From contig NC_014831.1 of the NCBI RefSeq assembly GCF_000184705.1, positions 1,550,001 through 1,614,000 on the forward strand: 64,000 nucleotides of DNA, read 5' to 3'. The position numbers and the translations under genes were made by a program. Shown piece after piece: positions 1 to 64,000 of the stretch. Positions within the stretch are counted from its first letter, which is position 1; each line of letters begins with the position of its first letter. Under the pieces are notes generated by a model that saw only the letters and a list, made by a program, of their open reading frames with translations, did not search any database and was not told the origin of the DNA. The stretch is from Thermaerobacter marianensis DSM 12885. Its GTDB lineage: Bacteria > Bacillota > Sulfobacillia > Thermaerobacterales > Thermaerobacteraceae.

Positions 1-608
1 ACGTCAACTTCTGGCAGGGGACGGCGGTGCGCCTCCTGCGGGTGGTGGGCCTGTTCATCTCGCTGGCGCTGCCGGGACTGTACATCACCCTGGTCGGCTT
101 CCACCCCGAGCTGATCCCCACCAAGCTGGCCCTGGCCAGCGCGGGGATCCGCCAGGGGACGCCGATGCCGGCGGCGGTGGAGCTGGTCGTCATGGAGTTG
201 CTCTTCGAGCTCTTCCGCGAGGGCGGCCTGCGCCTGCCCGCAGCGGTGGGCCAGACGGTGGGCATCGCCGGCGGCGTGGTGCTGGGTACCGCCGCCGCCC
301 AGGCCGGGTTCGTCTCGGGCATCGTCATCGTGGTGACGGCAGGCACGGCCATCGCGTCCTTCGCCATCCCCAACTACTTCCTCGGCCTGACCTGGCGCAT
401 CCTGAAGTTCGCCCTGATCGGCTTGAGCTCGGTCTTCGGCCTGACGGGGCTGGTGGCGGGCCTGCTGCTGGTGGCGGCGCACCTGGCGGCGGCCGAGTCC
501 GCGGGCGCCCCGTACACCACACCCTTCGGCCCCTTGCAGCCGAAGCAGCTGGTCCGGGTGGCGGTGCGCCCGCCCCACTGGGACAAGGACGCCACCCAGC
601 GCCCTTGA
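1..608 (+). CDS. gerA: Spore germination protein GerA family, C-terminal part (start outside window)
   Basis: The frame is open from the left edge (first full codon at base 3) to TGA at 606-608, giving about 201 residues of a C-terminal end. It contains the GerA-type membrane region: a V-N-F-W stretch, then hydrophobic segments separated by the P-x-L-Y-I-T and PELIPTKLALA motifs typical of the family, and a G-I-x-x-G-x-V-L-G-x-A-A segment. GerA proteins are inner-membrane components of spore nutrient germinant receptors and form a complex with GerB and GerC. The next two genes encode exactly those partners, which makes the assignment firm. The N-terminal soluble domain and the start codon lie beyond the window. 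Confidence 0.93.
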   Translation, partial: VNFWQGTAVRLLRVVGLFISLALPGLYITLVGFHPELIPTKLALASAGIRQGTPMPAAVELVVMELLFELFREGGLRLPAAVGQTVGIAGGVVLGTAAAQAGFVSGIVIVVTAGTAIASFAIPNYFLGLTWRILKFALIGLSSVFGLTGLVAGLLLVAAHLAAAESAGAPYTTPFGPLQPKQLVRVAVRPPHWDKDATQRP

Positions 609-714
609 CCCGGGTTCCCCTCCCGGGCGGAGCCGGCCCGCGTCCGGCCCGGGGCATCGGAACCCGTGGCGGACCGGGACCGGTTGGGGACGGTAAGGAT
701 CGGGGTGAAGTGGG

Positions 715-2031
715 ATGACCCGGCGGGGAGAGGCAGGACCGGGGGCCGGCCCGCGCGGGCCCGTGCCGTCCTGGGAGGGATCCCTCACGGAACGGACCGG
801 TACCGGTGGAACCCGGGCGGCGCCGCCCGGCCGCCACGGGCCGGGCGACGGCGCCCCGGCCCGGCGCGCCGCCCCGCCGCGAAGGACCCCGGAGCGCCCG
901 GTCGCCACGGCACCTGGAGCGGGCGGTACCCGGGCAGGGGTGTGGGTCTCGGGGCGCGGCCTGGCGGCCCTGTTCTTCTTCACGCTCTATCAGTTCGGGC
1001 TGCTGGACGGCCCCATGTGGCTGGCCCGGGCCGCCGGGCGCTTCGGCTGGCTGGTCGAGGCCATGGGGGCTTTGATGGGCGTGCCCCTGGTCCTGATCAT
1101 GCTGGACCTGGCGGCCCGCTTTCCCGGGCAGACGGTATACCAGTACGCCCGCACCGTCCTGGGCCGGCCCGTGGCCTTCGTGGCCAACGGGCTGGTGCTG
1201 GTGTACGGGCTGCTCTTCTTGGGCTACTTTCTCCGCCAGTTCGTCGACGTGGTGCAGACCTACCTCTTGCCGCGCACCCCCCTCTGGGCCATCACCGGCC
1301 TGGTCACGCTGGGCATCGTGCTGGTGGTGAGCCTGGGGCCCCTGGCGCTCAACCGGCTGGCCCAGATGCTGCTGATCCCCGTGGTGCTGGCATCGGTGGT
1401 GATGCTGCTCATCGCCCTGCGCAACGTGGACGTGATCATGCTCCTGCCCCTCTGGCCGGTGCCGGCGGCCGCCCTGGCGGCGGTCCCCACCGTCGGGTTC
1501 TTCCCCTTCGTCCCCATCAAACACCTGGTGGTTCAGCTGGCGGTGGTGCGCAAGCCGCGCGACCACGTGCGGTCCGTGCTCGGGACGTACGCCGCCGTCG
1601 CCCTCTTCAAGGTGACGGCCACGGCCGCCACCCTGGCCATCTTCGGCGACCGCGCCGTGGCCCTGATGGCCTGGCCGGCCCTGGAGGCGCTGCGGGTGGT
1701 CCAGGTGCCGCTGGCGCTGCTGGAGGAACTGGGCCTTCCCGGCCTGGTGGTGTACCAGGTGGTGCTGTTCGTCTCCAGCGCCGTGTACTTCGTCAGCGAC
1801 TACATCGGCCTGCCCGTCTGGCTGGGGCTCGGCCCGAGGGCCATGCCGTGGCTGTTGCCGCTGCTGGCGGCGGCCGCCGCAGGGGTCTGCCTCTGGCCCC
1901 AGGACCAGGTCCAGATGGACGTGCTGCGCCGGTTGGTCATGTACGGCGGCCTGTACGCCGCCGTGGCCTACCCGGTGATCCTGTGGCTGGGGGCCCGGTG
2001 GCGGCGGCTGGGGGTGCCGGCGGCGTCATGA
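715..2031 (+). CDS. gerB: Spore germination permease, GerB family (GerAB/ArcD/ProY-like)
   Basis: This 438-residue protein is the amino-acid-permease-like subunit of the germinant receptor. From about residue 80 onward it has roughly ten membrane segments, including F-F-F-T-L-Y-Q-F-G near the first helix and the G-F-F-P-F-V-P loop seen in GerB proteins. The ATG at 715 follows GGGGTGAAG and is the start used here. Residues 1-75 are a Pro/Arg/Gly-rich stretch absent from usual GerB proteins of about 365 residues. A GTG at 940 would give 363 residues, so the true start could be there, although its ribosome site is weaker. The stop overlaps the gerC start (ATGA), indicating translational coupling. 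Confidence 0.92.
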   Translation: MTRRGEAGPGAGPRGPVPSWEGSLTERTGTGGTRAAPPGRHGPGDGAPARRAAPPRRTPERPVATAPGAGGTRAGVWVSGRGLAALFFFTLYQFGLLDGPMWLARAAGRFGWLVEAMGALMGVPLVLIMLDLAARFPGQTVYQYARTVLGRPVAFVANGLVLVYGLLFLGYFLRQFVDVVQTYLLPRTPLWAITGLVTLGIVLVVSLGPLALNRLAQMLLIPVVLASVVMLLIALRNVDVIMLLPLWPVPAAALAAVPTVGFFPFVPIKHLVVQLAVVRKPRDHVRSVLGTYAAVALFKVTATAATLAIFGDRAVALMAWPALEALRVVQVPLALLEELGLPGLVVYQVVLFVSSAVYFVSDYIGLPVWLGLGPRAMPWLLPLLAAAAAGVCLWPQDQVQMDVLRRLVMYGGLYAAVAYPVILWLGARWRRLGVPAAS

Positions 2032-3149
2032 GGGGAGCCAAGGGGCGAGCGCTGGCCGTGCTGCTGCTGGCGGCGCTGCTGCTGACCGGATGCTGGGACC
2101 TGGAAGAGATCGACCGGCGCACGGTGGTCCTGGGTCTGGCCTTTGACACCGCCCGGGACGGAGGCTGGCGCATGCTGGCCACGGTGCCGGACCCCCGCGC
2201 CCTGGTACCTTCGGGGGGAACCGCCATCGGCCCCCAGCCGCGGGAACCGGCCTTCGTCGTGCTGGAGACGCGGGGCCGGACGGCCACGGAGAACTTGGCA
2301 CGCCTGCGGGACATCACCAGCCGCGAGCTCTTCCTGGGCCAGGTCCTGGTGGTCGGCGTATCCGAACGGCTGGCGCGCCAGGGCGTCGGATCGCTTTTGG
2401 AGTTCCTGATGAACGACACCGACATCCCCCGCGCGGCCTGGTTCGTGGTGGGCGCCGGGGACCCCCTGCGGGCCATGGCCGTGAAACCACCCCAGCAGAC
2501 CTTCCCCGAGTTTTACCTGGACGACGCCTTCCGCGCCCGGGGCAAGCCCGCCGGCGCCCTGGCAGTACCCTACTGGCGGGTGTGGGTGACCAGCCTGCGG
2601 CCGGGCCAGGACGTGGTGGTCCCGGTGGTGGAGCCCGGGCCCCGGGGCCAGATGCGCGTCGCCCGGGTGGCGGCCTTCCGGAACAACCACCTGGTGGGTA
2701 TCCTCACGGAGCGGGAGACCTGGCTGCTGGCCGTGCTGCGGGACGCCCGCAACACCCTCTGGCAGGTCGACTTGGGGGGAGGCCGTCGCATCGCCCTCCG
2801 GCCCCTGGGCGTGGACACGCGCATCGCGGCCCTCGCGCCCGCGTCCACCGGCGCACCCCGCTTCCGCTATGACGTCACCCTCAACGCCGCCCTCTTCGAG
2901 GCCCACCGGATGACGGGCATCCGGCCCGAGCCGTACGAGCGGGCGGCCCGCCGGGACCTGACCCGCGCCTTGGAGGCACTGATCCGGCGCCTTCAGGCCA
3001 TGGGCAGCGATCCCCTGGGGTTCGGGGAGCGCTGGCGCATCGCCCATCCCCGCCGGTTCCAGGCGGCCACGTGGCACCGGCAGTGGCGCGACGCCCAGGT
3101 GGAGGTGCGGGTCCGGGTGAACGTCACCCGGGGCGGGGCCTTCCGCTGA
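2028..3149 (+). CDS. gerC: Ger(x)C family germination lipoprotein
   Basis: The product has 373 residues and begins at an ATG overlapping the gerB stop by four bases. It has a short signal sequence ending in the lipobox L-L-T-G-C at about residues 17-21, followed directly by W-D-L-E-E-I-D-R-R, the characteristic opening of mature GerC proteins. The rest fits Ger(x)C: an N-terminal domain with the T-x-E-N-L-A-R-L-R-D region, and a C-terminal domain ending in tandem basic beta strands. GerC is the lipid-anchored subunit of the germinant receptor on the outer face of the spore inner membrane. With gerA and gerB it completes a canonical tricistronic receptor operon; the germinant cannot be read from sequence. 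Confidence 0.93.
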   Translation: MRGAKGRALAVLLLAALLLTGCWDLEEIDRRTVVLGLAFDTARDGGWRMLATVPDPRALVPSGGTAIGPQPREPAFVVLETRGRTATENLARLRDITSRELFLGQVLVVGVSERLARQGVGSLLEFLMNDTDIPRAAWFVVGAGDPLRAMAVKPPQQTFPEFYLDDAFRARGKPAGALAVPYWRVWVTSLRPGQDVVVPVVEPGPRGQMRVARVAAFRNNHLVGILTERETWLLAVLRDARNTLWQVDLGGGRRIALRPLGVDTRIAALAPASTGAPRFRYDVTLNAALFEAHRMTGIRPEPYERAARRDLTRALEALIRRLQAMGSDPLGFGERWRIAHPRRFQAATWHRQWRDAQVEVRVRVNVTRGGAFR

Positions 3150-3180
3150 GCCTTCCCCTCCTCCGGAGGATGTGGTATGC

Positions 3181-3212
3181 CCGTATACGGAATTGGTTCG
3201 GGTAGCGAACCA
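3181..3212. promoter_or_regulatory. Two adjacent palindromes upstream of the MFS gene
   Basis: The 254-bp gap between gerC and the MFS gene holds a perfect 10-bp palindrome, CCGTATACGG, at 3181-3190. Just after it is an inverted repeat with 7-bp arms (TGGTTCG at 3194-3200 and CGAACCA at 3206-3212) and a 5-base spacer. Their closeness to each other and to the downstream gene suggests operator sites. No recognisable regulator gene is adjacent, so the binding protein is unknown. Confidence 0.4.
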
Positions 3213-3403
3213 TTCACCGGACTGGAGGTCCCGCAAGCCGCCTTGGGCGGCGGCCGCCGGCGGCGCAACCCGGGGCCACAGGCACACGGGCTGCCGTCGG
3301 CCCAAGGACCGCGACGGGCGCCCCGGCCGCCGCCGGCGCGCAGCCCGCCTGGCGGCGCGGGCCGCCGGTGGGCGGAGGAACTCGGCGCGGGGAGGAGCAG
3401 GGG

Positions 3404-4807
3404 ATGGCGAAGGAGGAGGGCCGGCAGGAGATCCAGCTGCGGGGGCCCGTTCGTCCCGGCGGGTCCGGGCCGGACGAACCGGTCGCCCTGACGCGCCGCC
3501 AGGTCCGCGACAGCCTCTGGCGGGTCAACGCCCTGGCGGCCCTCACCTTCGCCGTCGTCACCATGTCCCGGCCGCTCTTCTCCGTCTTCGCCGCCGAGGA
3601 CCTGGGCGCCGGGGCCACCGGGCTGGGTGTGGTGGCCGGCGCCTATGCCCTGGTCCCCCTGTTCCTCTCCCTGCCCGTCGGCGGCCTGATCAGCCGCTGG
3701 GGCGAGCGGCCCCTGATGGTGGCCGGATCGGCCGGTCTCGCGGGCGGGCTGCTGCTGGCGGCCGCCAGCCTCTCGCTGCCCTGGCTGGTGGCGGCGTCCC
3801 TGGTGGCGGGCATGGCCCAGATGCTCATGGTGGTCTGCACCCAGACCCTGGTCACCAGCCTGGGCGAGCCCCGGGAGCGCGAGCAGTACCTGGCCTGGTT
3901 CACCACGGCCACGTCGGCCGGGCAGCTGGTCGGCCCGCTGGGCGGGGGCTTCTTGGCCGACCACGCGGGCTTCCGCGCCACCTTCGCCGCGGCGGCGGTC
4001 CTGTGCCTTGGCGGCATCCTCCTGGCGCGGCGGGTCCACACGCCGCCCACGCCGGGAAAGGCGCCGGAGCTGCGGGCCCAGGCCGGGCGCGCCCGGGAGC
4101 TGCTGGCGCTGCCGGAGATGCGGCTGGCCATCCTGGCGGCCTTCTCGCTGATCTTCTCCCTGGGCGTCAACCAGTCGTTCTACTCGGTCTACGTCACGCG
4201 CGTGCTGGGGTTCAGCACGTCCACCCTGGGCATGCTGCTGGCCGTGCGCGCCGTCATGGCCCTGGCGGTCCGGGCCTACATGCGGCCGCTGGTGGCCCTG
4301 GCCGGCGGCCGGTATCGGGTGTTGTTCCTGGCCATGGTGGCGGGCGCCGTCGCCCTCGGCGCGACGCCGCTGCTGCGCGACGTGGCGTCGCTGACGGTGG
4401 CCGCGGCCCTGCTGGGCGTCGCCACCGGCCTGACCATGCCCCTCAGCATGCTGGCGGCGGCCAACTCCGTGCCGGCTGCCGAGCGCGGCCTGGCCATGGG
4501 CGTGCGCCTGACGGGCAACCGCCTGGCGGAGCTCTCGAGCCCTCTGCTGTTCGGGCCCCTGGCCGAGTGGGTCGGTCTCGGCCCCGCCTTCCACGGCGCC
4601 GGCGCCCTGTTGTTGGGTGCCGCCCTCCTGTCCCTGCGCTGGCGCCACGGCCTGGACGATGCCGACCGGCTGGCCGCTGAGGCGCCCGATCCCGCGCCGG
4701 CCCGGGCCGGCACCCGCCGCTGGGGGGCCTCCCGCCGCAAGCAGCTGGCCCGGGGCGCCGGGGGACCCGGTACCCCGGGAGTGCCCGCCCACCGGGCGGG
4801 AGACTAA
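3404..4807 (+). CDS. Major facilitator superfamily transporter, probable drug/metabolite exporter
   Basis: The protein has 467 residues with about twelve hydrophobic segments and the MFS motif-A-like loop G-G-L-I-S-R-W-G-E-R between helices 2 and 3, which is typical of drug:H+ antiporter-like exporters. The start chosen is the ATG at 3404, preceded by GGAGGAG at 3391-3397. An in-frame ATG at 3368 lacks such a site. The first ~40 residues are hydrophilic, the last ~35 are Arg/Pro/Gly-rich. The gene stands alone between gerC and citrate synthase, so substrate cannot be inferred. Two palindromes upstream suggest local regulation. Confidence 0.85.
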   Translation: MAKEEGRQEIQLRGPVRPGGSGPDEPVALTRRQVRDSLWRVNALAALTFAVVTMSRPLFSVFAAEDLGAGATGLGVVAGAYALVPLFLSLPVGGLISRWGERPLMVAGSAGLAGGLLLAAASLSLPWLVAASLVAGMAQMLMVVCTQTLVTSLGEPREREQYLAWFTTATSAGQLVGPLGGGFLADHAGFRATFAAAAVLCLGGILLARRVHTPPTPGKAPELRAQAGRARELLALPEMRLAILAAFSLIFSLGVNQSFYSVYVTRVLGFSTSTLGMLLAVRAVMALAVRAYMRPLVALAGGRYRVLFLAMVAGAVALGATPLLRDVASLTVAAALLGVATGLTMPLSMLAAANSVPAAERGLAMGVRLTGNRLAELSSPLLFGPLAEWVGLGPAFHGAGALLLGAALLSLRWRHGLDDADRLAAEAPDPAPARAGTRRWGASRRKQLARGAGGPGTPGVPAHRAGD

Positions 4808-4975
4808 CCGCCGGGAGGAGAGCCGCCCGGCGAAACCGAATTTGGGCCGGGGGTGCGCCGCGGGCGACCGGGAGATCGAACCGGCCGCACCGCCCCATCG
4901 GTGTCGCAAGGGCGGCCGGCGGCCGGTACGACCTCCCGCGACGGCTTCATCATCCTGGCAGGAAGGGGATGTGGC

Positions 4976-6100
<1,125 letters not shown>

Positions 6101-6241
6101 TGGCACCCCATCACCGGGTGCGCGGGCACCCGCACAACCCGGGATCCCGCCGGTGCAGGCGATCCGACGGGCCGCCCCCGGGCGACCCCCGCGGGGAACC
6201 CCCGCCGGGAGCCTGCGCCGGTGGACCCGAAGATGCGCAGA

Positions 6242-6278
6242 GCGGGCGGCTGGCCAGGGCCGCCCGCATCTCGTTTTT
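6242..6278 (+). terminator. Rho-independent terminator after citrate synthase
   Basis: A perfect 9-bp GC stem (GCGGGCGGC at 6242-6250, GCCGCCCGC at 6259-6267) with an 8-base loop is followed after six bases by TTTTT (6274-6278). It lies in the 332-bp gap between the convergent citrate synthase and BtuD-like genes. The rest of that gap (6101-6241 and 6279-6432) shows no further gene or clear signal. Confidence 0.75.
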
Positions 6279-6432
6279 GCCTGGACGCCTTGGCGGGACG
6301 CCCCCGTCCACGGGCGCACAGGGGCGCCCTCGGCGAGGGGGATCTCAGGCGCCGGCGGGCGCCGGCGCGGCGGCCCGACGCCCCGGAACGGCCCGCCCGG
6401 GGGCCCGGGAGGCGCCGGGCCCCGGTTACGGC

Positions 6433-7281
6433 TCAGGCACCCGCTGCCGCGGCGGGTTCGTCCGCACGGCACGAACCCGCCTCCGGCCCCGGCGGAACGC
6501 CCGGCAGCAGGGCGACCTGGGGCACGCCCAGCCGGGGGTGGGGTACGACCAGCACCGGGCAGCCGTAGACCCGGCGGAGCACGTCGGCCCGGATCACCTG
6601 GGCGGGCTCCCCCGCCGCCGCCACCCGGCCGTCCTGCAACAGCACCAGTCGCTGGCAGTAGAGGGCGGCCAGGTTCAGGTCGTGCAGCACGGCCACCAGG
6701 GTGAGACCCAGGCCACGCCGCAGCCCGTCCAGCAGGTCCATGATCTCCACCTGGTGGCGCAGGTCCAGGTGGCTGGTGGGTTCGTCCAGCAGCAGGACCA
6801 CCGGCTCTTGGGCCAGAGCCCGGGCCAGCACCGCCTTCTGCCGCTGGCCGGCGCTCAAGGTCTCCAGGGGCCGGTCCGCCAGGGGATCAAGGCCTACCCA
6901 GGCGAGGGCCCGGGCCACCACCTCCCGGTCCCGGGGACCTTCCCAGGACCACATCCCTTGAAGATGCGGTGTGCGCCCCAACGCCACGTACTCCGCCACG
7001 GTCAGCCCGGTGACGGGTCCCGGCTCCACGCCGGCCACGGCCATGCGCCGCGCCCGCTGCGAAGGGCGCCAAGCGGACAGCGCCGTCCCTTCCAGGTACA
7101 CCGCGCCACCCCAGGGCTCGAGGAAACCCGTCAGGGCGCGCAGCAGGGTGGTCTTGCCCGATCCGTTGGGGCCGGCCACGGCCAGCCACTCCCCGCGGTG
7201 GACCTCCAAGGTCACGCCGTCCAGCACGGGGTCGGCCGCGTACCCCACCCGCACGCCCCGCACCTCCAGGGCAAAGCCCAC
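6433..7281 (-). CDS. btuD: Vitamin B12-type ABC transporter ATPase (BtuD/FecE-like)
   Basis: This is the ATP-hydrolysing subunit of the importer encoded by the three linked minus-strand genes. It carries Walker A G-P-N-G-S-G-K-T-T, the signature L-S-A-G-Q-R-Q-K, Walker B V-L-L-L-D-E-P-T, the D-loop S-H-L-D and a switch His in V-L-H-D-L-N-L-A, the last typical of the FecE/BtuD class. GTG at 7281, just after AGAAGGGGGT, is preferred (282 residues) because the ABC domain begins there; an upstream in-frame ATG at 7332 would add 17 non-conserved residues. The C-terminal tail is Ala/Pro-rich. The cobalamin riboswitch upstream of the operon identifies the likely cargo as B12 or a precursor. Confidence 0.88.
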   Translation of the reverse strand: MGFALEVRGVRVGYAADPVLDGVTLEVHRGEWLAVAGPNGSGKTTLLRALTGFLEPWGGAVYLEGTALSAWRPSQRARRMAVAGVEPGPVTGLTVAEYVALGRTPHLQGMWSWEGPRDREVVARALAWVGLDPLADRPLETLSAGQRQKAVLARALAQEPVVLLLDEPTSHLDLRHQVEIMDLLDGLRRGLGLTLVAVLHDLNLAALYCQRLVLLQDGRVAAAGEPAQVIRADVLRRVYGCPVLVVPHPRLGVPQVALLPGVPPGPEAGSCRADEPAAAAGA

Positions 7282-7484
7282 GGACCCACCCCCTTCTCGC
7301 CGCCCCCCGGAGGGGGCCGCTCTCCAGCGCACGGACCCGCCGGAGCGGCGTTGGCTTCACCGCCCGCCCCGGGCCGCCAGGCGGAGTGCGCCCGCACGCC
7401 GCCGGTCCCGCGCCACCGCGGCGGGCGCGGCGGGCCTGCGGCGCCGAAGCATCGCATCCAAGCCTGGCCACTTCAGGCCGTCCG

Positions 7485-8879
7485 TCAACCGGTCCAGGGG
7501 TCGTGGCCCCCGGCGTTCCGACGCAGCAGCCACAGGAACCAGGGCGCCCCGGCCAGGGCCGTGATCACGCCCACGGGCAGCTCGGCTGGGGCCAGGACCA
7601 CCCGCGCCACGGTGTCGCAGGCGATCATCACGGTGGCACCGGCCAGGACGGCTCCCGGCAGGAGGCGCCGGTGGTCCGCCCCGACCAACATCCGCACGGC
7701 GTGGGGCACGATCAGCCCGACGAAGCCGATGATCCCGCTGACGCTCACGGCGGTGGCCGCCAGCAGCGACCCGGCCACCAGCAGCCGCCGCTTGACCGCC
7801 TCCACGTCGATGCCCAGGTGGTGGGCCGCCTCTTCTCCCAGCCACAGGGCGTTGAGGGCCCGGGCCTGGGCGGCCAGCACAGAAAGCCCTACACCGGCCG
7901 CCAATGCCACGACGCCCACGTCGCGCCAGCCGGCGCCCGACAGGCCGCCCAGCAGCCAGAAGACGATGGGCCGCAGCCGCTCACCGCTTAGGTACACCAG
8001 CAGGGAGACCACGGCGCCCAGCAGCGACGCCACCGCCACCCCGGCCAGCAGCAGCGTGCCCACGGCCAGCCGCCCGCCCACCCGGGCCAGCCGGCCGACC
8101 GCCACCACGGCGCCCAGGGCACCGGCGAAGGCGAAGGCGGGAACCAGACCGTAACCCAGGATCCCGGCCAGGACCCGGGCGCCGGCGACGGCCCACGCCG
8201 CCAGCTCCCCGGCACCCGCCGTACCGGCGGCCGCCCCTGCGGCCCCGGCCGCCGCGGACGCCCCGGTGGCGGAGCCGGCCGCCGCACCCCCACCGCCCGT
8301 CAGCCCGGGGGCGATCGCCAAGACCAGGTATGCGACGGCCGCCCCCAGGGCCCCGCCACTGGAGACGCCGAGCACGTACGGATCCGCCATGGGGTTGCGA
8401 AACAGCGTCTGAAAGGCGCTGCCCGCTGCTGCCAGGGACGCCCCCACCAGCCCCGCCAGCAGCACCCGCGGCAGCCGGATGTCCAGCAGGATCCGGGCGG
8501 CGGGCGATGCCTCGCCGTCGCCGGCCCCCGTGACCAGGCCTGCCGCCCCCCGGATCAGCACCCGCACCACCTCGGCCGGCGGCACCGCCACCGCGCCGAG
8601 CCCCGTGGCCAGCACGATGGCGAGCCCCAGGGCCGCCGCCAGGAGCAACAAGGTGCCGGACCTGCGCCGGGCCGTACCGCGCCGGCGCACGCCTTCACGG
8701 CCCGCGCCGCATCGTGAGGGGCTGCGGCCGGGGCGGGCCGGCGCAGCTTCCGGCCCGCCCCCCGCTGCCGCCAGCCGGCTGCCCGGGCCGCCCCGGCCAG
8801 TGGCCGGTTCGTCCGCCCGCGCCGTCGCCGCCCGCCGCCCTGGCCCCTTCGTGGCGGCCACGGTGGGCCCCGACCTCAC
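7485..8879 (-). CDS. btuC: Vitamin B12-type ABC transporter permease (BtuC/FecCD family)
   Basis: The membrane subunit shows the FecCD hallmarks: R-L-P-R-V-L-L-A-G-L-V-G near the first helices, F-Q-T-L-F-R-N-P-M-A-D-P, L-G-V-S-S-G-G-A-L-G, and near the C-terminus G-L-I-V-P-H-A-V-R, which contacts the ATPase. The assumed start is a GTG whose last bases overlap the btuF stop (GTGA), giving 464 residues. About the first 60 residues are low-complexity, and a GTG at 8690 (401 residues) is a plausible alternative. An Ala/Gly-rich insertion is visible in the middle (S-A-A-A-G-A-A-G-A-A-A-G-type). The open frame extends further upstream but is shadowed by btuF. Confidence 0.85.
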   Translation of the reverse strand: MRSGPTVAATKGPGRRAATARADEPATGRGGPGSRLAAAGGGPEAAPARPGRSPSRCGAGREGVRRRGTARRRSGTLLLLAAALGLAIVLATGLGAVAVPPAEVVRVLIRGAAGLVTGAGDGEASPAARILLDIRLPRVLLAGLVGASLAAAGSAFQTLFRNPMADPYVLGVSSGGALGAAVAYLVLAIAPGLTGGGGAAAGSATGASAAAGAAGAAAGTAGAGELAAWAVAGARVLAGILGYGLVPAFAFAGALGAVVAVGRLARVGGRLAVGTLLLAGVAVASLLGAVVSLLVYLSGERLRPIVFWLLGGLSGAGWRDVGVVALAAGVGLSVLAAQARALNALWLGEEAAHHLGIDVEAVKRRLLVAGSLLAATAVSVSGIIGFVGLIVPHAVRMLVGADHRRLLPGAVLAGATVMIACDTVARVVLAPAELPVGVITALAGAPWFLWLLRRNAGGHDPWTG

Positions 8880-9913
8880 TGGAACCGGTCGGGGTAGAAC
8901 CACCGCGCCAGCTGTTCCAGGCCCTCCACCAGGCGCGGCCCCGGCCGGCTGATCAGGTTGTCGTCGATGACGTAGATGCGCCCTTCCTTGACGGCCGTGA
9001 TGCCCTCCCAGCCCTGCCGCCGCTTTTCCTTCAGCTCCTTGTAGGACGTCTCCAGGGACGCGGGCACCACGATGACCTGGGGATCCTGGCGCACCACCTC
9101 TTCCAGGCTGATCTGGGGCCAGGCCTGGCCCGTCCCCTCGGCCACGTTGATGCCGCCGGCGGTGACGATGACATCGTGGATGAAGCCGCCGGGCCCCACG
9201 GTCATCAGCGGGTCGTTCCACACCTCATAGAAGACCCGCACCCGCTGCTCCGCGGGGATCCCCGCCACCCTCTGCCGCACGGCGTCGATGCGGGCCCGCA
9301 TGTCCTCGACCACTCGGGCCGCGCCGTCCTGGGCGTCGACCAGTTCGCCGATGCGCTGGATGCGGTCCAGCACTTCGTCCACGGTCTTGGGCTGGATCAC
9401 CGCCACGGGGATCCCCAGTTCCTCCAGCTTCTTGACCTGGTCCTCGGTGCCGCCGATGGTGAGGGCCAGGTCGGGCTTGAGGGCCACGATCTGCTCGTAG
9501 TTCGTGTCGGTGAGACCGCCCAGCTTGGGCAGGTCCTTGACCTCGGCCGGGAAGTCGCTGAAGGAGTCGACCCCCACCACCCGGTCCCCGGCACCGATGG
9601 CGAACAGGATCTCGGTGTTGCTGGGCGCCAGGGAGATGATCCGCTCGGGCCGGGCCTCCAGGGTCACCTGCCGGCCGGCGTCGTCGGTGAAGGTGTAGGG
9701 ATACGCGGTGTGGGCCGCCGCGCCGGCCTCGCCCGCCGGCGCCTGGCCGGACGAACCGGCCGGGCTGCCGCCGCTGCCGCCGGGGGCGGAGCCCGCACCG
9801 CCGCACCCCGCCAACGCCAGGGCCAGGATCAGAAGGGTGGCCACCAGGGCCAGGCCGCGGCGGCCCCTCAGCAAGGCTTGCAGGCTTCGTCCCATGGTCC
9901 ACCGTGTCCGCAT
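8876..9913 (-). CDS. btuF: Vitamin B12-type ABC transporter substrate-binding lipoprotein (BtuF-like)
   Basis: This 345-residue protein has an N-terminal signal with lipobox L-A-L-A-G-C (near residue 37), then a Gly/Ser/Pro-rich linker, then a helical-backbone periplasmic-binding domain. Typical BtuF/FecB features are R-I-I-S-L-A-P-S-N-T-E-I-L-F-A-I-G-A, V-V-G-V-D-S-F-S-D-F-P, and L-K-P-D-L-A-L. It captures the substrate outside the membrane and delivers it to BtuC. It is the first gene after the cobalamin riboswitch. The ATG at 9913 follows GGAGGGAGAGG. The linker contains one copy of the dispersed CCGGTTCGTCC motif (9749-9759). Confidence 0.9.
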   Translation of the reverse strand: MRTRWTMGRSLQALLRGRRGLALVATLLILALALAGCGGAGSAPGGSGGSPAGSSGQAPAGEAGAAAHTAYPYTFTDDAGRQVTLEARPERIISLAPSNTEILFAIGAGDRVVGVDSFSDFPAEVKDLPKLGGLTDTNYEQIVALKPDLALTIGGTEDQVKKLEELGIPVAVIQPKTVDEVLDRIQRIGELVDAQDGAARVVEDMRARIDAVRQRVAGIPAEQRVRVFYEVWNDPLMTVGPGGFIHDVIVTAGGINVAEGTGQAWPQISLEEVVRQDPQVIVVPASLETSYKELKEKRRQGWEGITAVKEGRIYVIDDNLISRPGPRLVEGLEQLARWFYPDRFQ

Positions 9914-10029
9914 CCGGCACCCTCTCCCTCCAGCGGCGGACTGAGGATCCTCCGCCGGGTCGAAGTTCCCATTTCGTCGAGTCGTCGAGAATGGCCGTCA
10001 TCCCATGGCCGTCCGCCCAGGGATGCCAT

Positions 10030-10069
10030 AAAAAGGAAAGCCCGGCCTTGGCGTCAGCAGGCCGGGGCT
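10030..10069 (-). terminator. Attenuator terminator of the cobalamin riboswitch
   Basis: Read on the minus strand, AGCCCCGGCC (10069-10060) pairs with GGCCGGGCT (10047-10039), with one bulged base. It is followed by TTTCC and five T residues (10034-10030). It lies between the aptamer and the btuF start, where an expression-platform terminator is expected. Ligand binding would be predicted to favour termination and lower importer expression. Confidence 0.75.
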
Positions 10070-10128
10070 AGGTCCCCCCCAACGGGTGCACCCGGTACGT
10101 ACCTCCTTTCCGCCGAAGGCGTACGTAC
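10068..10128 (-). promoter_or_regulatory. Linker hairpin with buried Shine-Dalgarno and possible 7-codon leader ORF
   Basis: Between aptamer and terminator, two copies of the self-complementary octamer GTACGTAC (10121-10128 and 10095-10102) bracket a minus-strand AAAGGAGG (10109-10102). Ten bases after it a GTG at 10091 opens a seven-codon frame (M-H-P-L-G-G-T) that ends with TAG at 10070-10068, inside the left arm of the terminator. This could be an antiterminator, a leader peptide, or chance. The octamer pairing and ribosome site are seen; function is inferred. Confidence 0.35.
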
Positions 10129-10129
10129 A

Positions 10130-10342
10130 CGGTCCAGGCAGGTCTCCTGGCTCCCGGATCATGGCCGCCGCCCGGCCTTCCCGCAGCCTGGCCCCGATGG
10201 GGCAGCGGCCGCAGTGGCGCGCGAGGGGCGACGACTCCCCGGTCACAGTGGCGGGACCGCGCCGGATTTGCACCGGACTTCCCTATTCTCCCCCGCCCCG
10301 GACGGGCCCGGCGGGCTCGCCCCGGCGGGAGCACCTGGACCG
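10130..10342 (-). promoter_or_regulatory. Cobalamin (adenosylcobalamin) riboswitch aptamer
   Basis: The minus strand carries a clear B12 box, AGCCAGGAGACCTGCC (10152-10137), and upstream the core strings GGTGCAAATCCGG, GCGGTCCCGCCACTGTGA and GGGGAGTCG in the order of the cobalamin riboswitch class. The ends pair perfectly: CGGTCCAGG (10342-10334) with CCTGGACCG (10138-10130) forms a 9-bp P1. It lies upstream of btuF-btuC-btuD, so it should repress B12 uptake when cobalamin is plentiful. A possible minus-strand -10 box TAGAAT lies at 10373-10368. Confidence 0.95.
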
Positions 10343-10375
10343 TCACGCGATTCGGTTGTCCGCAACCATTCTAAC

Positions 10376-11419
10376 CTACCGCCGGGCCCGCAGGTACTGC
10401 CGGGGCCATTCGATCTCGACCCCCAGCTCGCGAGCAGCCCGCAGGGGCCAGTAGGGCTCCCGCAGGAGCTGGCGGGCCAGCAGCACCACGTCGGCCTGAC
10501 CGGAGCGGATCACGTGGTCGGCCTGGGCGGGCTCGGTGATCAGGCCCACCGCCCCCGTGGCGATGCCTACCCGCCGCCGCACCTCGGCGGCAAACGCCGT
10601 CTGGTACCCGGGCCCTTGGGGGATGGGCTCCGGCGGCACCACCACGCCGCCCGAGCTGCAGTCCACCAGGTCAACCCCCCGGGCCTTGAGGGCCGACGCC
10701 ACGACCACGGTGTCCTCCAGGGTGATGCCACCCGGCGCCCAGTCTACGGCGGAGAGCCGCACCCACAGGGGCCGGTCCTCGGGCCAGGCGGACCGCACGG
10801 CCTCCACCACGTCGAGCAGCAGGCGCATCCGGCCCTCCAGGTCGCCCCCATACCGGTCGGCCCGCCGGTTGCTCAGGGGGGACAGGAACTGGTTCAGCAG
10901 GTAGCCGTGGGCGGCGTGGATCTCGATCAGGTCGAACCCGGCCTTCGCAGCCCGGCGGGCGGCGGCCGCGAAGGCCTCCACGATGCCGGGGATCTCCTCC
11001 GGGGTCAGTTCCCGGGGCACCGGCCAGTCCGGCGCGAAGGGGATGGCCGACGGCGCCACCGCCGGTTCCGGGCCCACGCCCTTCTTCGGCGACCACGCCT
11101 TGCGCCCGGCATGGGCCAACTGGATCCCCACCGGCACGCCGTGGGCGTGGCAGAAGTCGACGATCCGCGCCAGGGGCGGGATCTGGTCGTCGCGGTAGAG
11201 CCCCAGATCGGCGTCGCTGATGCGGCCGCGGCTCTCCACCGCCGTGGCCTCGACGACGATGAGTCCCACGCCGCCCACGGCCCGGGACCCGTAGTGCACG
11301 AAGTGCCAGTCGTTGGCGAGGGCGTCGGTCCCGGCGCTGTACTGGCACATGGGCGACATGACGATGCGGTTGCGCAGCGTCAGGCCGCGGAAGGTGATGG
11401 GGTCGAACAAGCCCGGCAT
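10376..11419 (-). CDS. NADH:flavin oxidoreductase, old yellow enzyme family, YqjM-like
   Basis: The 347-residue product is close in length to B. subtilis YqjM. It is an FMN-dependent ene-reductase that uses NAD(P)H to reduce activated C=C bonds. Diagnostic features are L-F-D-P-I-T-F-R-G-L-T-L-R-N-R-I-V at the N-terminus, M-S-P-M-C-Q-Y-S with the Cys/Tyr of the thermophilic-like OYE class, Q-L-A-H-A-G-R-K-A, and H-A-A-H-G-Y-L-L-N-Q-F-L-S-P with the paired substrate-binding His residues. The ATG at 11419 is chosen because family homology starts there and GAGGTGA precedes it. The open frame continues upstream without conserved content. Physiological substrate is unknown. Confidence 0.93.
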   Translation of the reverse strand: MPGLFDPITFRGLTLRNRIVMSPMCQYSAGTDALANDWHFVHYGSRAVGGVGLIVVEATAVESRGRISDADLGLYRDDQIPPLARIVDFCHAHGVPVGIQLAHAGRKAWSPKKGVGPEPAVAPSAIPFAPDWPVPRELTPEEIPGIVEAFAAAARRAAKAGFDLIEIHAAHGYLLNQFLSPLSNRRADRYGGDLEGRMRLLLDVVEAVRSAWPEDRPLWVRLSAVDWAPGGITLEDTVVVASALKARGVDLVDCSSGGVVVPPEPIPQGPGYQTAFAAEVRRRVGIATGAVGLITEPAQADHVIRSGQADVVLLARQLLREPYWPLRAARELGVEIEWPRQYLRARR

Positions 11420-11586
11420 GCCACTCACCTCGACGGCGCCATTATCCGCCTCCCAAGGCCGCATCTCAACCCCTGGTCGTCTCCTCCCTCCCCCCCTCCC
11501 TGCCCGCTCCCCCTGGACCGGCCCCGCCCGCCGGCGCCGGGAGGGATTCCTGCCGGCAAACGCCAAACTAGGGTGTCGGAAGCGAG

Positions 11587-12933
11587 GTGTTGTCCTTGCC
11601 GGACCCACGGGGACAAACCCCGGACCCCGAGCCGCCGGCGCCCGTTGCCGCGGAATCCGCCCCACGGCGGGTCGTGGCCGGGCCCGGCGGCGGGGACGCC
11701 CCAGCGGCTGGCGGCGCGCCGCAGGCTCCGCCGGAACCGCCAACCTACCGGCCGCCCGGCGCGCAGGGACCGGGCATCGACCGCCCCGTGCTACCCGAGG
11801 CGATCTACCGCCGGCGTCAGGAGGCGCTGCGGGCGGCAGCCGCCGCCCACGGCCTCGACGCCGTGCTGGCGGTGGGCCGGGCCTTCTACGAGCGGGGCGG
11901 GCACGTCGCCTTTCTGTGCGGTCACCTGGCTCCCGCCCCCACGGCGGCGGCCGTACCCGGTTACGAGGGGTGGGGTCAATCCCTGCTTCTGGTCCCCCGG
12001 CAGGGTCCCGCGGTGCTGATCGCCGACGTGGCCCGGCCCGAGACGGTGGTGGCCGACCGCATCGAGGTCACCCCGGCCCACTGGACCGCCCTGGCGGGAT
12101 GGCTGCGGCGCCTCGGCCTGACCACGGGGCGCGTGGGGGTGGCGGGCTCGGACCTTTGGTCCTGGGCCGCCTTCCGCGCCGCCAGCCAGGCGGTGCCGGC
12201 GGTGGAGTGGGTGCCCGCCGACGAGCTGGTCAGCCGGCCGCGCCGCATCAAGGAACCGGAAGAACAGGCGCTGCTGGCGCGGGCTGCCGAGGCGGCCGAC
12301 GTGGGGCTGGCCGCGGCCCTGGAGGTGCTGCGGCCGGGGCTTTCCGAGCAGCAGCTGGGCGCCGCCGGTACCGCCGCGGCCCTGGCGGCCGGTGCCGACT
12401 TCGTCCGCTACTTCCGGGTCCACACGGGCACCTGGTCCCTGCTGTCCTTCCGCTGGCCCCAGGCCACGGACCGGCGTGTCCGGGCAGGAGAGCCGGTAGC
12501 CTTTGACGTCATCGGCGCCCGGTGCGGCTACCAATTCGACGTGCTGCGCACGGCGCTGGTGGGGCCGGTTCGTCCCGAGCTGGAACGGCTGGCCGGGGCC
12601 ACCGAGGCATGCCTCCAGGCTGTGCTGGCGCGGTGTCGGCCGGGGACCACGGTGGCGGACCTGTGGGCCGCGGCGGCCGGCGCCGCCGCCCGGTTCGGGC
12701 TGGAAGCCAACCTGGCACCTTTGTTAGGTCACGGCATCGGCCTCGAGACGGTGGAAGAACCGCTGCTCCTGCCGGGCGTGGACGACCGGCTTGAAGCCGG
12801 GATGGTGCTGTGCATCGAACCGGCCCTGCGGGTGCCCGGGCTGGGCGGTTACAGCATCGAAGAGATGGTGGTGGTCGAGGAAGACGGACCACGCCTTCTG
12901 ACCCGGACGCCGCGGCGGCCCCTGGCCGTTTAG
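11587..12933 (+). CDS. M24 (pita-bread fold) peptidase family protein, Xaa-Pro dipeptidase-like
   Basis: The 448-residue protein starts at GTG (11587) with about 60 Pro/Ala/Gly-rich residues, then a creatinase-type N-terminal domain and a C-terminal M24 domain. All five expected metal ligands are visible: two Asp in A-F-D-V-I-G-A-R-C-G-Y-Q-F-D, His in L-L-G-H-G-I-G-L-E, Glu in C-I-E-P-A-L and Glu in Y-S-I-E-E-M. M24 enzymes include aminopeptidase P, prolidase and creatinase. The long N-terminal half fits a prolidase/creatinase-like member, but the substrate cannot be set. It is divergent from the OYE gene across a 167-bp, pyrimidine-rich gap. Confidence 0.85.
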   Translation: MLSLPDPRGQTPDPEPPAPVAAESAPRRVVAGPGGGDAPAAGGAPQAPPEPPTYRPPGAQGPGIDRPVLPEAIYRRRQEALRAAAAAHGLDAVLAVGRAFYERGGHVAFLCGHLAPAPTAAAVPGYEGWGQSLLLVPRQGPAVLIADVARPETVVADRIEVTPAHWTALAGWLRRLGLTTGRVGVAGSDLWSWAAFRAASQAVPAVEWVPADELVSRPRRIKEPEEQALLARAAEAADVGLAAALEVLRPGLSEQQLGAAGTAAALAAGADFVRYFRVHTGTWSLLSFRWPQATDRRVRAGEPVAFDVIGARCGYQFDVLRTALVGPVRPELERLAGATEACLQAVLARCRPGTTVADLWAAAAGAAARFGLEANLAPLLGHGIGLETVEEPLLLPGVDDRLEAGMVLCIEPALRVPGLGGYSIEEMVVVEEDGPRLLTRTPRRPLAV

Positions 12934-13244
12934 ACCCCGGTGCGCCTCGCGTCCGGGGCCCCGTTCACCCTCCCCGGTGGGGCGGGTACCGGCGCGGCGC
13001 CGGTTCGGCGTCCCGGTGGGGGATCGCCTCGCGGCGTCGCCGGCAAGGGTTCCCGGTGGGAGCCGGCATCGCAGCGTCGCGGGCACGGCGGTCCCGGTGG
13101 AACGTGCGGCCACCCGCGGCCGCTTCGAGCCGTTCGACTGGGGTCCGTACCCGGGGCCAGTCCCGCCCCGGTGCGGGAGCGTCCGGTCCGCCTGCGGGAG
13201 CCGGTGCAGGAACGTGAAGGATTGGGAAGAAAGGGTGACGATCC
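12934..13244. other. Gene-free gap between the M24 and fabI genes
   Basis: This 311-bp stretch has no supportable gene. It holds a short GC hairpin just after the M24 stop (CCCCGG at 12935-12940 with CCGGGG at 12953-12958) that may aid 3'-end formation. The fabI ribosome site (GAAAGGGTGA) lies near its right end. Confidence 0.5.
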
Positions 13245-14033
13245 GTGGCGGCAACCGTGCCCGCCGGTCTGATGGAAGGCAAGCGCGCCCTGGTCTTCGG
13301 GGTCGCGAACAAGAACAGCATCGCCTGGGCCATCGCCCGTGCCCTGGACGCGGCGGGGGCCCAGCTGGCCATCGCCTACCAGAACGAGCGATTGGGGGAG
13401 CGGGTGCGGAAGCTGGTGCCCGAACTGCGGCAGCAACCCCTGCTGCTGGAGTGCGACGTCAGCTTCGACGAGCAGGTGGAAGCGGCCTTCGCCACGGTGG
13501 CGCGCCACTGGGACCGGCTGGACGTGCTGGTGCACAGCCTGGCCTACGCGCCCAAGGAGGCCCTGGAGAACCCGTTCATCGAGACCACCCGGGACGACTT
13601 CCGCATCGCCCTGGACGTCAGCGCCTACTCCCTGGTGGCTCTGGCGCGGGCAGCGCGGCCGTTGATGACGGCGGGCGGCGCCATCCTGACCATGACCTAC
13701 TACGGCGCCCAGAAGGCGGTCCCCAACTACAACGTGATGGGCGTAGCCAAGGCGGCGCTGGAGGCGTGCGTTCGCTACCTGGCGGCGGACCTGGGGCCCC
13801 AGGGCATCCGGGTCAACGCCATCTCCGCCGGGCCCATCAACACCCTGGCGGCCCGCGGCGTCCGCAACCTGACGGACTTCATCAAGACCCACGCCGAGCG
13901 CTCGGCGATGAAGCGCAACATCACCCAGGAGGACGTGGCCTACGCCGCCCTCTTCCTGGCCAGCGACCTGGCGGCCAGCATCACCGGCGAGGTGCTGTTC
14001 GTCGACGCCGGCTACAACATGATGGGGGTGTAG
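13245..14033 (+). CDS. fabI: Enoyl-[acyl-carrier-protein] reductase, FabI type
   Basis: The 262-residue product is an SDR-fold enzyme that reduces trans-2-enoyl-ACP with NAD(P)H in the last step of each type II fatty-acid elongation cycle. FabI features are visible: [13 protein letters not shown] in the cofactor loop instead of the usual SDR glycine motif, H-S-L-A-Y-A, and the spaced Tyr and Lys of Y-N-V-M-G-V-A-K, giving the family's Y-x6-[11 protein letters not shown] and the F-V-D-A-G-Y end are also standard. The start is a GTG at 13245 after GAAAGGGTGA. It appears monocistronic; no other fatty-acid synthesis gene is adjacent. Confidence 0.95.
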
Positions 14034-14116
14034 GTCACCGGGCCAGGCGCGACATCCCCGTGTAGCGGCGGCGTCTGGTACGGAACCTCTTTCCGGTGGG
14101 CGGTTGAACGAAACGC

Positions 14117-14142
14117 GGGGCGCCCCGTGACGGTGGCGCCCC
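14117..14142 (+). terminator. Probable fabI terminator hairpin
   Basis: GGGGCGCC (14117-14124) and GGCGCCCC (14135-14142) form a perfect 8-bp stem with a 10-base loop about 85 bp after the fabI stop. Only ATTTG follows, so the U-tract is weak. Confidence 0.5.
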
Positions 14143-14204
14143 ATTTGCCGCGCATGACTCGGCGTGCTCCCGTCCTGGTGTTTAGTTTTGCAAGGGTTTT
14201 CAAG

Positions 14205-14345
14205 GATCGCCTGCGCATCGTCGTCCCGACCTACATCGAACGGGACAACGCCCACGGCTTGCCGAACACATCGCCAAGGCTGTGTCTATCCCCGACGAGA
14301 TCGTCTTCTTGAACGACAGCGATGACGACACTCGACTGCGGCGAC
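14205..14345 (+). pseudogene. Fragment of a family 2 glycosyltransferase, frameshifted
   Basis: Two reading frames together spell the N-terminus of a dolichyl-phosphate-mannose-synthase-like GT2 enzyme. The first frame gives D-R-L-R-I-V-V-P-T-Y-I-E-R-D-N-A (from 14205), matching the usual I-V-V-P-T-Y-N-E-R-x-N opening. After a shift near 14257 the second frame gives E-H-I-A-K-A-V-S-I-P-D-E-I-V-F-L-N-D-S-D-D-D-T, matching the nucleotide-binding V-x-D-D-S-x-D-D-T region. The following ~200 residues of a real enzyme are missing. Recognition is by motif only. The fragment marks the left edge of the lower-GC island. Confidence 0.6.
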
Positions 14346-14553
14346 GTGCAGTATCGCAACGCGTCCTGCTTCCGGATCCGCACTGGCTTGGGAATCGGGC
14401 GCAGAGCCATGGGCGGTACGAGCCCAACCGGGGAAGCCCCACCCACGGCGGGGGACCAGCGGTGGGGCGGTCGGGTCGAACCGGGCCTCCGGCGGCCGGT
14501 ACGGCCCGGGGCGGCACGGCGCGCCGGCCCTTGGGAGGCTGCTGGCCGACCCG

Positions 14554-15189
14554 TCAAAGGCGGGTGTGGACGTACCCCCGGGTTTCAAGCCAGTGGCCCA
14601 CGGCAAAAAGGCCCACGGCGAGGACGCCCACTGCGGGTACCTTGCCCAGGTCACTCCAGCGATCGTACAGGCCGAGCTGAAAGATGCTCACGGGCAGGTT
14701 GGGCGCGGTCAACATGAAACCCACACAATACGTTACGTTGAAAAGTAGAGGGAGAAAAGTGTTTCGAACCACAAGGGCAAGGCAATAGGCTGCCGCGATG
14801 AGAGCCGCACTCTGGACGGCGACGGCGATAAAGAGCAGCCACAGGCGCCCAAAACGCGCCGAGAGATAGAGGAACGAGACGGCGCACAAGGCGACGAACA
14901 GAACCCAACAGATGATCATCCTGGCGAAGAGGGCACCCCGGCGGCCGGCGTAGACGAGCAGCAGTTCCCGAGCCGGCGAGTCCACGTATTCCCGCAGGAT
15001 CAGCAGGGGCCACCAGGGAGCGAAGACGGGAATCAACAACTGGCATACCGTCGCAATGATGCTTGGATCCTGACCTTCCGCGGTCGCCGCGAGCACGGTC
15101 AGAGGCGTCAACCCCACCACGATGGCGGGCGGCACCAGGCCGTAAAGGCCAAGATTCTTCATTTCGAGGTAAAAGGCCCGACTCAGCAT
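14554..15189 (-). CDS. Small integral membrane protein, probable ABC-2-type permease subunit
   Basis: This 211-residue protein is almost entirely hydrophobic with about six membrane segments. Its short loops include L-R-E-Y-V-D-S-P-A-R-E-L-L-L-V-Y, similar to the cytoplasmic loop after helix 2 of ABC-2 exporters. It starts within the end of the ATPase gene (7-base overlap), so the two are translationally coupled and should form one complex with the large permease. No family name can be assigned. It is the last gene of the cassette. The base composition is lower in GC than the window average. Confidence 0.65.
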   Translation of the reverse strand: MLSRAFYLEMKNLGLYGLVPPAIVVGLTPLTVLAATAEGQDPSIIATVCQLLIPVFAPWWPLLILREYVDSPARELLLVYAGRRGALFARMIICWVLFVALCAVSFLYLSARFGRLWLLFIAVAVQSAALIAAAYCLALVVRNTFLPLLFNVTYCVGFMLTAPNLPVSIFQLGLYDRWSDLGKVPAVGVLAVGLFAVGHWLETRGYVHTRL

Positions 15190-16031
15190 AGCCCATGGAT
15201 CAGCCCCATGTAGGCGTCCTCCAGAGTGGGCGCAACGGCGGGCAAACGCTGAGGCTGCCGTGTGACGACGCGGTGCTGCACGCGACCGGCGACCTCGGTG
15301 ATTCGCACGGTGAAGTGAGGCCCGGCGATGTCCTGCGCATTCTCCGCATCGACCTGGTAGACCTTCCCCTCCGCCAGGCGGCGCAGTTCCTCGCAGCTGC
15401 CCTGGAACAGAACCTGTCCCCGGTCTAGGATGATGACCCTGTCACAACAGGCATCGACATCCTCCACCAGATGCGTCGAGAGGAGAATCGCCCGGCCTTG
15501 TTTGATCGTGTTGACCAGGTTCTTGAACCGGGTCCGTTCGGCCGGGTCCAGACCCGCCGTCGGTTCGTCGAAGAGCAACAACCGGGGGCTACCCAGCAGG
15601 GCCTGGGCTATCCCGGCCCGCCGGATCATGCCGACCGACAGCGCCTTGACCCGATCGCCAGCCCGATCCGCCAGATTCACCGCTTCAAGCACCCTCTCGA
15701 TTTCACCGGCCAGCTGTTGCCGGGGTATGCCCTTCAGGGAACCTACGTAAGCCATCATCTCGTACAGGGTGAGTTCACGAAACATGCCATAGGTTTGGGG
15801 AAGATATCCCATTTCCTGATAGAACACCTTCGACTTTTCGATGGGCACGCCCTGGTAAAGCACCTGGCCCTGGTCGGGATGAATCAGGCCCACCATGCAG
15901 CGAAGCAAGGTCGTCTTCCCCGCGCCGTTCGGGCCTAACAGGCCGTAGACGCCCGCCTCCAGCCGGAGAGAGATGTTCTTCAGCACCTGTCGCCGTCCGA
16001 AACGCTTGCTCACCTGGTTGATCGCCATCAT
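15183..16031 (-). CDS. ABC transporter ATPase (ABC-2 exporter type)
   Basis: The 282-residue protein has Walker A G-P-N-G-A-G-K-T-T, a Q-loop in L-P-Q-T-Y-G-M, Walker B L-L-L-F-D-E-P-T-A-G-L-D-P, and the switch His in L-S-T-H-L-V-E-D. The signature reads L-S-V-G-M-I-R-R rather than the usual L-S-G-G-M, a substitution at the third position. The D-E-P-T-A-G-L-D-P string and C-terminal extension match DrrA/CcmA-like exporters of lipids, peptides or drugs. The ATG at 16031 overlaps the stop of the upstream permease gene by four bases, and the downstream permease overlaps its 3' end, so the cassette is tightly coupled. Confidence 0.9.
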   Translation of the reverse strand: MMAINQVSKRFGRRQVLKNISLRLEAGVYGLLGPNGAGKTTLLRCMVGLIHPDQGQVLYQGVPIEKSKVFYQEMGYLPQTYGMFRELTLYEMMAYVGSLKGIPRQQLAGEIERVLEAVNLADRAGDRVKALSVGMIRRAGIAQALLGSPRLLLFDEPTAGLDPAERTRFKNLVNTIKQGRAILLSTHLVEDVDACCDRVIILDRGQVLFQGSCEELRRLAEGKVYQVDAENAQDIAGPHFTVRITEVAGRVQHRVVTRQPQRLPAVAPTLEDAYMGLIHGLC

Positions 16032-18109
16032 TCCCCGAGTTCCTCCCTCAACGCCCGCTCGATGAAGTCAAGGGGTTCCCCACCTTCGCCGGAGGTCAGA
16101 TGATCATAAAACCTGCGACGGTGCTTCGTCTTTTGAGGCGATTCCAAAAACAGGTAACGGGCTGCCTGGTCCAGGACCGTCGCCGTCAGCTCTTCCTGGC
16201 GCATGGACTCGGCGCTAGGGCCGGATTCTGTAGATGAAGCCGACTGCTGGCGCAGTCGCCGAACTTCCTGGATGTCAGACAAGATTTTGGCCGGGTCTAA
16301 CCTCGCAGGCGGATCAACCGGGGCACCCTCTGGGATCCCAACAAGGTAATCTACGTATTGGCTCACAAACCTAAAGTTTTCTGCAGACATTCCCGCTTGA
16401 AACTGGGTCATGATGATGCTACGGGCCAGTTCGGCGCCACTGCCGCATGATTGGGCCGTCACATGGTCGCTCATGATCACGACATCTTCCGTATTTGAAT
16501 TGAGGCCAAAACTCCGCGGTACCTGAAAGAACTTCTTCTCAGAAAAACCCCGGATCAATGCCGGCACCGGCTGCTCAAGTTCCGTATAGACGCGGTCCAG
16601 GATATGTTCGGCCCGGCGCAAGCACTCACGGGTAGGCCGGTCGTTGCGCGTGGGTTCTGCGTAGATTCCGTTCTCCACCTCGTCGTAAAGCCCAGCGAAC
16701 AGCGACAGGCCATTCGTACGACCGGCGAAGACGTTGTCGTGGCCGTCCAGATTCGAAAAGACCTTGAGGTTCGACCGAACCGTTACCGTATACTGGCTCT
16801 CATCCGGTGACAAGTTGATGACGTAGCCGTACCGGTCCGAGTCCCAGATCCGGAGGCGACCGGGTTTGGGGTAGTACGCAAAATACCCCGGCAGGGTGAT
16901 GGCCTGGGCATTGGCATAATACTTCGGCGACTTTCCATGGTAGCGAAACGTGATGGTCTCCGCCCCTCCAAGGGGGCCCAGGGTGAGGTGGTCTCCGTCG
17001 CGGGTAAAAGGCACCTTGCCGGATTCTGTGTGCACGTCCGTGATAATGTATCCGTGGTAAAGGGTGAAGTCGTACCGGTCAAGATCAGGGTTGTCGACGG
17101 TCACCTTGACCTCGGCATGCAACTCGTTGCTGATCGTGACCTTCATGTCATACGCTTCCACATGGAAGCCGGGTTCCCGTTGCTGGACGTCAGGCCCGCC
17201 CTTGTCCAAGTAGTAGATGGGATCCGCGTACGGAAACGACTCCACTCGCCGGTCCATGGCCAGGGTCGAGCCGCGATAGGAAAACAAAAGGACGGCGACG
17301 TATGCCGTGACCATGCTGCCGATGAGAAAGAAGTTCCTGAATCGACGGGTACGGGCGAAGGAGATCCCGATCAAAGCCAGACAAAAGACCACCCAGAAGA
17401 CGGCCAGACCCCACCGAACCGGCTCCATCGGGAATCCATAGATGTCGGGGATCGGAAACGTATTGCCGATGTCATGGGGCACCAGCTGCAGAAAATCCTT
17501 AACGGAATATAGGAAATTTTCTGCCCATGAGGATCCAAACAGAAGAAGGGGAATGCGAAAGGGGACATCGGTGAACGCCGTGTTCAGGAGGACCAGGCCG
17601 ACGGTCAGGCCATAAACCGCAATTCGCCTTGCCCCGAAGAAGATCCCAAACACGACACCGAGCATCCCGCCAATGATAAAGGAGAGCCACGCATATAGCA
17701 CGCATGCTTTTATCAGATGGATGAGCAGCGGGGTGAAGTTGAACCCCGCCAGGGTATAAAGCAAGGTGCTCAACATCAAATAGAGCACGAAAGGAATTGT
17801 CGAGATGACCAAAAGACAGCCGATGAGGCCAGCGTACACCCGGACCAAGCCGTACCTTGTCGTTTTAAACAACTCATCCAGTGCCTGGTCGCGAATGGCG
17901 CGAGCCAGGTTGTAGAAACAATAGATGAACAGTGCCACAACAAAGATGTTTGGCTGAAAAACGGACTCTAACGCAGGGAATAGAGCTCGATGGCGCAAAA
18001 AGATTCGGAGATGATATCCCCAGTAGAGCACCAGCGCTAGATGTGTAGCAATGAACAGGATGCTTCGATCTCTGGCGCGCCAAAATATTCGCAACCAAGG
18101 AACAATCAT
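16028..18109 (-). CDS. Large ABC permease with a C-terminal extracytoplasmic domain, possibly a degenerate gluzincin
   Basis: The 693-residue product starts with about seven membrane segments (to near residue 285) and continues into a ~400-residue soluble domain. That domain opens with beta-rich sequence (K-V-T-I-S-N-E-L-H-A-E-V-K-V) like the N-domain of M1-type peptidases fused to ABC-2 permeases, and later has F-Q-V-P-R-S-F-G-L-N-S-N. I find no HExxH zinc motif; the place where it would be expected reads A-R-S-I-I-M-T-Q-F. The tail (from ~600) is charged. It is the first gene of the three-gene cassette and overlaps the ATPase start by four bases. Substrate is unknown. The peptidase relation is an inference from architecture. 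Confidence 0.6.
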   Translation of the reverse strand: MIVPWLRIFWRARDRSILFIATHLALVLYWGYHLRIFLRHRALFPALESVFQPNIFVVALFIYCFYNLARAIRDQALDELFKTTRYGLVRVYAGLIGCLLVISTIPFVLYLMLSTLLYTLAGFNFTPLLIHLIKACVLYAWLSFIIGGMLGVVFGIFFGARRIAVYGLTVGLVLLNTAFTDVPFRIPLLLFGSSWAENFLYSVKDFLQLVPHDIGNTFPIPDIYGFPMEPVRWGLAVFWVVFCLALIGISFARTRRFRNFFLIGSMVTAYVAVLLFSYRGSTLAMDRRVESFPYADPIYYLDKGGPDVQQREPGFHVEAYDMKVTISNELHAEVKVTVDNPDLDRYDFTLYHGYIITDVHTESGKVPFTRDGDHLTLGPLGGAETITFRYHGKSPKYYANAQAITLPGYFAYYPKPGRLRIWDSDRYGYVINLSPDESQYTVTVRSNLKVFSNLDGHDNVFAGRTNGLSLFAGLYDEVENGIYAEPTRNDRPTRECLRRAEHILDRVYTELEQPVPALIRGFSEKKFFQVPRSFGLNSNTEDVVIMSDHVTAQSCGSGAELARSIIMTQFQAGMSAENFRFVSQYVDYLVGIPEGAPVDPPARLDPAKILSDIQEVRRLRQQSASSTESGPSAESMRQEELTATVLDQAARYLFLESPQKTKHRRRFYDHLTSGEGGEPLDFIERALREELGE

Positions 18110-18276
18110 GGATGCATGGCCCCCAAGACGTTAGAATCCCTCGTGGTGGTGTAAAACCTCGGGGCCGGACCGGCTGGACCCGGTGACCCTTGACAAAAGA
18201 GGTCACCGGTGGTTCCCCTTCGGGTTGGACAAGACGCACGAAGAGAGGGCATCGACCGGTGACCGCTGACTTCAGG

Positions 18277-18543
18277 ATGGCACTTCTTGAATTTTTGCGC
18301 AAATACCGCAAATACACGGCGAGCCTGAGCGCGATACCTTGCGCGAAGGCTTGCGCTGGCTCGTGCAGGAGCTCCACCCAGCCCGACGCGGCCACGGCCC
18401 GGCAACGGGTCCAGCAGGTGGCCGACGACGTTGGCACGCGGGACCCCCGGGTCGCGGCGTTGTTGCACGAGGCGGAGGACGACGTCTTGGCCTACATGGC
18501 CTTCCCGGCGGAACACTGGCGACGGACCCACTCAATTCCATAA
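18277..18543 (+). pseudogene. IS256-family transposase remnant with internal deletion
   Basis: Three short blocks in two frames match an IS256 (mutator-type) transposase. At 18277 M-A-L-L-E-F-L-R-K-Y and then, in another frame near 18330, R-D-T-L-R-E-G-L-R-W-L-V-Q-E-L resemble the N-terminus. From 18376, T-Q-P-D-A-A-T-A-R-Q-R-V-Q-Q-V-A and L-L-H-E-A-E-D-D-V-L-A-Y-M-A-F-P and E-H-W-R-R-T-H-S match the region after the catalytic core. The middle, with the catalytic residues, is missing and the sequence ends at TAA (18541-18543) where N-P-L-E-R would follow. No terminal inverted repeats were found. It marks the right edge of the lower-GC island. Confidence 0.7.
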
Positions 18544-18615
18544 GGAAGGGGCGCCACGGTCCTGCGGGCGCCCCGCGTCGGAGTCCGAGCGTCTCCCGTG
18601 TTCGTTTGCTGGAAC

Positions 18616-21600
18616 CTACCGTCCCGTCTCCGCCAGCCCCGCCTCGCTCACCGCCGCCTCCCGCCCCGCTCCCCGCCGGACGAACGTGCCCAGCCGCCGC
18701 AACCCGTCGTCCAGCAGGCTGTAGGCCACGGGCACCAGCACCAGGGTCACCAGGGTGGACACCAGGAGCCCGTAGATCACCACCACCGCCAGCGGCCGCA
18801 GCAGCTCGGACGACGCCCCGCTCAGGTAGGCGAAGGGCACCAGGCCCAGGTTCGTGGTCAACATGGTCATCAGGATCGGCCGCAGGCGCACCGGCCCCGC
18901 CTGCAGCAACGCCTGGTCCCGGGGCACCCCGCGCCGCCGCAGCACGTTGGTGTAGTCCACCAGCACGATGGCGTTGTTCATCACCACGCCGACCAGCATG
19001 AGGAACCCGAGCAGCGCCGTCACGCCGATGGGCACGCGGTGCACCGCCAGGCCCGCCACGGCCCCCACCACCGTGGGCGGCAGGCAGAACAGGATGACCA
19101 GCGGGTGGAAGAAGGACTCGAACTGGGCCGCCATGATAAGGTAGACCAGCAAGATGGCCAGCACGATGGACAGTCCCAGCGAGCGGAAGGTCTCGTTCAT
19201 CTGCTCCGCCTCACCGGCTAGCGCCCAGGTGGTGCCGGCAGGCCAATCCATGCTCTCCAGCTGGCGGCTGAGGTCGGCCGACACCTGGCCCAAGGGTCGG
19301 CTGCCGTCCAGGTGCACCGCCACCTGGACCTGCCGGCGCCCGTCCTGGCGGGTGATGGCCAGGGAGGCCCGCTCCACCGTCACCCGGGCCACGTCACCCA
19401 ACCGCACCGCCTGCCCCACGGCCGAGCGCAGGGGCAGGTCCGCCAGAGACCCGTAGCGGTCCTTCCAGGTGGCCGGCAGCATCATGCGCACGTCCCACTG
19501 GTCGGTGCCCGTGCGCACCCGCGCCACCGTCATGCCGCCCAGGGCGGAGCGCAGGGCCACCTCCAGCTCCTGGACGGACAGGCCGCTGCGGGCCAGGGCG
19601 TCGCGGTCGGGGCGCACCACCACTTCCGGGCGCGTTGCCCGGAGGCTGCTGGCCGCCGCCGCCACACCGGGCAGCTGCCGCGCCCGTTCCACCACCTGAT
19701 CGGCGAGCCGGGCCAGCGTCTCGGGATCGTCGCCCGTGACCCGCACTTCCAGCTGGCTCAAGCCGGCGCCCATCACCGACGACTGCACGGTGGCCTGGAT
19801 CTCGGCGCCGGGCACCGTGTCCAGCTCCGCCTCGACGGACGCCAGCACGTCGAAGACCGACCGCGCCCGCTGCTGGACGGGCACCAGCACCGCCACCACG
19901 GTGGCCTCGTTGGCCGACGCCGTGGCCGGGCTGAAGCCGCCGCCCGCGGCCCCGACGGTGGTCACCACCCGGTCCACCTCGGGCACCTTCATCAGGGTCT
20001 CTTCGACCTGCCGCGCCACGGCGGCCGTCTCCTCCAGGCGCGTGCCCGGCGGCGTACGCACCGTCACCTGGATCTCGCCGCTGTCCGCCTGGGGCAGGAA
20101 CTCCGACCCCAGCCGCGGCGCCAGGACCAGGCTGGCAGCGAGCGCCACCACGGCCACCGCCATCACCACCCCGCGCCGGCGCAGGCTCGCCGCCAGCAAG
20201 CGGCGGTACACGGCCTCGAGGCGCTCGATGAGCCGGTGGAACCCGGCCAGCAGGCCCGCGGCTTCGTAATGCGTCCCCAGCACCCGCGCCGCCAGCATGG
20301 GCACGAAGGTGACCGCCCCGAACAGGGCCGCCGCGTGGGAGAAGATCACCGCCAGGGCCAGGGGGGTGAACAGCTCCGCCGCCAGCCCGCCCGTCAGCAT
20401 CATGGGGAAGAACACGGCCCCCTGGGCGATGGCCGACGCCGTCACCGCCGCCGCCACCTCCGCCGTGCCCTGCTCGGCCCCTTCCAGCGGCGGCGTGCCG
20501 CGCATGCGGTAGCGGTGGATGCTCTCGATGACCACGATGGCGAAGTCGACCAGGGAGCCGATGCCGATCAGCAGGCCGCCCAGGGACACGATGTTCAGCG
20601 TCTGCCCGGCGGCGGCCAGCATGGCGAAGGAGCCGATCACCGAGACCGGTAGCATCAGACCGACCACCAGGGTCGTCCGCCAGTTACCGAGAAACAGGTA
20701 GAGCACGGCCACGGCGATGGCACCGCCCAAGAGCCCGTGCTCGGCGACGGTCCGCACCGACTCCTCGATGAAGTCGCCCTGGTCGAGGATGGTGCGCAGC
20801 TCCACGCCCGGTGGCAGCTGGGGCCGAAGCCGCGCCAGCGCCCGCTCCACGCCCCGGGACACGGCCAGGGTGTTGCCGTCGGTGGCCTTCAGCACCTGCA
20901 GCTGGACCACGGGCTTGCCGTCCAGGTAGGCCAGCTGGGTCGGATCGGCCAGAGCCTCTTCCACCGTGGCCACGTCGGCCACCCGCACCGCGGCTCCGGT
21001 GGGGGTCGGGATCACCGCCTGCGCCACGTCGCGGGCGCTGGTGTACTGGGCGTCCAGCCGCACCGACAGCTCGGCGCGCCCCCGGTTGACCGAGCCGGCC
21101 GTAACCAGGCCGGCACCGCCCCCCAAAGCCCGGGCCACCAGGGCGGGGCTCAGGCCGTAGGCTTCGAGGCGGGCAGGGTCCAGCACCACCCGCACCTCGC
21201 GCTGGCGCAAGCCCACCACGCCCACCGACGCCACGCCGTCCACCTGCTCCAGGGCCGGGGCGATGCGGTCTTCCGCCAGGGACTGGAGCTGGCCGGCGGG
21301 CAAGTCTCCCGTAAGGCCTACCGTGACCACCGGGGTTGCGGAGGGATCCAGGGTCAGGACGCGGGGACTGCCGGCGTCCTCCGGCAGGATGCCCCGCACC
21401 GCGTCGATCCGCTTCTGCACCTCCAGGACGGTGAAGTCCAAGTCGGTGCCCCAGTCCAGCTCCAGGATGACCAGCGCCGAGCCGGTCTGGGCGATGGACC
21501 GCACGCCCTTGACGCCGTTGATGGTGCTGACCGCCTGCTCCAGCGGCTCCACCACCCGGGCCTCCAGTTCTGCCGGCGACGCACCCGGGTACGAGGTGGC

Positions 21601-21741
21601 CACCACCACCACGGGCAGTTCCAGCTGCGGCAGCAGGTCGACGGGCATCGCCGGAAGGAGGAAAGCGCCCAGCAACACCAGGGCGATGACCAGCACCGTG
21701 ACGAACACCGGCCGGTGCACGGAAAAGCGCGCGATGCTCAA
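18616..21741 (-). CDS. RND-family efflux transporter (HAE1/AcrB-SwrC type)
   Basis: This 1041-residue protein has the RND plan: one helix, a ~300-residue extracytoplasmic domain, six helices, a second large domain, then five helices. Opening F-S-V-H-R-P-V-F-V and P-V-D-L-L-P-Q-L-E-L-P are typical. It should export lipophilic compounds using the proton gradient. In the fourth helix the usual V-D-D-A-I-V-V reads V-D-F-A-I-V-V, so the second relay Asp is Phe; in the tenth helix V-V-M-N-N-A-I-V-L has Asn where AcrB has Lys. The start is TTG at 21741 after AAAGGA. It lies 40 bp downstream of its membrane-fusion partner, under the TetR regulator. Confidence 0.93.
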   Translation of the reverse strand: MSIARFSVHRPVFVTVLVIALVLLGAFLLPAMPVDLLPQLELPVVVVATSYPGASPAELEARVVEPLEQAVSTINGVKGVRSIAQTGSALVILELDWGTDLDFTVLEVQKRIDAVRGILPEDAGSPRVLTLDPSATPVVTVGLTGDLPAGQLQSLAEDRIAPALEQVDGVASVGVVGLRQREVRVVLDPARLEAYGLSPALVARALGGGAGLVTAGSVNRGRAELSVRLDAQYTSARDVAQAVIPTPTGAAVRVADVATVEEALADPTQLAYLDGKPVVQLQVLKATDGNTLAVSRGVERALARLRPQLPPGVELRTILDQGDFIEESVRTVAEHGLLGGAIAVAVLYLFLGNWRTTLVVGLMLPVSVIGSFAMLAAAGQTLNIVSLGGLLIGIGSLVDFAIVVIESIHRYRMRGTPPLEGAEQGTAEVAAAVTASAIAQGAVFFPMMLTGGLAAELFTPLALAVIFSHAAALFGAVTFVPMLAARVLGTHYEAAGLLAGFHRLIERLEAVYRRLLAASLRRRGVVMAVAVVALAASLVLAPRLGSEFLPQADSGEIQVTVRTPPGTRLEETAAVARQVEETLMKVPEVDRVVTTVGAAGGGFSPATASANEATVVAVLVPVQQRARSVFDVLASVEAELDTVPGAEIQATVQSSVMGAGLSQLEVRVTGDDPETLARLADQVVERARQLPGVAAAASSLRATRPEVVVRPDRDALARSGLSVQELEVALRSALGGMTVARVRTGTDQWDVRMMLPATWKDRYGSLADLPLRSAVGQAVRLGDVARVTVERASLAITRQDGRRQVQVAVHLDGSRPLGQVSADLSRQLESMDWPAGTTWALAGEAEQMNETFRSLGLSIVLAILLVYLIMAAQFESFFHPLVILFCLPPTVVGAVAGLAVHRVPIGVTALLGFLMLVGVVMNNAIVLVDYTNVLRRRGVPRDQALLQAGPVRLRPILMTMLTTNLGLVPFAYLSGASSELLRPLAVVVIYGLLVSTLVTLVLVPVAYSLLDDGLRRLGTFVRRGAGREAAVSEAGLAETGR

Positions 21742-21781
21742 GGGTGACCGTCCTTTCGTTACGGACGTTTCGGCAAAAGGA

Positions 21782-23251
21782 CTAGGGCGCGGGAACCACC
21801 TGCACCCGCTCGCCTCCGGCCAGGCTGCTGGCGCCGCGGGTGACGACCCGCTGGCCGGCGCGGAGACCTTCGAGGATCAGCGCCTGTTCCGAGGTCACGG
21901 TGCCGTACCGCACCTCCCGGCGGACGGCGCGGTCGCCCTCCAGCACGAACACCGTGCCGCGCCCCGGTTCGTCCCCTTCCTGCAGGGCGTCGACGGGGAT
22001 GAGGATGCCGCGGGTACCGCCCTGTAGCGACAGCCGGATGGTGGCGGGCTGCCCGGGGACGGGCCATGCGGCCCCGTCCCGCTCGACCAGGTCGACGGTC
22101 AGGGTGTAGGCCCCCGTCCGTGCGTCGGGGACCAGGGTCTTGCCGGCCACCCGCCCCTTCCACGTCTCCGAACCCACCACCACTTCCACCGGCGTGGATT
22201 CCGTCACGGCGCCGTAGAGTCCGGCGGGGAGATCGGCCTCGACCCGGGCGGGGCCGGGATCCACCAGGACGACCAGGGGATCCGGCGTCTGGGGCGAGGC
22301 CAGGGTCCCCACCTGGGCGTGGACCGCCGCCACGACGCCATCCACCGGCGCCGTCACCCGGGCCAGTTCCACCTGGCGGCGGGCCAGGGCCAGGGCCGCT
22401 TCGGCCTGCTCCACTTGCGCCCGCGCTGCGGCGGCGGGGTCCCCGCTCCGGGCCAGGTCGCGGGCCCGCCGGGCGGCCTCGAGGCGCACGTCCGCTGCCC
22501 GGAGGTTGAACTCGGCCTGGCGCACGGCCGCGCGGGCCTCGGCCAGCGACGCGGCCAGCTGGCTGCAGCCAGGCGCCGGCGCGCCGGGCGACCCGCCGGT
22601 GCCGGAACCCGAAGGAGCACCGGAACCGCTTGCGCCGTCCGGATTCCCGCCCGGACCCGTCCCCCCGGGTGCCGGGGCCGGGCCGCCGGCCTCGCAACCG
22701 AAGGCCTTCCACTGCTGTTCCAGGGCGGATAGCGCCTGGCGCGCTCCTTCCAGCTGGGCGGCGGCGCCCTCCCGGGCCAGCTCGGCCTGGCGGTAGTCGG
22801 CATCGGCCTGCAGGCGCTGGCCTTCCGCCGCCTGCTGGGCTTGCCGGGCGGCCGCCCGGGCGGCGGCCAGCGCCGCCTCCGCCTGGCGCACCTGGGCCTG
22901 GGCCGTGGCGGCGTCCAGCTCGACCAGGACGTCGCCGGCCCGCACCCGTTGGCCCACCTCCACGTGCACCGCGGTGATCAGGCCCGTCGTCTGGGGCCGC
23001 ACGGCCACCTCCGACCGGGCCCGGACGCGGCCTGCCAGTTCCACCGGCTGGGCCAGGGTACCCTCCACCGCCTCGGCGATCTCAACGGGAACGGCGGCCT
23101 CCTGGGCGGTTCCACCGGCCGGCTGCGCGCCCGAGCCGCCGCCGGCGTTCCCACCGCACCCGGCCAGTAACAGCGACGCCGCCACGGCCAGCGCCACGGG
23201 CGCGATGGCCCGGCGCCACCGCGGGCGCAAGGGGTTGGACAAGGTCGTCAC
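21782..23251 (-). CDS. Membrane-fusion (HlyD/AcrA-type) lipoprotein of the RND pump
   Basis: The 489-residue product starts at a GTG overlapping the tetR stop (GTGA). It has a signal with lipobox L-L-L-A-G-C (Cys at residue 32), a lipoyl-like domain (V-E-V-G-Q-R-V-R-A-G-D-V-L-V-E-L), an alpha-helical hairpin rich in Ala/Gln/Glu, and a beta-barrel domain. At the hairpin tip there is a ~43-residue Gly/Pro/Ser-rich insert bracketed by Cys186 and Cys229. It would link the RND pump to the cell envelope. A much longer open frame upstream (to 23869) is the shadow of tetR. Confidence 0.9.
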   Translation of the reverse strand: MTTLSNPLRPRWRRAIAPVALAVAASLLLAGCGGNAGGGSGAQPAGGTAQEAAVPVEIAEAVEGTLAQPVELAGRVRARSEVAVRPQTTGLITAVHVEVGQRVRAGDVLVELDAATAQAQVRQAEAALAAARAAARQAQQAAEGQRLQADADYRQAELAREGAAAQLEGARQALSALEQQWKAFGCEAGGPAPAPGGTGPGGNPDGASGSGAPSGSGTGGSPGAPAPGCSQLAASLAEARAAVRQAEFNLRAADVRLEAARRARDLARSGDPAAAARAQVEQAEAALALARRQVELARVTAPVDGVVAAVHAQVGTLASPQTPDPLVVLVDPGPARVEADLPAGLYGAVTESTPVEVVVGSETWKGRVAGKTLVPDARTGAYTLTVDLVERDGAAWPVPGQPATIRLSLQGGTRGILIPVDALQEGDEPGRGTVFVLEGDRAVRREVRYGTVTSEQALILEGLRAGQRVVTRGASSLAGGERVQVVPAP

Positions 23252-23850
23252 GGTGATCCGGTCTCCTTTCCCTGGGCTCCGGTCAGATAGGTGTCGACGG
23301 ACGCCATCAGGCGCGGCAGCAGTCCGGGCGGTGCGCCGCTGTGGTACCAGGCGGCCAGGCGGGCCAGGGCGATGCCCTCGATGTCCAGGGCCAGTTCCTC
23401 CGGCGGGCGATCGGCCCGGATCTCGCGCCGCGCCTGCCCCCGGGCGCACAGGTCCGTGACCAGGCGGTGGAGGAGCTGGGATGCCCGCTCGCCGGCCCCC
23501 CGGCGCAGGTTCTCGATGCACCACAGCCAGATCACGTCGGGGTGGATCTGCTGGGTCCACTCCACCAGGCGGGTGAAGAGGCGGTGGAGGGCGTCGCGCA
23601 GGGTGAGGTCGCCCGCGCCGGCGAGCTCCCGGTGGAGGGCTTCCAGCCGCGGCGGCAGGGCCGCCAGGGCCAGGTCTTCCTTGCTGGCGAAGTAGTTGTA
23701 GAACGTCCCCTTGGCCACGCCGGCGGCGCTGGCGATCTGGTCCACGGTGGTCGCGGCAAAGCCCTGGGCGGCCAGGAGCCGCATGCCCTCGCGCAGCAAC
23801 GCCTGGCGCACCGCTTCCCGCTGGGCCTGGCGCAGGCTCAAGGTCCCCAT
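23248..23850 (-). CDS. TetR/AcrR-family transcriptional repressor of the RND operon
   Basis: This 200-residue protein has the N-terminal helix-turn-helix of the family: G-F-A-A-T-T-V-D-Q-I-A-S-A-A-G-V-A-K-G-T-F-Y-N-Y-F-A-S-K-E-D-L (split here only for naming), residues ~30-60. The C-terminal ligand domain is rich in Trp and Leu (W-L-W-C-I-E-N-L). Its stop overlaps the start of the membrane-fusion gene, so regulator and pump form one transcript. Two palindromes 60-90 bp upstream of the start are probable operators, which suggests autoregulation. The ATG at 23850 follows GGGAGGA. Confidence 0.92.
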   Translation of the reverse strand: MGTLSLRQAQREAVRQALLREGMRLLAAQGFAATTVDQIASAAGVAKGTFYNYFASKEDLALAALPPRLEALHRELAGAGDLTLRDALHRLFTRLVEWTQQIHPDVIWLWCIENLRRGAGERASQLLHRLVTDLCARGQARREIRADRPPEELALDIEGIALARLAAWYHSGAPPGLLPRLMASVDTYLTGAQGKETGSP

Positions 23851-23911
23851 CCTCCCTCGGGTCGGCCACCGTGGCCCCGGGTCGGGGAGGCCGCCTTGAG
23901 TGGCAGAAACT

Positions 23912-23940
23912 TGACCACGGTCATGGAATGACCGCGGTCA
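23912..23940. promoter_or_regulatory. Tandem TetR operator candidates
   Basis: A near-perfect palindrome TGACCACGGTCA (23912-23923) and a perfect one TGACCGCGGTCA (23929-23940) sit 17 bp apart, start to start, just upstream of the tetR start. Their 12-bp dyad form and position fit binding of a TetR dimer pair. The remainder of the 257-bp gap up to nuoD shows nothing else clear. Confidence 0.6.
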
Positions 23941-24107
23941 TCTCATCGAGCCCAGCGTAGGGGCCGGGCGGGCGGGTGTCAAGGGCCGGGCGGGAAATGG
24001 CCGGCCGCCGGCGGCAAGGTCAGGCGGGAGAGCAAGGCCGGCCGGTGCCCGCCCGAGGGCCCGGCCGATGCCCGCCGGAAGGCCCGGCCGGCGCCGCCGG
24101 AGGCCCC

Positions 24108-25319
24108 TCAACGGTCCACCTCGCACAGCACGATGTCGATGCTGCCGATGATGGCCGTCATGTCGGCCACCAAGTGCCCCCGCGCCATGATGGGCAGCAG
24201 TTGCAGGTGGACGAAGCACGGCGACCGCCAGTGGGCGCGGTAGGGCATCACGTCGCCCCCCGCCACCAGGTAGAGGCCGATCACGCCTCGGGGCGACTCG
24301 ATCTCGTGGTAGACCTCGCCCACCGGCCGCAGGGCCCGCGGCAGCTTGGCCATCACAGGCCCGCCGGGCAGCCGGCGCAGGGCCTCGCGGGCCATGCGGA
24401 TGCTCTGCAGGACCTCGTCGATGCGCACCCGGTTGCGGGCGTATACGTCGCCGCCTTCGGCCACCACCGGGCGGAAGCCCACCTGGTCGTAGGGCACGCC
24501 CCGGTCGGTGGCCCGCAGGTCCCGGGCCACGCCGCAGCCGCGCAACACCGGCCCGCTGGCCTGCCAGGCCACGGCTTGCGCCGGCGTGATGACCCCGACG
24601 CCCCGGGTCCGGCGCACGTAGACGTCGTTCTCGAACAACAGCTGCACGTATTCCGGCCAGGCCTCGTGCTCCATGTGGTCGAGCCAGCGCAGCGCCGCCT
24701 CGACCCAGCCGTCGGGGGTGTCGTTGCGCAGCCCGCCGATGCGCATGAACTGGGGGAACAGCCGCCCGCCCGAGAGCTGCTGGACCAACATGTAGTACAT
24801 CTCCCGGTCGCGCCAGGCGAAGAGGAAGGGCGTCACCGCGCCCAGGTCGAGGCCCATGGTCCCCATCCACAGGACGTGGCTGGCCACCCGCTCCATCTCG
24901 CACAAGGCCAGCCGCAGCCACCGCGCCCGCTCGGGCACCGCGACGCCCACCAGCCGCTCGATGGCCTCGCAGATCAGCCGCTCGTTGTGGAAGGGCGCGA
25001 TGTAGTCATTGCGGTCGGAGAAGGGCACGTTCATCGCGTAGGTCCGGTACTCGGCCTGCTTCTCCCAGTTCCGGTGCATGAAGCCGATGTCGGGCTCCGC
25101 GTGGACGATGGTCTCCCCCTCCAGGGTGAGCACCACCCGCAGGACGCCGTGGGTGCTGGGGTGCTGCGGCCCCATGCTGAGGACCATGTGCCGGCCCTCG
25201 TCGTCCAGGTAGCGGAGCTCGACCTTTGCGTCGCCCCGCGGGTCGGGCAGCGACGCGGTGTACGCGGGGTCGCGCTCCAGGATGGCGCTCCCCGCATCCC
25301 CGGGCACGCGGTCGGACAC
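24108..25319 (-). CDS. nuoD: NADH-quinone oxidoreductase subunit D (49-kDa subunit), isolated gene
   Basis: The 403-residue product is the complex I subunit that, with NuoB, forms the quinone site. It has M-G-P-Q-H-P-S-T-H-G-V-L-R with the quinone-contacting His, and V-P-F-S-D-R-N-D-Y-I-A-P with the conserved Tyr. H-R-N-W-E-K-Q-A-E-Y and the final I-G-S-I-D-I-V-L-C-E-V-D-R are also family features. The start is GTG at 25319 after GGGGGGAAGG. No other nuo gene is near: downstream is the tetR operon, upstream a divergent glycosylase. It could belong to a split complex I or be an extra paralogue. Confidence 0.9.
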   Translation of the reverse strand: MSDRVPGDAGSAILERDPAYTASLPDPRGDAKVELRYLDDEGRHMVLSMGPQHPSTHGVLRVVLTLEGETIVHAEPDIGFMHRNWEKQAEYRTYAMNVPFSDRNDYIAPFHNERLICEAIERLVGVAVPERARWLRLALCEMERVASHVLWMGTMGLDLGAVTPFLFAWRDREMYYMLVQQLSGGRLFPQFMRIGGLRNDTPDGWVEAALRWLDHMEHEAWPEYVQLLFENDVYVRRTRGVGVITPAQAVAWQASGPVLRGCGVARDLRATDRGVPYDQVGFRPVVAEGGDVYARNRVRIDEVLQSIRMAREALRRLPGGPVMAKLPRALRPVGEVYHEIESPRGVIGLYLVAGGDVMPYRAHWRSPCFVHLQLLPIMARGHLVADMTAIIGSIDIVLCEVDR

Positions 25320-25550
25320 CCTGACCTTCCCCCCACCGATCCCGGCTCATCCCCGATGGGTGCGCCGTGCACCGGCCCGGCCAGCGGCCGCCTGCGCACT
25401 GGAGCCGGACCTGCCGGGAATGGGTGCGTCGTTAGGGTTTCCCGGCGGCCGTCGCGCCATGAAGCCGGCCCCGGCGGCACGGCCGGGTTCCGCCCCGACC
25501 CGGCTCCCGCCAGGGGACGGGCGTCCCCGGGGTGCGGTACACTGGTGGAC

Positions 25551-26294
25551 ATGACGGAGCCAGGCAAGCTGCAACCCCCGGACGGGATTCGCCCCGGCGC
25601 GGGCGGCCGGCCCGCGCAAGCCGCTGCGGGCGTCAGGCAGGGCGCAGGCGCGGAGGATCTCGACGCCGTGCCCCTGGGCCCGGTGGTGGAGGCCGCGTTC
25701 TTCCGGCGACCGGCGCCGGAGCTGGCGCCCGCGCTGCTGGGTCTGGAGCTGGTCCATGAGACGCCCGAGGGGCTGGCCAGCGGGGTCATCGTCGAGGTCG
25801 AGGCCTACGCGGGACCCGAGGACAAGGGCGCCCACTCCTTCGGCGGCCGCCGCACGGCCCGGACCGAGGTCATGTTCGGGCCCGCCGGCTACGCGTACGT
25901 GTTCGCGATCTACGGCATGCACTTCTGCTTCAACGTGGTGGCGGCGGAACCGGGCCAGCCCCAGGCGGTGCTGGTGCGCGCCCTCGAGCCGCGGCGCGGC
26001 CTGGCGTTGATGGCGCGCCGGCGCGGGTTGGGCGGCGATCCGCACGGCCTGCGGGCGGGGCTGCTGACGGGCGGGCCCGGCCGGCTGTGCCAGGCGCTGG
26101 CCATCACCCGGGCCCAGTACGGCCTCCCCTTGTTCGATCCGGCCTCCCCCCTGCGCCTCCACCGGCCCAACCCTCCCTTCTCCGTGGGCGCGGTGGCCCG
26201 CGGGCCGCGGATCAACATCGACTACGCCGCAGAGTGGAAGGACGTGCCCTGGCGGTTCTGGGTCCGGGACAACCCCCACGTCTCGCGCTCGTAG
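25551..26294 (+). CDS. 3-methyladenine DNA glycosylase (AAG/MPG family)
   Basis: The 247-residue protein excises alkylated purines such as 3-methyladenine in base-excision repair. Recognisable blocks are A-P-A-L-L-G-L-E-L-V near the N-terminus, V-E-V-E-A-Y-A-G-P-E-D with the catalytic Glu, H-S-F-G-G-R-R-T-A-R-T, M-F-G-P-A-G-Y-A-Y-V-F-A-I-Y-G-M-H-F-C-F-N-V (written piecewise; the product-binding loop), and L-T-G-G-P-G-R-L-C-Q-A-L. The ATG at 25551 is chosen because the family domain begins ~40 residues later; the first ~40 residues are low-complexity. It is divergent from nuoD. Confidence 0.93.
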   Translation: MTEPGKLQPPDGIRPGAGGRPAQAAAGVRQGAGAEDLDAVPLGPVVEAAFFRRPAPELAPALLGLELVHETPEGLASGVIVEVEAYAGPEDKGAHSFGGRRTARTEVMFGPAGYAYVFAIYGMHFCFNVVAAEPGQPQAVLVRALEPRRGLALMARRRGLGGDPHGLRAGLLTGGPGRLCQALAITRAQYGLPLFDPASPLRLHRPNPPFSVGAVARGPRINIDYAAEWKDVPWRFWVRDNPHVSRS

Positions 26295-26661
26295 CCGGCG
26301 CCACGCCGCGGCCGCGCGGGCCGCCCGGCGCGGCGAAACCGCCACCCCGGTGCAGCGAGACGGCCACCCCGGCGCCGGCCAGGGCACCACCCCCGTCGGC
26401 CGCCGGAGGCGGTGGTGGATCCGACCGGTTCTTGCCCGCCCAGGTTCCGTCGGCGCGGTGACCGTGCGGCGGCGGTGTGCGCCACGGGCCGCCATCCCGG
26501 CCAGGCCGCGGCATCCCGGCCAGAATGTTCTGGCTATTCCGAACGCGCTCCGCGGCAGGAGTTGACCGGTTGGCGGGGAACACGTCCATGGTTTGCGGCT
26601 TCGACACCCTTTGCGGGGCCGTGCAAAACCCATCAAACCTTGTCGTGGGGGGTCTTTTCAC
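26295..26661. other. Upstream region of the BMP transporter operon
   Basis: This 367-bp gap has no supportable gene. It holds a dyad CCAGAATGTTCTGG (26520-26533) with exact 6-bp arms, a direct repeat of CATCCCGGCCAG ending at that dyad, and a possible -35 box TTGACC (26562-26567) without a convincing -10. I looked for a purine riboswitch and saw none. The dyad is a candidate operator for the importer. Confidence 0.45.
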
Positions 26662-27747
26662 ATGCTCAGGCGAGCCAGGGGCCGGATGGTCGGCCTCGCC
26701 CTGGTGGTGGCGGGGTCCCTGATCCTCTCCGCGTGCGGCGCTGGGGGTGGCGGCAGCGGCGGAGCCAGCGGCGGCGAGAGCCAGGGCGGCGGCCAGGCGG
26801 AGCAGCCCACGGTCCGCGTCGGCCTGGTCTACGACGTGGGCGGCCGCGGCGACCAGTCCTTCAACGACATGGCCTACGCCGGCCTGGAGAGGGCGCAGCA
26901 GGAGTTCGGCGACCGCGTGGAAGTGCGGGACGCCGAGCCCGACGCCGGCGGCCAGAACCGCGAGGACCTGCTGCGGGCCTTCGCCGACCAGGGGTATGAC
27001 CTGGTCATCGGCGTGGGGTACCTGTTCACCGACGCCGTCACCGCGGTGGCCAAGGAATATCCCGACGTCAAGTTCGGCATCGTCGACTCCTGCCCGCAGG
27101 AACCGCTGGACAACGTGGCCTGCCTGACCTTCAAGGAGCACGAGGGGTCCTTCCTGGTGGGCGCGGCGGCAGCCCTGAAGACCCGGACCGGCAAGATCGG
27201 GTTCGTCGGCGGCATGAAGAGCGCCCTCATCGAACGCTTCGAGGCGGGCTACCGCGCGGGTGCCAAGTACATCAACCCCGACGTGCAGGTCCTGGTGGAC
27301 TACGCCGGCACCACGGGCGAGGCGTTCAGCAACCCGACCAAGGGCCGTGAGCTGGCTCTTGCCCAGATCCAGCAGGGTGCCGACGTGATCTACCACGCGG
27401 CCGGCGGCACCGGCAAGGGCGTGTTCGAAGCCGTCAAGCAGCAGGGCAAGCTGGCCATCGGCGTGGACGCCGACCAGTCGCTGACGGCGCCCGACTACGC
27501 CGACGTGATCTTGACCTCCATGGTCAAGCGCGTGGACGTGGCCGTGTTCGACCTGATCCGGTCGGTGGTCGAGGGCGACTTCCGGCCCGGCCTGCACGCC
27601 TATGGTCTCAAGGAGGACGGCGTCGGCTACGCCGTCAACGACAAGAATCGGGCGATGATCGAGGACATCACCGCCCAGCTGGACGAGCTGAAGCAGAAGA
27701 TCATCGACGGCGAGATCCAGGTCCCCGAGACGCCGGGCGACGTGTGA
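26662..27747 (+). CDS. BMP-family ABC transporter substrate-binding lipoprotein (nucleoside-type)
   Basis: The 361-residue protein begins with a signal and lipobox L-S-A-C near residue 22, then a Gly-rich linker. The mature part has BMP/PnrA landmarks: V-G-L-V-Y-D-V-G-G-R-G-D-Q-S-F-N-D, G-Y-D-L-V-I-G-V-G, K-E-H-E-G-S-F-L-V-G-A-A-A-A, G-K-I-G-F-V-G-G, and I-G-V-D-A-D-Q-S. BMP proteins bind nucleosides for RbsC-like ABC importers, and this gene is followed by exactly that set. The ATG at 26662 is preferred over an upstream frame extension because the signal peptide starts there. Confidence 0.92.
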   Translation: MLRRARGRMVGLALVVAGSLILSACGAGGGGSGGASGGESQGGGQAEQPTVRVGLVYDVGGRGDQSFNDMAYAGLERAQQEFGDRVEVRDAEPDAGGQNREDLLRAFADQGYDLVIGVGYLFTDAVTAVAKEYPDVKFGIVDSCPQEPLDNVACLTFKEHEGSFLVGAAAALKTRTGKIGFVGGMKSALIERFEAGYRAGAKYINPDVQVLVDYAGTTGEAFSNPTKGRELALAQIQQGADVIYHAAGGTGKGVFEAVKQQGKLAIGVDADQSLTAPDYADVILTSMVKRVDVAVFDLIRSVVEGDFRPGLHAYGLKEDGVGYAVNDKNRAMIEDITAQLDELKQKIIDGEIQVPETPGDV

Positions 27748-27814
27748 ACCGCTGCGGATCACGCGGGACCGGCGCCGGGCCGAACGTTCGAAAAACCGCT
27801 GGGCCGGGTTCGAC

Positions 27815-27846
27815 GGCAGGGGACGGCGCGGGAGCCGTCCCCTGCC
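27815..27846 (+). other. Intercistronic hairpin between the binding protein and ATPase genes
   Basis: GGCAGGGGACGGC (27815-27827) and GCCGTCCCCTGCC (27834-27846) make a perfect 13-bp stem with loop GCGGGA. There is no following T-run. A palindrome CGAACGTTCG lies upstream at 27781-27790. Such hairpins often stabilise the upstream lipoprotein mRNA and reduce read-through to the ABC genes. Confidence 0.6.
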
Positions 27847-27881
27847 CGTGCCCGGGGGCCGCGGCGCAGGGAGGTGCGGCT

Positions 27882-29411
27882 GTGGCAGACGCCGAGTGGA
27901 TGCTGGAAGCGCGCCACATCACCAAGCGATTCCCGGGTCTCGTTGCCAACGACGATGTCAGCTTCGCCGTGCGCCGCGGCGAGATCCACGCGGTGGTCGG
28001 TGAGAACGGCGCCGGCAAGTCGACCTTGATGAAGATCCTGGCAGGCCTGTACGAGCCCGATGCCGGGGAGATCCGGCTCGAAGGCCGGCCGGTGCGCCTG
28101 CGTGGCCCGCGCCATGCCGCGCAGCTGGGCATCGGCATGGTCCACCAGCACTTCATGCTGGTGCCCCGCTTCACCGTGATCGAAAACGTGGTGCTGGGAA
28201 GCGAGCCCGGTTCGGCCGGCCGGCTGGACCTGGCGGCCGCCCGCGCCCGGGTGGAGGAGCTGGCCCGGCGGTATCGCCTGGAGGTCGACCCCGACGCCCG
28301 GGTGGCGGACCTGTCGGTGGGCCAGCAGCAGCGGGTGGAGATCCTGAAGGTGCTCTACCGCGGCGCGCAGGTGCTGATCCTGGACGAGCCCACGGCCGTC
28401 CTGGTCCCCCAGGAGGTGGAACAGCTCTTCCGCCATCTGGAGGAGCTGCGCCAGCAGGGCAAGACGGTGCTGTTCATCAGCCACAAGCTGGACGAAGTCC
28501 TGGCCATCGCCGACCGCATCACCGTGCTGCGCCGCGGGCGCGTGGTGGGCACCGTGGCAGCGCGCCAGGCGACCAAGGCGCAGCTGGCGGAGATGATGGT
28601 CGGCCGGCCCGTGCTCTTCCGGCTCGACCGGCCGGAGCCGCCCGCCCTGGACGATCCGGCCCCGCTGCTGGCCCTGGAGGAGGTCACCTGCCTGGAGGGC
28701 GGGCGGGCCGTCATCGACGGCGTGTCCCTGGTCGTGCGGCCCGGGGAGATCTACGCCATCGCCGGCGTGGAGGGCAACGGCCAGGCGGAGCTGCTGCAGG
28801 TGGTCACGGGCCTGCGGCCGGTGACCCGCGGCCGCGTCCGGCTGTTCGGCGAGGACGCCGCCGCCTGGAGCGTCGCCCGCCGCCGCGCGGCCGGCATGGC
28901 GGTGATCCCCGAAGACCGGCACCGGCAGGCCCTGGTGCTGCCCATGACGGTGTGGGAGAACGCCATGCTGGGCAGCCACCGCGATCCCGGCTGGCGGCGG
29001 GGCCCGTTCTACCGCCTGGCGGCCCTCCGCCGCCGCGTCGCCGCCCAGATCGGCCGGTACGACGTGCGCACCCCGTCCCTGGATGTGCCCGTGGCCGCCC
29101 TCTCGGGCGGCAACCAGCAGAAGCTGATCCTGGCCCGGGAGCTGGAGCGGGACCCGCGGCTGATCGTGGCGGCCCAGCCCACGCGGGGCCTGGACGTGGG
29201 CGCCATCGAGTTCGTCTGGAGCCAGCTGCTGGCCGCGCGGGCGCGGGGGCTGGGCGTGCTGCTCATCTCCGCCGACCTGGAGGAGATCCTGGCCCTGGCG
29301 GACCGGATCGGCGTGCTGGCACGGGGCCGGCTGGTGGGCGAGTTGCCGCGGGACGAGGCGACCCCGGAGCGGCTGGGCCGGCTGATGCTGGCGGGAGGTG
29401 AACCGGCATGA
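27882..29411 (+). CDS. BMP-type ABC importer ATPase with two nucleotide-binding domains
   Basis: This 509-residue protein is a tandem ABC ATPase of the sugar/nucleoside class. The first domain is complete: G-E-N-G-A-G-K-S-T, L-S-V-G-Q-Q-Q-R, L-I-L-D-E-P-T-A-V-L and S-H-K-L-D-E-V. The second has the usual degenerate Walker A of this family (G-V-E-G-N-G-Q-A-E, no Lys) with L-S-G-G-N-Q-Q-K and Q-P-T-R-G-L-D-V-G-A. GTG at 27882 follows GGGAGGTG. Its stop overlaps the next permease start (ATGA). It powers uptake with the two permeases that follow. Confidence 0.93.
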   Translation: MADAEWMLEARHITKRFPGLVANDDVSFAVRRGEIHAVVGENGAGKSTLMKILAGLYEPDAGEIRLEGRPVRLRGPRHAAQLGIGMVHQHFMLVPRFTVIENVVLGSEPGSAGRLDLAAARARVEELARRYRLEVDPDARVADLSVGQQQRVEILKVLYRGAQVLILDEPTAVLVPQEVEQLFRHLEELRQQGKTVLFISHKLDEVLAIADRITVLRRGRVVGTVAARQATKAQLAEMMVGRPVLFRLDRPEPPALDDPAPLLALEEVTCLEGGRAVIDGVSLVVRPGEIYAIAGVEGNGQAELLQVVTGLRPVTRGRVRLFGEDAAAWSVARRRAAGMAVIPEDRHRQALVLPMTVWENAMLGSHRDPGWRRGPFYRLAALRRRVAAQIGRYDVRTPSLDVPVAALSGGNQQKLILARELERDPRLIVAAQPTRGLDVGAIEFVWSQLLAARARGLGVLLISADLEEILALADRIGVLARGRLVGELPRDEATPERLGRLMLAGGEPA

Positions 29412-30586
29412 ACCGCATCGCCCGCGGCCTGCTCTACGCCGCCGTTCCCGTGGCCGCCCTGGTGCTGGCGGCGCTGATCGGCGCGGTGGTGGTGCTGGTG
29501 ACGGGCGGCCACCCGCTGGAAGTCCTGCAGGTCATGCTGCGCTACAACCTGTCGAGCCCCGACAGCATCGCCGGGATCCTCTCGCGCATGACGCCGCTGA
29601 TCCTGTCGGGGCTGGCCGTCGCCCTCAGCTTCCGGGCCGGCCTGTTCAACATCGGCGTCGAGGGCCAGTACCTGATGGGGGCCTTCACCGCCTCCCTGGC
29701 GGGCATCTACCTGGCGGGCCTGCCGGCCGTGCTCCACCTGCCGCTGACGGTGCTGGCAGGCATGGCGGGCGGCGTCCTGTGGGCGTGGCTCCCGGCCGAG
29801 CTGCGGGTGCGGCGCGGCGTCCATGAGGTCATCAGCACCATCATGCTGAACTTCGTGTCCACGGCGCTGCTGCTGTGGCTGATCGGCGACGTGTTCCTCG
29901 ACCCCACCCAGGGCGGCAGCACGCCGCGGGTGCGCATGTCCGAGATCGCCCCCACCGCCCGCATCCCGCGCATCCACGGGCTGGCCGAGCTGCTGGGCAT
30001 CCCGCTGCGGCCGTCGACGGCGCTGGACTGGTTCTTCCCGGTGGCGCTGGCCGTGGCCGCCGGCGTATACCTCCTGCTATGGCGCACGCCCTTCGGCTTC
30101 GAGCTGCGGGCGGTGGGGCTCAACCCGCAGGCGGCGCGGGCCGCCGGGATCCCCGTCGAGGCCACCCTGCGCAAGGCGTTCCTGCTCAGCGGCGCCCTGG
30201 CGGGGCTCGTCGGCATGTCGGACCTTTTGGGCTACTTCGGCTACCTGGACATCGACTTCCCCCGGGGCTACGGCTTCACCGGCATCGCCGTGGCGCTGCT
30301 GGGCGGCAACCACCCGGCAGGGGTGGTGTTGGCGGCCTTTCTCTTCGCCTTCCTGCAGCGGGGCGGCCTGGGCGTCCAGGCCCTGGCCGGCGTCCCGCGG
30401 GAGGTGATCACCGTGATGGAAGGCGTCATCATCCTGACGATGCTGATCACTGCGGCCGTGGCCGGGCGCTGGCTGCGGCGCTGGGAGCGGGCCCGCCTCC
30501 TGGCCGGCCAGGAGGGCGGGCGTGGGCCCGAGGGCTCCGCCGCTCCGGCAGCACCCGGAGAGGAGGGACAGCATGCCGGCGCATGA
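29408..30586 (+). CDS. BMP-type ABC importer permease 1
   Basis: The 392-residue protein has about ten membrane helices and family motifs: L-S-G-L-A-V-A-L-S-F-R-A-G-L-F-N-I-G-V-E-G-Q (split over the helix 2-3 loop), the loop E-V-I-S-T-I-M-L-N, and the coupling region R-A-V-G-L-N-P-Q-A-A-R-A-A-G-I. These match the RbsC-like permeases paired with BMP proteins. The C-terminal ~30 residues are Gly/Pro/Ala-rich and overlap the start of the second permease by 14 bases. Confidence 0.92.
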   Translation: MNRIARGLLYAAVPVAALVLAALIGAVVVLVTGGHPLEVLQVMLRYNLSSPDSIAGILSRMTPLILSGLAVALSFRAGLFNIGVEGQYLMGAFTASLAGIYLAGLPAVLHLPLTVLAGMAGGVLWAWLPAELRVRRGVHEVISTIMLNFVSTALLLWLIGDVFLDPTQGGSTPRVRMSEIAPTARIPRIHGLAELLGIPLRPSTALDWFFPVALAVAAGVYLLLWRTPFGFELRAVGLNPQAARAAGIPVEATLRKAFLLSGALAGLVGMSDLLGYFGYLDIDFPRGYGFTGIAVALLGGNHPAGVVLAAFLFAFLQRGGLGVQALAGVPREVITVMEGVIILTMLITAAVAGRWLRRWERARLLAGQEGGRGPEGSAAPAAPGEEGQHAGA

Positions 30587-31487
30587 GGGGACGTCGGTCG
30601 CCCTTTTGGCCAGCCTCCTGGCCCTGCTGGCCGCCACCCTGCGCCTCAGCCTCCCGGTGCTGATCACCAGCGTGGGGGCAACCTTCACCGAGCTGGGCGG
30701 CGTGGTGAACATCGGCCTGGAGGGCATGATGCTGGTCGGCGCCTTCGCGTCGGCCTGGGCGGGGATCACCTGGGGCCCCTTGGCCGGCATCGCGGCCGGC
30801 ATCGCGGCCGGCGGCCTCTTGGCCCTGGTCCACGCCGTGGCCGCGGTGCGCTTCCGGGTCGACCACATCGTCAGCGGGGTGGCCATCAACCTGCTGGCCG
30901 CCGGCCTGGTCCGCATCGGCAGCTACCGGGTCTTCGGCACCGCCACCACCTCGGGGCGCGTGGAGGGCCTGCCCCCCATCCCCGTTCCGTACCTGGGCGA
31001 CCTCTCGCCGCTGGTCGTGGTGGGCTTCCTCTTGATCGGCGTGGCGTGGTACGTTCAGCAGCGCACGCCCTTCGGCCTGCGGCTGCGCGCGTGCGGCGAG
31101 AACCCCCTGGCCGCCGACACCCTGGGCGTCAACGTCGAGGCGATGCGGGTGGCGGGCGTGGTCCTGAGCGGCATGCTGGCCGGGCTGGCGGGATCGTACC
31201 TGGTGGTGGAACTCAACCACGTGTACGTCGAGGGCATGACCCAGGGACGGGGTTTCGTGGCGCTGGCGGCGATGATCTTCGGCAACTGGACGCCCACGGG
31301 GGCTGCGCTGGCCTCGCTGCTGTTTGGCGCCGCCGAGGCGCTGTCCATCCGGGCCAACGTCGCCATCCCGTACCAGTTCCTGGAGATGGTGCCGTACGTG
31401 GTCACCCTGCTCGTCCTGGCCGGGGTCATGCGCCGGTCCACGCCGCCGGCGGCGGTGGGCACGCACTACAGCCGCGGCGACGAGTAA
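30573..31487 (+). CDS. BMP-type ABC importer permease 2
   Basis: The 304-residue protein is the second membrane subunit of the heterodimer. It shows S-V-G-A-T-F-T-E-L-G-G-V-V-N-I-G-L-E-G-M (across the same helix 2-3 loop), F-R-V-D-H-I-V-S-G-V-A-I-N, and the coupling sequence A-C-G-E-N-P-L-A-A-D-T-L-G-V-N. The start is the ATG at 30573 after AGGAGGG; the open frame extends upstream inside permease 1 and is a shadow there. It completes a four-gene operon of binding protein, ATPase and two permeases. No nucleoside-metabolising enzyme is adjacent. Confidence 0.92.
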   Translation: MPAHEGTSVALLASLLALLAATLRLSLPVLITSVGATFTELGGVVNIGLEGMMLVGAFASAWAGITWGPLAGIAAGIAAGGLLALVHAVAAVRFRVDHIVSGVAINLLAAGLVRIGSYRVFGTATTSGRVEGLPPIPVPYLGDLSPLVVVGFLLIGVAWYVQQRTPFGLRLRACGENPLAADTLGVNVEAMRVAGVVLSGMLAGLAGSYLVVELNHVYVEGMTQGRGFVALAAMIFGNWTPTGAALASLLFGAAEALSIRANVAIPYQFLEMVPYVVTLLVLAGVMRRSTPPAAVGTHYSRGDE

Positions 31488-31516
31488 AGGGCGCCCGGGG
31501 CCCGGCCCCGAGCCCA

Positions 31517-31553
31517 GCGCGGAGGGGACCGCCGGTGGCGGTCCCCTCCGCGC
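31517..31553 (+). terminator. Strong hairpin ending the BMP transporter operon
   Basis: A perfect 17-bp stem (31517-31533 with 31537-31553; core GGAGGGGACCGCC) closes on a GGT loop, 30 bp after the last stop. No U-tract follows, so it may act as an RNA 3'-end stabiliser or Rho-assisted terminator rather than a classical intrinsic one. Confidence 0.6.
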
Positions 31554-31666
31554 GAGACAGGGGGAGTACCCTGGGGATGGACTGTCGCAGCCGAAGGGTC
31601 CGGCCGGGACGACCGGCCCCGGCCGCTTACCGATACCTTTCGCAGGTTGCCAGGCGGTTGCGGGGG

Positions 31667-31738
31667 TCGCCCTGGCGGGGTCTGCCTGGCGGGGTCGCCC
31701 CACGCCGGTGGGGTTGCCCCGGTGGGCTCGCCCCGGCG
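31667..31738 (+). repeat. Degenerate short tandem repeat upstream of the ABC exporter
   Basis: Units TCGCCCTGGCGGGG (31667-31680) and TCTGCCTGGCGGGG (31681-31694) are followed by diverged versions beginning TCGCCCCACGCC, TTGCCCCGG and CTCGCCCCGG up to about 31738. The repeat lies in the 327-bp gap before the ABC exporter genes. It looks like slippage-derived sequence. Confidence 0.45.
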
Positions 31739-31755
31739 CCGCCCGGGAACTGTGC

Positions 31756-31761
31756 TATACT
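31756..31761 (+). promoter_or_regulatory. Probable -10 box for the ABC exporter operon
   Basis: TATACT in the AT-containing stretch TGCTATACTGATAG lies 54 bp before the TTG start. No good -35 hexamer is seen at 16-18 bp, so the promoter may be of the extended type or depend on an activator. Confidence 0.35.
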
Positions 31762-31814
31762 GATAGCTTGCCGGAATTTTCGGGAGACGGGGTAACCGGA
31801 AAGGATGGACCCCC

Positions 31815-33566
31815 TTGGGCAAGCGCACGGCCTTCCTCCTCCGCCTGATCCGCCCCTACTGGCACCGGTACGCCCTGGGCATCGCGGCGCTGGTGGCCAC
31901 CGATCTCCTGCAGCTGGCCATCCCGCGGCTGGTGGGCGCCTTCACCGACGCCCTGGACCGCGGCGCCCTCGACCTGGGCGGCGTGCTGCGCTACGCGGGG
32001 ATGATCGTCGGCCTGGCGGTGTTCGTCGGCGTGTTCCGCTACTTCTGGCGGATCTACGTGTTCGGCACCTCCTGGCACATCGAGCAGAAGATGCGGGAGC
32101 GGCTCTTCGGCCATCTGCTCACCCTCTCCGCCAACTACTTCAACCACCACAAGACCGGCGACCTCATGGCCCACGCCACCAACGACCTGCAGGCGGTGCG
32201 CATGGCCGTGGGTCCCGGCGTCCTGATGCTGGCCGATTCGCTCCTCATGAGCACCGGCACCCTGGCGGTGATGTTGCTGACCATCGACTGGCGGCTGACC
32301 CTCCTGGGTCTCTCGCCCCTGCCCCTGCTGGCCCTCTCCTCCTGGGGCTTGGGCCGGGCCATCCACGCCCGGTTCCGCCGGGTGCAGGACATCTTCAGCG
32401 ACCTGACCGACCGGGTGCAGGAGAACCTCTCGGGGATCCGCGTGGTCAAGGCCTTTGCCCGCTCCCGCGCGGAAGAAGAGGCCTTCGCCCGGGTCAACCG
32501 GCGCTACCTGGAGGCCAACCTGCACCTGCACCGCGTGGACGCCGCCTTCGACCCGCTGATCGACTTCCTGACGGGCCTGGGCTTCGTCATCGTCCTGGGG
32601 TACGGCGGCTCCCTGGTGCTGGACGGCATCATCAGCCTGGGCGACTTCGTCGCCTTCGTCAGCTATCTGGGCATGCTGGTCTGGCCCATGCTGGCGGTGG
32701 GCTGGGTGGTGAACCTGCTGGAGCGCGGGGCCGCCTCCATGGAGCGCATCGACGCCATCCTGGCGGAGCGGCCCGAGATCACCGACGCACCCCGTCCGGC
32801 GCCCGTCCCGCGGCTGGCGGGCCGGATCGAGATCCGCGACCTGACCTTCCGTTACCGGCCCGACCTGCCCCCTGCCCTGGAGAACCTGACGGTGACGGTC
32901 GAACCGGGCCGGACCCTGGCCCTGATCGGGCGCACGGGCTCGGGGAAGACCACCCTGGCCAACCTGCTGGTCCGGGTCTACGACCCGCCGGCCGGCACCG
33001 TGTTCATCGACGGGGTCGACGTGCGCCACATCCCCCTGGAGGTGCTGCGCCGGGACGTGGGCTACGTACCCCAGGACCACTTCCTCTTCTCCAAGACCAT
33101 CGCGGAGAACATCGCCTTTGCGCCTGGGCAGTGGAGCCGTGAGGCCGTCGAGGCAGCGGCCCGGGCCGCCCAGGTGGAAGAGGACATCCTCCGCTTCCCC
33201 AAGGGCTTCGACACCCCGGTGGGCGAGCGGGGCGTCACCCTCTCGGGCGGCCAGCGGCAGCGGATCAGCATCGCCCGGGCGCTGCTCAAGGACCCGCCCA
33301 TCCTGATCCTCGACGACTGTCTCTCGGCCGTCGACAGCCAGACGGAATCGCTTATCCTGGCACGGCTGCGCCAGGTCATGGCGCGCCGGACCACGATCCT
33401 GATCTCCCACCGGGTCTCCACGGTACAGCACGCCGACGAGATCCTGGTGCTGGACGGCGGCCGCGTGATCGAGCGCGGCACCCACCAGGAGCTGCTGGCC
33501 CGGCGCGGCGAGTACTACCGCCTCTACCAGCGCCAGCGGCTGGAGGAGCAGATCGCAGCGGAGTGA
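31815..33566 (+). CDS. Heterodimeric ABC exporter, subunit 1 (BmrC/YheI-like, degenerate site)
   Basis: The 583-residue half-transporter has six helices (residues ~15-300) followed by an ABC domain with Walker A G-R-T-G-S-G-K-T-T, signature L-S-G-G-Q-R-Q-R and Walker B I-L-I-L-D-D-C-L-S-A-V-D. The residue after the Walker B Asp is Asp, not the catalytic Glu. That is the known asymmetric feature of one partner in BmrCD/TM287-288-type exporters. TTG at 31815 follows AAAGGA. The cognate subunit is encoded next, and together they would export drugs or lipophilic compounds. Confidence 0.92.
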   Translation: MGKRTAFLLRLIRPYWHRYALGIAALVATDLLQLAIPRLVGAFTDALDRGALDLGGVLRYAGMIVGLAVFVGVFRYFWRIYVFGTSWHIEQKMRERLFGHLLTLSANYFNHHKTGDLMAHATNDLQAVRMAVGPGVLMLADSLLMSTGTLAVMLLTIDWRLTLLGLSPLPLLALSSWGLGRAIHARFRRVQDIFSDLTDRVQENLSGIRVVKAFARSRAEEEAFARVNRRYLEANLHLHRVDAAFDPLIDFLTGLGFVIVLGYGGSLVLDGIISLGDFVAFVSYLGMLVWPMLAVGWVVNLLERGAASMERIDAILAERPEITDAPRPAPVPRLAGRIEIRDLTFRYRPDLPPALENLTVTVEPGRTLALIGRTGSGKTTLANLLVRVYDPPAGTVFIDGVDVRHIPLEVLRRDVGYVPQDHFLFSKTIAENIAFAPGQWSREAVEAAARAAQVEEDILRFPKGFDTPVGERGVTLSGGQRQRISIARALLKDPPILILDDCLSAVDSQTESLILARLRQVMARRTTILISHRVSTVQHADEILVLDGGRVIERGTHQELLARRGEYYRLYQRQRLEEQIAAE

Positions 33567-33629
33567 TGCCGCCAGGGCGGTGGGCTATGGGTCGCGAAGG
33601 GAGCCAACGGAGGGAGCACCACGACGCCC

Positions 33630-35780
33630 ATGGACGCGTACCGGGAAGACGAACATCTGGGCAAGATCTACGACGGCCGCCTGATGCGGCGGCTCTTGGG
33701 CTACGCCCGGCCCCACATGGGGTGGATCCTGGTCAGCATCCTGCTGCTGCTGGCCGTGACGGCGGCTGACCTGGCGGGGCCCTTGCTGATCCGGACCGCC
33801 ATCGACCACCACCTGCGCGCCGCCGACCGGCCGCGCATCGCCCTGAACCCGGCGGACGTGGACCGGCTCCCCGCCGGCGTCCAGCAGGAGGCGGTGGCCT
33901 TTGAGGGCCGGTTCTTCGTGCGGGAGGACCGGTTGCCGGCGGACTTCACCATCCCCGGCGGCGCCGCCGCCCGCTACCAGGTGCTGGAGGCCGCGGACGG
34001 CCGGCACTACCTGGTCCAGGTGGGGGACGAACCGGTGACGGCACCGCCCGCGCAGTTGCAGGTCGACGCCCGCGACGGGGCCACGGTGCTGCTGGTTCCC
34101 GAACCGGGGGGAGGGCCGCGGGCCCTGCCCGCCCGCCTGCTGAGCCGGGCCGAACTGCACCAGTTCCGGCTGCCCGAGCGGGCCGCCGTCGCCCGCATCG
34201 CCGGGCTCTACCTGGCCCTGGCGGCCACGGCCTTCGTGCTGGCCTACACCCAGGGCTACCTGCTGCACCGGACGGCCCAGCGCATCGTCGCCCACATCCG
34301 CGCCCAGGTCTTCGGCCACCTGCAGCGCATGTCCCTCTCCTACTTCGACCGCAACCCCGTGGGCCGGCTGGTCACCCGGGTCACCAACGACGTGGAGACC
34401 TTGAACGAGATGTACACCAGCGTGGTGGTCAACCTCTTCCGCGACCTGTTCGTCCTGGTGGGCATCGCGGCCATCATGCTGGCCTTCAACCCGCGGCTGG
34501 CCCTGACGGCCTTCGCCGTGCTGCCCCTGGTGGTGGCGGCGGCGGCGGTCTTCCGTACCCAGGCCCGTGCCGCCTACCGGCAGATGCGGGTGCGGCTGGC
34601 GCGGATCAACGCCTTCCTGTCCGAGAACATCTCGGGCATGCGGATCATCCAGATCTTCCGCCGCGAGCGGGAGCAGTTCGCCGAGTTCGACGAGATCAAC
34701 CGGTCGTATCTGCAGGCCACCTTGCGGCACGTGACGATCTTCGCCGTGTTCCGGCCGGTGATTGACTTCCTCTCCTCCCTGGCCCTGGCCCTGGTGGTGG
34801 CCTACGGCGGCGCCCAGGTGCTGGGCCGGCAGCTGGAGCTGGGCGTGCTGGTGGCGTTCATCCAGTACGTGCAGCGGTTCTTCCGGCCCATCACGGAGCT
34901 GGCGGAGAAGTTCAACATCCTGCAGTCGGCCATGGCGTCGGCCGAGCGCATCTTCGGCGTGCTGGACACGCCGCCGGCCATCGTCGACCCGGTCCGGCCG
35001 CGGCTGCCCGCCCGGGTGCGCGGGGCGGTGGAGTTCGATCACGTCTGGTTTGCCTACCGGGACGAGGAGTGGGTGCTTCAGGATGTCTCCTTCAAGGTCG
35101 AACCCGGCGAGACGGTGGCCTTCGTCGGCCACACCGGCGCCGGCAAGACGTCCATCCTGAGCCTGATGAGCCGCTTCTACGACGTGCAGCGCGGGGCGGT
35201 GCGGGTGGACGGCATCGACGTGCGGGAGTGGCCCCAGGAGGAGCTGCGCCGGCACATCGCCGTGGTCCAGCAGGACGTCTTCCTGTTCACGGGCACCATC
35301 CGCGACAACATCCGCCTGTGGAACCCCGAGATCTCCGACGCGGAGGTGGAACGGGCGGCGCGGCTCACCCGGGCCGACGCCTTCATCCGCCGGCTGCCCC
35401 GCGGCTACGACGAGCCCGTGACCGAGCGGGGCTCGACCCTGTCGGCGGGACAGCGGCAGCTGCTGGCCTTCGCCCGCGCCCTGGCCTACGACCCCGCCAT
35501 CCTGGTGCTGGACGAGGCCACGGCCAACATCGACACCGAGACGGAGCAGCTGATCCAGGAGGCGCTGCGCCAGCTGACCCGGGGTCGCACGACCCTGATC
35601 GTCGCCCACCGGCTCTCGACCATCCAGCACGCCGACCGCATCATCGTGCTGCACCGCGGCCGCATCCGTGAGATGGGCACCCACCAGGAGCTGCTGGCCC
35701 GGGGCGGCCTCTATCACCGGCTGTGGATGTTGCAGCATGGGGAGCAGGAGGGCCTGGCGGCCGTGGGGCAGGGCGATTGA
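33630..35780 (+). CDS. Heterodimeric ABC exporter, subunit 2 (BmrD/YheH-like) with extracytoplasmic insert
   Basis: The 716-residue subunit has a canonical Walker B I-L-V-L-D-E-A-T-A-N-I-D with the catalytic Glu, Walker A G-H-T-G-A-G-K-T-S, and the variant signature L-S-A-G-Q-R-Q-L. This complements the degenerate site of subunit 1. Between helices 1 and 2 there is an insertion of ~125 residues (about 65-190), probably extracytoplasmic, which makes it longer than a typical 580-670-residue partner. Its ATG at 33630 lies 64 bp after subunit 1, with GGAGGGAGC upstream. Confidence 0.92.
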   Translation: MDAYREDEHLGKIYDGRLMRRLLGYARPHMGWILVSILLLLAVTAADLAGPLLIRTAIDHHLRAADRPRIALNPADVDRLPAGVQQEAVAFEGRFFVREDRLPADFTIPGGAAARYQVLEAADGRHYLVQVGDEPVTAPPAQLQVDARDGATVLLVPEPGGGPRALPARLLSRAELHQFRLPERAAVARIAGLYLALAATAFVLAYTQGYLLHRTAQRIVAHIRAQVFGHLQRMSLSYFDRNPVGRLVTRVTNDVETLNEMYTSVVVNLFRDLFVLVGIAAIMLAFNPRLALTAFAVLPLVVAAAAVFRTQARAAYRQMRVRLARINAFLSENISGMRIIQIFRREREQFAEFDEINRSYLQATLRHVTIFAVFRPVIDFLSSLALALVVAYGGAQVLGRQLELGVLVAFIQYVQRFFRPITELAEKFNILQSAMASAERIFGVLDTPPAIVDPVRPRLPARVRGAVEFDHVWFAYRDEEWVLQDVSFKVEPGETVAFVGHTGAGKTSILSLMSRFYDVQRGAVRVDGIDVREWPQEELRRHIAVVQQDVFLFTGTIRDNIRLWNPEISDAEVERAARLTRADAFIRRLPRGYDEPVTERGSTLSAGQRQLLAFARALAYDPAILVLDEATANIDTETEQLIQEALRQLTRGRTTLIVAHRLSTIQHADRIIVLHRGRIREMGTHQELLARGGLYHRLWMLQHGEQEGLAAVGQGD

Positions 35781-35889
35781 AGCCGGCCGGCGCGGCCTGC
35801 GGGATCGGCAGGCAGGCCCCGCAGCGGCGGCGAAGTGATTTGGTATAGCGTCGACCCCGCGACGACCTGTACGGTGAAGGAGGGCGGCC

Positions 35890-36600
35890 ATGCTCCAGGA
35901 AGCGGACGGTCCTTCCTACGGGCCGGGTACACCCGGCCGCGCGGACGCACTCGGTCCATCCACCGCCGGCGGGCCCCAAGCGGTGCCCGGCCAGCCGCCC
36001 CTGCGGGTGGCGGTGATCGGCGATTCCGGCGCCGTCTCGGCCGAACTGCGGGAGGCGGCCCGCGCCACGGGCCGCGCCCTGGCTCGCCTGGGCGTCGTGG
36101 TGCTCAGCGGCGGCCGCGACGGGGTGATGGCGGCGGTCTCGCAAGGGGCGTGGGAAGCCGGCGGCCTCACCGTCGGGATCCTGCCCGGCGATGATCCCCG
36201 GGAGGGCAACGCCTGGCTCACGGTACCCCTGACCACGGGCCTGGGGATGGAGTGGCGCAGCCTGGTGCTGATCCACGCCGCCGATGCCGTGCTGATGATG
36301 GGCGGGGGCAACGGGACCCTCGGCGAGCTGTCGGCCGCCTACCTCAACGGGCGCCCCGTGGTGATCCTGGCGGCCACCGGCGGGTGGTCGGACCGCATCC
36401 GCCCGGCCCTGCTGGAGGGTCGCTACCTGGACCACCGGCGGATCGTTCCCCTGGAGTTTGCCGCCACGCCGGAGGAAGCCGCCGCCCGGGCCGTCCACCT
36501 GGCGCGGCAGTTCCGGCAGCGGTACTTCCCCGGCGCCGCCCGCTGGCGCGGCCTGGGCGAGGCGGGAGAGGGTGCGGGCGACGTGGTGACACCGGCCTGA
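35890..36600 (+). CDS. SLOG/Rossmann-fold protein, TIGR00725-like (LOG or Moco-carrier related)
   Basis: The 236-residue protein has a ~36-residue low-complexity lead, then a Rossmann-like domain: R-V-A-V-I-G-D-S-G, L-S-G-G-R-D-G-V-M-A-A-V, G-I-L-P-G-D-D, and M-M-G-G-G-N-G-T-L-G-E-L, the counterpart of the P-G-G-x-G-T-x-x-E nucleotide site in LOG proteins. Such proteins include cytokinin-type phosphoribohydrolases and molybdenum-cofactor carriers. The residues here favour the TIGR00725 group, whose function is not firmly known. GAAGGAGGG precedes the ATG. It is convergent with the small unknown gene downstream. Confidence 0.8.
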   Translation: MLQEADGPSYGPGTPGRADALGPSTAGGPQAVPGQPPLRVAVIGDSGAVSAELREAARATGRALARLGVVVLSGGRDGVMAAVSQGAWEAGGLTVGILPGDDPREGNAWLTVPLTTGLGMEWRSLVLIHAADAVLMMGGGNGTLGELSAAYLNGRPVVILAATGGWSDRIRPALLEGRYLDHRRIVPLEFAATPEEAAARAVHLARQFRQRYFPGAARWRGLGEAGEGAGDVVTPA

Positions 36601-36616
36601 CCGCTTCCCTGCCCCG

Positions 36617-36955
36617 TCACCGGCGGCGGAACTCGAAGCTGCGGCGCATGGGGTTGTAGACCGGCCGCATGTGGGCGTAGAGGCCCGGCAGCGGCTGGGG
36701 CTCGGACATGGGCAGGATGGCACCGGCCAGCAGCAGGCGGCCGAGTTCGTCCATTCCCACCCGGCGCAGTTCCGGCCCCCCTTCCCACAGGAAGTAGCGC
36801 CGCTCCCGGTCCTGCACGATGGTCATGTCGTTGCGGTGGAGGAACCGGTAGACGGCGTAGTACTGGGCCCGGAAAAAGGGCTCGTCGTCCGGCAAGGACG
36901 GCAGGTCCAGGGCGTTCCCCCAGGCGAACAGGCGGTGCAGGATGCTGTAGAACAT
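36617..36955 (-). CDS. Small protein of unknown function
   Basis: The 112-residue frame has a strong ribosome site (GGGGAGGAA, five bases before ATG). Its sequence is ordinary rather than low-complexity, rich in aromatic and charged residues (F-Y-S-I-L-H-R-L-F-A-W-G, R-R-Y-F-L-W-E-G). No signal peptide, membrane segment or known motif is visible. It is divergent from the Ogt-like gene, with a 134-bp gap. I do not recognise the family. Confidence 0.65.
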   Translation of the reverse strand: MFYSILHRLFAWGNALDLPSLPDDEPFFRAQYYAVYRFLHRNDMTIVQDRERRYFLWEGGPELRRVGMDELGRLLLAGAILPMSEPQPLPGLYAHMRPVYNPMRRSFEFRRR

Positions 36956-37089
36956 GGCGGTTCCTCCCCAGCCTCCAATGTTCGGGGCGGGCCGCCGGCC
37001 TCCTGCTCCTGGTGCTGCGCGAAGGGACGGGATCGCGGTCCGCGACCGCCAGGGCGCCGGGCGGCGCCCCAGGCGGTCCGGGAAGCCCG

Positions 37090-37686
37090 ATGGAGGTGGA
37101 GGGCTTGAAGCCGCGGCGTCGGGAACCCATCCAGCGGCGGTATACGGTGGTCGACACGCCCGTCGGCCCCGTGCGGGTCACCTGGACCCCCCGGGGCATC
37201 TGCGGCCTGGTCCTGATGAACCCCGGGCCGGACCGAGGTGGTATGGCCGCCCCCGCCCCGGCGCCTGGCGAGCCGGCGCCCGGCGCCTGCCGCGACGACG
37301 GCCGGCGGGCCGAACTGCAGGCGCTGCTGCGCGCATGGTTCGCGGGGGACGACGTGGACGTGCCGCTGGACCTCGACGCCGCCGGCCTCAGCCCCTTCGT
37401 CCGGGCGGTGCTCGAGGAGGTGCGCCGCATCCCCCGGGGCCGGGTGCGCACCTACGGGGAGATCGCCCGTGCCCTGGGCCGGCCCGGGGCCGCCCGGGCG
37501 GTGGGCAACGCCGTGGCGGCCAACCCCGTGGCCCTCCTCATCCCCTGCCACCGCGTGGTGCCGGCGGGGGGCGGCCTCGGCCAGTATTCAGGAGGCGGCC
37601 CGCAGGTCAAGGAGCGTCTCCTGCGCCTGGAAGGCGGATGGCCCCCGGCTCCGTCACCGGACGAACCGGGGAGGGCCAAGGGGTGA
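37090..37686 (+). CDS. ogt: Methylated-DNA-[protein]-cysteine S-methyltransferase (Ogt/MGMT)
   Basis: The 198-residue suicide enzyme transfers alkyl groups from O6-alkylguanine to its own Cys in the I-P-C-H-R-V-V motif near residue 155. Other family marks are R-I-P-R-G-R-V-R-T-Y-G-E-I-A, A-V-G-N-A-V-A-A-N-P, and the final G-L-G-Q-Y-S-G-G. The start is ATG at 37090, because an upstream frame start at 37012 adds only low-complexity residues. Its stop overlaps the next start (GTGA). The C-terminal tail carries one copy of the dispersed 11-bp motif (37659-37669). Confidence 0.93.
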   Translation: MEVEGLKPRRREPIQRRYTVVDTPVGPVRVTWTPRGICGLVLMNPGPDRGGMAAPAPAPGEPAPGACRDDGRRAELQALLRAWFAGDDVDVPLDLDAAGLSPFVRAVLEEVRRIPRGRVRTYGEIARALGRPGAARAVGNAVAANPVALLIPCHRVVPAGGGLGQYSGGGPQVKERLLRLEGGWPPAPSPDEPGRAKG

Positions 37687-38651
37687 CCCGCCCCGCGGCG
37701 CCACGGCCTGTGGGAGGCGAAACGGGGAATTCCCTCTGGAGCGCCGTCGGGTGGCTGGCCGGGACGCGGGCCGGCGCCGGGGCCACCGCCCTTCGGGGGT
37801 TGGCCGCCGTCCTGCTGGCCGCCGTGACCTGGGGGTGGCTGGTGGAGCCCCGCTGGCTGCAGGCCCGAGCCTTCCGGCTGCCCCTGGCGGGTGGTCCGCC
37901 ACAGCCTCTCCCGGCTGCCGCCACCCGCCGCCCCGGCCCCGGGGGACTGCGCCTGGCCCACCTCACGGACCTCCACGCCCCGGTATACCGCATCCCCGAA
38001 GCGGCCCTGCTCCGCCAGCTCCGAGCGTGGCAGCCGGACGCCGTGGTCTTCACCGGCGATCTGGCGGAAGGCCCCCATCACCCCGCCACTCGCGGCGTCG
38101 CCTTGATGGCGCGGCTGGCCCGGCGGTGGCCCGTGTTTCTGGTCCCCGGCAACCACGATCACCTGTACGGATGGTTCCGCCTGCGGCGGGATCTGGAGGC
38201 AGCGGGGGTGCAGGTCCTGGTCAACCGGGGGACCGTCCTGCGGGCCGGGGAGGCGGCCGTCTACCTGGCGGGCGTGGACGATCCCCATACCGGACGCGAC
38301 CGGGTGGGCGAGGCCCTGGCCGGCGCGCCGCCCGGCACGCCCGTGGTGCTGCTGGCCCACGCGCCGGCCGAGGGCATCCGCCGGGCCGCCGCAGCGCGCG
38401 GGGTGCGCCTGGTGCTGGCGGGCCACACCCACGGCGGCCAGGTCCGGCTCCCCCTGGTCGGGGCGCTCTGGATTCCCGGCCAGGGCTGGTTCCCCCGTTA
38501 CGACCGGGGCTGGTTCGACATCGGCGGAACCTGGTGGTACATCGCCACCGGCCTGGGCACACCCCGACCGTGGATCCGGTTCCGCTGCCGGCCCGAGTTG
38601 GTGCTCATCGAGCTGGTGCCCCCGGCGCCGCGGACCGGCCCGCCGGCGTAG
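37683..38651 (+). CDS. Membrane-anchored metallophosphoesterase (YkuE/YaeI-like)
   Basis: The 322-residue protein starts with a GTG coupled to the ogt stop. A single membrane segment is seen near residues 35-50, then the calcineurin-like domain: L-A-H-L-T-D-L-H (D-x-H), F-T-G-D-L-A-E (G-D), V-P-G-N-H-D-H (G-N-H-D), and A-G-H-T-H-G-G-Q (G-H-T-H). All metal-ligand blocks are present. The family includes UDP-diacylglucosamine or lipid-linked phosphoesterases and general phosphodiesterases; the substrate is open. Confidence 0.9.
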   Translation: MTRPAAPRPVGGETGNSLWSAVGWLAGTRAGAGATALRGLAAVLLAAVTWGWLVEPRWLQARAFRLPLAGGPPQPLPAAATRRPGPGGLRLAHLTDLHAPVYRIPEAALLRQLRAWQPDAVVFTGDLAEGPHHPATRGVALMARLARRWPVFLVPGNHDHLYGWFRLRRDLEAAGVQVLVNRGTVLRAGEAAVYLAGVDDPHTGRDRVGEALAGAPPGTPVVLLAHAPAEGIRRAAAARGVRLVLAGHTHGGQVRLPLVGALWIPGQGWFPRYDRGWFDIGGTWWYIATGLGTPRPWIRFRCRPELVLIELVPPAPRTGPPA

Positions 38652-38680
38652 GGTCCCGGTGCCGCGGCGCCGGAACCCTA
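38649..38680. terminator. Bidirectional terminator hairpin between convergent genes
   Basis: A 15-bp stem with one mismatch and one G-U pair (38649-38663 with 38666-38680) begins inside the metallophosphoesterase stop codon and ends in CCCTA. It lies between that gene and the convergent tenA, so it can serve both strands. No long T-run is present. Confidence 0.5.
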
Positions 38681-38702
38681 CGCCCCCAGCGCCGGGCCCC
38701 GC

Positions 38703-39446
38703 CTAGCCTGAGTGCCAGGCTGCGTCGAAGAAGGCGAACTCCAGCTCCATGGCCGTCCGGTAGAGCGGCGCCACTTCGCCGGGACCGCCCGCGGTGGCGT
38801 GCCAGCGGTTGACCAGTTCCTCCAGCCGCACTGCAAGGGATTCGAAGTCCGGACTGCCGTAGGTCTCGACCCACTCGCGGTACGGATTGTCCGCCGTGAC
38901 GCGAGGGCGCAGCGACTGGCCGAGGAAGGCGTAGAGGCGCATGCACGGCGTCATGGCCGCGGCAATGGCGCCCACGGCCCGCGACCAAGCCACCTCGAGG
39001 AGGAACCCGGTGTAGGCCCGGGTGGCGAAAGACGGCGCCGGCCGCAGGTCCACGCCCCACCGGGCGGCGTACTTCTGGTGGAGGCGGAGTTCGTCCAGCA
39101 CCCCGTCCAAGAGGTGGCGAAGGGTCGTCATGGTATCGAGATCCGGTGCCTTGGCGATGGCCAGGGCATAGGCGCGGGCGAAGGCCTCCAGGAAGGCGGC
39201 GTCCTGGCCCACGTACCACGCGAACCGGCTCCGCGGCAGGTCGCCGCGCCCGATCCCCTGGACGAAGGGGTGTTCCAGGCACCGGCGGGCCAGGTCCAGG
39301 TTCTGCCGCCACAGCTCGCCCGCCAGGCCCGCCGGAGCCGCCGTTGCGGAATCGAGCCCCCCGGGGCCCGCGTCCGCGGGGCGGCTACCGGCGTGACGGC
39401 CGGCACCCCCGGCCTGCGCCCCGCTGAAGATCGCCTCTTCGGCCAC
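38703..39446 (-). CDS. tenA: TenA-family thiaminase II / aminopyrimidine aminohydrolase
   Basis: The 247-residue protein releases the pyrimidine from degraded thiamine so that it can be reused. TenA features are F-V-Q-G-I-G-R-G-D-L near the N-terminus, F-A-W-Y-V-G-Q-D-A, the Cys in M-T-P-C-M-R-L-Y, and the acidic residues of M-E-L-E-F-A-F-F-D. About 40 N-terminal residues are low-complexity. The GTG start at 39446 follows GGGGGAGGG. It is the last gene of the TPP-riboswitch operon, 168 bp after the transporter. Confidence 0.88.
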   Translation of the reverse strand: MAEEAIFSGAQAGGAGRHAGSRPADAGPGGLDSATAAPAGLAGELWRQNLDLARRCLEHPFVQGIGRGDLPRSRFAWYVGQDAAFLEAFARAYALAIAKAPDLDTMTTLRHLLDGVLDELRLHQKYAARWGVDLRPAPSFATRAYTGFLLEVAWSRAVGAIAAAMTPCMRLYAFLGQSLRPRVTADNPYREWVETYGSPDFESLAVRLEELVNRWHATAGGPGEVAPLYRTAMELEFAFFDAAWHSG

Positions 39447-39509
39447 GATCCATCCCTCCCCCGGTGAATCGCCGGCGGCCCCTGAGCGAAGGGCTCCGCC
39501 GGCCCGCTC

Positions 39510-39520
39510 CCGGTTCGTCC
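39510..39520 (+). repeat. Dispersed 11-bp motif CCGGTTCGTCC, intergenic copy
   Basis: This copy lies in the tenA/ECF gap (39447-39614). Exact copies on the plus strand start at 8804, 12565, 21964, 39510 and 48526; on the minus strand they span 3472-3482, 9749-9759, 34025-34035, 37659-37669 and 42796-42806. Most fall in linkers, tails, insertions or gaps. No copy lies in the lower-GC island. One-mismatch copies occur, for example at 43696 and near 39911. Confidence 0.7.
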
Positions 39521-39614
39521 GAACGACCCGCCCCGCCCCTTCCCCTGGCGGCGCGGCCTACCCCGTGCCGCGTCCCGCCCTCCACCGCGTCCCCCGGGAC
39601 GTGCCGCCCCGCCG

Positions 39615-42212
39615 TCACGCCAGCCGGCGGGCGGCGATCAGCGCCAGCGCGGCCATCGCCAAGAGCAGGGCGGCGTACCCCACCTCCCGGCGCCCGGCCG
39701 GCAGGGTCCGGTAAAACGTGCGTGGCCGGCGCCCGTCGAAGCCGCGGGCCTGCAACGCAACGGCCACCGTCTCCGCCGCCCGTATGGCCTGGACCAGCAT
39801 GGCCAGGCTGTAGCGATAGATAACCTGCAACCGCCCGCCCAGCCCCTGCCCCCCGAGGCCGCGGACGCGGTACGCCTTGCGGACCCGGCCCAGGTCTTCC
39901 TCGAACAGGGGGACGAACCGCAGGGCGGCCAGGATGCCATAGGCCCACTGCGGGCTCAGACGCCACTGCTGCATGAGCCCCAGCACCAGGTCGGTCAATC
40001 CTGTGGTCCCCGCATACAGGACCCCGAGGGCGCCGAGGTTGAGCAGCCGCAGCCCCACCACCAGCCCTTGGTGCAGCCCCTCGGCGGTGAACCGGTACCA
40101 GAGGATCTGCCCCACCACGCGCTCCCCCTCCCCGAAGGCGCCGAGGGTCCAGACCCGCGTGGCGGCTACCAGCAGGAAGGGCGCCATCGCCACCAGCCAG
40201 CGCCGCGGCCCGACGCCGCCTACCGTCAGGCCCAGCACCACGGGCACCGCCAGCAGCGCCGCCAGGGCTGCGGGATCGGCCGTAGCCAGCACGACCGCCG
40301 CCATCACCAGGTGGGCGGCGAGCTTCCACGCGGGATGAACCCGGCCGATCCAGGGGACCCGGCGCCGGTGCGGGGGTTCTGAAGGAAGGTCCGGGGCGGC
40401 CGTGGCCGGTGCGGTGTCCGGCGCAGGCCGGGGCCCCGCCTCTACGGCCGCCGGGTCGGCGGGGGCCGGTGCCAGCCCGGCAGCCGCCACCCGCGCCGGA
40501 TCGTCCAGGAAGTCGGCCGGCGGGCCGTCGTAGAGCAGCCGGCCCTGGCCGAAGACCAGCAGCCGCGTCGCCGCCGCGGCGGCCAGCTCCAGGTCGTGGG
40601 TCGCCATGACCAGCGTGGTTCCCTGGCGGTGGAGGCGGACCAGCTCCTCCACCAGGGCGGCGGCCGTCCGGGCGTCCTGGCCGAAGGTGGGCTCGTCCAG
40701 CACCAGCAGCGGCTGCGGCACCACCAGCATGCTGGCCACGCTCAAGCGGCGCTTCTGGCCCTGGGACAGGGTGTAGGGGTGGACACCCTCAAACCCTTCC
40801 AGGCCAAACCGCCGGAGCAGCTCCTCGACCCGCGGCCGCAGCACCGGCTCGGGGATCCCCGCCAGGCGACCGGCCAGCGCCACCTCGTCGTACACCGTGT
40901 CGGTCACGAACTGGTGCTCGGGATTCTGGAAGACGAAGCCGACCCGGGGCGGTGCCCCGCGCCGCGCCTCGAGCGCCGGGCCGTAGACCACCCGGCCCGC
41001 GGCAGGGGCATGCAAGCCCGCCACCACCTGGAGGAAGGTCGACTTGCCGGCGCCGTTGGCGCCCACCACGGCCACCCACTCGCCCGCCCCGATGGCGAGG
41101 CTCACCCCCGACCAGACGGGCCTCGCCCCGTGGGCGGCGGCCACCCCGTCAAGGCGAACCAGGGCCTCTCCGGCGAGCTGGCCGTGGGATGCCGGCAAAG
41201 GCTCCGGCCCCGGTGCCGGTGGCGTGCCCGCCAGGTGCGCCTCGGAGCTGCCGCCGTGCCGCGCCAGCACGGGCGACCAGAAGGGCCCCCAGCTGCGGGG
41301 CCGCCAGATGCCGTACGTTTCGATCTCCGCCCGGTACCGGCTGAAGACCGCTTTCGGCTCGCCGTCCGCCAGGACCCGCCCGCCTGGGGCCAGCAGGACC
41401 ACCCGGTCGACCCAGTCCACGACGCCGTCCAGGTTGTGCTCCACCACCAGAACGGTGTGGCGCCGGTCCAGGCGCCGGAGCGCCTCCAGGACCAGGGCGC
41501 GCCCCGGCGGGTCCAGCTGGGCCGTGGGCTCGTCCAGGACCAGCAGGGCGGGCTCCAGGGTCAGGACGGAGGCCAGGGCCAGCCGCTGCTTCTGCCCGCC
41601 CGACAGGGCGTGGATGGGGTGGCCGAAGGGGACCGGCAGCCCCGCCGCCGCCAGGGCGGCCGCCACCCGGGGCGGCATCTCGGCCGCCGGCACGCAGCGG
41701 TTCTCCAGGCCGAAGGCCACCTCTTCGTCGACGGTGAACATGCAGAACTGGGCTTCCGGGTCCTGGAACAGCACCCCGGCCTGGCGCGCCGGCCGGAGTT
41801 CGCCCTGCACTTCGGCCTCGACGATGCGGGGGATGATCCCGGCCAAGGCGAAGGCCAGCGTGCTCTTGCCCGACCCGCTGGGCCCGAGCAGCAGCACCCG
41901 CTGGCCGGCCGGGATGGACAGGGTCACGCCGCGGAGCGCCGGCGCCGGGCGGCCGGGGTACCTGATGGTGAGCTCGCGGCAGGCCACGGCGGCGCCGCCC
42001 GGGAAGCCGGCCGGTTCCTCCGCCCCGCCGGGCGTCGGCGGCTCCGGCCGCGCAAGCCGTGGCCGGTCATCCGGGTGCTTGTCCCGCTCCCCCTGCGCCC
42101 GACCGGCCGGGTGCTCGGGCCGCTCCACGGGCTCCACCCTGTCGCGCGGTCCCCCGGTACGCGGTTCCGCCGCGCCAGGCGGGGCGCCACGCCCCATGGG
42201 GTCCCCGGCCAT
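39615..42212 (-). CDS. ECF transporter energising module fused in one chain (EcfA-EcfA'-EcfT; YkoD-YkoC fusion)
   Basis: This 865-residue protein joins three subunits that are normally separate. After ~70 low-complexity residues, the first ABC domain (Walker A at ~110-118, L-S-G-G-Q-K-Q-R, L-V-L-D-E-P-T-A-Q-L-D) is followed by a second (G-A-N-G-A-G-K-S-T, L-S-Q-G-Q-K-R-R, L-V-L-D-E-P-T-F-G-Q). From ~640 on there is a CbiQ-like transmembrane domain with the coupling helices A-R-G-F and K-A-Y-R-V-R-G-L. Its ATG lies 1 bp from the ykoE stop. With YkoE it should import a thiamine precursor such as hydroxymethylpyrimidine. Confidence 0.92.
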   Translation of the reverse strand: MAGDPMGRGAPPGAAEPRTGGPRDRVEPVERPEHPAGRAQGERDKHPDDRPRLARPEPPTPGGAEEPAGFPGGAAVACRELTIRYPGRPAPALRGVTLSIPAGQRVLLLGPSGSGKSTLAFALAGIIPRIVEAEVQGELRPARQAGVLFQDPEAQFCMFTVDEEVAFGLENRCVPAAEMPPRVAAALAAAGLPVPFGHPIHALSGGQKQRLALASVLTLEPALLVLDEPTAQLDPPGRALVLEALRRLDRRHTVLVVEHNLDGVVDWVDRVVLLAPGGRVLADGEPKAVFSRYRAEIETYGIWRPRSWGPFWSPVLARHGGSSEAHLAGTPPAPGPEPLPASHGQLAGEALVRLDGVAAAHGARPVWSGVSLAIGAGEWVAVVGANGAGKSTFLQVVAGLHAPAAGRVVYGPALEARRGAPPRVGFVFQNPEHQFVTDTVYDEVALAGRLAGIPEPVLRPRVEELLRRFGLEGFEGVHPYTLSQGQKRRLSVASMLVVPQPLLVLDEPTFGQDARTAAALVEELVRLHRQGTTLVMATHDLELAAAAATRLLVFGQGRLLYDGPPADFLDDPARVAAAGLAPAPADPAAVEAGPRPAPDTAPATAAPDLPSEPPHRRRVPWIGRVHPAWKLAAHLVMAAVVLATADPAALAALLAVPVVLGLTVGGVGPRRWLVAMAPFLLVAATRVWTLGAFGEGERVVGQILWYRFTAEGLHQGLVVGLRLLNLGALGVLYAGTTGLTDLVLGLMQQWRLSPQWAYGILAALRFVPLFEEDLGRVRKAYRVRGLGGQGLGGRLQVIYRYSLAMLVQAIRAAETVAVALQARGFDGRRPRTFYRTLPAGRREVGYAALLLAMAALALIAARRLA

Positions 42213-42213
42213 G

Positions 42214-42810
42214 TCAGCCCGCCAGCCCCGCCGGCCGGTCCTGCCGCTCCCGCACCACGGCGTAGGCGTTGAGGACGCCGGTCTTCGCCAGGCCGTCGAC
42301 CAGGATCTTGGCGAAGAGCCCGGCCACCACGGCGCCGCTCACCAGCCGCACCGCCACCGCCGCCGCCAGGACGCCGGCTTGCATGCCGGTGAAGTAGCCC
42401 GTGATGGCATCCAGGGGGATGCTGGCCACGGCCGCCAGCCCTCCGGCCAGGGCCAGGGCCGGCAGGTCGAACCGGCGGTATCGCAGCAGGGCGAAAGCCG
42501 CCTCGGCCCCCAGCCCCTGCAGGCCACCGTAGAGCAGGACCCACAGGACGTCGGGGCTGCCGAGCAGCAGCTCTCCCGCGGCCGCCACCAGCTCCGCCAC
42601 GAAGGCGACGCCCGGCTTGCGGATGATGTACGCCGCCACCGTGCTGGCGATGAACCAGATGCCGTAGACGGTCTCGGCCAGGACGGGGTGGACCGCCTGG
42701 GCGAGGTTCCAGAGGGTCCAGTTGTTGATGAAGACGACGGAGCAGACCGCGGCGATGAAGGCCAGCATGACGATCTCGCGGAACTGCAACCGGCGGGACG
42801 AACCGGCCAT
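42214..42810 (-). CDS. ykoE: ECF transporter substrate-binding (S) component, YkoE family
   Basis: The 198-residue membrane protein has about six helices with F-R-E-I-V-M-L-A-F-I-A-A at the start, N-N-W-T-L-W-N-L-A in the first loop, and the small-residue patches typical of S components that bind the ECF module. YkoE is linked to hydroxymethylpyrimidine/thiamine uptake. The ATG at 42810 is preferred, with AAGGGGG eight bases upstream; a TTG at 42828 overlaps that site. It is the first gene after the TPP riboswitch. A copy of the dispersed motif lies at codons 2-6. Confidence 0.9.
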   Translation of the reverse strand: MAGSSRRLQFREIVMLAFIAAVCSVVFINNWTLWNLAQAVHPVLAETVYGIWFIASTVAAYIIRKPGVAFVAELVAAAGELLLGSPDVLWVLLYGGLQGLGAEAAFALLRYRRFDLPALALAGGLAAVASIPLDAITGYFTGMQAGVLAAAVAVRLVSGAVVAGLFAKILVDGLAKTGVLNAYAVVRERQDRPAGLAG

Positions 42811-42914
42811 GGCAGGTGCCCCCTTCAAGGTTCCGGGACGGAACCAGGGGGCCCGACGGGACAGCCGGCGATGGGCGGCAGGATGCCGTGGGGTCGCCGG
42901 AGACGCTGGTTACG

Positions 42915-42941
42915 AAAAAACCACCTCCGGCTGGAGGTGGT
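42915..42941 (-). terminator. Terminator of the TPP riboswitch expression platform
   Basis: On the minus strand ACCACCTCC (42941-42933) pairs with GGAGGTGGT (42928-42920) around a four-base AGCC loop. It is followed by a run of T residues (42920-42915). It lies between the aptamer and ykoE, where thiamine pyrophosphate binding would be predicted to favour termination. Confidence 0.9.
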
Positions 42942-42969
42942 CCTCGTCGCGCCGCCCCGGGCGGCCATG

Positions 42970-43078
42970 CGGTACCTTCCTCACGCCGGTATGACCCGGA
43001 TCGAGTCCGAAGGGTAGCGCCCCTGCAGCCGTTGCGGCTGCCGCGCTTCTCAGCCCTCGCGGGCACCCCCGGTACCGA
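42970..43078 (-). promoter_or_regulatory. Thiamine pyrophosphate (THI-box) riboswitch
   Basis: The minus strand reads, in order, ACCGGGGGTGCC, GGGCTGAGA, ACCC near the middle, and GATCCGGGTCATACCGG, which is the conserved THI-box core. GGTACC at both ends (43071-43076 and 42971-42976) can close the P1 stem. It precedes ykoE, the fused ECF module and tenA, so thiamine sufficiency would switch off precursor salvage. The 200 bp to its 5' side (43079-43278) hold no gene. Confidence 0.95.
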
Positions 43079-43278
43079 CTTCCCGATTGGATTGTCAGCT
43101 TGATCATAGGCCCGGGCGCGGGTCACCGTCAACGCCTTTCACCGGGCCCCTAGGAAGGCGCCGACGCAAGCTCGCCGCCACGGCACCCGCGGTCGGGGCC
43201 CATGCCGGCACGGCTTCCCGGTCTCGCGACCCTCGAAAACCCTGGCCAGGGTCGGGTTCCATGCGGCCTGCGGCCGGA

Positions 43279-44055
43279 TCAGATGGCCGTCATGCCGCCG
43301 TCGATGGCCAGCACCTGCCCCGTGATGTACGACCCCGCTTCGGAGGCGAACAGCAACACGGCCCCCTGCAGATCCCGCTCGCCACCCAGCCGCCGCAGCG
43401 GCACCGACTGCTCGATCAGGGCGCCGTACTGGGCCAGGATGCCCCGCGTCATCCGGGTCGGGAAGAACCCGGGCGCGATGCAGTTCACCGTGATGCCGTA
43501 CTCGGCCAGCTTGGCCGCCAGGTCGCGGGTGAAGTTGATGACCCCCGCCTTGGCCGTGTTGTACGGCAGCGTCTGCATGACCCGGGGATCGCTGCCCCGC
43601 AGGCCCGCCACCGAGGCCACGTTGATGATCCGTCCGCCGCGCCCCTGCTTCACCATCACCCGGGCCGCCTCGCGGCTGGCGTAGAAGGTGCCGTGCAGGT
43701 TCGTCCGGATCACCTTGTCCCAGGCTTCCAGGGGGATGTCGAAGAAGGGCGCGCCCCAGGTGGCGCCGGCGTTGTTGACCAGGATGTCGAGGCCGCCGAA
43801 CGCCTCCACCACCCGGCCGACTGCCGCCGCCACCTGGTCGTAGTCGGTCACGTCGCAACGGATGGCGAGGCTGCGGATGCCCTGGGAGCGCAGCCGCTCT
43901 TCGGCCTCCTTGAGGCCGTCTTCCTTGCGGGCCGTGATGGCCACGGCGGCCCCCGCCTCGCCCAGCCCCTGGGCGATCTGAAATCCCAGGCCGCGGCTGC
44001 CGCCCGTCACCAGGGCCACCTTGCCGTCCAGGCGGAAACGGTCGAGAATGCCCAT
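43279..44055 (-). CDS. SDR-family oxidoreductase (3-oxoacyl reductase / gluconate 5-dehydrogenase-like)
   Basis: The 258-residue NAD(P)-dependent enzyme has the classical SDR cofactor motif T-G-G-S-R-G-L-G (about residues 17-24), N-N-A-G in I-L-V-N-N-A-G-A-T-W, the catalytic Ser in N-V-A-S-V-A-G, and Y-N-T-A-K with Tyr and Lys. The ATG at 44055 lies nine bases after GGAGG. The much longer open frame upstream is antisense to the acyl-CoA dehydrogenase. It is divergent from that gene with a 196-bp gap; a role on the same substrates is possible but not shown. Confidence 0.9.
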   Translation of the reverse strand: MGILDRFRLDGKVALVTGGSRGLGFQIAQGLGEAGAAVAITARKEDGLKEAEERLRSQGIRSLAIRCDVTDYDQVAAAVGRVVEAFGGLDILVNNAGATWGAPFFDIPLEAWDKVIRTNLHGTFYASREAARVMVKQGRGGRIINVASVAGLRGSDPRVMQTLPYNTAKAGVINFTRDLAAKLAEYGITVNCIAPGFFPTRMTRGILAQYGALIEQSVPLRRLGGERDLQGAVLLFASEAGSYITGQVLAIDGGMTAI

Positions 44056-44251
44056 CTCGCCCACGCCTCCTTGAAGTCGCCCGTCATTGTCGAGGTCGGG
44101 GACCCCGTGGAGCACCCGGGCCCCTTGCCGGGGTCTTGCAGGGATTTCCTTCTCGGCGGCGAAGCCAACTCCTACCTTGGGACGGCCTGGTGGACGGATA
44201 CGCCGTCGCGTCCCGGCTTCTCTCCCGCGAAGCGCCACCGAGGTGATCCCC

Positions 44252-45526
44252 GTGTACGATTTCCGTCCGACCCCGGAGCAGGAGGCCGTCCTCGCGCGGA
44301 CCCGCGCCATCATGGACGAGTACGTGTACCCCGCCGAGGCCGAGTTCTTCCGGACGGGGACCTTGCCCGAGGAACGGATGAAGGCGATCCAGCGGGCGGT
44401 CAAGGAGGCGGGCCTGTGGGCGCCCCACATGCCCAAGGAGGCGGGCGGCCTGGGCATGGGGATGGTGACCCTGGCGCTGATGAACGAGATCCTGGGCCGC
44501 AGCCCGCTGGCGCCGCGGGCCTTCGGCACCGGCGCCCCGGACACGGGGAACCAGGAGATCCTCTGGATGTTCGGGACGCCGGAGCAGAAGGAGCGCTTTC
44601 TCAAGCCCAACCTGGCCGGCGAGGTGTACAGCTGCTTCGCCATGACGGAGCCCGAGGTGTCGGGGTCCGATCCCACCACCCTCCGGACCCGGGCGGTCCG
44701 CGACGGCGACCACTGGGTGATCAACGGGCACAAGTGGTTCATCACCAATGCCGCCCGCTCCGCCTTCGCCATCGTCATGGCCGTCACGGATCCCGACGCG
44801 CCACCCCACCGGCGGGCCACCATGATCATCGTGCCCACGGACACCCCAGGGTTCCGCATCGTCCGCCACGTGCCGGTGATGGACGATGGCGGCGGGCTGG
44901 GCACCCACGACGAGATCGTCTTCGAGGACTGCCGGGTGCCCGTCGAGAACACCCTGGGTCCCGTGGGCGAGGGCTTCCGCATCGCCCAGGCCCGCCTGGG
45001 GCCCGGCCGCATCACCCATGCCATGCGCTGGATCGGCGTGATGAACCGCAGCTTCGAGATGATGGTCCGGCGCGCCCTGACCCGGGAGACCCGGGGGCGC
45101 AAGCTGGCGGAGTTCCAGACCATCCAGAACTTCGTCGCCGACTCCTACGCCGAGATCCAGGCGGCGCGGCTGCTGACCCTGCACGCCGCGTGGAAGATGG
45201 ACCAGGGCCTGGACGCCCGGAAGGAGATCTCGCTGATCAAGTTCTTCGGCGCCCGGGTGCTCCACGAGGTGGTCGACCGCGCCCTGCAGGTCCACGGCGC
45301 CCTGGGGTACTCGAAGGACACGCCGCTGGAGCTGTTCTACCGCGAGGCCCGGGCCGCTCGCATCTACGACGGGCCCGACGAGGTGCACCGGGTGGTGGTG
45401 GCGCAGCGGATCTTCAAGGAGTTCGCCCAGCAGGCCGAGGGCGGACCGCCGGCGGCGGGAGCGGCGGAAGCGGCTCCGGCGGCGACGGGACAGGCGGCGG
45501 CGGAGACGGCTGCCGGCGGCGCGTAA
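44252..45526 (+). CDS. Acyl-CoA dehydrogenase, ACAD10/ACAD11-like
   Basis: The 424-residue flavoprotein has the ACAD fold motifs C-F-A-M-T-E-P-E-V-S-G-S-D, I-N-G-H-K-W-F-I-T-N-A, and R-I-T-H-A-M-R-W-I-G. Near the C-terminus it reads A-R-I-Y-D-G-P-D-E-V-H-R, with Asp where many ACADs have the catalytic Glu; this D-G-P-D-E-V-H form is typical of the ACAD10/11 group. The C-terminal ~25 residues are Ala/Gly-rich. GTG at 44252 follows GAGGTGA. A kinase gene starts 16 bp downstream, recreating as two proteins the kinase-dehydrogenase pair that is fused in animal ACAD10/11. Confidence 0.9.
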   Translation: MYDFRPTPEQEAVLARTRAIMDEYVYPAEAEFFRTGTLPEERMKAIQRAVKEAGLWAPHMPKEAGGLGMGMVTLALMNEILGRSPLAPRAFGTGAPDTGNQEILWMFGTPEQKERFLKPNLAGEVYSCFAMTEPEVSGSDPTTLRTRAVRDGDHWVINGHKWFITNAARSAFAIVMAVTDPDAPPHRRATMIIVPTDTPGFRIVRHVPVMDDGGGLGTHDEIVFEDCRVPVENTLGPVGEGFRIAQARLGPGRITHAMRWIGVMNRSFEMMVRRALTRETRGRKLAEFQTIQNFVADSYAEIQAARLLTLHAAWKMDQGLDARKEISLIKFFGARVLHEVVDRALQVHGALGYSKDTPLELFYREARAARIYDGPDEVHRVVVAQRIFKEFAQQAEGGPPAAGAAEAAPAATGQAAAETAAGGA

Positions 45527-45542
45527 GCAAAGGAGGAGGACC

Positions 45543-46685
45543 GTGAGCCACCCGCTGCGGGAGCCGGAATCCCAGGGCGAGCGGCGGCCTGCCGCGGGGG
45601 AGGGCGGGTCTGGCGTACCGCCGGGCACCATCCCGGTCCGGCCCGGCGAGGAACTGGACCTGGCGGCGGTCGCGGCCTTCCTGGCGCGGCACGTGCCGGA
45701 CTTCCCCGGCCCGCCCCTCGAGGTGCGCCAGTTCGCCGCGGGCGCCTCCAATCTCACCTACTGGCTGCGGGCGGGGACGTGGCAGGCCGTCCTGCGGCGG
45801 CCGCCCTTCGGGCCGCTGCCGCCCAAGGCCCACGACATGGTGCGGGAGGCCACCGTCCTGCGCCACCTGCACCCGGCCTTCCCCCTGGCGCCCCGGCCCC
45901 TGGCGGTATGCGCCGACCCGTCGGTCCTGGGCGTTCCCTTCTACGTCATGGAATACCGGCCGGGGGTGGTGGTCGACCACGAGTTCCCCGGCGGCCGCGT
46001 GCCGCCGTCGGAGCAATGCCGCAAGGTCGCCCACCTGGTGGTGGATACCCTGGCCGATCTCCACGCCGTCGACTACGGTCGGGCGGGGCTGGCGGACCTG
46101 GGCCGGCCCCAGGGTTTCGTCCGGCGCCAGGTGGAGGGGTGGATCGGACGCTGGCGGCGGGTCGAGACGGAACCCATTCCGGCCCTAGACCGGTTGTTGC
46201 CCTGGATGGAAGAACGCGTTCCCGAGCCGGCCGGCACCGCCCTGATCCACAACGACTTCAAGCTGAACAACATGATCCTCAGCCCCGCCCTGGACCGGGT
46301 GGTGGCGGTGCTGGACTGGGAGATGGCCACCCTGGGCGACCCGCTGTTCGACCTGGGTGTCAGCCTGAGCTACTGGGTCCACCCCGACGACCCCGACGTG
46401 CTGCGCAACGGCCTGCCGACGGTCACCGTCCATCCCGGGTTCATCCGCCGCGGGGAGTTCGTGCACCGCTACGCCCTGCGCACCGGCCGGGACGTGAGCG
46501 GCATCGGCTGGTACCTGGTCTTTGCGTACTTCAAGCTGGCCGTGATCCTGCAGCAGATCTACTACCGCTGGCGGGCGGGCCAGACCCGGGACCGGCGGTT
46601 CGCCTCCTTCGGCGAGAAGGCCCGCGGCCTGATCCAGCTGGCCGCAGAGGCGGCCGCAGCCGGGGGCGGCGAGGGGCTGCTCTGA
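45543..46685 (+). CDS. Aminoglycoside-phosphotransferase-like kinase (ACAD10/11-kinase / LvaA-like)
   Basis: The 380-residue protein has an APH/choline-kinase fold: A-S-N-L-T-Y-W-L-R in the glycine-rich loop, V-L-R-R-P-P with the ATP-binding region, the catalytic block L-I-H-N-D-F-K-L-N-N with Asp and Asn, and V-L-D-W-E-M-A-T-L-G-D-P with the metal-binding Asp. This combination is seen in kinases that act on 4-hydroxyacyl-CoA. The GTG start at 45543 follows AAAGGAGGAGGACC. It is in one operon with the ACAD gene and the DinB-fold gene. Confidence 0.85.
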   Translation: MSHPLREPESQGERRPAAGEGGSGVPPGTIPVRPGEELDLAAVAAFLARHVPDFPGPPLEVRQFAAGASNLTYWLRAGTWQAVLRRPPFGPLPPKAHDMVREATVLRHLHPAFPLAPRPLAVCADPSVLGVPFYVMEYRPGVVVDHEFPGGRVPPSEQCRKVAHLVVDTLADLHAVDYGRAGLADLGRPQGFVRRQVEGWIGRWRRVETEPIPALDRLLPWMEERVPEPAGTALIHNDFKLNNMILSPALDRVVAVLDWEMATLGDPLFDLGVSLSYWVHPDDPDVLRNGLPTVTVHPGFIRRGEFVHRYALRTGRDVSGIGWYLVFAYFKLAVILQQIYYRWRAGQTRDRRFASFGEKARGLIQLAAEAAAAGGGEGLL

Positions 46686-46714
46686 GGGATCGGGGATCGA
46701 AGGGAGGGCTTTCC

Positions 46715-47224
46715 ATGCCAGCGGCAGCAGGAGGAGCGCAGCTGACCGCCGCCCAGATCTTCCTTCCGAACCTTCAGGGCTGGCGGCAGGCCCTGCTCCA
46801 ATGCACCGACGCGATGGACGACCAGCAGCTGCACTGGGTCCCGCCGGGCGGCGTGAACTCGACGGCCTGGTGCGTGCGCCACCTGGCCCAGTCCGAGGAC
46901 TGGTTCGTCAACGCGGTGATCCTGGGCCGGGACATGCGCCCCAAGCGGGCCCGGGAGCTGGCCACCCGGGACGCCCTCTTCGACTACTTGCACGCGGTGT
47001 GGGCCCACACCGACGCCCGGATGGCGGAGTGGGACCTGGACTACTTGCTGGAGCCGCGGGTCATGCCCCCGGGATTCCGCGGCACGCCGCCCGCCCACCT
47101 GACGGTCCTGTGGGTGGTCAACCAGATGGTCCAGCATTTCGCCTACCACGTGGGCCAGGTCCGCATGCTGGCCCGGCTGATGGGCGTCGAGCCGGTCCCC
47201 GCCGGTGAGCGGGCGAGCCCGTAA
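46715..47224 (+). CDS. DinB-fold (YfiT/DinB) family protein
   Basis: The 169-residue protein has a four-helix DinB/YfiT-like pattern with probable metal-binding His residues in C-V-R-H-L-A-Q-S-E-D-W and in the pair V-Q-H-F-A-Y-H-V-G-Q (H-x3-H-x-G-Q). Members are often thiol-dependent transferases or damage-inducible proteins of unknown role. The ATG at 46715 follows GAAGGGAGGG. It lies 29 bp after the kinase gene and appears to be the end of that operon. Confidence 0.8.
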   Translation: MPAAAGGAQLTAAQIFLPNLQGWRQALLQCTDAMDDQQLHWVPPGGVNSTAWCVRHLAQSEDWFVNAVILGRDMRPKRARELATRDALFDYLHAVWAHTDARMAEWDLDYLLEPRVMPPGFRGTPPAHLTVLWVVNQMVQHFAYHVGQVRMLARLMGVEPVPAGERASP

Positions 47225-47239
47225 CCGGGACCGGGACCG

Positions 47240-47270
47240 CGCCCTGCAATGGGGCATTGCCGTCAGGGCG
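47240..47270. terminator. Hairpin between convergent dinB-like and pxpC genes
   Basis: CGCCCTG (47240-47246) pairs with CAGGGCG (47264-47270), with an inner GCAAT/ATTGC pairing. It lies in the 89-bp convergent gap and may serve both strands. No T-run is seen. Confidence 0.45.
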
Positions 47271-47313
47271 TTACCGTCCTGTCCCCCGGCCGTGCCCTCC
47301 GTCCCGCCGGGGA

Positions 47314-48279
47314 TCACCCCCCGCGGCCAGGGCCGCCGTCACGCACGATCACGCTGTCGCTGTGCAGCAGCCGCCACCACTGCCGGTAGAGTTCCTCCGC
47401 CTGGTCGCCGTCCATGGGCCGGAAGCGGATGCGGTCCCCGGGCCGCGCCTGGGCGAGCAGGCAGGTGTCCGGGGTCACCACCACACCCAGCTTGGGGTAA
47501 CCGCCCACGGTGGCCCGGCCCGCCAGCAAGACGATGGGTTGCCCGCTGGGCGGGATCTGGATGGCTCCCAGGGGCTGCCCTTCCGAGAGCACTTCCCCCG
47601 CGGGCCGCGGCACGGGCGGGCCCTCCAGGCGCAGCCCCATGCGGTCCGACGCGGGCGTCACCGTGTACTCGCCGCTGCAGAACACCTTCCACGCCTCGGG
47701 CGGGAAGAACCCGGCCTGGGGGCCCGGCACGACGCGGGCCACGAAGGGCTCAGGAACGAAGGTCCAGCGGACCCGGCGGCCCACCAGGGCCCGCGGGTCG
47801 GCGGCCGGCTCGCCCAAAGGCAACCGGTCCCCCGCTCGGAGGGGCGTTCCGGGCCGCTCGGGCAGCCCGCCCAGACGGCCCAGCGGGTCCGTGGACCGGC
47901 TCCCCGCCACCGGTTCCACGGCGATGCCGCCCGCCACGCAGAGGGTGGCCCGACACCCCCGGGGGCCGCCCCGGAAGGCCAGTACGTCGCCGGGCTCGAC
48001 CAGCGCCACCTGACCGGTGGGGAGGAGCCGGCCGTTGAGCGTGGCTCCCAGGTCGGCCCCCGTCACGGCAATGGCCGTCGTGGCGTGGAACCGGATGATG
48101 GGACCGATGAGGGTCACCTCGAGGGCCGCTGCGCCCGGCTCGTTGCCCACCAGGCGGTTGCCCAGGATCAGGGCGGCCACGTCGGCCGCCCCCTGCACGG
48201 GTACCCCCAGGTGCTGCAGGCCGGTCCGGCCCAGGTCCTGGATGGTGGTGTAGAGGCCAGGGCGGATGATCTCGATCAT
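47314..48279 (-). CDS. pxpC: 5-oxoprolinase subunit C (KipA / biotin-dependent carboxyltransferase-like)
   Basis: The 321-residue protein has the subunit C opening E-I-I-R-P-G-L-Y-T-T-I-Q-D-L-G-R-T-G, followed by G-V-P-V-Q-G-A-A-D and L-E-V-T-L-I-G-P, and near the C-terminus G-G-Y-P-K-L-G-V-V. PxpABC hydrolyses 5-oxoproline to glutamate with ATP. The ATG at 48279 is chosen because the family domain starts there; 26 upstream residues are low-complexity. It lies 103 bp downstream of pxpB and is the last gene of the cluster. Confidence 0.93.
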   Translation of the reverse strand: MIEIIRPGLYTTIQDLGRTGLQHLGVPVQGAADVAALILGNRLVGNEPGAAALEVTLIGPIIRFHATTAIAVTGADLGATLNGRLLPTGQVALVEPGDVLAFRGGPRGCRATLCVAGGIAVEPVAGSRSTDPLGRLGGLPERPGTPLRAGDRLPLGEPAADPRALVGRRVRWTFVPEPFVARVVPGPQAGFFPPEAWKVFCSGEYTVTPASDRMGLRLEGPPVPRPAGEVLSEGQPLGAIQIPPSGQPIVLLAGRATVGGYPKLGVVVTPDTCLLAQARPGDRIRFRPMDGDQAEELYRQWWRLLHSDSVIVRDGGPGRGG

Positions 48280-48382
48280 GGCCTCGCCAGCGCACCTCCG
48301 CTCCGCCCCGCCGTCTCCGGGCGTACCACGGCAACCCGCCGTCCCGGGGCGCGCCACGGCACCGGCGCCCGGCGGGTCGCCA

Positions 48383-49288
48383 TCACCGTCTCCCCTTCCC
48401 GTTGGCGTCGGCGGGCGCCGCCGTCATCGCTTCGGGCCCGCGGGTGGCGGTCCCCGTCGGTCCGCCGTTGGTACGGGCGCCGCCGGGGGCCGCCGGTCCC
48501 CGGGCCGGGCCGGCCGGGGGCACGGCCGGTTCGTCCCGGACGACCCACTCCGGCCGGTACGCTCCCCGGGCCACGGCCTCCGCGATGCGGCGGTACTCGT
48601 CGCCCGTGACGGGAACGAAGCGGACGTAGTGCCCGGGGCGCAAGAGGGCCGGCGGATCGCTGGCCGGATCGAACAGCCGCACGGGCGTGCGGCCAATCAG
48701 GTTCCACCCCCCGGGACTCTCCACCGGGTAGACGCCCGTCTGCTCGCCGGCGATGCCGACGGAGCCGGCGGGGACCCGGGTACGAGGCACGGACCGGCGG
48801 GGGGTGGCCAGCCGCGGGTCGAGCCCGCCCAGGAAGGGGAATCCCGGACTGAACCCCAGAAAGTACACGAAGTAATCTCGGCCCGCGTGGAGCCGGACCA
48901 CTTCCCCGGGGTCGAGGCCGTGGAACCGGGCCACGTCCTCCAGGTCCGGCCCCCACTCCCCACCGTAGGCCGTGGGCAAAAGGCAGACCCGGGCCACCTC
49001 GGGCTCAAGCTGGTCCAGCACCGCCAGTCGCTCCCGGCAACGGTCGACCAGCTGGTGAAAGGTCACCGTCACGGGGTCGAACCGGACATAGAGGGCGGCG
49101 TAGGAGGGGATCACGTCGACCACCCCCGGCCACCCGGCCTCCACGACCGCCCGTGCCAGCCGGCGGACGCGGCGGTTGACGGCGGGGTCGACGACCTGGG
49201 GGAAGACGACGTACAGCCCGCAGTCGCCGGCGCGCAGGAATTGGGGTTCCTGATCCTGGAGGCCTGGTGGGGTCGTGTTCTCTGCCAC
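48383..49288 (-). CDS. pxpB: 5-oxoprolinase subunit B (KipI / allophanate-hydrolase-subunit-1-like)
   Basis: The 301-residue protein shows A-G-D-C-G-L-Y-V-V-F at the start, C-L-L-P-T-A-Y-G-G-E-W-G-P-D-L, F-L-G-F-S-P-G-F-P-F-L-G-G-L, and T-R-V-P-A-G-S-V-G-I-A-G with Q-T-G-V-Y-P. These are the PxpB landmarks. GTG at 49288, seven bases after GGAGGG, is preferred over GTG at 49303. The C-terminal ~60 residues are Pro/Ala/Gly-rich and carry one copy of the dispersed motif. It works with PxpA and PxpC. Confidence 0.93.
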   Translation of the reverse strand: MAENTTPPGLQDQEPQFLRAGDCGLYVVFPQVVDPAVNRRVRRLARAVVEAGWPGVVDVIPSYAALYVRFDPVTVTFHQLVDRCRERLAVLDQLEPEVARVCLLPTAYGGEWGPDLEDVARFHGLDPGEVVRLHAGRDYFVYFLGFSPGFPFLGGLDPRLATPRRSVPRTRVPAGSVGIAGEQTGVYPVESPGGWNLIGRTPVRLFDPASDPPALLRPGHYVRFVPVTGDEYRRIAEAVARGAYRPEWVVRDEPAVPPAGPARGPAAPGGARTNGGPTGTATRGPEAMTAAPADANGKGRR

Positions 49289-49483
49289 CCTGGATCCCTC
49301 CACCCGGGGCTTTCCCAGCCCCCACAGGTCGTGCCGTGCCGGGGCGGATCCCTCCGACCCGCGGGTCCCTCCGCCCCGGGGCGCATTCTTGCCCCCCGGC
49401 TCGGGCAGGAGGCGTTCTTCCCCACAGGGCGCGTCCCCGGCGCCGGAACGGGCCGTCCACCCCGTCCACGCCGTGCCCGCCCG

Positions 49484-50260
49484 TCAGCCACGCAGGATCG
49501 CCCGGAGCGGGCGGATGCCGACACCCGCCGCCTCCAGCCGCTGCCGGACGGCGCGGGCCAGGCTCACCGACGCGGGGTTGTCCCCATGGATGCACAGGCT
49601 GTGCACCGAGAGGGCGACGTCCGTGCCGTCGACGGCCCGCACCTTGCCTTCCCGCACCATCCGCTCGGCGCGAGCGGCCACCTCGGCGGGATCGTGCAGG
49701 ACGGCCCCGGGCTGCCGGCGGCTCACCAGGCTGCCGTCGGGGTTGTAGCCGCGATCGGCGAAGCCTTCGAGCGCCACGGGCAGCCCGGCCTCCGCCGCCG
49801 CCCGGGCCAGCTCGCTGCCGGGCGGCGCCAGCACGATGAGCTGGCGGTCGAAGGCGGCGATGCCCGCCACCACCGCGCGGGCCAGGACGGCATCGCGGGC
49901 TGCCTGGTTGTAGAGGGCGCCATGGGGCTTGACGTGCTGGAGCTCGACCCCCAGCGCCCGGCAGAAGGCGTAGAGCGCCCCGATCTGGTAGATCACGTCG
50001 GTACGGACTTCGTCGGCCGTGGCGTGGATCTCCCGCCGGCCGAAGCCCACCCGGTCGGGAAAGCCGACGTGGGCGCCGATGCCGACGCCCAACGCCGCCG
50101 CCCGCTGGACCGTCCGCTCCATCACCCGGGGATCGCCCCCGTGAAAGCCACAGGCGATGTTGGCCGAGGAGACCAGCGGGAGGGTCTCCTCGTCCATGCC
50201 GATGGTGTAGGCCCCGAAGCTCTCGCCCAGGTCGCAGTTGAGGTCGATGACGGCGCTCAT
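49484..50260 (-). CDS. pxpA: 5-oxoprolinase subunit A (LamB/YcsF family)
   Basis: The 258-residue protein matches the family throughout: D-L-N-C-D-L-G-E-S-F-G at residues 6-16, S-S-A-N-I-A-C-G-F-H-G-G-D-P, G-A-H-V-G-F-P-D, H-V-K-P-H-G-A-L-Y-N, F-A-D-R-G-Y and S-L-C-I-H-G-D-N-P. It is the catalytic-core partner of PxpB/PxpC in ATP-dependent 5-oxoproline hydrolysis. Its ATG overlaps the stop of the M14 peptidase gene by four bases (ATGA), so peptidase and oxoprolinase are translationally coupled. Confidence 0.95.
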   Translation of the reverse strand: MSAVIDLNCDLGESFGAYTIGMDEETLPLVSSANIACGFHGGDPRVMERTVQRAAALGVGIGAHVGFPDRVGFGRREIHATADEVRTDVIYQIGALYAFCRALGVELQHVKPHGALYNQAARDAVLARAVVAGIAAFDRQLIVLAPPGSELARAAAEAGLPVALEGFADRGYNPDGSLVSRRQPGAVLHDPAEVAARAERMVREGKVRAVDGTDVALSVHSLCIHGDNPASVSLARAVRQRLEAAGVGIRPLRAILRG

Positions 50261-53200
50261 GCCCTCGCCTCCCCCTTGGACGGCTCTCCAGCTCGGGGCG
50301 GATCCGCCGGACCCCCGTCACGGCCTGCCGCCCACGGGCGCCGCCGCCGGCGCCGCCGGTAGACGGATTCGCCACAGACGGTCACGGCCTCTTCGACCTC
50401 CACCGGCTGTTGCCGCAGCCAGGCCAGGATCGCCAGGTCGACGGCCAAGTGCGCCTCGGCGCAGGTCTCCAGATAGGGGCCTGTGGCGGTCTCGTCGGCG
50501 GCTTCGGTGATGAACTCCACCCCGGTGATCTCCGGGTGGCGCTGCATCGCGTAGCGGCCGCCGGGGTCGGGGCGCACGGGCCAGCGGTAGCACACAAAGT
50601 CCCGAACCATCTCGACGCTGAAGACCTGGGGGAGCCAGTCGGCGGCATACTTGCGGTAGACCGCCAGCCAGCGGCGGTTCGCCTCGGCGATGGCGGGCCA
50701 GTCTTCCAGCGTCCGGGCGACGAATTCGGCCATCTCATTTTGCTTGGCGGCCCGTCCGTCCTCTTCCTCCGCGGCGAACACCGGCAGGATGCCGTAGATC
50801 AGCGCCCGCGGAAGCCAGTAGGACGTGAACTTGCGGCCGCCGCCATGGGCGCCGAAGGGCTGGACCCACTCGTGGGACGGCACCCCGTGTTCGTCCACCA
50901 CCACGTCGGGCAGCCAGCGGGACCACAGGTCCGGGAACACCCGGGTCTCCGGCGCCCGGGGCGCGTCGCTGAAGTACTCGGCCGCGTACTCCTGGCCCAG
51001 GGCGTTGTACCGGGCGCTATGCAGGCTCCACCGCGGGTTCTCCTGGCTCAGCTGGCGGTGCAGCGCGGCGCCGTCCGCGTTCTCCAGGGGCATGACGACG
51101 CAGTTGATCCCGTCGGTGGCATCCGGGTGCCGCTCCAGCAACGCCAGCAGCGCATTGGTGCTCGACACCTCGTTGGCGTGGTGCCGGGCCTTGAACAATA
51201 CGGTGGGCCGGAAGAGGGTGGCCTTGGCCGGGACCACCAGGGTATCCGGATCCAGCGCGTCCCCCTCCTGCCCCGGACCCGCCGCCCGGCTCCCGCCGGT
51301 CCCCGTCCCGACCGGGAACACCTGGTACACGGGCCGTCCCTCGAAGGAGTGTCCCGCCACCGACCAGCGAAGGGAGCCCTTGCCGGAGCCGGCCAGCCAC
51401 CGCCCCAGGGCCTCGTCGTCGAAGAGGGTCCGTTGCCACGACACGGTGTCCGGATTGGCGGCGGGTCGGGCGTCCGCAGGTGCAGCGGCGGCCGTGACTC
51501 GGGACGCCCGCTGGACGGCCTCGCCGTAATCCATTTCCTCCCCTGCGGCCGAACCGCCTTCCGGGTCGCCGGCCAGCGTCGCCCGCGCCCGCCCCGCCGC
51601 GTCGACGGTGACGGTGCGGACGTTCACGCGGCCCCGGCCCCCGTTGGGACCGGCGGCTCGGGCGAGCCGGGCCCCGATGCCCACCCCGGCGAGGCGAACG
51701 GCGGCGCGGGTGCCCTCACCGGGCCGCGCCCGGATGCGGGGCACCACCTTGCCGGGGGCCGTGAAGGGCGTTCCCGCCCGCTCCCTGCCCCACTCCTCGA
51801 AGAAGTCCAGGGTGTTGAAGTAGATGTCCTCGTGCAGGCCCTCGGCGGTGCTATACGACTCCTGGCGAACGCCCAGGGGCTCGTCGAGGCGGGTATCCAG
51901 CCGGACGTCGACCTCCAGGGTCAGGAAGAAGGGCTGCCCCTCGGCCCGCAGGCCCGCACCCAGGGCCTCTTCCAGGTGCCGCGCCAGGGAAGGGAGGACC
52001 TCGGCCTGGTAGCGGTCCCAGAACAGCTCCGCCCCGGTGGGCAGGAGCTCGTGAAAGACCGTCTGCCGCCCGCCCCCGTTTCCTCCGGCGATCCGCTCCA
52101 CCCGGCAAAGCCCCGTCTCCACGTGGACCCAGCCCAGGTGGGGGTTCACATCCTGATACGGCCGCCGGCGAGCTGCGACCTGGAACTCGTCCCGCCATAG
52201 CGCCCGGCCGTCCTGGTCGGCGACGGTCACCCGGTAGGTGGGCCCGTACCCGGCAGCGGCCTCCATGGCCCGGAAGACGATGCGCTCTGCGGGCAGGCCC
52301 GTGCGGGCCGACAGCAGTTCGTCCACGGGGTAGAGGGGCTGCAACCAGCGGATGGGAAGGTCCAGGCAGGGCGCCTCAGCGCCGAAGTCCTCGCCGTCCT
52401 GGGCCGCGCCGTTCCGGGCCGCCGGCTGCAGCCGGGCGAATTCGACGATGACCGTGTGCGCCCCGGCGTGCCGTGCCACCGCCGGCGGCACCACTTGCAG
52501 CAGCCAGTATAGACCCTGGCGGAATGCGGGCAGCCCGCGCACGTGGACCCGTTCCGGGGCGAAGCCCAGACTGGCCAGGGAGCGGCGGACCTCGCCGGCC
52601 AGTTCGTCCAGCACGGCGTCGGGCTGGTCGAGGCGAAGGTCGACCCACACCTCGTCGCCCGGCCGGCAGCGTGCCCGCACCGCCGGCAAGGCGCGCTCGT
52701 GCCACGCCGTGCGGAACCGCTCGGCCTCGGGCGCGATGGAATCCTCCAGCAAAATGCGCGGTGCCTCGCGGGCTACGACCTCCCGCCGGCGGCGGGCCTC
52801 CTCCCGCGCCAGGGCCACCACCGGGCTGTCGAGGGCGGGCCGGCGCGATCCGGCAGGACGCAGGGCCTCGCTGGCGTGAACGGTGGCGAGCCACTGCAGG
52901 GCACGCCCGCGGCCCGCGGCATCCCCCGTGATCCAGAGCACCGCCCCGCCCGGCCGGCGGCGGAGCTGGATCCGGCCCCGGCCGGCGGGTTCGGCGGCCC
53001 CGTCCGGTCCTGATGCCGCCGCCAGCTTGAGGCGGAAGGGACGGTGGCGGGCGCCGGCGGCGGTCAGGGGAAGGGCGATGCCCGTGCTCTCCAGGCCGAG
53101 CCGGAAGGCGAACATGATCAGGCCCGCCAGTTCTTCCGGATCCCAGGTCCGCGTGGCGCCGTCGGGCTCGATGTGCACGGCGACCCGGTCCGGGTGCAAG

Positions 53201-53946
53201 CCGTCGCTGCTGCCCAGAAAGCCCCGCGGCGTCCAGAGGTCGTCGAGGGGCATGAGGTCGTGCTCCGGGTACAGGCCCTCCCCGCCGGCGTCCCCGGCGT
53301 CGGGATCGCCTTCGCCTCCCGGTTGCCACGGTTCCACCTCGATGCCCTGGAGCGCCACCTGGACGACGCGGCCCGAGGCGTCAAGGCGTGCCGCGGCTTG
53401 CCACGCCGCCGCCTCGGCCTTGGGGCCGCGGTCGGAGGTGCGGTCCGGGGTAAGGTCCCGGGCACGGTCCGCGCTGCCCGCGGTGCCGCGCCCCGGCCCG
53501 TCCCCCGCCGCGGCGAGAGGCCGGGTCCCGATGGCGGCCAGCCAGGCGGCCAGCTTCCACAGGTCGCGGGTGCTGACCGCAGACAGGCGCAGACCGTACT
53601 CGGCGCCGGCCAGATGAGGGACCACCTCCACCCGCCCGTACCCGGCTTCCGGTCCGGCCGAACCGGCCGGCCCGCTGGGGTGGCCCGCCCCGCCGGTCCC
53701 GGCCTGCAGGACGATGGGCACCGCCCCCGGGGCCGGGCGCTGGCCCGGCCGGACCACCAGGCGTTCCGGATCGCCGGCCTCGCATTCGTACCCCAGGCGC
53801 GCGGCCAGTTCGACCATGGCCAGCCCGGTCCACACGTCGTCCTCCCCGCTCAGGAGGAACTGGGCCCTGGGCAGCCTGGCCCCCGCCCGCCCGCTCCGGC
53901 CGGGAGCCAGCAACCCGCCCGGCGCAAAGAGATCCTCCAGTTTCAA
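50257..53946 (-). CDS. Very large M14-family zinc carboxypeptidase-like protein with novel N-terminal half
   Basis: The 1229-residue protein has a C-terminal M14-like domain from about residue 790. Visible features are K-A-R-H-H-A-N-E-V-S-S-T-N (H-x-x-E zinc site, ~920), M-P-L-E-N-A-D-G-A-A-L-H, and V-D-E-H-G-V-P-S-H (candidate third ligand, ~1020). I do not recognise the preceding ~790 residues. Two of its stretches resemble each other: L-E-D-L-F-A-P-G-G-L-L near residue 3 and L-D-D-L-W-T-P-R-G-F-L near residue 235, each followed by an E-L-A-x-R-L-G-type segment. There is no signal peptide, so it is probably cytoplasmic. TTG at 53946 after GGAGGGATC is preferred over ATG at 54015. Confidence 0.75.
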   Translation of the reverse strand: MKLEDLFAPGGLLAPGRSGRAGARLPRAQFLLSGEDDVWTGLAMVELAARLGYECEAGDPERLVVRPGQRPAPGAVPIVLQAGTGGAGHPSGPAGSAGPEAGYGRVEVVPHLAGAEYGLRLSAVSTRDLWKLAAWLAAIGTRPLAAAGDGPGRGTAGSADRARDLTPDRTSDRGPKAEAAAWQAAARLDASGRVVQVALQGIEVEPWQPGGEGDPDAGDAGGEGLYPEHDLMPLDDLWTPRGFLGSSDGLHPDRVAVHIEPDGATRTWDPEELAGLIMFAFRLGLESTGIALPLTAAGARHRPFRLKLAAASGPDGAAEPAGRGRIQLRRRPGGAVLWITGDAAGRGRALQWLATVHASEALRPAGSRRPALDSPVVALAREEARRRREVVAREAPRILLEDSIAPEAERFRTAWHERALPAVRARCRPGDEVWVDLRLDQPDAVLDELAGEVRRSLASLGFAPERVHVRGLPAFRQGLYWLLQVVPPAVARHAGAHTVIVEFARLQPAARNGAAQDGEDFGAEAPCLDLPIRWLQPLYPVDELLSARTGLPAERIVFRAMEAAAGYGPTYRVTVADQDGRALWRDEFQVAARRRPYQDVNPHLGWVHVETGLCRVERIAGGNGGGRQTVFHELLPTGAELFWDRYQAEVLPSLARHLEEALGAGLRAEGQPFFLTLEVDVRLDTRLDEPLGVRQESYSTAEGLHEDIYFNTLDFFEEWGRERAGTPFTAPGKVVPRIRARPGEGTRAAVRLAGVGIGARLARAAGPNGGRGRVNVRTVTVDAAGRARATLAGDPEGGSAAGEEMDYGEAVQRASRVTAAAAPADARPAANPDTVSWQRTLFDDEALGRWLAGSGKGSLRWSVAGHSFEGRPVYQVFPVGTGTGGSRAAGPGQEGDALDPDTLVVPAKATLFRPTVLFKARHHANEVSSTNALLALLERHPDATDGINCVVMPLENADGAALHRQLSQENPRWSLHSARYNALGQEYAAEYFSDAPRAPETRVFPDLWSRWLPDVVVDEHGVPSHEWVQPFGAHGGGRKFTSYWLPRALIYGILPVFAAEEEDGRAAKQNEMAEFVARTLEDWPAIAEANRRWLAVYRKYAADWLPQVFSVEMVRDFVCYRWPVRPDPGGRYAMQRHPEITGVEFITEAADETATGPYLETCAEAHLAVDLAILAWLRQQPVEVEEAVTVCGESVYRRRRRRRPWAAGRDGGPADPPRAGEPSKGEARA

Positions 53947-54058
53947 CGCAGATCCCTCCGTCGCAGTGCCGCGGCGGCACAGCCGTCCCCATCGGCTCCG
54001 GGGGGCGGGCATCACCCCTGCCCGCCCCCTGAAACCCGCCGCCTGCGGCGGGCGCCAG

Positions 54059-54958
54059 CTAGGCGTCCAGCTTCGGATCCAGGACGTCCCGGAGCCAGTC
54101 GCCCAGCAGGTTGAAGCCCAGTACGGTGAACATGATGGCGAGCCCCGGGAAGGTGGCGAACCACCACGCCGTGGTCACGTAGTCCCGGGCGGAGGCCAGC
54201 ATGCCGCCCCAGGACGGCGTCGAGGGGTCGACCCCCAGCCCCAGGAAGGTCAGGCCGGCCTCGAGCAGGATGTTGTTGGCAATGTTCAGCGTGGCCAGCA
54301 CGATGACGGAGTTCATCACGTTCGGCAGGATGTGGCGCCGCAGGATCATCCACGGCGGGGTGCCGATGCAGCGCGCAGCCTCCACGAATCCCATCTGCTT
54401 GACCACCATCACCTCGCCCCGCACCACCCGGGCATACTGACCCCACTGGGCGATGGCCATCAGCACGATGACCTTCCACAGCCCGGGGCCCAGCACGGCC
54501 ATGACGGTGATGGCCAGCAGGATGAAGGGGAAGGACAGCTGCAAGTCGACGAACCGCATCAGCAGGTCGTCGAGACGGCCGCCGGCATACCCGGCCACCA
54601 GGCCGAGCAACACGCCCACCACCACGGAAAGGCCCACCGAACAGATGCCCACCAGCAGGGAGATCCGGGCCCCATAGATGATGCGGCTCAAGAGGTCCCG
54701 CCCGACGGTGTCCGTGCCCAGCAGGAAGGGCGACGGCTGATCCGCTGCCCACGCGGGCGGCAGCAGCCGGTTCCCCAGCTCGCCCACCTCGGGGTCGAAG
54801 GGCGCCAGATAGGGTGCCCCCAGGGCCGCCGCCACCGCCACGGCGACCAGAAAGGCGCCCAGCACCGGCATGGGGCGGAAGAAGGAATGGTACCAGCGCC
54901 GCTCCCGCGCCGTCGGCACCGCGGCGGGGGCCGCTGCCTGCCCCTGCGCGACGCTCAC
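54059..54958 (-). CDS. dppC: Oligopeptide ABC transporter permease (DppC/OppC)
   Basis: The 299-residue protein has the DppC N-terminal region, G-T-D-T-V-G-R-D-L-L-S-R-I-I-Y-G-A-R-I-S after helix 1, and the coupling motif E-A-A-R-C-I-G-T-P-P in the cytoplasmic loop. The C-terminal L-G-F-N-L-L-G-D-W-L-R-D-V-L-D-P is diagnostic. The GTG start overlaps the dppB stop by four bases. It forms the channel with DppB. The gene ends 112 bp before the peptidase start. Confidence 0.95.
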   Translation of the reverse strand: MSVAQGQAAAPAAVPTARERRWYHSFFRPMPVLGAFLVAVAVAAALGAPYLAPFDPEVGELGNRLLPPAWAADQPSPFLLGTDTVGRDLLSRIIYGARISLLVGICSVGLSVVVGVLLGLVAGYAGGRLDDLLMRFVDLQLSFPFILLAITVMAVLGPGLWKVIVLMAIAQWGQYARVVRGEVMVVKQMGFVEAARCIGTPPWMILRRHILPNVMNSVIVLATLNIANNILLEAGLTFLGLGVDPSTPSWGGMLASARDYVTTAWWFATFPGLAIMFTVLGFNLLGDWLRDVLDPKLDA

Positions 54959-55893
54959 GAGGATGCACCCCCTTCCACCTTCACCCGCGGGTCAAGCAGG
55001 CCGTAGCTGAGGTCAACCAGCAGGTTGATGAACACGGTCACGGCGGCCAGGACCGTGACGACACCCTGCACGACGGGGTAGTCGCGGTAGCCGACGGCGT
55101 CCAGGGCCAGCTGCCCCAGGCCGGGCCAGGCGAACACCTTTTCCAGGATCACCGTCCCGCCCAGCAACGCCCCGAACTGGAGCCCGACGAAGGTGACGGT
55201 GGGGATCAGGGCGTTACGCAAGCCGTGGGCGACCACCACCCGCCATTCGGGGACGCCCTTGGCCCGCGCCGTCTCGATGTAGGGCTGGCCCAGGACCTCC
55301 AGCATGCTGGAGCGCACCAGGCGAACCAGGGTGGCCGACAGGATGATGCCCAGGGTCACCGCGGGGAGCACCAGGGAGCGCCAACCGTCGAAGCCCGAGG
55401 GCGGGAACCACCGCAGGCGCACGGCGAAGATCAGCATGAACATGATGGCCAGCCAGAAGTTCGGGAAGGACAGCCCGAACAGGCTCAGCAGGCGGCTGAG
55501 GGAGTCCACCCACGTGCCGCGCCGGAGGGCGGCCGCCACCCCGAGTGGAATCGAGATCAGAATGGCTACCGCCATGGCGGAGACCGCCAGCATCGCCGTG
55601 GCCGGCAGCCGCTCCACGATCATCGCCCAGACCGGCTGGCCCGTCCGGAACGACGTGCCCAGATCCCCTCGCAGCGCCCCGGCGACGAAGTCCGCGTACT
55701 GCTGCCAGAAGGGGCGGTCGATGCCCAGGGCGGCGCGCATCTGGGCCAGCTGCTCGGGGGTCGGCGCCGAGCCCCCCTGGAACATGGCCACGGTGGGGTC
55801 GCCCGAGAGCCGCACCGCGAAGGCGACGAACAGGGTGGTCAGGAACAGGACGACGGCCGCCCCCGCCAGGCGCCGGAGCACGTAACGCCACAT
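54955..55893 (-). CDS. dppB: Oligopeptide ABC transporter permease (DppB/OppB)
   Basis: The 312-residue protein starts with L-R-R-L-A-G-A-A-V-V-L-F-L and has G-D-P-T-V-A-M in the first extracytoplasmic loop, D-L-G-T-S-F-R-T-G-Q-P-V, the coupling motif E-T-A-R-A-K-G-V-P-E, and the final D-L-S-Y-G-L-L-D-P-R-V. All are DppB marks. GGGGAGAGG precedes the ATG at 55893. It lies 103 bp after the binding-protein gene. Confidence 0.95.
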   Translation of the reverse strand: MWRYVLRRLAGAAVVLFLTTLFVAFAVRLSGDPTVAMFQGGSAPTPEQLAQMRAALGIDRPFWQQYADFVAGALRGDLGTSFRTGQPVWAMIVERLPATAMLAVSAMAVAILISIPLGVAAALRRGTWVDSLSRLLSLFGLSFPNFWLAIMFMLIFAVRLRWFPPSGFDGWRSLVLPAVTLGIILSATLVRLVRSSMLEVLGQPYIETARAKGVPEWRVVVAHGLRNALIPTVTFVGLQFGALLGGTVILEKVFAWPGLGQLALDAVGYRDYPVVQGVVTVLAAVTVFINLLVDLSYGLLDPRVKVEGGASS

Positions 55894-55996
55894 CCAGGTT
55901 TCCTCTCCCCTCCGGCAGGGCGGGAGGGTCCGGTCCGACCGGCCCCTCCCGCTCCGCGCCCGTCTGCCGCGTTGCCCGGCCCGCTACACCCCAGCG

Positions 55997-57595
55997 TCAC
56001 TGTTCGCCGGCGATGGACGTCTCGAAGAACCAGTAACGGGTGTCGGGCGGCGGCACGAAGTCCTGGACCCGCCGGTTCACGGCCCAGACGGTCACGTCCT
56101 GGTAGAGCGGGACCGTGGGCACCAGCTCGTAGAGCCTGCGGTCCAGCTGCTTGAAGATCTCCAGCCGCCGGTCCTGGTCGTACGTGGACCGCTCGGCCTC
56201 CAGCAGGCGCTGCACTTCCTCGTCGTAGAAGGTGGGGTTCCACAACTGACCCTTGCCGTAGAGCAGGTACGCCGTGTTGTCGAAGTCCAGGGTCCAGCCG
56301 CCCCATCCTTCCTGATACAGGTGGCCGGCCTGCGCATTGGGGATGATGTCGTTATAGAAGGTGTTGGTCTCGTAGGTCTTCAGCTCCACCTCGAGGCCCA
56401 CGTTCTTCAGGTACGACTGGACGGCCTGGGCGATCTCCCCAAAGACGGTGTTGGTCCCGATGTAACTCAGGGTCAGCTTGGTCCCCGGCTGCACCCCCGC
56501 TTCCTGGAGCAGCTTCTTGGCGGCCTCGGGGTCATACGGATACGGCTCCAGGGACGGGTCGTTGCCGAAGGACAGAGAGCTCTGGAACGTGGCGATGCGC
56601 TTCCCGTAGCCCTTCAGGATCGTGTCGATGATGGCCTGGGTGTCGATGGCGTAGGCGATGGCCCGCCGCACCCGTACGTCGTCCACCGGCGGCTTGGAGA
56701 CGTCGAAGCGCAGCCCGTACACGGTGGGACTGTCGGCGGTGACGATCTCCAGGAAGGCGGAGTTCTTCACGTTCTCCACCTGGCTGGGGCTGATGACCGC
56801 GATGTCCACCCGGCCCGTGGTCAGCTCGGCGATGCGCGTGGCTTCCTCCGGGATGAAGCGATAGGTGATCTTCTCGATCTTCGGCTTGCCGCGCCAGTAG
56901 CCCTCGAAGCGCTCCAGGGTGATGTGGTCGTCCTGCTTGTACTCCACTACCTTGTAGGGCCCGGTACCCACCGGATTCTTGTCGAAGTACTCGTCGCCGT
57001 GTTCCTTGATGTACTGGGGCGGCACGATGACGGCGCCGTAGCCGGCCAGCTTGGTCAGGATGACCGGGTCCTTGGTCTTCATATGGAAGTTGACGGTGTA
57101 GTCGTCGACTTTCTCCACCCGCTCGATGCTGGCGTAGTTGCCCTGCTGCGGCCCCTTGGCGCCCTCCTCCCCCAGCAGGCGCTCGAAGGTGAACACCACC
57201 GCGTCGGCGTTAAAGGGCTCCCCGTTGTGGAAGGTGACGCCCTGGCGCAGCTTGAACTGCAGCGTGTTCTCGTCGATCCACTTCCACTCCGTGGCCAGGC
57301 CGGGCTGCAGCTTCAGGTCGGGGCCGCGGAACACGAGCCCTTCGAAGACGTTGTTCATGACCGACGCCCAGGCGACGAAGAAGGTGTCGATGGGATCCCA
57401 GTTCCCCGGATCCTGGGCCTGCGCCACCACCAGGTGGTTGCCGCGCTCGGCAGCCGGGTTCGACCCCTGCCCGCCGGCTCCCTGGCCGTCACCGGTCGCA
57501 CCGCCCCCCGACCCGCACGCCGTCAGCACCAGGGCGGCGGCCAGCATCAATCCAACGACCATGCGGATCGAACGCCACGTAGAAGTCCGCTGCAT
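55997..57595 (-). CDS. dppA: Oligopeptide-type ABC transporter substrate-binding lipoprotein (SBP family 5)
   Basis: The 532-residue protein has a signal with lipobox L-V-L-T-A-C (Cys near residue 27) and a short Gly-rich linker. The domain shows W-D-P-I-D-T-F near the front, L-A-T-E-W-K-W-I-D-E-N-T-L-Q-F-K-L-R-Q-G (split at the usual L-R-x-G-V-x-F-H-N-G site), P-V-G-T-G-P-Y-K-V-V-E-Y, and V-R-R-A-I-A-Y-A-I-D. These are SBP family 5 features. ATG 57595 follows GGAG. Cargo could be di- or oligopeptides, or nickel in some members, but the context favours peptides. Confidence 0.93.
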   Translation of the reverse strand: MQRTSTWRSIRMVVGLMLAAALVLTACGSGGGATGDGQGAGGQGSNPAAERGNHLVVAQAQDPGNWDPIDTFFVAWASVMNNVFEGLVFRGPDLKLQPGLATEWKWIDENTLQFKLRQGVTFHNGEPFNADAVVFTFERLLGEEGAKGPQQGNYASIERVEKVDDYTVNFHMKTKDPVILTKLAGYGAVIVPPQYIKEHGDEYFDKNPVGTGPYKVVEYKQDDHITLERFEGYWRGKPKIEKITYRFIPEEATRIAELTTGRVDIAVISPSQVENVKNSAFLEIVTADSPTVYGLRFDVSKPPVDDVRVRRAIAYAIDTQAIIDTILKGYGKRIATFQSSLSFGNDPSLEPYPYDPEAAKKLLQEAGVQPGTKLTLSYIGTNTVFGEIAQAVQSYLKNVGLEVELKTYETNTFYNDIIPNAQAGHLYQEGWGGWTLDFDNTAYLLYGKGQLWNPTFYDEEVQRLLEAERSTYDQDRRLEIFKQLDRRLYELVPTVPLYQDVTVWAVNRRVQDFVPPPDTRYWFFETSIAGEQ

Positions 57596-57723
57596 CGTTG
57601 CTCCATACCCCCTTGGGTTGGAATGCGAGCCTGTGGCAAGGCATACCCCGGACCCCGGCGACAGGCCGTGGCAAACCCGCCGGCCAGGAGGGGTCTCGCT
57701 GGACCGGCCGCAGGGGCCCGGCC

Positions 57724-58752
57724 CTAGGCGACCGGCGCCGCCGCGGTCACCCCCTTCCCGGCCGCTTCGCCCTCCCCGGCCAGGTGACAGGCCACCCAGT
57801 GCCCCGGGAAGACCTCCCGCCACGCGGGGACCTCGGTCCGGCAACGATCCACCGCCAGCGGGCAACGGGTGTGGAACCGGCACCCGGCCGGCGGGCGAGC
57901 CGGACTGGGCAGTTCACCCCGCAAGACGATCCGCTCCCGCCGCGCCGCGGCCTCGGGGTCGGGAACGGGCACCGCGGCGATCAGGGCCTGGGTGTAGGGG
58001 TGCAGGGGCCGCTGGAACAGCTCGTCCGCGCGCGCCAGTTCGACCAGCCGGCCCAGGTACATCACGCCGATGCGGTCGCTGACGTTCTGCACCACCGCCA
58101 GGTCGTGGGCGATGAAGATGTAGGTCAGGCCAAAGCGCCCCTGCAGGTCCTGCAAGAGGTTGAGGATCTGGGCCTGGACGGAGACGTCCAGGGCCGACAC
58201 CGGCTCGTCGCACACGACCAGCCGCGGCTTCAGGGCCAGCGCCCGGGCGATGACGATCCGCTGGCGCTGGCCGCCGGAGAACTCGTGGGGGTACCGGCGG
58301 GCATGTTCGGCCCGCAACCCGACGGCCTCCAGCAGCTCCCCCACCTGGCGTTCCAGCTCCCGGCCCCGGGCGATCCCGTGGACCAGCAGCGGCTCGCCCA
58401 CGATGTCCCGCACCGTCAGGCGGGGATTGAGCGAGGAATAGGGGTCCTGAAAGACCATCTGCATGTCCCGCCGCAGCTGGCGCAGGCGGGCGCCGCGGGC
58501 CGCCACCACGTCCTGGCCGGCGAAGCGGATGGTCCCCGCCGACGGCGTCAGCAGGCGCACGATCAGCCGCGCCAGGGTGGACTTGCCGCACCCCGACTCC
58601 CCCACCAGCCCCATGGTCTCCCCGGGGTAGACGTCGAAGCTGACACCGTCGACGGCTTTGACCGGCGGGCGGCGGCGGCCCGCCGGGAAGTACTTCTTGA
58701 CATCCCGGACCTCCAGGATCGGCTGCGCCTTTTCGGCCATGACGCCACCCAT
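57724..58752 (-). CDS. dppF: Oligopeptide ABC transporter ATPase (DppF/OppF)
   Basis: The 342-residue ATPase has [40 protein letters not shown], and the C-terminal OppF extension with H-P-Y-T-Q-A-L and [12 protein letters not shown]. The last Cys-containing segment is typical of family members with an iron-sulfur-like or structural cluster. ATG 58752 overlaps the dppD stop (TGATG); ATG 58740 is an alternative. It pairs with DppD. Confidence 0.95.
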
Positions 58753-59744
58753 CACGCCACCCCCGAACCGGCCGTCCGGCCCGCCCACCAGCAGGCGACC
58801 CGGCGGGTTTCCGACCAGGACTCCAGGGGCGGTTGCTCCTGGCGACACCGCTCGTCCGCCAGGGGACAGCGCGGGTGGAACCGGCAGCCGCCGGGCAAGG
58901 CGGCCGGGTCGGGAACGGTGCCCGGGATCGGTTGCAAGCGCCCCTTGCCCTGGCCGAGCCGGGGTACGGACTGCAGCAGCCCTGCCGTGTAGGGATGGGC
59001 CGGGCGCCGGAAGATCTCGGCCACCGTGCCCTCCTCCACCACCTTGCCGGCGTACATCACCACCACGCGCTGAGCCACCTCGGCCACCACGCCCAGGTCG
59101 TGGGTGATCATGAGAACGGCCATGCCGAACTCGGCCTGCAACTGGCGGATGAGCTCCAGGATCTGCGCCTGTACGGTGACATCCAGGGCCGTGGTGGGTT
59201 CGTCCGCGATCAACAGCCGCGGGCGGCAGGCCAGGGCCATGGCGATCATTACCCGCTGGCGCATGCCCCCTGACAGCTGGTGCGGGTACTCGTGGATCCG
59301 CCGCTCCGGGTCGGCGATCTGGACCTTGCGCAACAGGTCCACCGCCTCCGCCAAGGCCCGGCGGCCCTTGAGGCCCCGGTGGAGGCGCAAGGCCTCGGCG
59401 ATCTGCTGGCCCACGGTGTACACCGGGTTCAGGGAGGTCATGGGCTCCTGGAACACCATGGCGATGGCGTTGCCCCGGATCCGGCGCATCTCCGCCTCGC
59501 TCAGGGAGAGCAGGTCCCGCCCCTCGAAGAGGATCCGGCCGCCGGTCACACGGCCCGGAGGCCGGATGAGCCGCAGGATCGACCGGGCGGTGACCGACTT
59601 GCCGCAACCCGACTCACCGACCAGGGCCACCGTCTCCCCCGCTCCCACGTGGAAGCTCACGCCGTCGACGGCCGTCACGGCCTGCCCTCGGCGGGTGAAC
59701 TGAACCTGGAGGTCACGGACTTCCAAAAGCGGCTCCACTGGCAT
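58752..59744 (-). CDS. dppD: Oligopeptide ABC transporter ATPase (DppD/OppD)
   Basis: The 330-residue ATPase has [40 protein letters not shown] and the C-terminal [11 protein letters not shown]. These mark DppD. ATG 59744 after GGAAGGGGGGAG is chosen; the upstream in-frame ATG at 59801 lies inside the iclR gene. Its first 32 bases overlap the iclR 3' end, which ties regulator and transporter in one transcript. Confidence 0.95.
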
Positions 59745-60609
59745 GGCTCCCCCCTTCCTCCCCCGCCGGCGGGGAGGCCCGCCGGCCCGCCGGGTTGCCA
59801 CCGGGCGCCGGTTCCACGTAAGGCCACGGGCCCCGGTAGCCCAGCCGGCGGGACACCTCCTCCGCCGCGGCCAGCAGCTCCGCCTTCAGGCCGGCCGCGG
59901 TAGCGGGATCGCGGTAGCGTTCCTCGAAACCCGCCAGGCTCAGGGAACCCACCACCCCCTGGCCGTCGACCACCGGCGCGGCCATCTCCGCCGTGTGCTC
60001 GACCAGCTCCCCGAAGCTGACGGCGTAGCCCGTGCGGCGGATCTCGGCCAGCAGGGCCCGCAGGCGCCCGGGCTCCGTCGGCGTGTGCGGTGTGTAGGCC
60101 ACCAGCGGACCCGCCAGGACCCGGCGGATGACCTCCTCCGGCTGCCACGCTAGCAGAAGCCGCGTCGACGCGCCGGCGTACAGGGGAGCCCGGCGGCCCC
60201 ACCCGACGTACAGGTGGATGGGCGCCCGCGGCGGAACCACGTGGGCATAGATGGCGGAGTCCCCGCTGGCGACGACGAACTGCACCGACTCGCCGCACCG
60301 GTCCCGCAAGCGTTCCATCGCCTCGCGGATGATCCCGTTGGGGTCCAGCGACCGGGCGGCCAACCTCCCCAACTCCAGCAGCCGCAACCCGGGCCCGTAG
60401 CGGGTGCCCCGGCCGCCTTCCACGCCTCGCTTGGTGAGCAAGCCTGCGGCCACCATCTGCTCCATCAACCGGTAGGCCGTCGCCCTGGGCATCCCCGTCG
60501 CCCGCGCCGCCTCCCCGACGCTGATGGAGAGCCGCGTCTCGTCGAAGAGGCCCAGCAACGTGATGGCCTTGCCCACCGTCCCGCTTCGCCCCTCTCCCGG
60601 CATCGGCAT
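59713..60609 (-). CDS. IclR-family transcriptional regulator of the peptide/oxoproline cluster
   Basis: The 298-residue protein has an N-terminal winged helix ([26 protein letters not shown]) and a C-terminal effector domain ([17 protein letters not shown], then G-Y-A-V-S-F-G-E). Such regulators bind small organic acids. Its 3' end overlaps dppD by 32 bases, and a strong palindrome lies ~20-50 bp upstream of its start. Both suggest autoregulation and control of the operon. ATG 60603 is a possible second start. Confidence 0.9.
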
Positions 60610-60627
60610 CCCCCGGCAATAAATGGT

Positions 60628-60658
60628 TCAAATAATGAAACAATGGTTCATTATTTGA
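60628..60658. promoter_or_regulatory. IclR operator palindrome
   Basis: TCAAATAATGAA (60628-60639) and TTCATTATTTGA (60647-60658) form an exact 12-bp inverted repeat with a 7-base spacer. AATGGTTCA is also repeated directly at 60622-60630 and 60642-60650. The stretch is strikingly A/T-rich for this DNA and lies just upstream of the iclR start, likely overlapping its promoter. Confidence 0.75.
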
Positions 60659-60911
60659 GCTTGACACCGAACATTCGGCACCCGTTGTGAAATCCCTGCC
60701 GCCACGGACCGGCTTTCGCAACCGGCCGTTGCGAAACGGGACGAAACCGGCTCGCTGCGGGGTCTTGCGGTGCGGAAGGATGCGGAGCGGCACGACAGGA
60801 TGCCCAGCCGTTGCCGCTTGGGGGGCGGGCAGCGCCCCGGGACGACGGAGACGGGGCGGTGCCGGAGAAGGGAAGCCCGGCCACGGAGGTGCCTGGAAGG
60901 TGCGGAACAGC

Positions 60912-60947
60912 GAAGGCCGGCTGCCGGGATGGCGGCGGCCGGCCTTC
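60912..60947 (-). terminator. Hairpin after the ThDP-enzyme gene
   Basis: GAAGGCCGGC (60912-60921) and GCCGGCCTTC (60938-60947) form a perfect 10-bp stem about 20 bp past the stop codon (60968). No T-run follows on the minus strand. The rest of the gap to the iclR operator (60660-60911) shows no gene. Confidence 0.5.
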
Positions 60948-60967
60948 AAGCGCTCGTGGACACGATC

Positions 60968-62611
60968 TTAGACGGCGATGGCGCCGGCCCGGAAGTCGCT
61001 GGTCCCCATCTTGACGTTGACCAGCGCCGGCTTGCCCGAGGCCAGCGCCCGCTCCAGGGCGGGCCGCACGTCGCCGGGGCGCTCGACCCACTCGCCGTGG
61101 CCGCCCAGGGCCTCCACCACCCGGTCGTAGCGGGCATGGCTCAGTTCCGTGGCCACGGCCCGGTCGGCGCCGAAAAGCTGCACCTGCAGGCGGCGGATCT
61201 GGGTCCAGGCCGCGTCGTTGCCCACCACGGCGACGAAGGGCAGACCCTGGCGCACGGCGGCCTCGAACTCCAGCAGGTCGAGGCCCGCGGCGCCGTCGCC
61301 CAGCAGCACCACCACCGGGTCGTCCGGCCGCAGCACCCGGGCCCCCAGCGCGAAGCCCGGCCCGACGCCCAGGGTGCCCAGCGGCCCGGGGTCGAGCCAC
61401 CCGGCCGGGTACCGGCGGGGCCGCACGATCTTGGCAGCTGTCCCGATGAAGTCGCCGCCGTCGCCGATCACCGTCGTCCCCGGCGGCAGGGCGGCGTCGA
61501 TCTCGGCGCACAACCGCAGGGGGTCGACGGGCACGGCGTCGCTGGTCATGCTGGCCTGCATCTGGCGGGCCCGCCGGTCCTCCTCTTCCCGGAGGCGCTC
61601 CAGCCACCGCTGGCGGTCGGCCGGTTCATCCGGCGCCAGGCCCGCCTCCAGCAGCTGGTCCAGCACCGTGCCCGTGTCGCCGGCGAGGCCGCAAGCCACG
61701 TCGCGGTTGCGGCCCAGCTCGCCCGGATCCAGGTCGATCTGGATCAGCCGGGCCTCCCGGTGGATGGATTGGCCGTAGTCGAGGCGGAAGTCCAGCGGCG
61801 TCCCCGCCACCAGCACCACGTCGGCGTCGGCCAGGGCGGTCTTGCGGCACAGCTGGAAGAAGAAGGGGTCCCCCGGCCCCATGACCCCCCGGGCCATGCC
61901 GTTGGTGAACACCGGCACCCGGGCCGCCTCGGCGAACCGCGCCACGGCCTGCGGATCGGGAGACCAGTGGATCTGGCTGCCGACCAGGGCCACGGGCCGG
62001 CGGGCCCGGCGGAGCAGGGCCGCGGCCCGTTCCACCTCGGCGGGATCGGCGGGATGGGCCGGCCGGTCCGGCACCGGCGCCGGGAAGCGGACCGCATCCA
62101 GCTGGACCTGGGCGAAGACCACGTCCAGCGGGATCTCCACGTACACCGGGCCGGGGACGCCGTGGAGGCTGCGCCGGAAGGCCAGGTTCAGGATCTCCGG
62201 CAGGCGCCTGGCGTCCTGGACCTGCACCGCCCACTTGGTGATGGACCGCACCACCCCCAGGTGGTCCATCTCCTGCAGGCTGCCCCGGCCGGCGTGCTCC
62301 AGCGGCCCCTGGCCGCCGAGGATGACCACCGGCGACTGGGCGCGGTGGGCGTTGGCGATGGCGGTGACGGCGTTCATCACGCCGGGACCGGCGGTGACGG
62401 CGGCGACTCCGGGCCGCCGGGTGATGCGGGCGTAGGCGTCGGCGGCATAGACCGCCGCCTGCTCGTGGCGGACGTCGACCACCCGGATGCCCTCATCCAG
62501 GCAACCGTCGTAGATGGGCATGATGTGCCCGCCGCACAGGGTGAAGAGCGCCCGGACCCCTTCCCGGGCCAGGGCCCGGGCGACGACGCGCCCGGCATGA
62601 ACGTGGGCCAC
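60968..62611 (-). CDS. ThDP-dependent enzyme, acetolactate-synthase-like; ILVBL/2-hydroxyacyl-CoA-lyase-like
   Basis: The 547-residue protein has three ThDP-family domains. The N-terminal part has V-D-V-R-H-E-Q-A-A-V-Y-A-A-D-A with the catalytic Glu, then A-V-T-A-G-P-G-V-M-N-A-V. The C-terminal part has the ThDP/Mg site G-D-G-A-A-G-L-D-L-L-E-F-E and V-V-G-N-D-A-A-W. C-G-G-H-I-M-P-I-Y-D and the R-H-E segment resemble animal ILVBL/HACL2 as well as acetolactate synthases. GTG 62611 after CGGGGGGAA is the chosen start. No small regulatory subunit (IlvH) follows, which argues against a biosynthetic acetolactate synthase. Confidence 0.75.
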   Translation of the reverse strand: MAHVHAGRVVARALAREGVRALFTLCGGHIMPIYDGCLDEGIRVVDVRHEQAAVYAADAYARITRRPGVAAVTAGPGVMNAVTAIANAHRAQSPVVILGGQGPLEHAGRGSLQEMDHLGVVRSITKWAVQVQDARRLPEILNLAFRRSLHGVPGPVYVEIPLDVVFAQVQLDAVRFPAPVPDRPAHPADPAEVERAAALLRRARRPVALVGSQIHWSPDPQAVARFAEAARVPVFTNGMARGVMGPGDPFFFQLCRKTALADADVVLVAGTPLDFRLDYGQSIHREARLIQIDLDPGELGRNRDVACGLAGDTGTVLDQLLEAGLAPDEPADRQRWLERLREEEDRRARQMQASMTSDAVPVDPLRLCAEIDAALPPGTTVIGDGGDFIGTAAKIVRPRRYPAGWLDPGPLGTLGVGPGFALGARVLRPDDPVVVLLGDGAAGLDLLEFEAAVRQGLPFVAVVGNDAAWTQIRRLQVQLFGADRAVATELSHARYDRVVEALGGHGEWVERPGDVRPALERALASGKPALVNVKMGTSDFRAGAIAV

Positions 62612-62911
62612 GGCGATTCCCCCCGAGGTGGTGCATGAGCCCCGCAACCATGGGCCTCTTTCGCGGACCTTGACCAGATGGGTGACCAGATGGGAACCAG
62701 GCGGCTTCGAACCGGTCCCGCAACCCGGACCCTGCGGGCATCCTGCGCGGGATCGGCCGGTGGAGGGCCGGCCGGGGCGGAGGACCATGGCCCGCAGGGC
62801 CGCGTTCTTCCGGCGCCCGGACACCATGCGAGGTGCCGGCCCGCCCCGCCGCTGCCGACGGTCGCCGGGACGGAGCCTTGCCTCTGGGCCGCCGGTCGCC
62901 CGTGAGGCCAG
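62612..62911. other. Gene-free gap between the acyl-CoA ligase and ThDP-enzyme genes
   Basis: These 300 bp show no supportable gene. Long open frames crossing it are out of frame with family sequence. The right end touches the ligase stop; no clear terminator or promoter was found. Confidence 0.45.
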
Positions 62912-64000
62912 TCAGCCTTGGGCACCGCCCCCCGCGGCCATGCGCGCCTTCTCCTCCTCGACCAGCACCCGGCGCAAGACCTTGCCCACGGCCGTCTTGG
63001 GCAGCTCGCTGCGGAACTCGACGAGCTTCGGCACCTTGTAGGCGGCCAGCCGCTGGCGGCAGAAGGCGACGATCTCGTCGGCGGTGGCGGTGGCGCCCGG
63101 CTTCGTCACGATGTACGCCTTCACCGTCTCGCCGCGGTAGGGATCGGGCACCCCCGCCACGCAGCACTCGGCCACGGCCGGGTGCTCGTACAGCACCTCT
63201 TCCACCTCGCGCGGGTAGACGTTGTACCCCGAGGCGATGATCATGTCCTTCTTGCGGTCGACGATGTAGAAGTATCCGTCCTCGTCCATCTTGGCGATGT
63301 CGCCGGTGTAGAGCCACCCGTCCCGCAGGGCCTCCGCCGTCTCCTCCGGCCGGTTCCAGTAGCCCTTCATCACCTGCGGGCCGCGGATGCGCAGCTCGCC
63401 CACCTCGCCCGGCCCCAGCACGCGGGTGCCCGTCTCCACGTCGACGATCTCGGCGTCGGTGTCGGGGTACGGGATGCCGATGCTGCCGGGCTTCCGCACG
63501 CCGTGCACGGGATTGCAGTGCGTGACCGGCGAGGCCTCGGACAGGCCGTAGCCCTCCAGCACCTGGGCGCCGAAGCGCCGTTCGAAGGCCTGCATGACCT
63601 CCACCGGCATCGCCGCGCCGCCCGAGTTGCAGAACTGGATGGAGCCCACCCCGTACGCCTCGGCGTTGGGGTAGTTGTTGACCGCCACGTACATGGTGGG
63701 CACGCCGGGGAAGAAGTTGGGCCGGGTCGCCTTGATGATCTCCATGACCTCGGGCAGCTCGAAGCGCGGCACCAGGATGAGCTCGTAGCCCGAGGCCAGG
63801 CCGTAGTTCATGCACACCGTCATGCCGTAGGAGTGGAAGAGGGGCAGGATCGTCAGGATGCGGCCCTCGCCGGGCTTCATCCGCTCCGCCGCGGGGAACC
63901 AGTGCTGTACCTGGATCGTGTTGGCCACCAGGTTGCGGTGGGTCAGCATGGCCCCCTTGGACCGGCCCGTGGTGCCGCCGGTGTACTGCAGCACGGCCAC
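62912..64000 (-). CDS. Long-chain acyl-CoA ligase (AMP-forming), C-terminal part; start outside window
   Basis: At least 362 residues of an adenylate-forming ligase are present. It has the AMP-binding P-loop Y-T-G-G-T-T-G-R-S-K-G-A, G-Y-G-L-S-E-A-S-P, Y-T-G-D-I-A-K-M-D-E-D-G-Y, the hinge D-R-K-K-D-M-I, and the final K-T-A-V-G-K-V-L-R-R with the catalytic Lys. It activates fatty acids as CoA esters. The N-terminus lies beyond the right edge. The neighbouring ThDP enzyme might act on CoA thioesters made by it. Confidence 0.95.
   Translation of the reverse strand: MAVLQYTGGTTGRSKGAMLTHRNLVANTIQVQHWFPAAERMKPGEGRILTILPLFHSYGMTVCMNYGLASGYELILVPRFELPEVMEIIKATRPNFFPGVPTMYVAVNNYPNAEAYGVGSIQFCNSGGAAMPVEVMQAFERRFGAQVLEGYGLSEASPVTHCNPVHGVRKPGSIGIPYPDTDAEIVDVETGTRVLGPGEVGELRIRGPQVMKGYWNRPEETAEALRDGWLYTGDIAKMDEDGYFYIVDRKKDMIIASGYNVYPREVEEVLYEHPAVAECCVAGVPDPYRGETVKAYIVTKPGATATADEIVAFCRQRLAAYKVPKLVEFRSELPKTAVGKVLRRVLVEEEKARMAAGGGAQG

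Follow-up and report, generated by a model that had tools for sequence, protein, structure and literature searches.

Thermaerobacter marianensis DSM 12885 carries, in the 64,000-nucleotide stretch of DNA analysed here (the window; positions 1,550,001 to 1,614,000 of contig NC_014831.1), a gene for an acyl-CoA dehydrogenase-like protein followed by a gene for an APH-type kinase. A first-pass annotation regarded them as a split counterpart of the ACAD10/ACAD11 proteins and suggested the same chemistry as in animals and in bacterial LvaA/LvaC, where 4-hydroxy acids are broken down by way of phosphorylation. Two questions follow for this locus: do the two proteins carry out such phosphorylation and elimination, and do they belong with ACAD11?

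Organization of the gene pair

The genome is a single contig of 2,844,696 bases, and the surroundings of the pair have a G+C content of 72–74%. The two genes stand head to tail with the dehydrogenase first, and exactly 16 bp lie between them, as first described (Table 1). The dehydrogenase contains the N-terminal, middle and C-terminal acyl-CoA dehydrogenase domains of Pfam, and the kinase matches APH (PF01636) with an E-value of 2.5e-48. Both genes are kept in two congeners (93–94% and 84–85% identity), where the two ORFs overlap by 4 bp. The dN/dS values against these congeners are 0.07–0.08 and 0.18, which corresponds to purifying selection on both genes; so conserved, the gene pair is not a product of chance.

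Table 1. Features of the dehydrogenase-kinase locus, in window positions.
Feature	Position	Strand	Remarks
SDR oxidoreductase gene	43279..44055	-	Divergent, upstream of the pair; Pfam
Shine-Dalgarno-like GAGGTGA	44240-44246		Ahead of dehydrogenase start; read directly from sequence
Acyl-CoA dehydrogenase-like gene	44252..45526	+	GTG start, 424 aa; class B of the R..LGPGR.xHxMR / DG.DEVH phosphate-binding family
R248-LGPGR253-I-T-H256-A-M-R259	44993..45028	+	Matches ACAD11 R626, R631, H634, R637 (phosphate-binding helix)
D373 codon	45368..45370	+	Aligned with D753, the catalytic residue of ACAD11; conventional acyl-CoA dehydrogenases mostly have Glu here
Shine-Dalgarno-like AAGGAGG	45530..45539	+	Ahead of kinase start; read directly from sequence
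APH-type kinase gene	45543..46685	+	GTG start, 380 aa; predicted hydroxyacyl-CoA kinase; R101-E102, R195, D238, N243, D258-W-E
DinB-superfamily protein gene	46715..47224	+	29 bp past kinase; Pfam

The DinB-superfamily gene is possibly co-transcribed with the pair, and its product was rejected as a pathway member, as BLAST over the loci collected found no relative of it outside this genus. On the other side, beyond the SDR gene, lies a block resembling thiamine salvage, with a TPP riboswitch. SDR genes are common near related kinases, and the lva operon of Pseudomonas putida includes a linked keto-acyl reductase, LvaD. However, the SDR gene adjoining the window pair is kept in two related genomes, the congener G003 (91%) and G004 (86%), in which the pair was not found, and it is therefore probably not a dedicated, LvaD-like partner. 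Both genomes show no kinase at E<=1e-30 and a dehydrogenase at most 35% identical (35% in G003), the absence in G004 being the weaker observation, since this is a draft of 580 contigs. The gene order shared with G003 reaches through the SDR gene and then breaks. No CoA ligase gene lies within 16 kb of the pair; the genome has 12 AMP-binding genes, and the nearest match starts at window position 63356, about 17 kb away.

Active site and fold of the dehydrogenase

The D-G-P-D-E-V-H string, on which the first-pass annotation had relied, occupies residues 373–379, with D373 on D753 of ACAD11. In the same alignment, ACAD11 R626, R631, H634, M636 and R637 fall on R248, R253, H256, M258 and R259 of the window enzyme. 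According to PMC12440821, R626, H634 and R637 of mouse ACAD11 hold the phosphate of 4-phosphoacyl-CoA and are the sites of the most disruptive substitutions, D753 is catalytic, and R631 has the substrate-orienting role that it also has in other members of the family. The literal HCMR motif of ACAD11 reads HAMR in the window, the sole departure inside the motif being Cys635 to Ala. This position is Ala, Ser or Val in relatives (HAMR in PDB 4hr3, HSMR and HVMR elsewhere), and C635 does not occur in the text of PMC12440821.

We surveyed these residues in 150 acyl-CoA dehydrogenase-like ORFs from 163 loci plus the window. The equivalents of R626, H634, R637 and D753, taken here as the signature, are all present in 109 of 150 ORFs (93 distinct), while the remaining 41 all lack the His, and the complete phosphate trio is found in none of them. 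Single signature residues are not unique: among these 41 ORFs the second Arg is found in 12, the first Arg in 1, the Asp in 3 and the R631 equivalent in 27, and 12 show a gap at the catalytic position.

The fold was compared by means of an AlphaFold2 model, built from a 39-row alignment with a mean pLDDT of 87.9. A total of 997 chains were aligned, and the top three of the best 50 entries are human ACAD11 (2wbi, Z 51.7), a Mycobacterium abscessus protein (4hr3, Z 51.1) and mouse ACAD11 (8v3u, Z 50.7), with rmsd values of 1.7–1.8. The best conventional enzyme among these 50 is a short-chain enzyme with Z 43.4. As modelled, the dehydrogenase fold is nearer to ACAD11 than to the conventional enzymes among these entries.

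The kinase

The closest solved relative of the kinase is PDB 9o56 (E 8.8e-129, query residues 29–373), and a literature search for this structure code found no paper. The kinase also matches 3dxp (5e-54) and the ACAD11 kinase domain (2.1e-51). Residues were compared in 111 kinase ORFs with at least 300 aligned residues (102 distinct, the window included). D238 and N243, which correspond to the catalytic D220 and N225 of ACAD11, are kept in 111 of 111, and R195, which corresponds to the CoA-contacting R176, in 109 of 111. R101, again kept in all 111, is the counterpart of the CoA-contact Arg beside the alphaC Glu in the ACAD11 kinase domain (R86, paired here by its description because the numbering of the printed chain is off by two, making it residue 84 by count). 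From these similarities, the window kinase is predicted to be a hydroxyacyl-CoA kinase.

Phylogeny of the dehydrogenase

Two trees were built: a first, quick tree of 114 rows, which dropped 16 duplicate or cut loci, rows below 280 aa and non-signature rows below 35% identity, and a second, careful tree of 47 rows picked from those 114. Among ACAD10, ACAD11, LvaA and LvaC, mouse ACAD11 is the one represented in them; 4hr3 was included as well. The labels class A and class B reflect identity to the window enzyme (<48% for A and at least 48% for B) and so are not independent of it.

Both trees agree on the main point that the window dehydrogenase lies outside the ACAD11 class. In the 47-row tree, signature enzymes are split from conventional ones with a support of 100/100. 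Class A contains mouse ACAD11, 4hr3 and bacterial rows with mostly HHCMR (100/100), and class B contains the window enzyme and enzymes of Bacillales, Chloroflexota and this genus (89/87). A "mid" set lies between the two classes, its placement not being resolved by the tree. The nearest relative of the window enzyme outside the genus comes from a Ktedonobacterales MAG, with 70% identity. A divergent plasmid row, L141, bears the signature; the 114-row tree placed it on a long branch among the conventional enzymes, and it was omitted from the 47-row tree.

A single clade of the window enzyme and class A is rejected in the 47-row tree (p-AU 6.6e-51); the class A rows of this grouping were picked after the first tree, and the question itself had been raised at first pass. 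The window enzyme is identical to mouse ACAD11 at 153 of 369 aligned positions (about 41%), compared with a median of 57% (range 38–60) for class A rows. For the rows used, the grouping proposed at first pass was overturned as far as the dehydrogenase and ACAD11 are concerned: class B is a sister class to the ACAD11 class inside a wider family with common phosphate-binding residues. By its residues the dehydrogenase would work like ACAD10/11, yet the tree keeps it apart from the ACAD11 clade. Class B is apparently an uncharacterised enzyme class, and we know of no measured activity for any of its members.

Comparison with known systems

The mammalian ACAD10/ACAD11 proteins share with the window the combination of kinase and dehydrogenase, the catalytic Asp and the equivalents of R626, R631, H634 and R637, and ACAD11 provides the best fold matches. 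They differ in that the window has two separate genes with the dehydrogenase first, HAMR in place of HCMR and a clade separate from ACAD11; the identity to mouse ACAD11 is about 36% for the kinase. The label "split" given at first pass may mislead, because the genes are separate in the bacterial loci read, and the fusion in animals is probably the derived state, as we infer.

In the P. putida lva operon, the kinase and dehydrogenase genes (LvaA, LvaC) are separate as in the window. The window pair differs from that operon in having no adjoining CoA ligase (LvaE). LvaC is reported with the same Asp and active-site residues as ACAD10/11 (PMC12440821), and its identity to ACAD10/11 is given as 56–62% in PMC11342911, compared with about 41% between the window enzyme and mouse ACAD11. 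From this reported identity, LvaC is expected to fall in class A. The M. abscessus protein 4hr3, a putative acyl-CoA dehydrogenase, has the same signature as the window enzyme, HAMR included, but belongs to class A with ACAD11. In literature searches on the HCMR motif and on the pairing of kinase and dehydrogenase genes, PMC12440821 and PMC11342911 were, judged by title, the only relevant papers among the matches listed.

Pairing and co-occurrence of kinase and dehydrogenase genes

A signature dehydrogenase is present in 44 of the 79 kinase loci. Signature ORFs with at least 48% identity to the window are closely paired, 18 of 20 lying within 60 bp of the kinase or overlapping it on the same strand; the two exceptions (L076 and L077) carry YHSMR, not THAMR. 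For class A ORFs in kinase loci, 8 of 24 are within 60 bp of the kinase and 22 of 24 within 1.7 kb. The kinase tree, which dropped 14 duplicate loci and rows with fewer than 290 aligned residues or below 38% identity, interleaves class A and class B partners, with 22 changes where the least possible is 2. It is therefore no mirror of the dehydrogenase tree, and the two classes draw on one kinase pool.

Rubrobacter and Ktedonobacter were considered as sources of both genes and rejected: their kinases are close to the window kinase (54–59% in L002, L007, L013 and L014), but the best dehydrogenases in these four genomes are 44–49% identical and belong to class A. The exception to this mismatch is the Ktedonobacterales MAG locus L010, with its class B pair.

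The dehydrogenase (E<=1e-85) and the kinase (E<=1e-30) were both found in 5 of 299 home-phylum genomes, and neither was found outside these 5; the dehydrogenase is of class B in the three genomes of this genus and of class A in the other two. Among 61 nearer relatives, the kinase is found in 5, the same 5 that have a dehydrogenase with at least 44% identity; of 20 listed dehydrogenase places read, five show the signature, one per genome. The link is looser in a sample of 301 genomes of the phylum of G069, where the dehydrogenase (E<=1e-110) is found in 41 and the kinase (E<=1e-30) in 59, and 18 of the 41 dehydrogenase genomes show no kinase at this threshold. Flanks were read in 4 of these 18: a divergent APH-type ORF adjoins the dehydrogenase in two, and no clear kinase was seen in the flanks of L159 and L161. 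These larger searches scored no more than the top five or six candidates of each genome and may therefore have missed some genes.

Proposed reaction and alternative explanations

We consider it probable that the pair consists of a kinase and a phosphate-eliminating dehydrogenase of a class separate from ACAD11, acting on a hydroxyacyl-CoA, most likely at C4. The observations behind this are the gene structure, conserved residues, fold, co-occurrence, purifying selection and tree. The reaction proposed below, with its 4-position and its use of FAD, is carried over from the work on ACAD10/11 and Lva proteins. The kinase would phosphorylate a hydroxyl of a hydroxyacyl-CoA at the expense of ATP, C4 being the most likely position. 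The dehydrogenase-like enzyme would then bind the resulting phosphoacyl-CoA, with R248, H256 and R259 holding the phosphate, D373 serving as the base and FAD carrying hydride in a "rebound" manner. Elimination of the phosphate would give a 2-enoyl-CoA that could enter beta-oxidation. Class B enzymes may thus perform the same kind of chemistry as ACAD11, perhaps on other hydroxyacyl chains. Of the chemistry claimed at first pass, the phosphorylation and phosphate elimination on hydroxyacyl-CoA is supported, because residues beyond DGPDEVH, the fold comparison and the co-occurrence all point to it; membership in the ACAD11 clade had to be given up.

If the proposal is true, hydroxyacyl-CoA phosphorylation-elimination would be a strategy used widely by bacteria through two or more enzyme classes, extending beyond levulinate degraders and animals. 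Moreover, since the host is likely a thermophile, as we assume, stable proteins for the study of the flavin "rebound" step may be at hand.

A rather unlikely variant keeps the same two-step phospho-elimination and gives class B a substrate other than 4-hydroxy fatty acyl-CoA; a hydroxyacyl-CoA of shorter chain or higher polarity, formed by oxidative decarboxylation of 2-oxo acids, would be one example. The separate clade would suit such a shift, as would two residue differences: ACAD11 position 633 is Thr in the window and His in ACAD11, and position 752 is Tyr in the window and Ala or Val in most class A members. The neighbours of class B genes hint at varied acyl-CoA sources, and 2-oxoacid dehydrogenase E1/E2 genes are found in 3 of the 18 class B loci that were inspected, with 2-oxoacid:ferredoxin oxidoreductase genes in 2. 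However, these 2-oxoacid genes are in Bacillales and none was noted beside the window pair, a BLAST match to an acyl-CoA synthetase is found in 12 of the 18 (up to 5.3 kb away), and the common kinase pool argues against a different substrate for class B.

Far less probable is a conventional acyl-CoA dehydrogenase standing beside an unrelated small-molecule (antibiotic) kinase. The database names would allow it, as the Pfam names are general only, the NCBIfam matches of both proteins are under their cut-offs, and 9o56 was deposited as "aminoglycoside phosphotransferase". Against this, the enzyme has the catalytic Asp for Glu and the Arg/His/Arg set that is absent from the 41 conventional relatives, kinase and dehydrogenase co-occur in the home phylum, and the kinase is close to the ACAD11 kinase domain (E 2e-51), the best kinase named for a particular antibiotic, that for hygromycin B, reaching 3.8e-6. 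A true ACAD10/11 orthologue in their own clade with the same substrate range is hardly credible: the tested catalytic and phosphate-site residues all match, with only Cys635 of HCMR differing, and ACAD11 and 4hr3 are the best fold matches, but the clade rejected for the rows used and the identity to mouse ACAD11, about 41% against a class A median of 57%, speak against it.

Phosphatase genes near the kinases

A phosphatase gene of one of two families, assigned by Pfam on representatives, lies near 32 of the 79 kinase relatives. A member of the 2-phosphosulfolactate phosphatase family (PF04029, ComB-type) is encoded on the kinase strand at most 3 kb away in 26 of 79 loci, and a histidine phosphatase gene is placed likewise in 6 other loci. 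The number 26 overstates the independent cases, because related species (Planococcus, Aneurinibacillus) contribute many of the 79 loci. Judged from the number of PF04029 genes per genome alone, 0 to 3 in the 22 genomes searched, chance closeness of PF04029 and kinase genes is unlikely. PF04029 genes occur in class A as well as class B loci. Beside the window pair there is no phosphatase gene, and a phosphatase tied to this pair was rejected, the sole PF04029 gene of the genome being about 0.9 Mb away and present also in G003.

In PMC11342911, the HAD domain of ACAD10 was first thought to dephosphorylate the intermediate, negligible activity was found, and free phospho-acid was seen in cells. 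The phosphatases of the bacterial operons are candidates for this role, and a literature search for a gene link between kinase and phosphatase found no report among the matches listed. We tentatively suggest a wider picture, which is possible rather than probable: class B may be a widespread uncharacterised branch that has its own substrates, uses the kinase pool of class A and has exchanged partners repeatedly, with many kinase operons including a phosphatase of their own, either of a special ComB-type or a histidine phosphatase, by which stranded phospho-intermediates are reset. The kinase-linked phosphatases offer a way to test the earlier idea that the phosphorylated intermediate is kept in check by a phosphatase, and bear on how cells avoid a build-up of phosphoacyl-CoA, which was left open for ACAD10.

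A single strict clade of linked ComB-type copies was rejected: on the tree, 9 changes between the labels "linked" and "other" are needed, a number that is partly due to labelling (the 3 kb cut, short loci and four sets of identical rows under both labels). Eight ComB-type copies found far from any kinase (L169–L176) make up one side of a branch with a support of 97/89. At one position of PF04029, Leu is found in 25 of 26 linked copies and Arg in all eight unlinked copies.

Phosphatase and other genes around the relatives

PF04029 (ComB-type, 2-phosphosulfolactate phosphatase family) genes lie within 3 kb of the kinase and on the same strand in about a third of the kinase loci (26 of 79), and a histidine phosphatase gene is placed likewise in 6 other loci of these 79. 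Leucine is present in 25 of the 26 linked PF04029 copies at a position that is occupied by arginine in eight unlinked copies, which lie far from any kinase found. Besides the copy in L042 (Table), further kinase-linked copies occur in L005, L002, L009 and other loci.

Around class B pairs, in which the dehydrogenase belongs to the clade of the window enzyme, 2-oxoacid dehydrogenase E1/E2 genes lie near the pair in L044, L053 and L059, and 2-oxoacid:ferredoxin oxidoreductase genes do so in L028 and L060. Since two kinds of system converting 2-oxoacids to acyl-CoA are found near the pairs, there is a hint that class B substrates derive from 2-oxo acids.

ORFs resembling the second dehydrogenase-like gene of L042 are located 3' of the kinase in 9 other class B loci, and in BLAST alignments against the window enzyme no clear catalytic Glu/Asp was seen at the usual place. 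The PAS/sigma-54 activator is also near class B pairs in L035, L044, L047, L061 and L065; the top NCBIfam match of the L042 copy is PrdR, under the cut-off.

Surroundings of the window pair

In L183 (from 8766 on), which comes from a congener (G003) where the pair was not found, the gene order common with the window ends directly past the divergent SDR gene. The TPP riboswitch precedes a block at window 38703-42828 whose genes putatively encode a YkoE/ECF transporter and a TenA-like protein; the gene names were assigned by reading alone.

Table. Features in locus L042 and in the window
Feature	Location	Strand	Remark
PF04029 (ComB-type) phosphatase gene	L042:8297-9055	same as kinase	within 3 kb of kinase
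Second dehydrogenase-like gene	L042:7117-8271		downstream of kinase
PAS/sigma-54 activator	L042:3251-4720	-	near class B pair
TPP riboswitch	window 42960-43080	-	54.9 bits (gathering 54.3)
Three genes resembling 5-oxoprolinase set PxpC-PxpB-PxpA	window 47314-50260	-	by eye only
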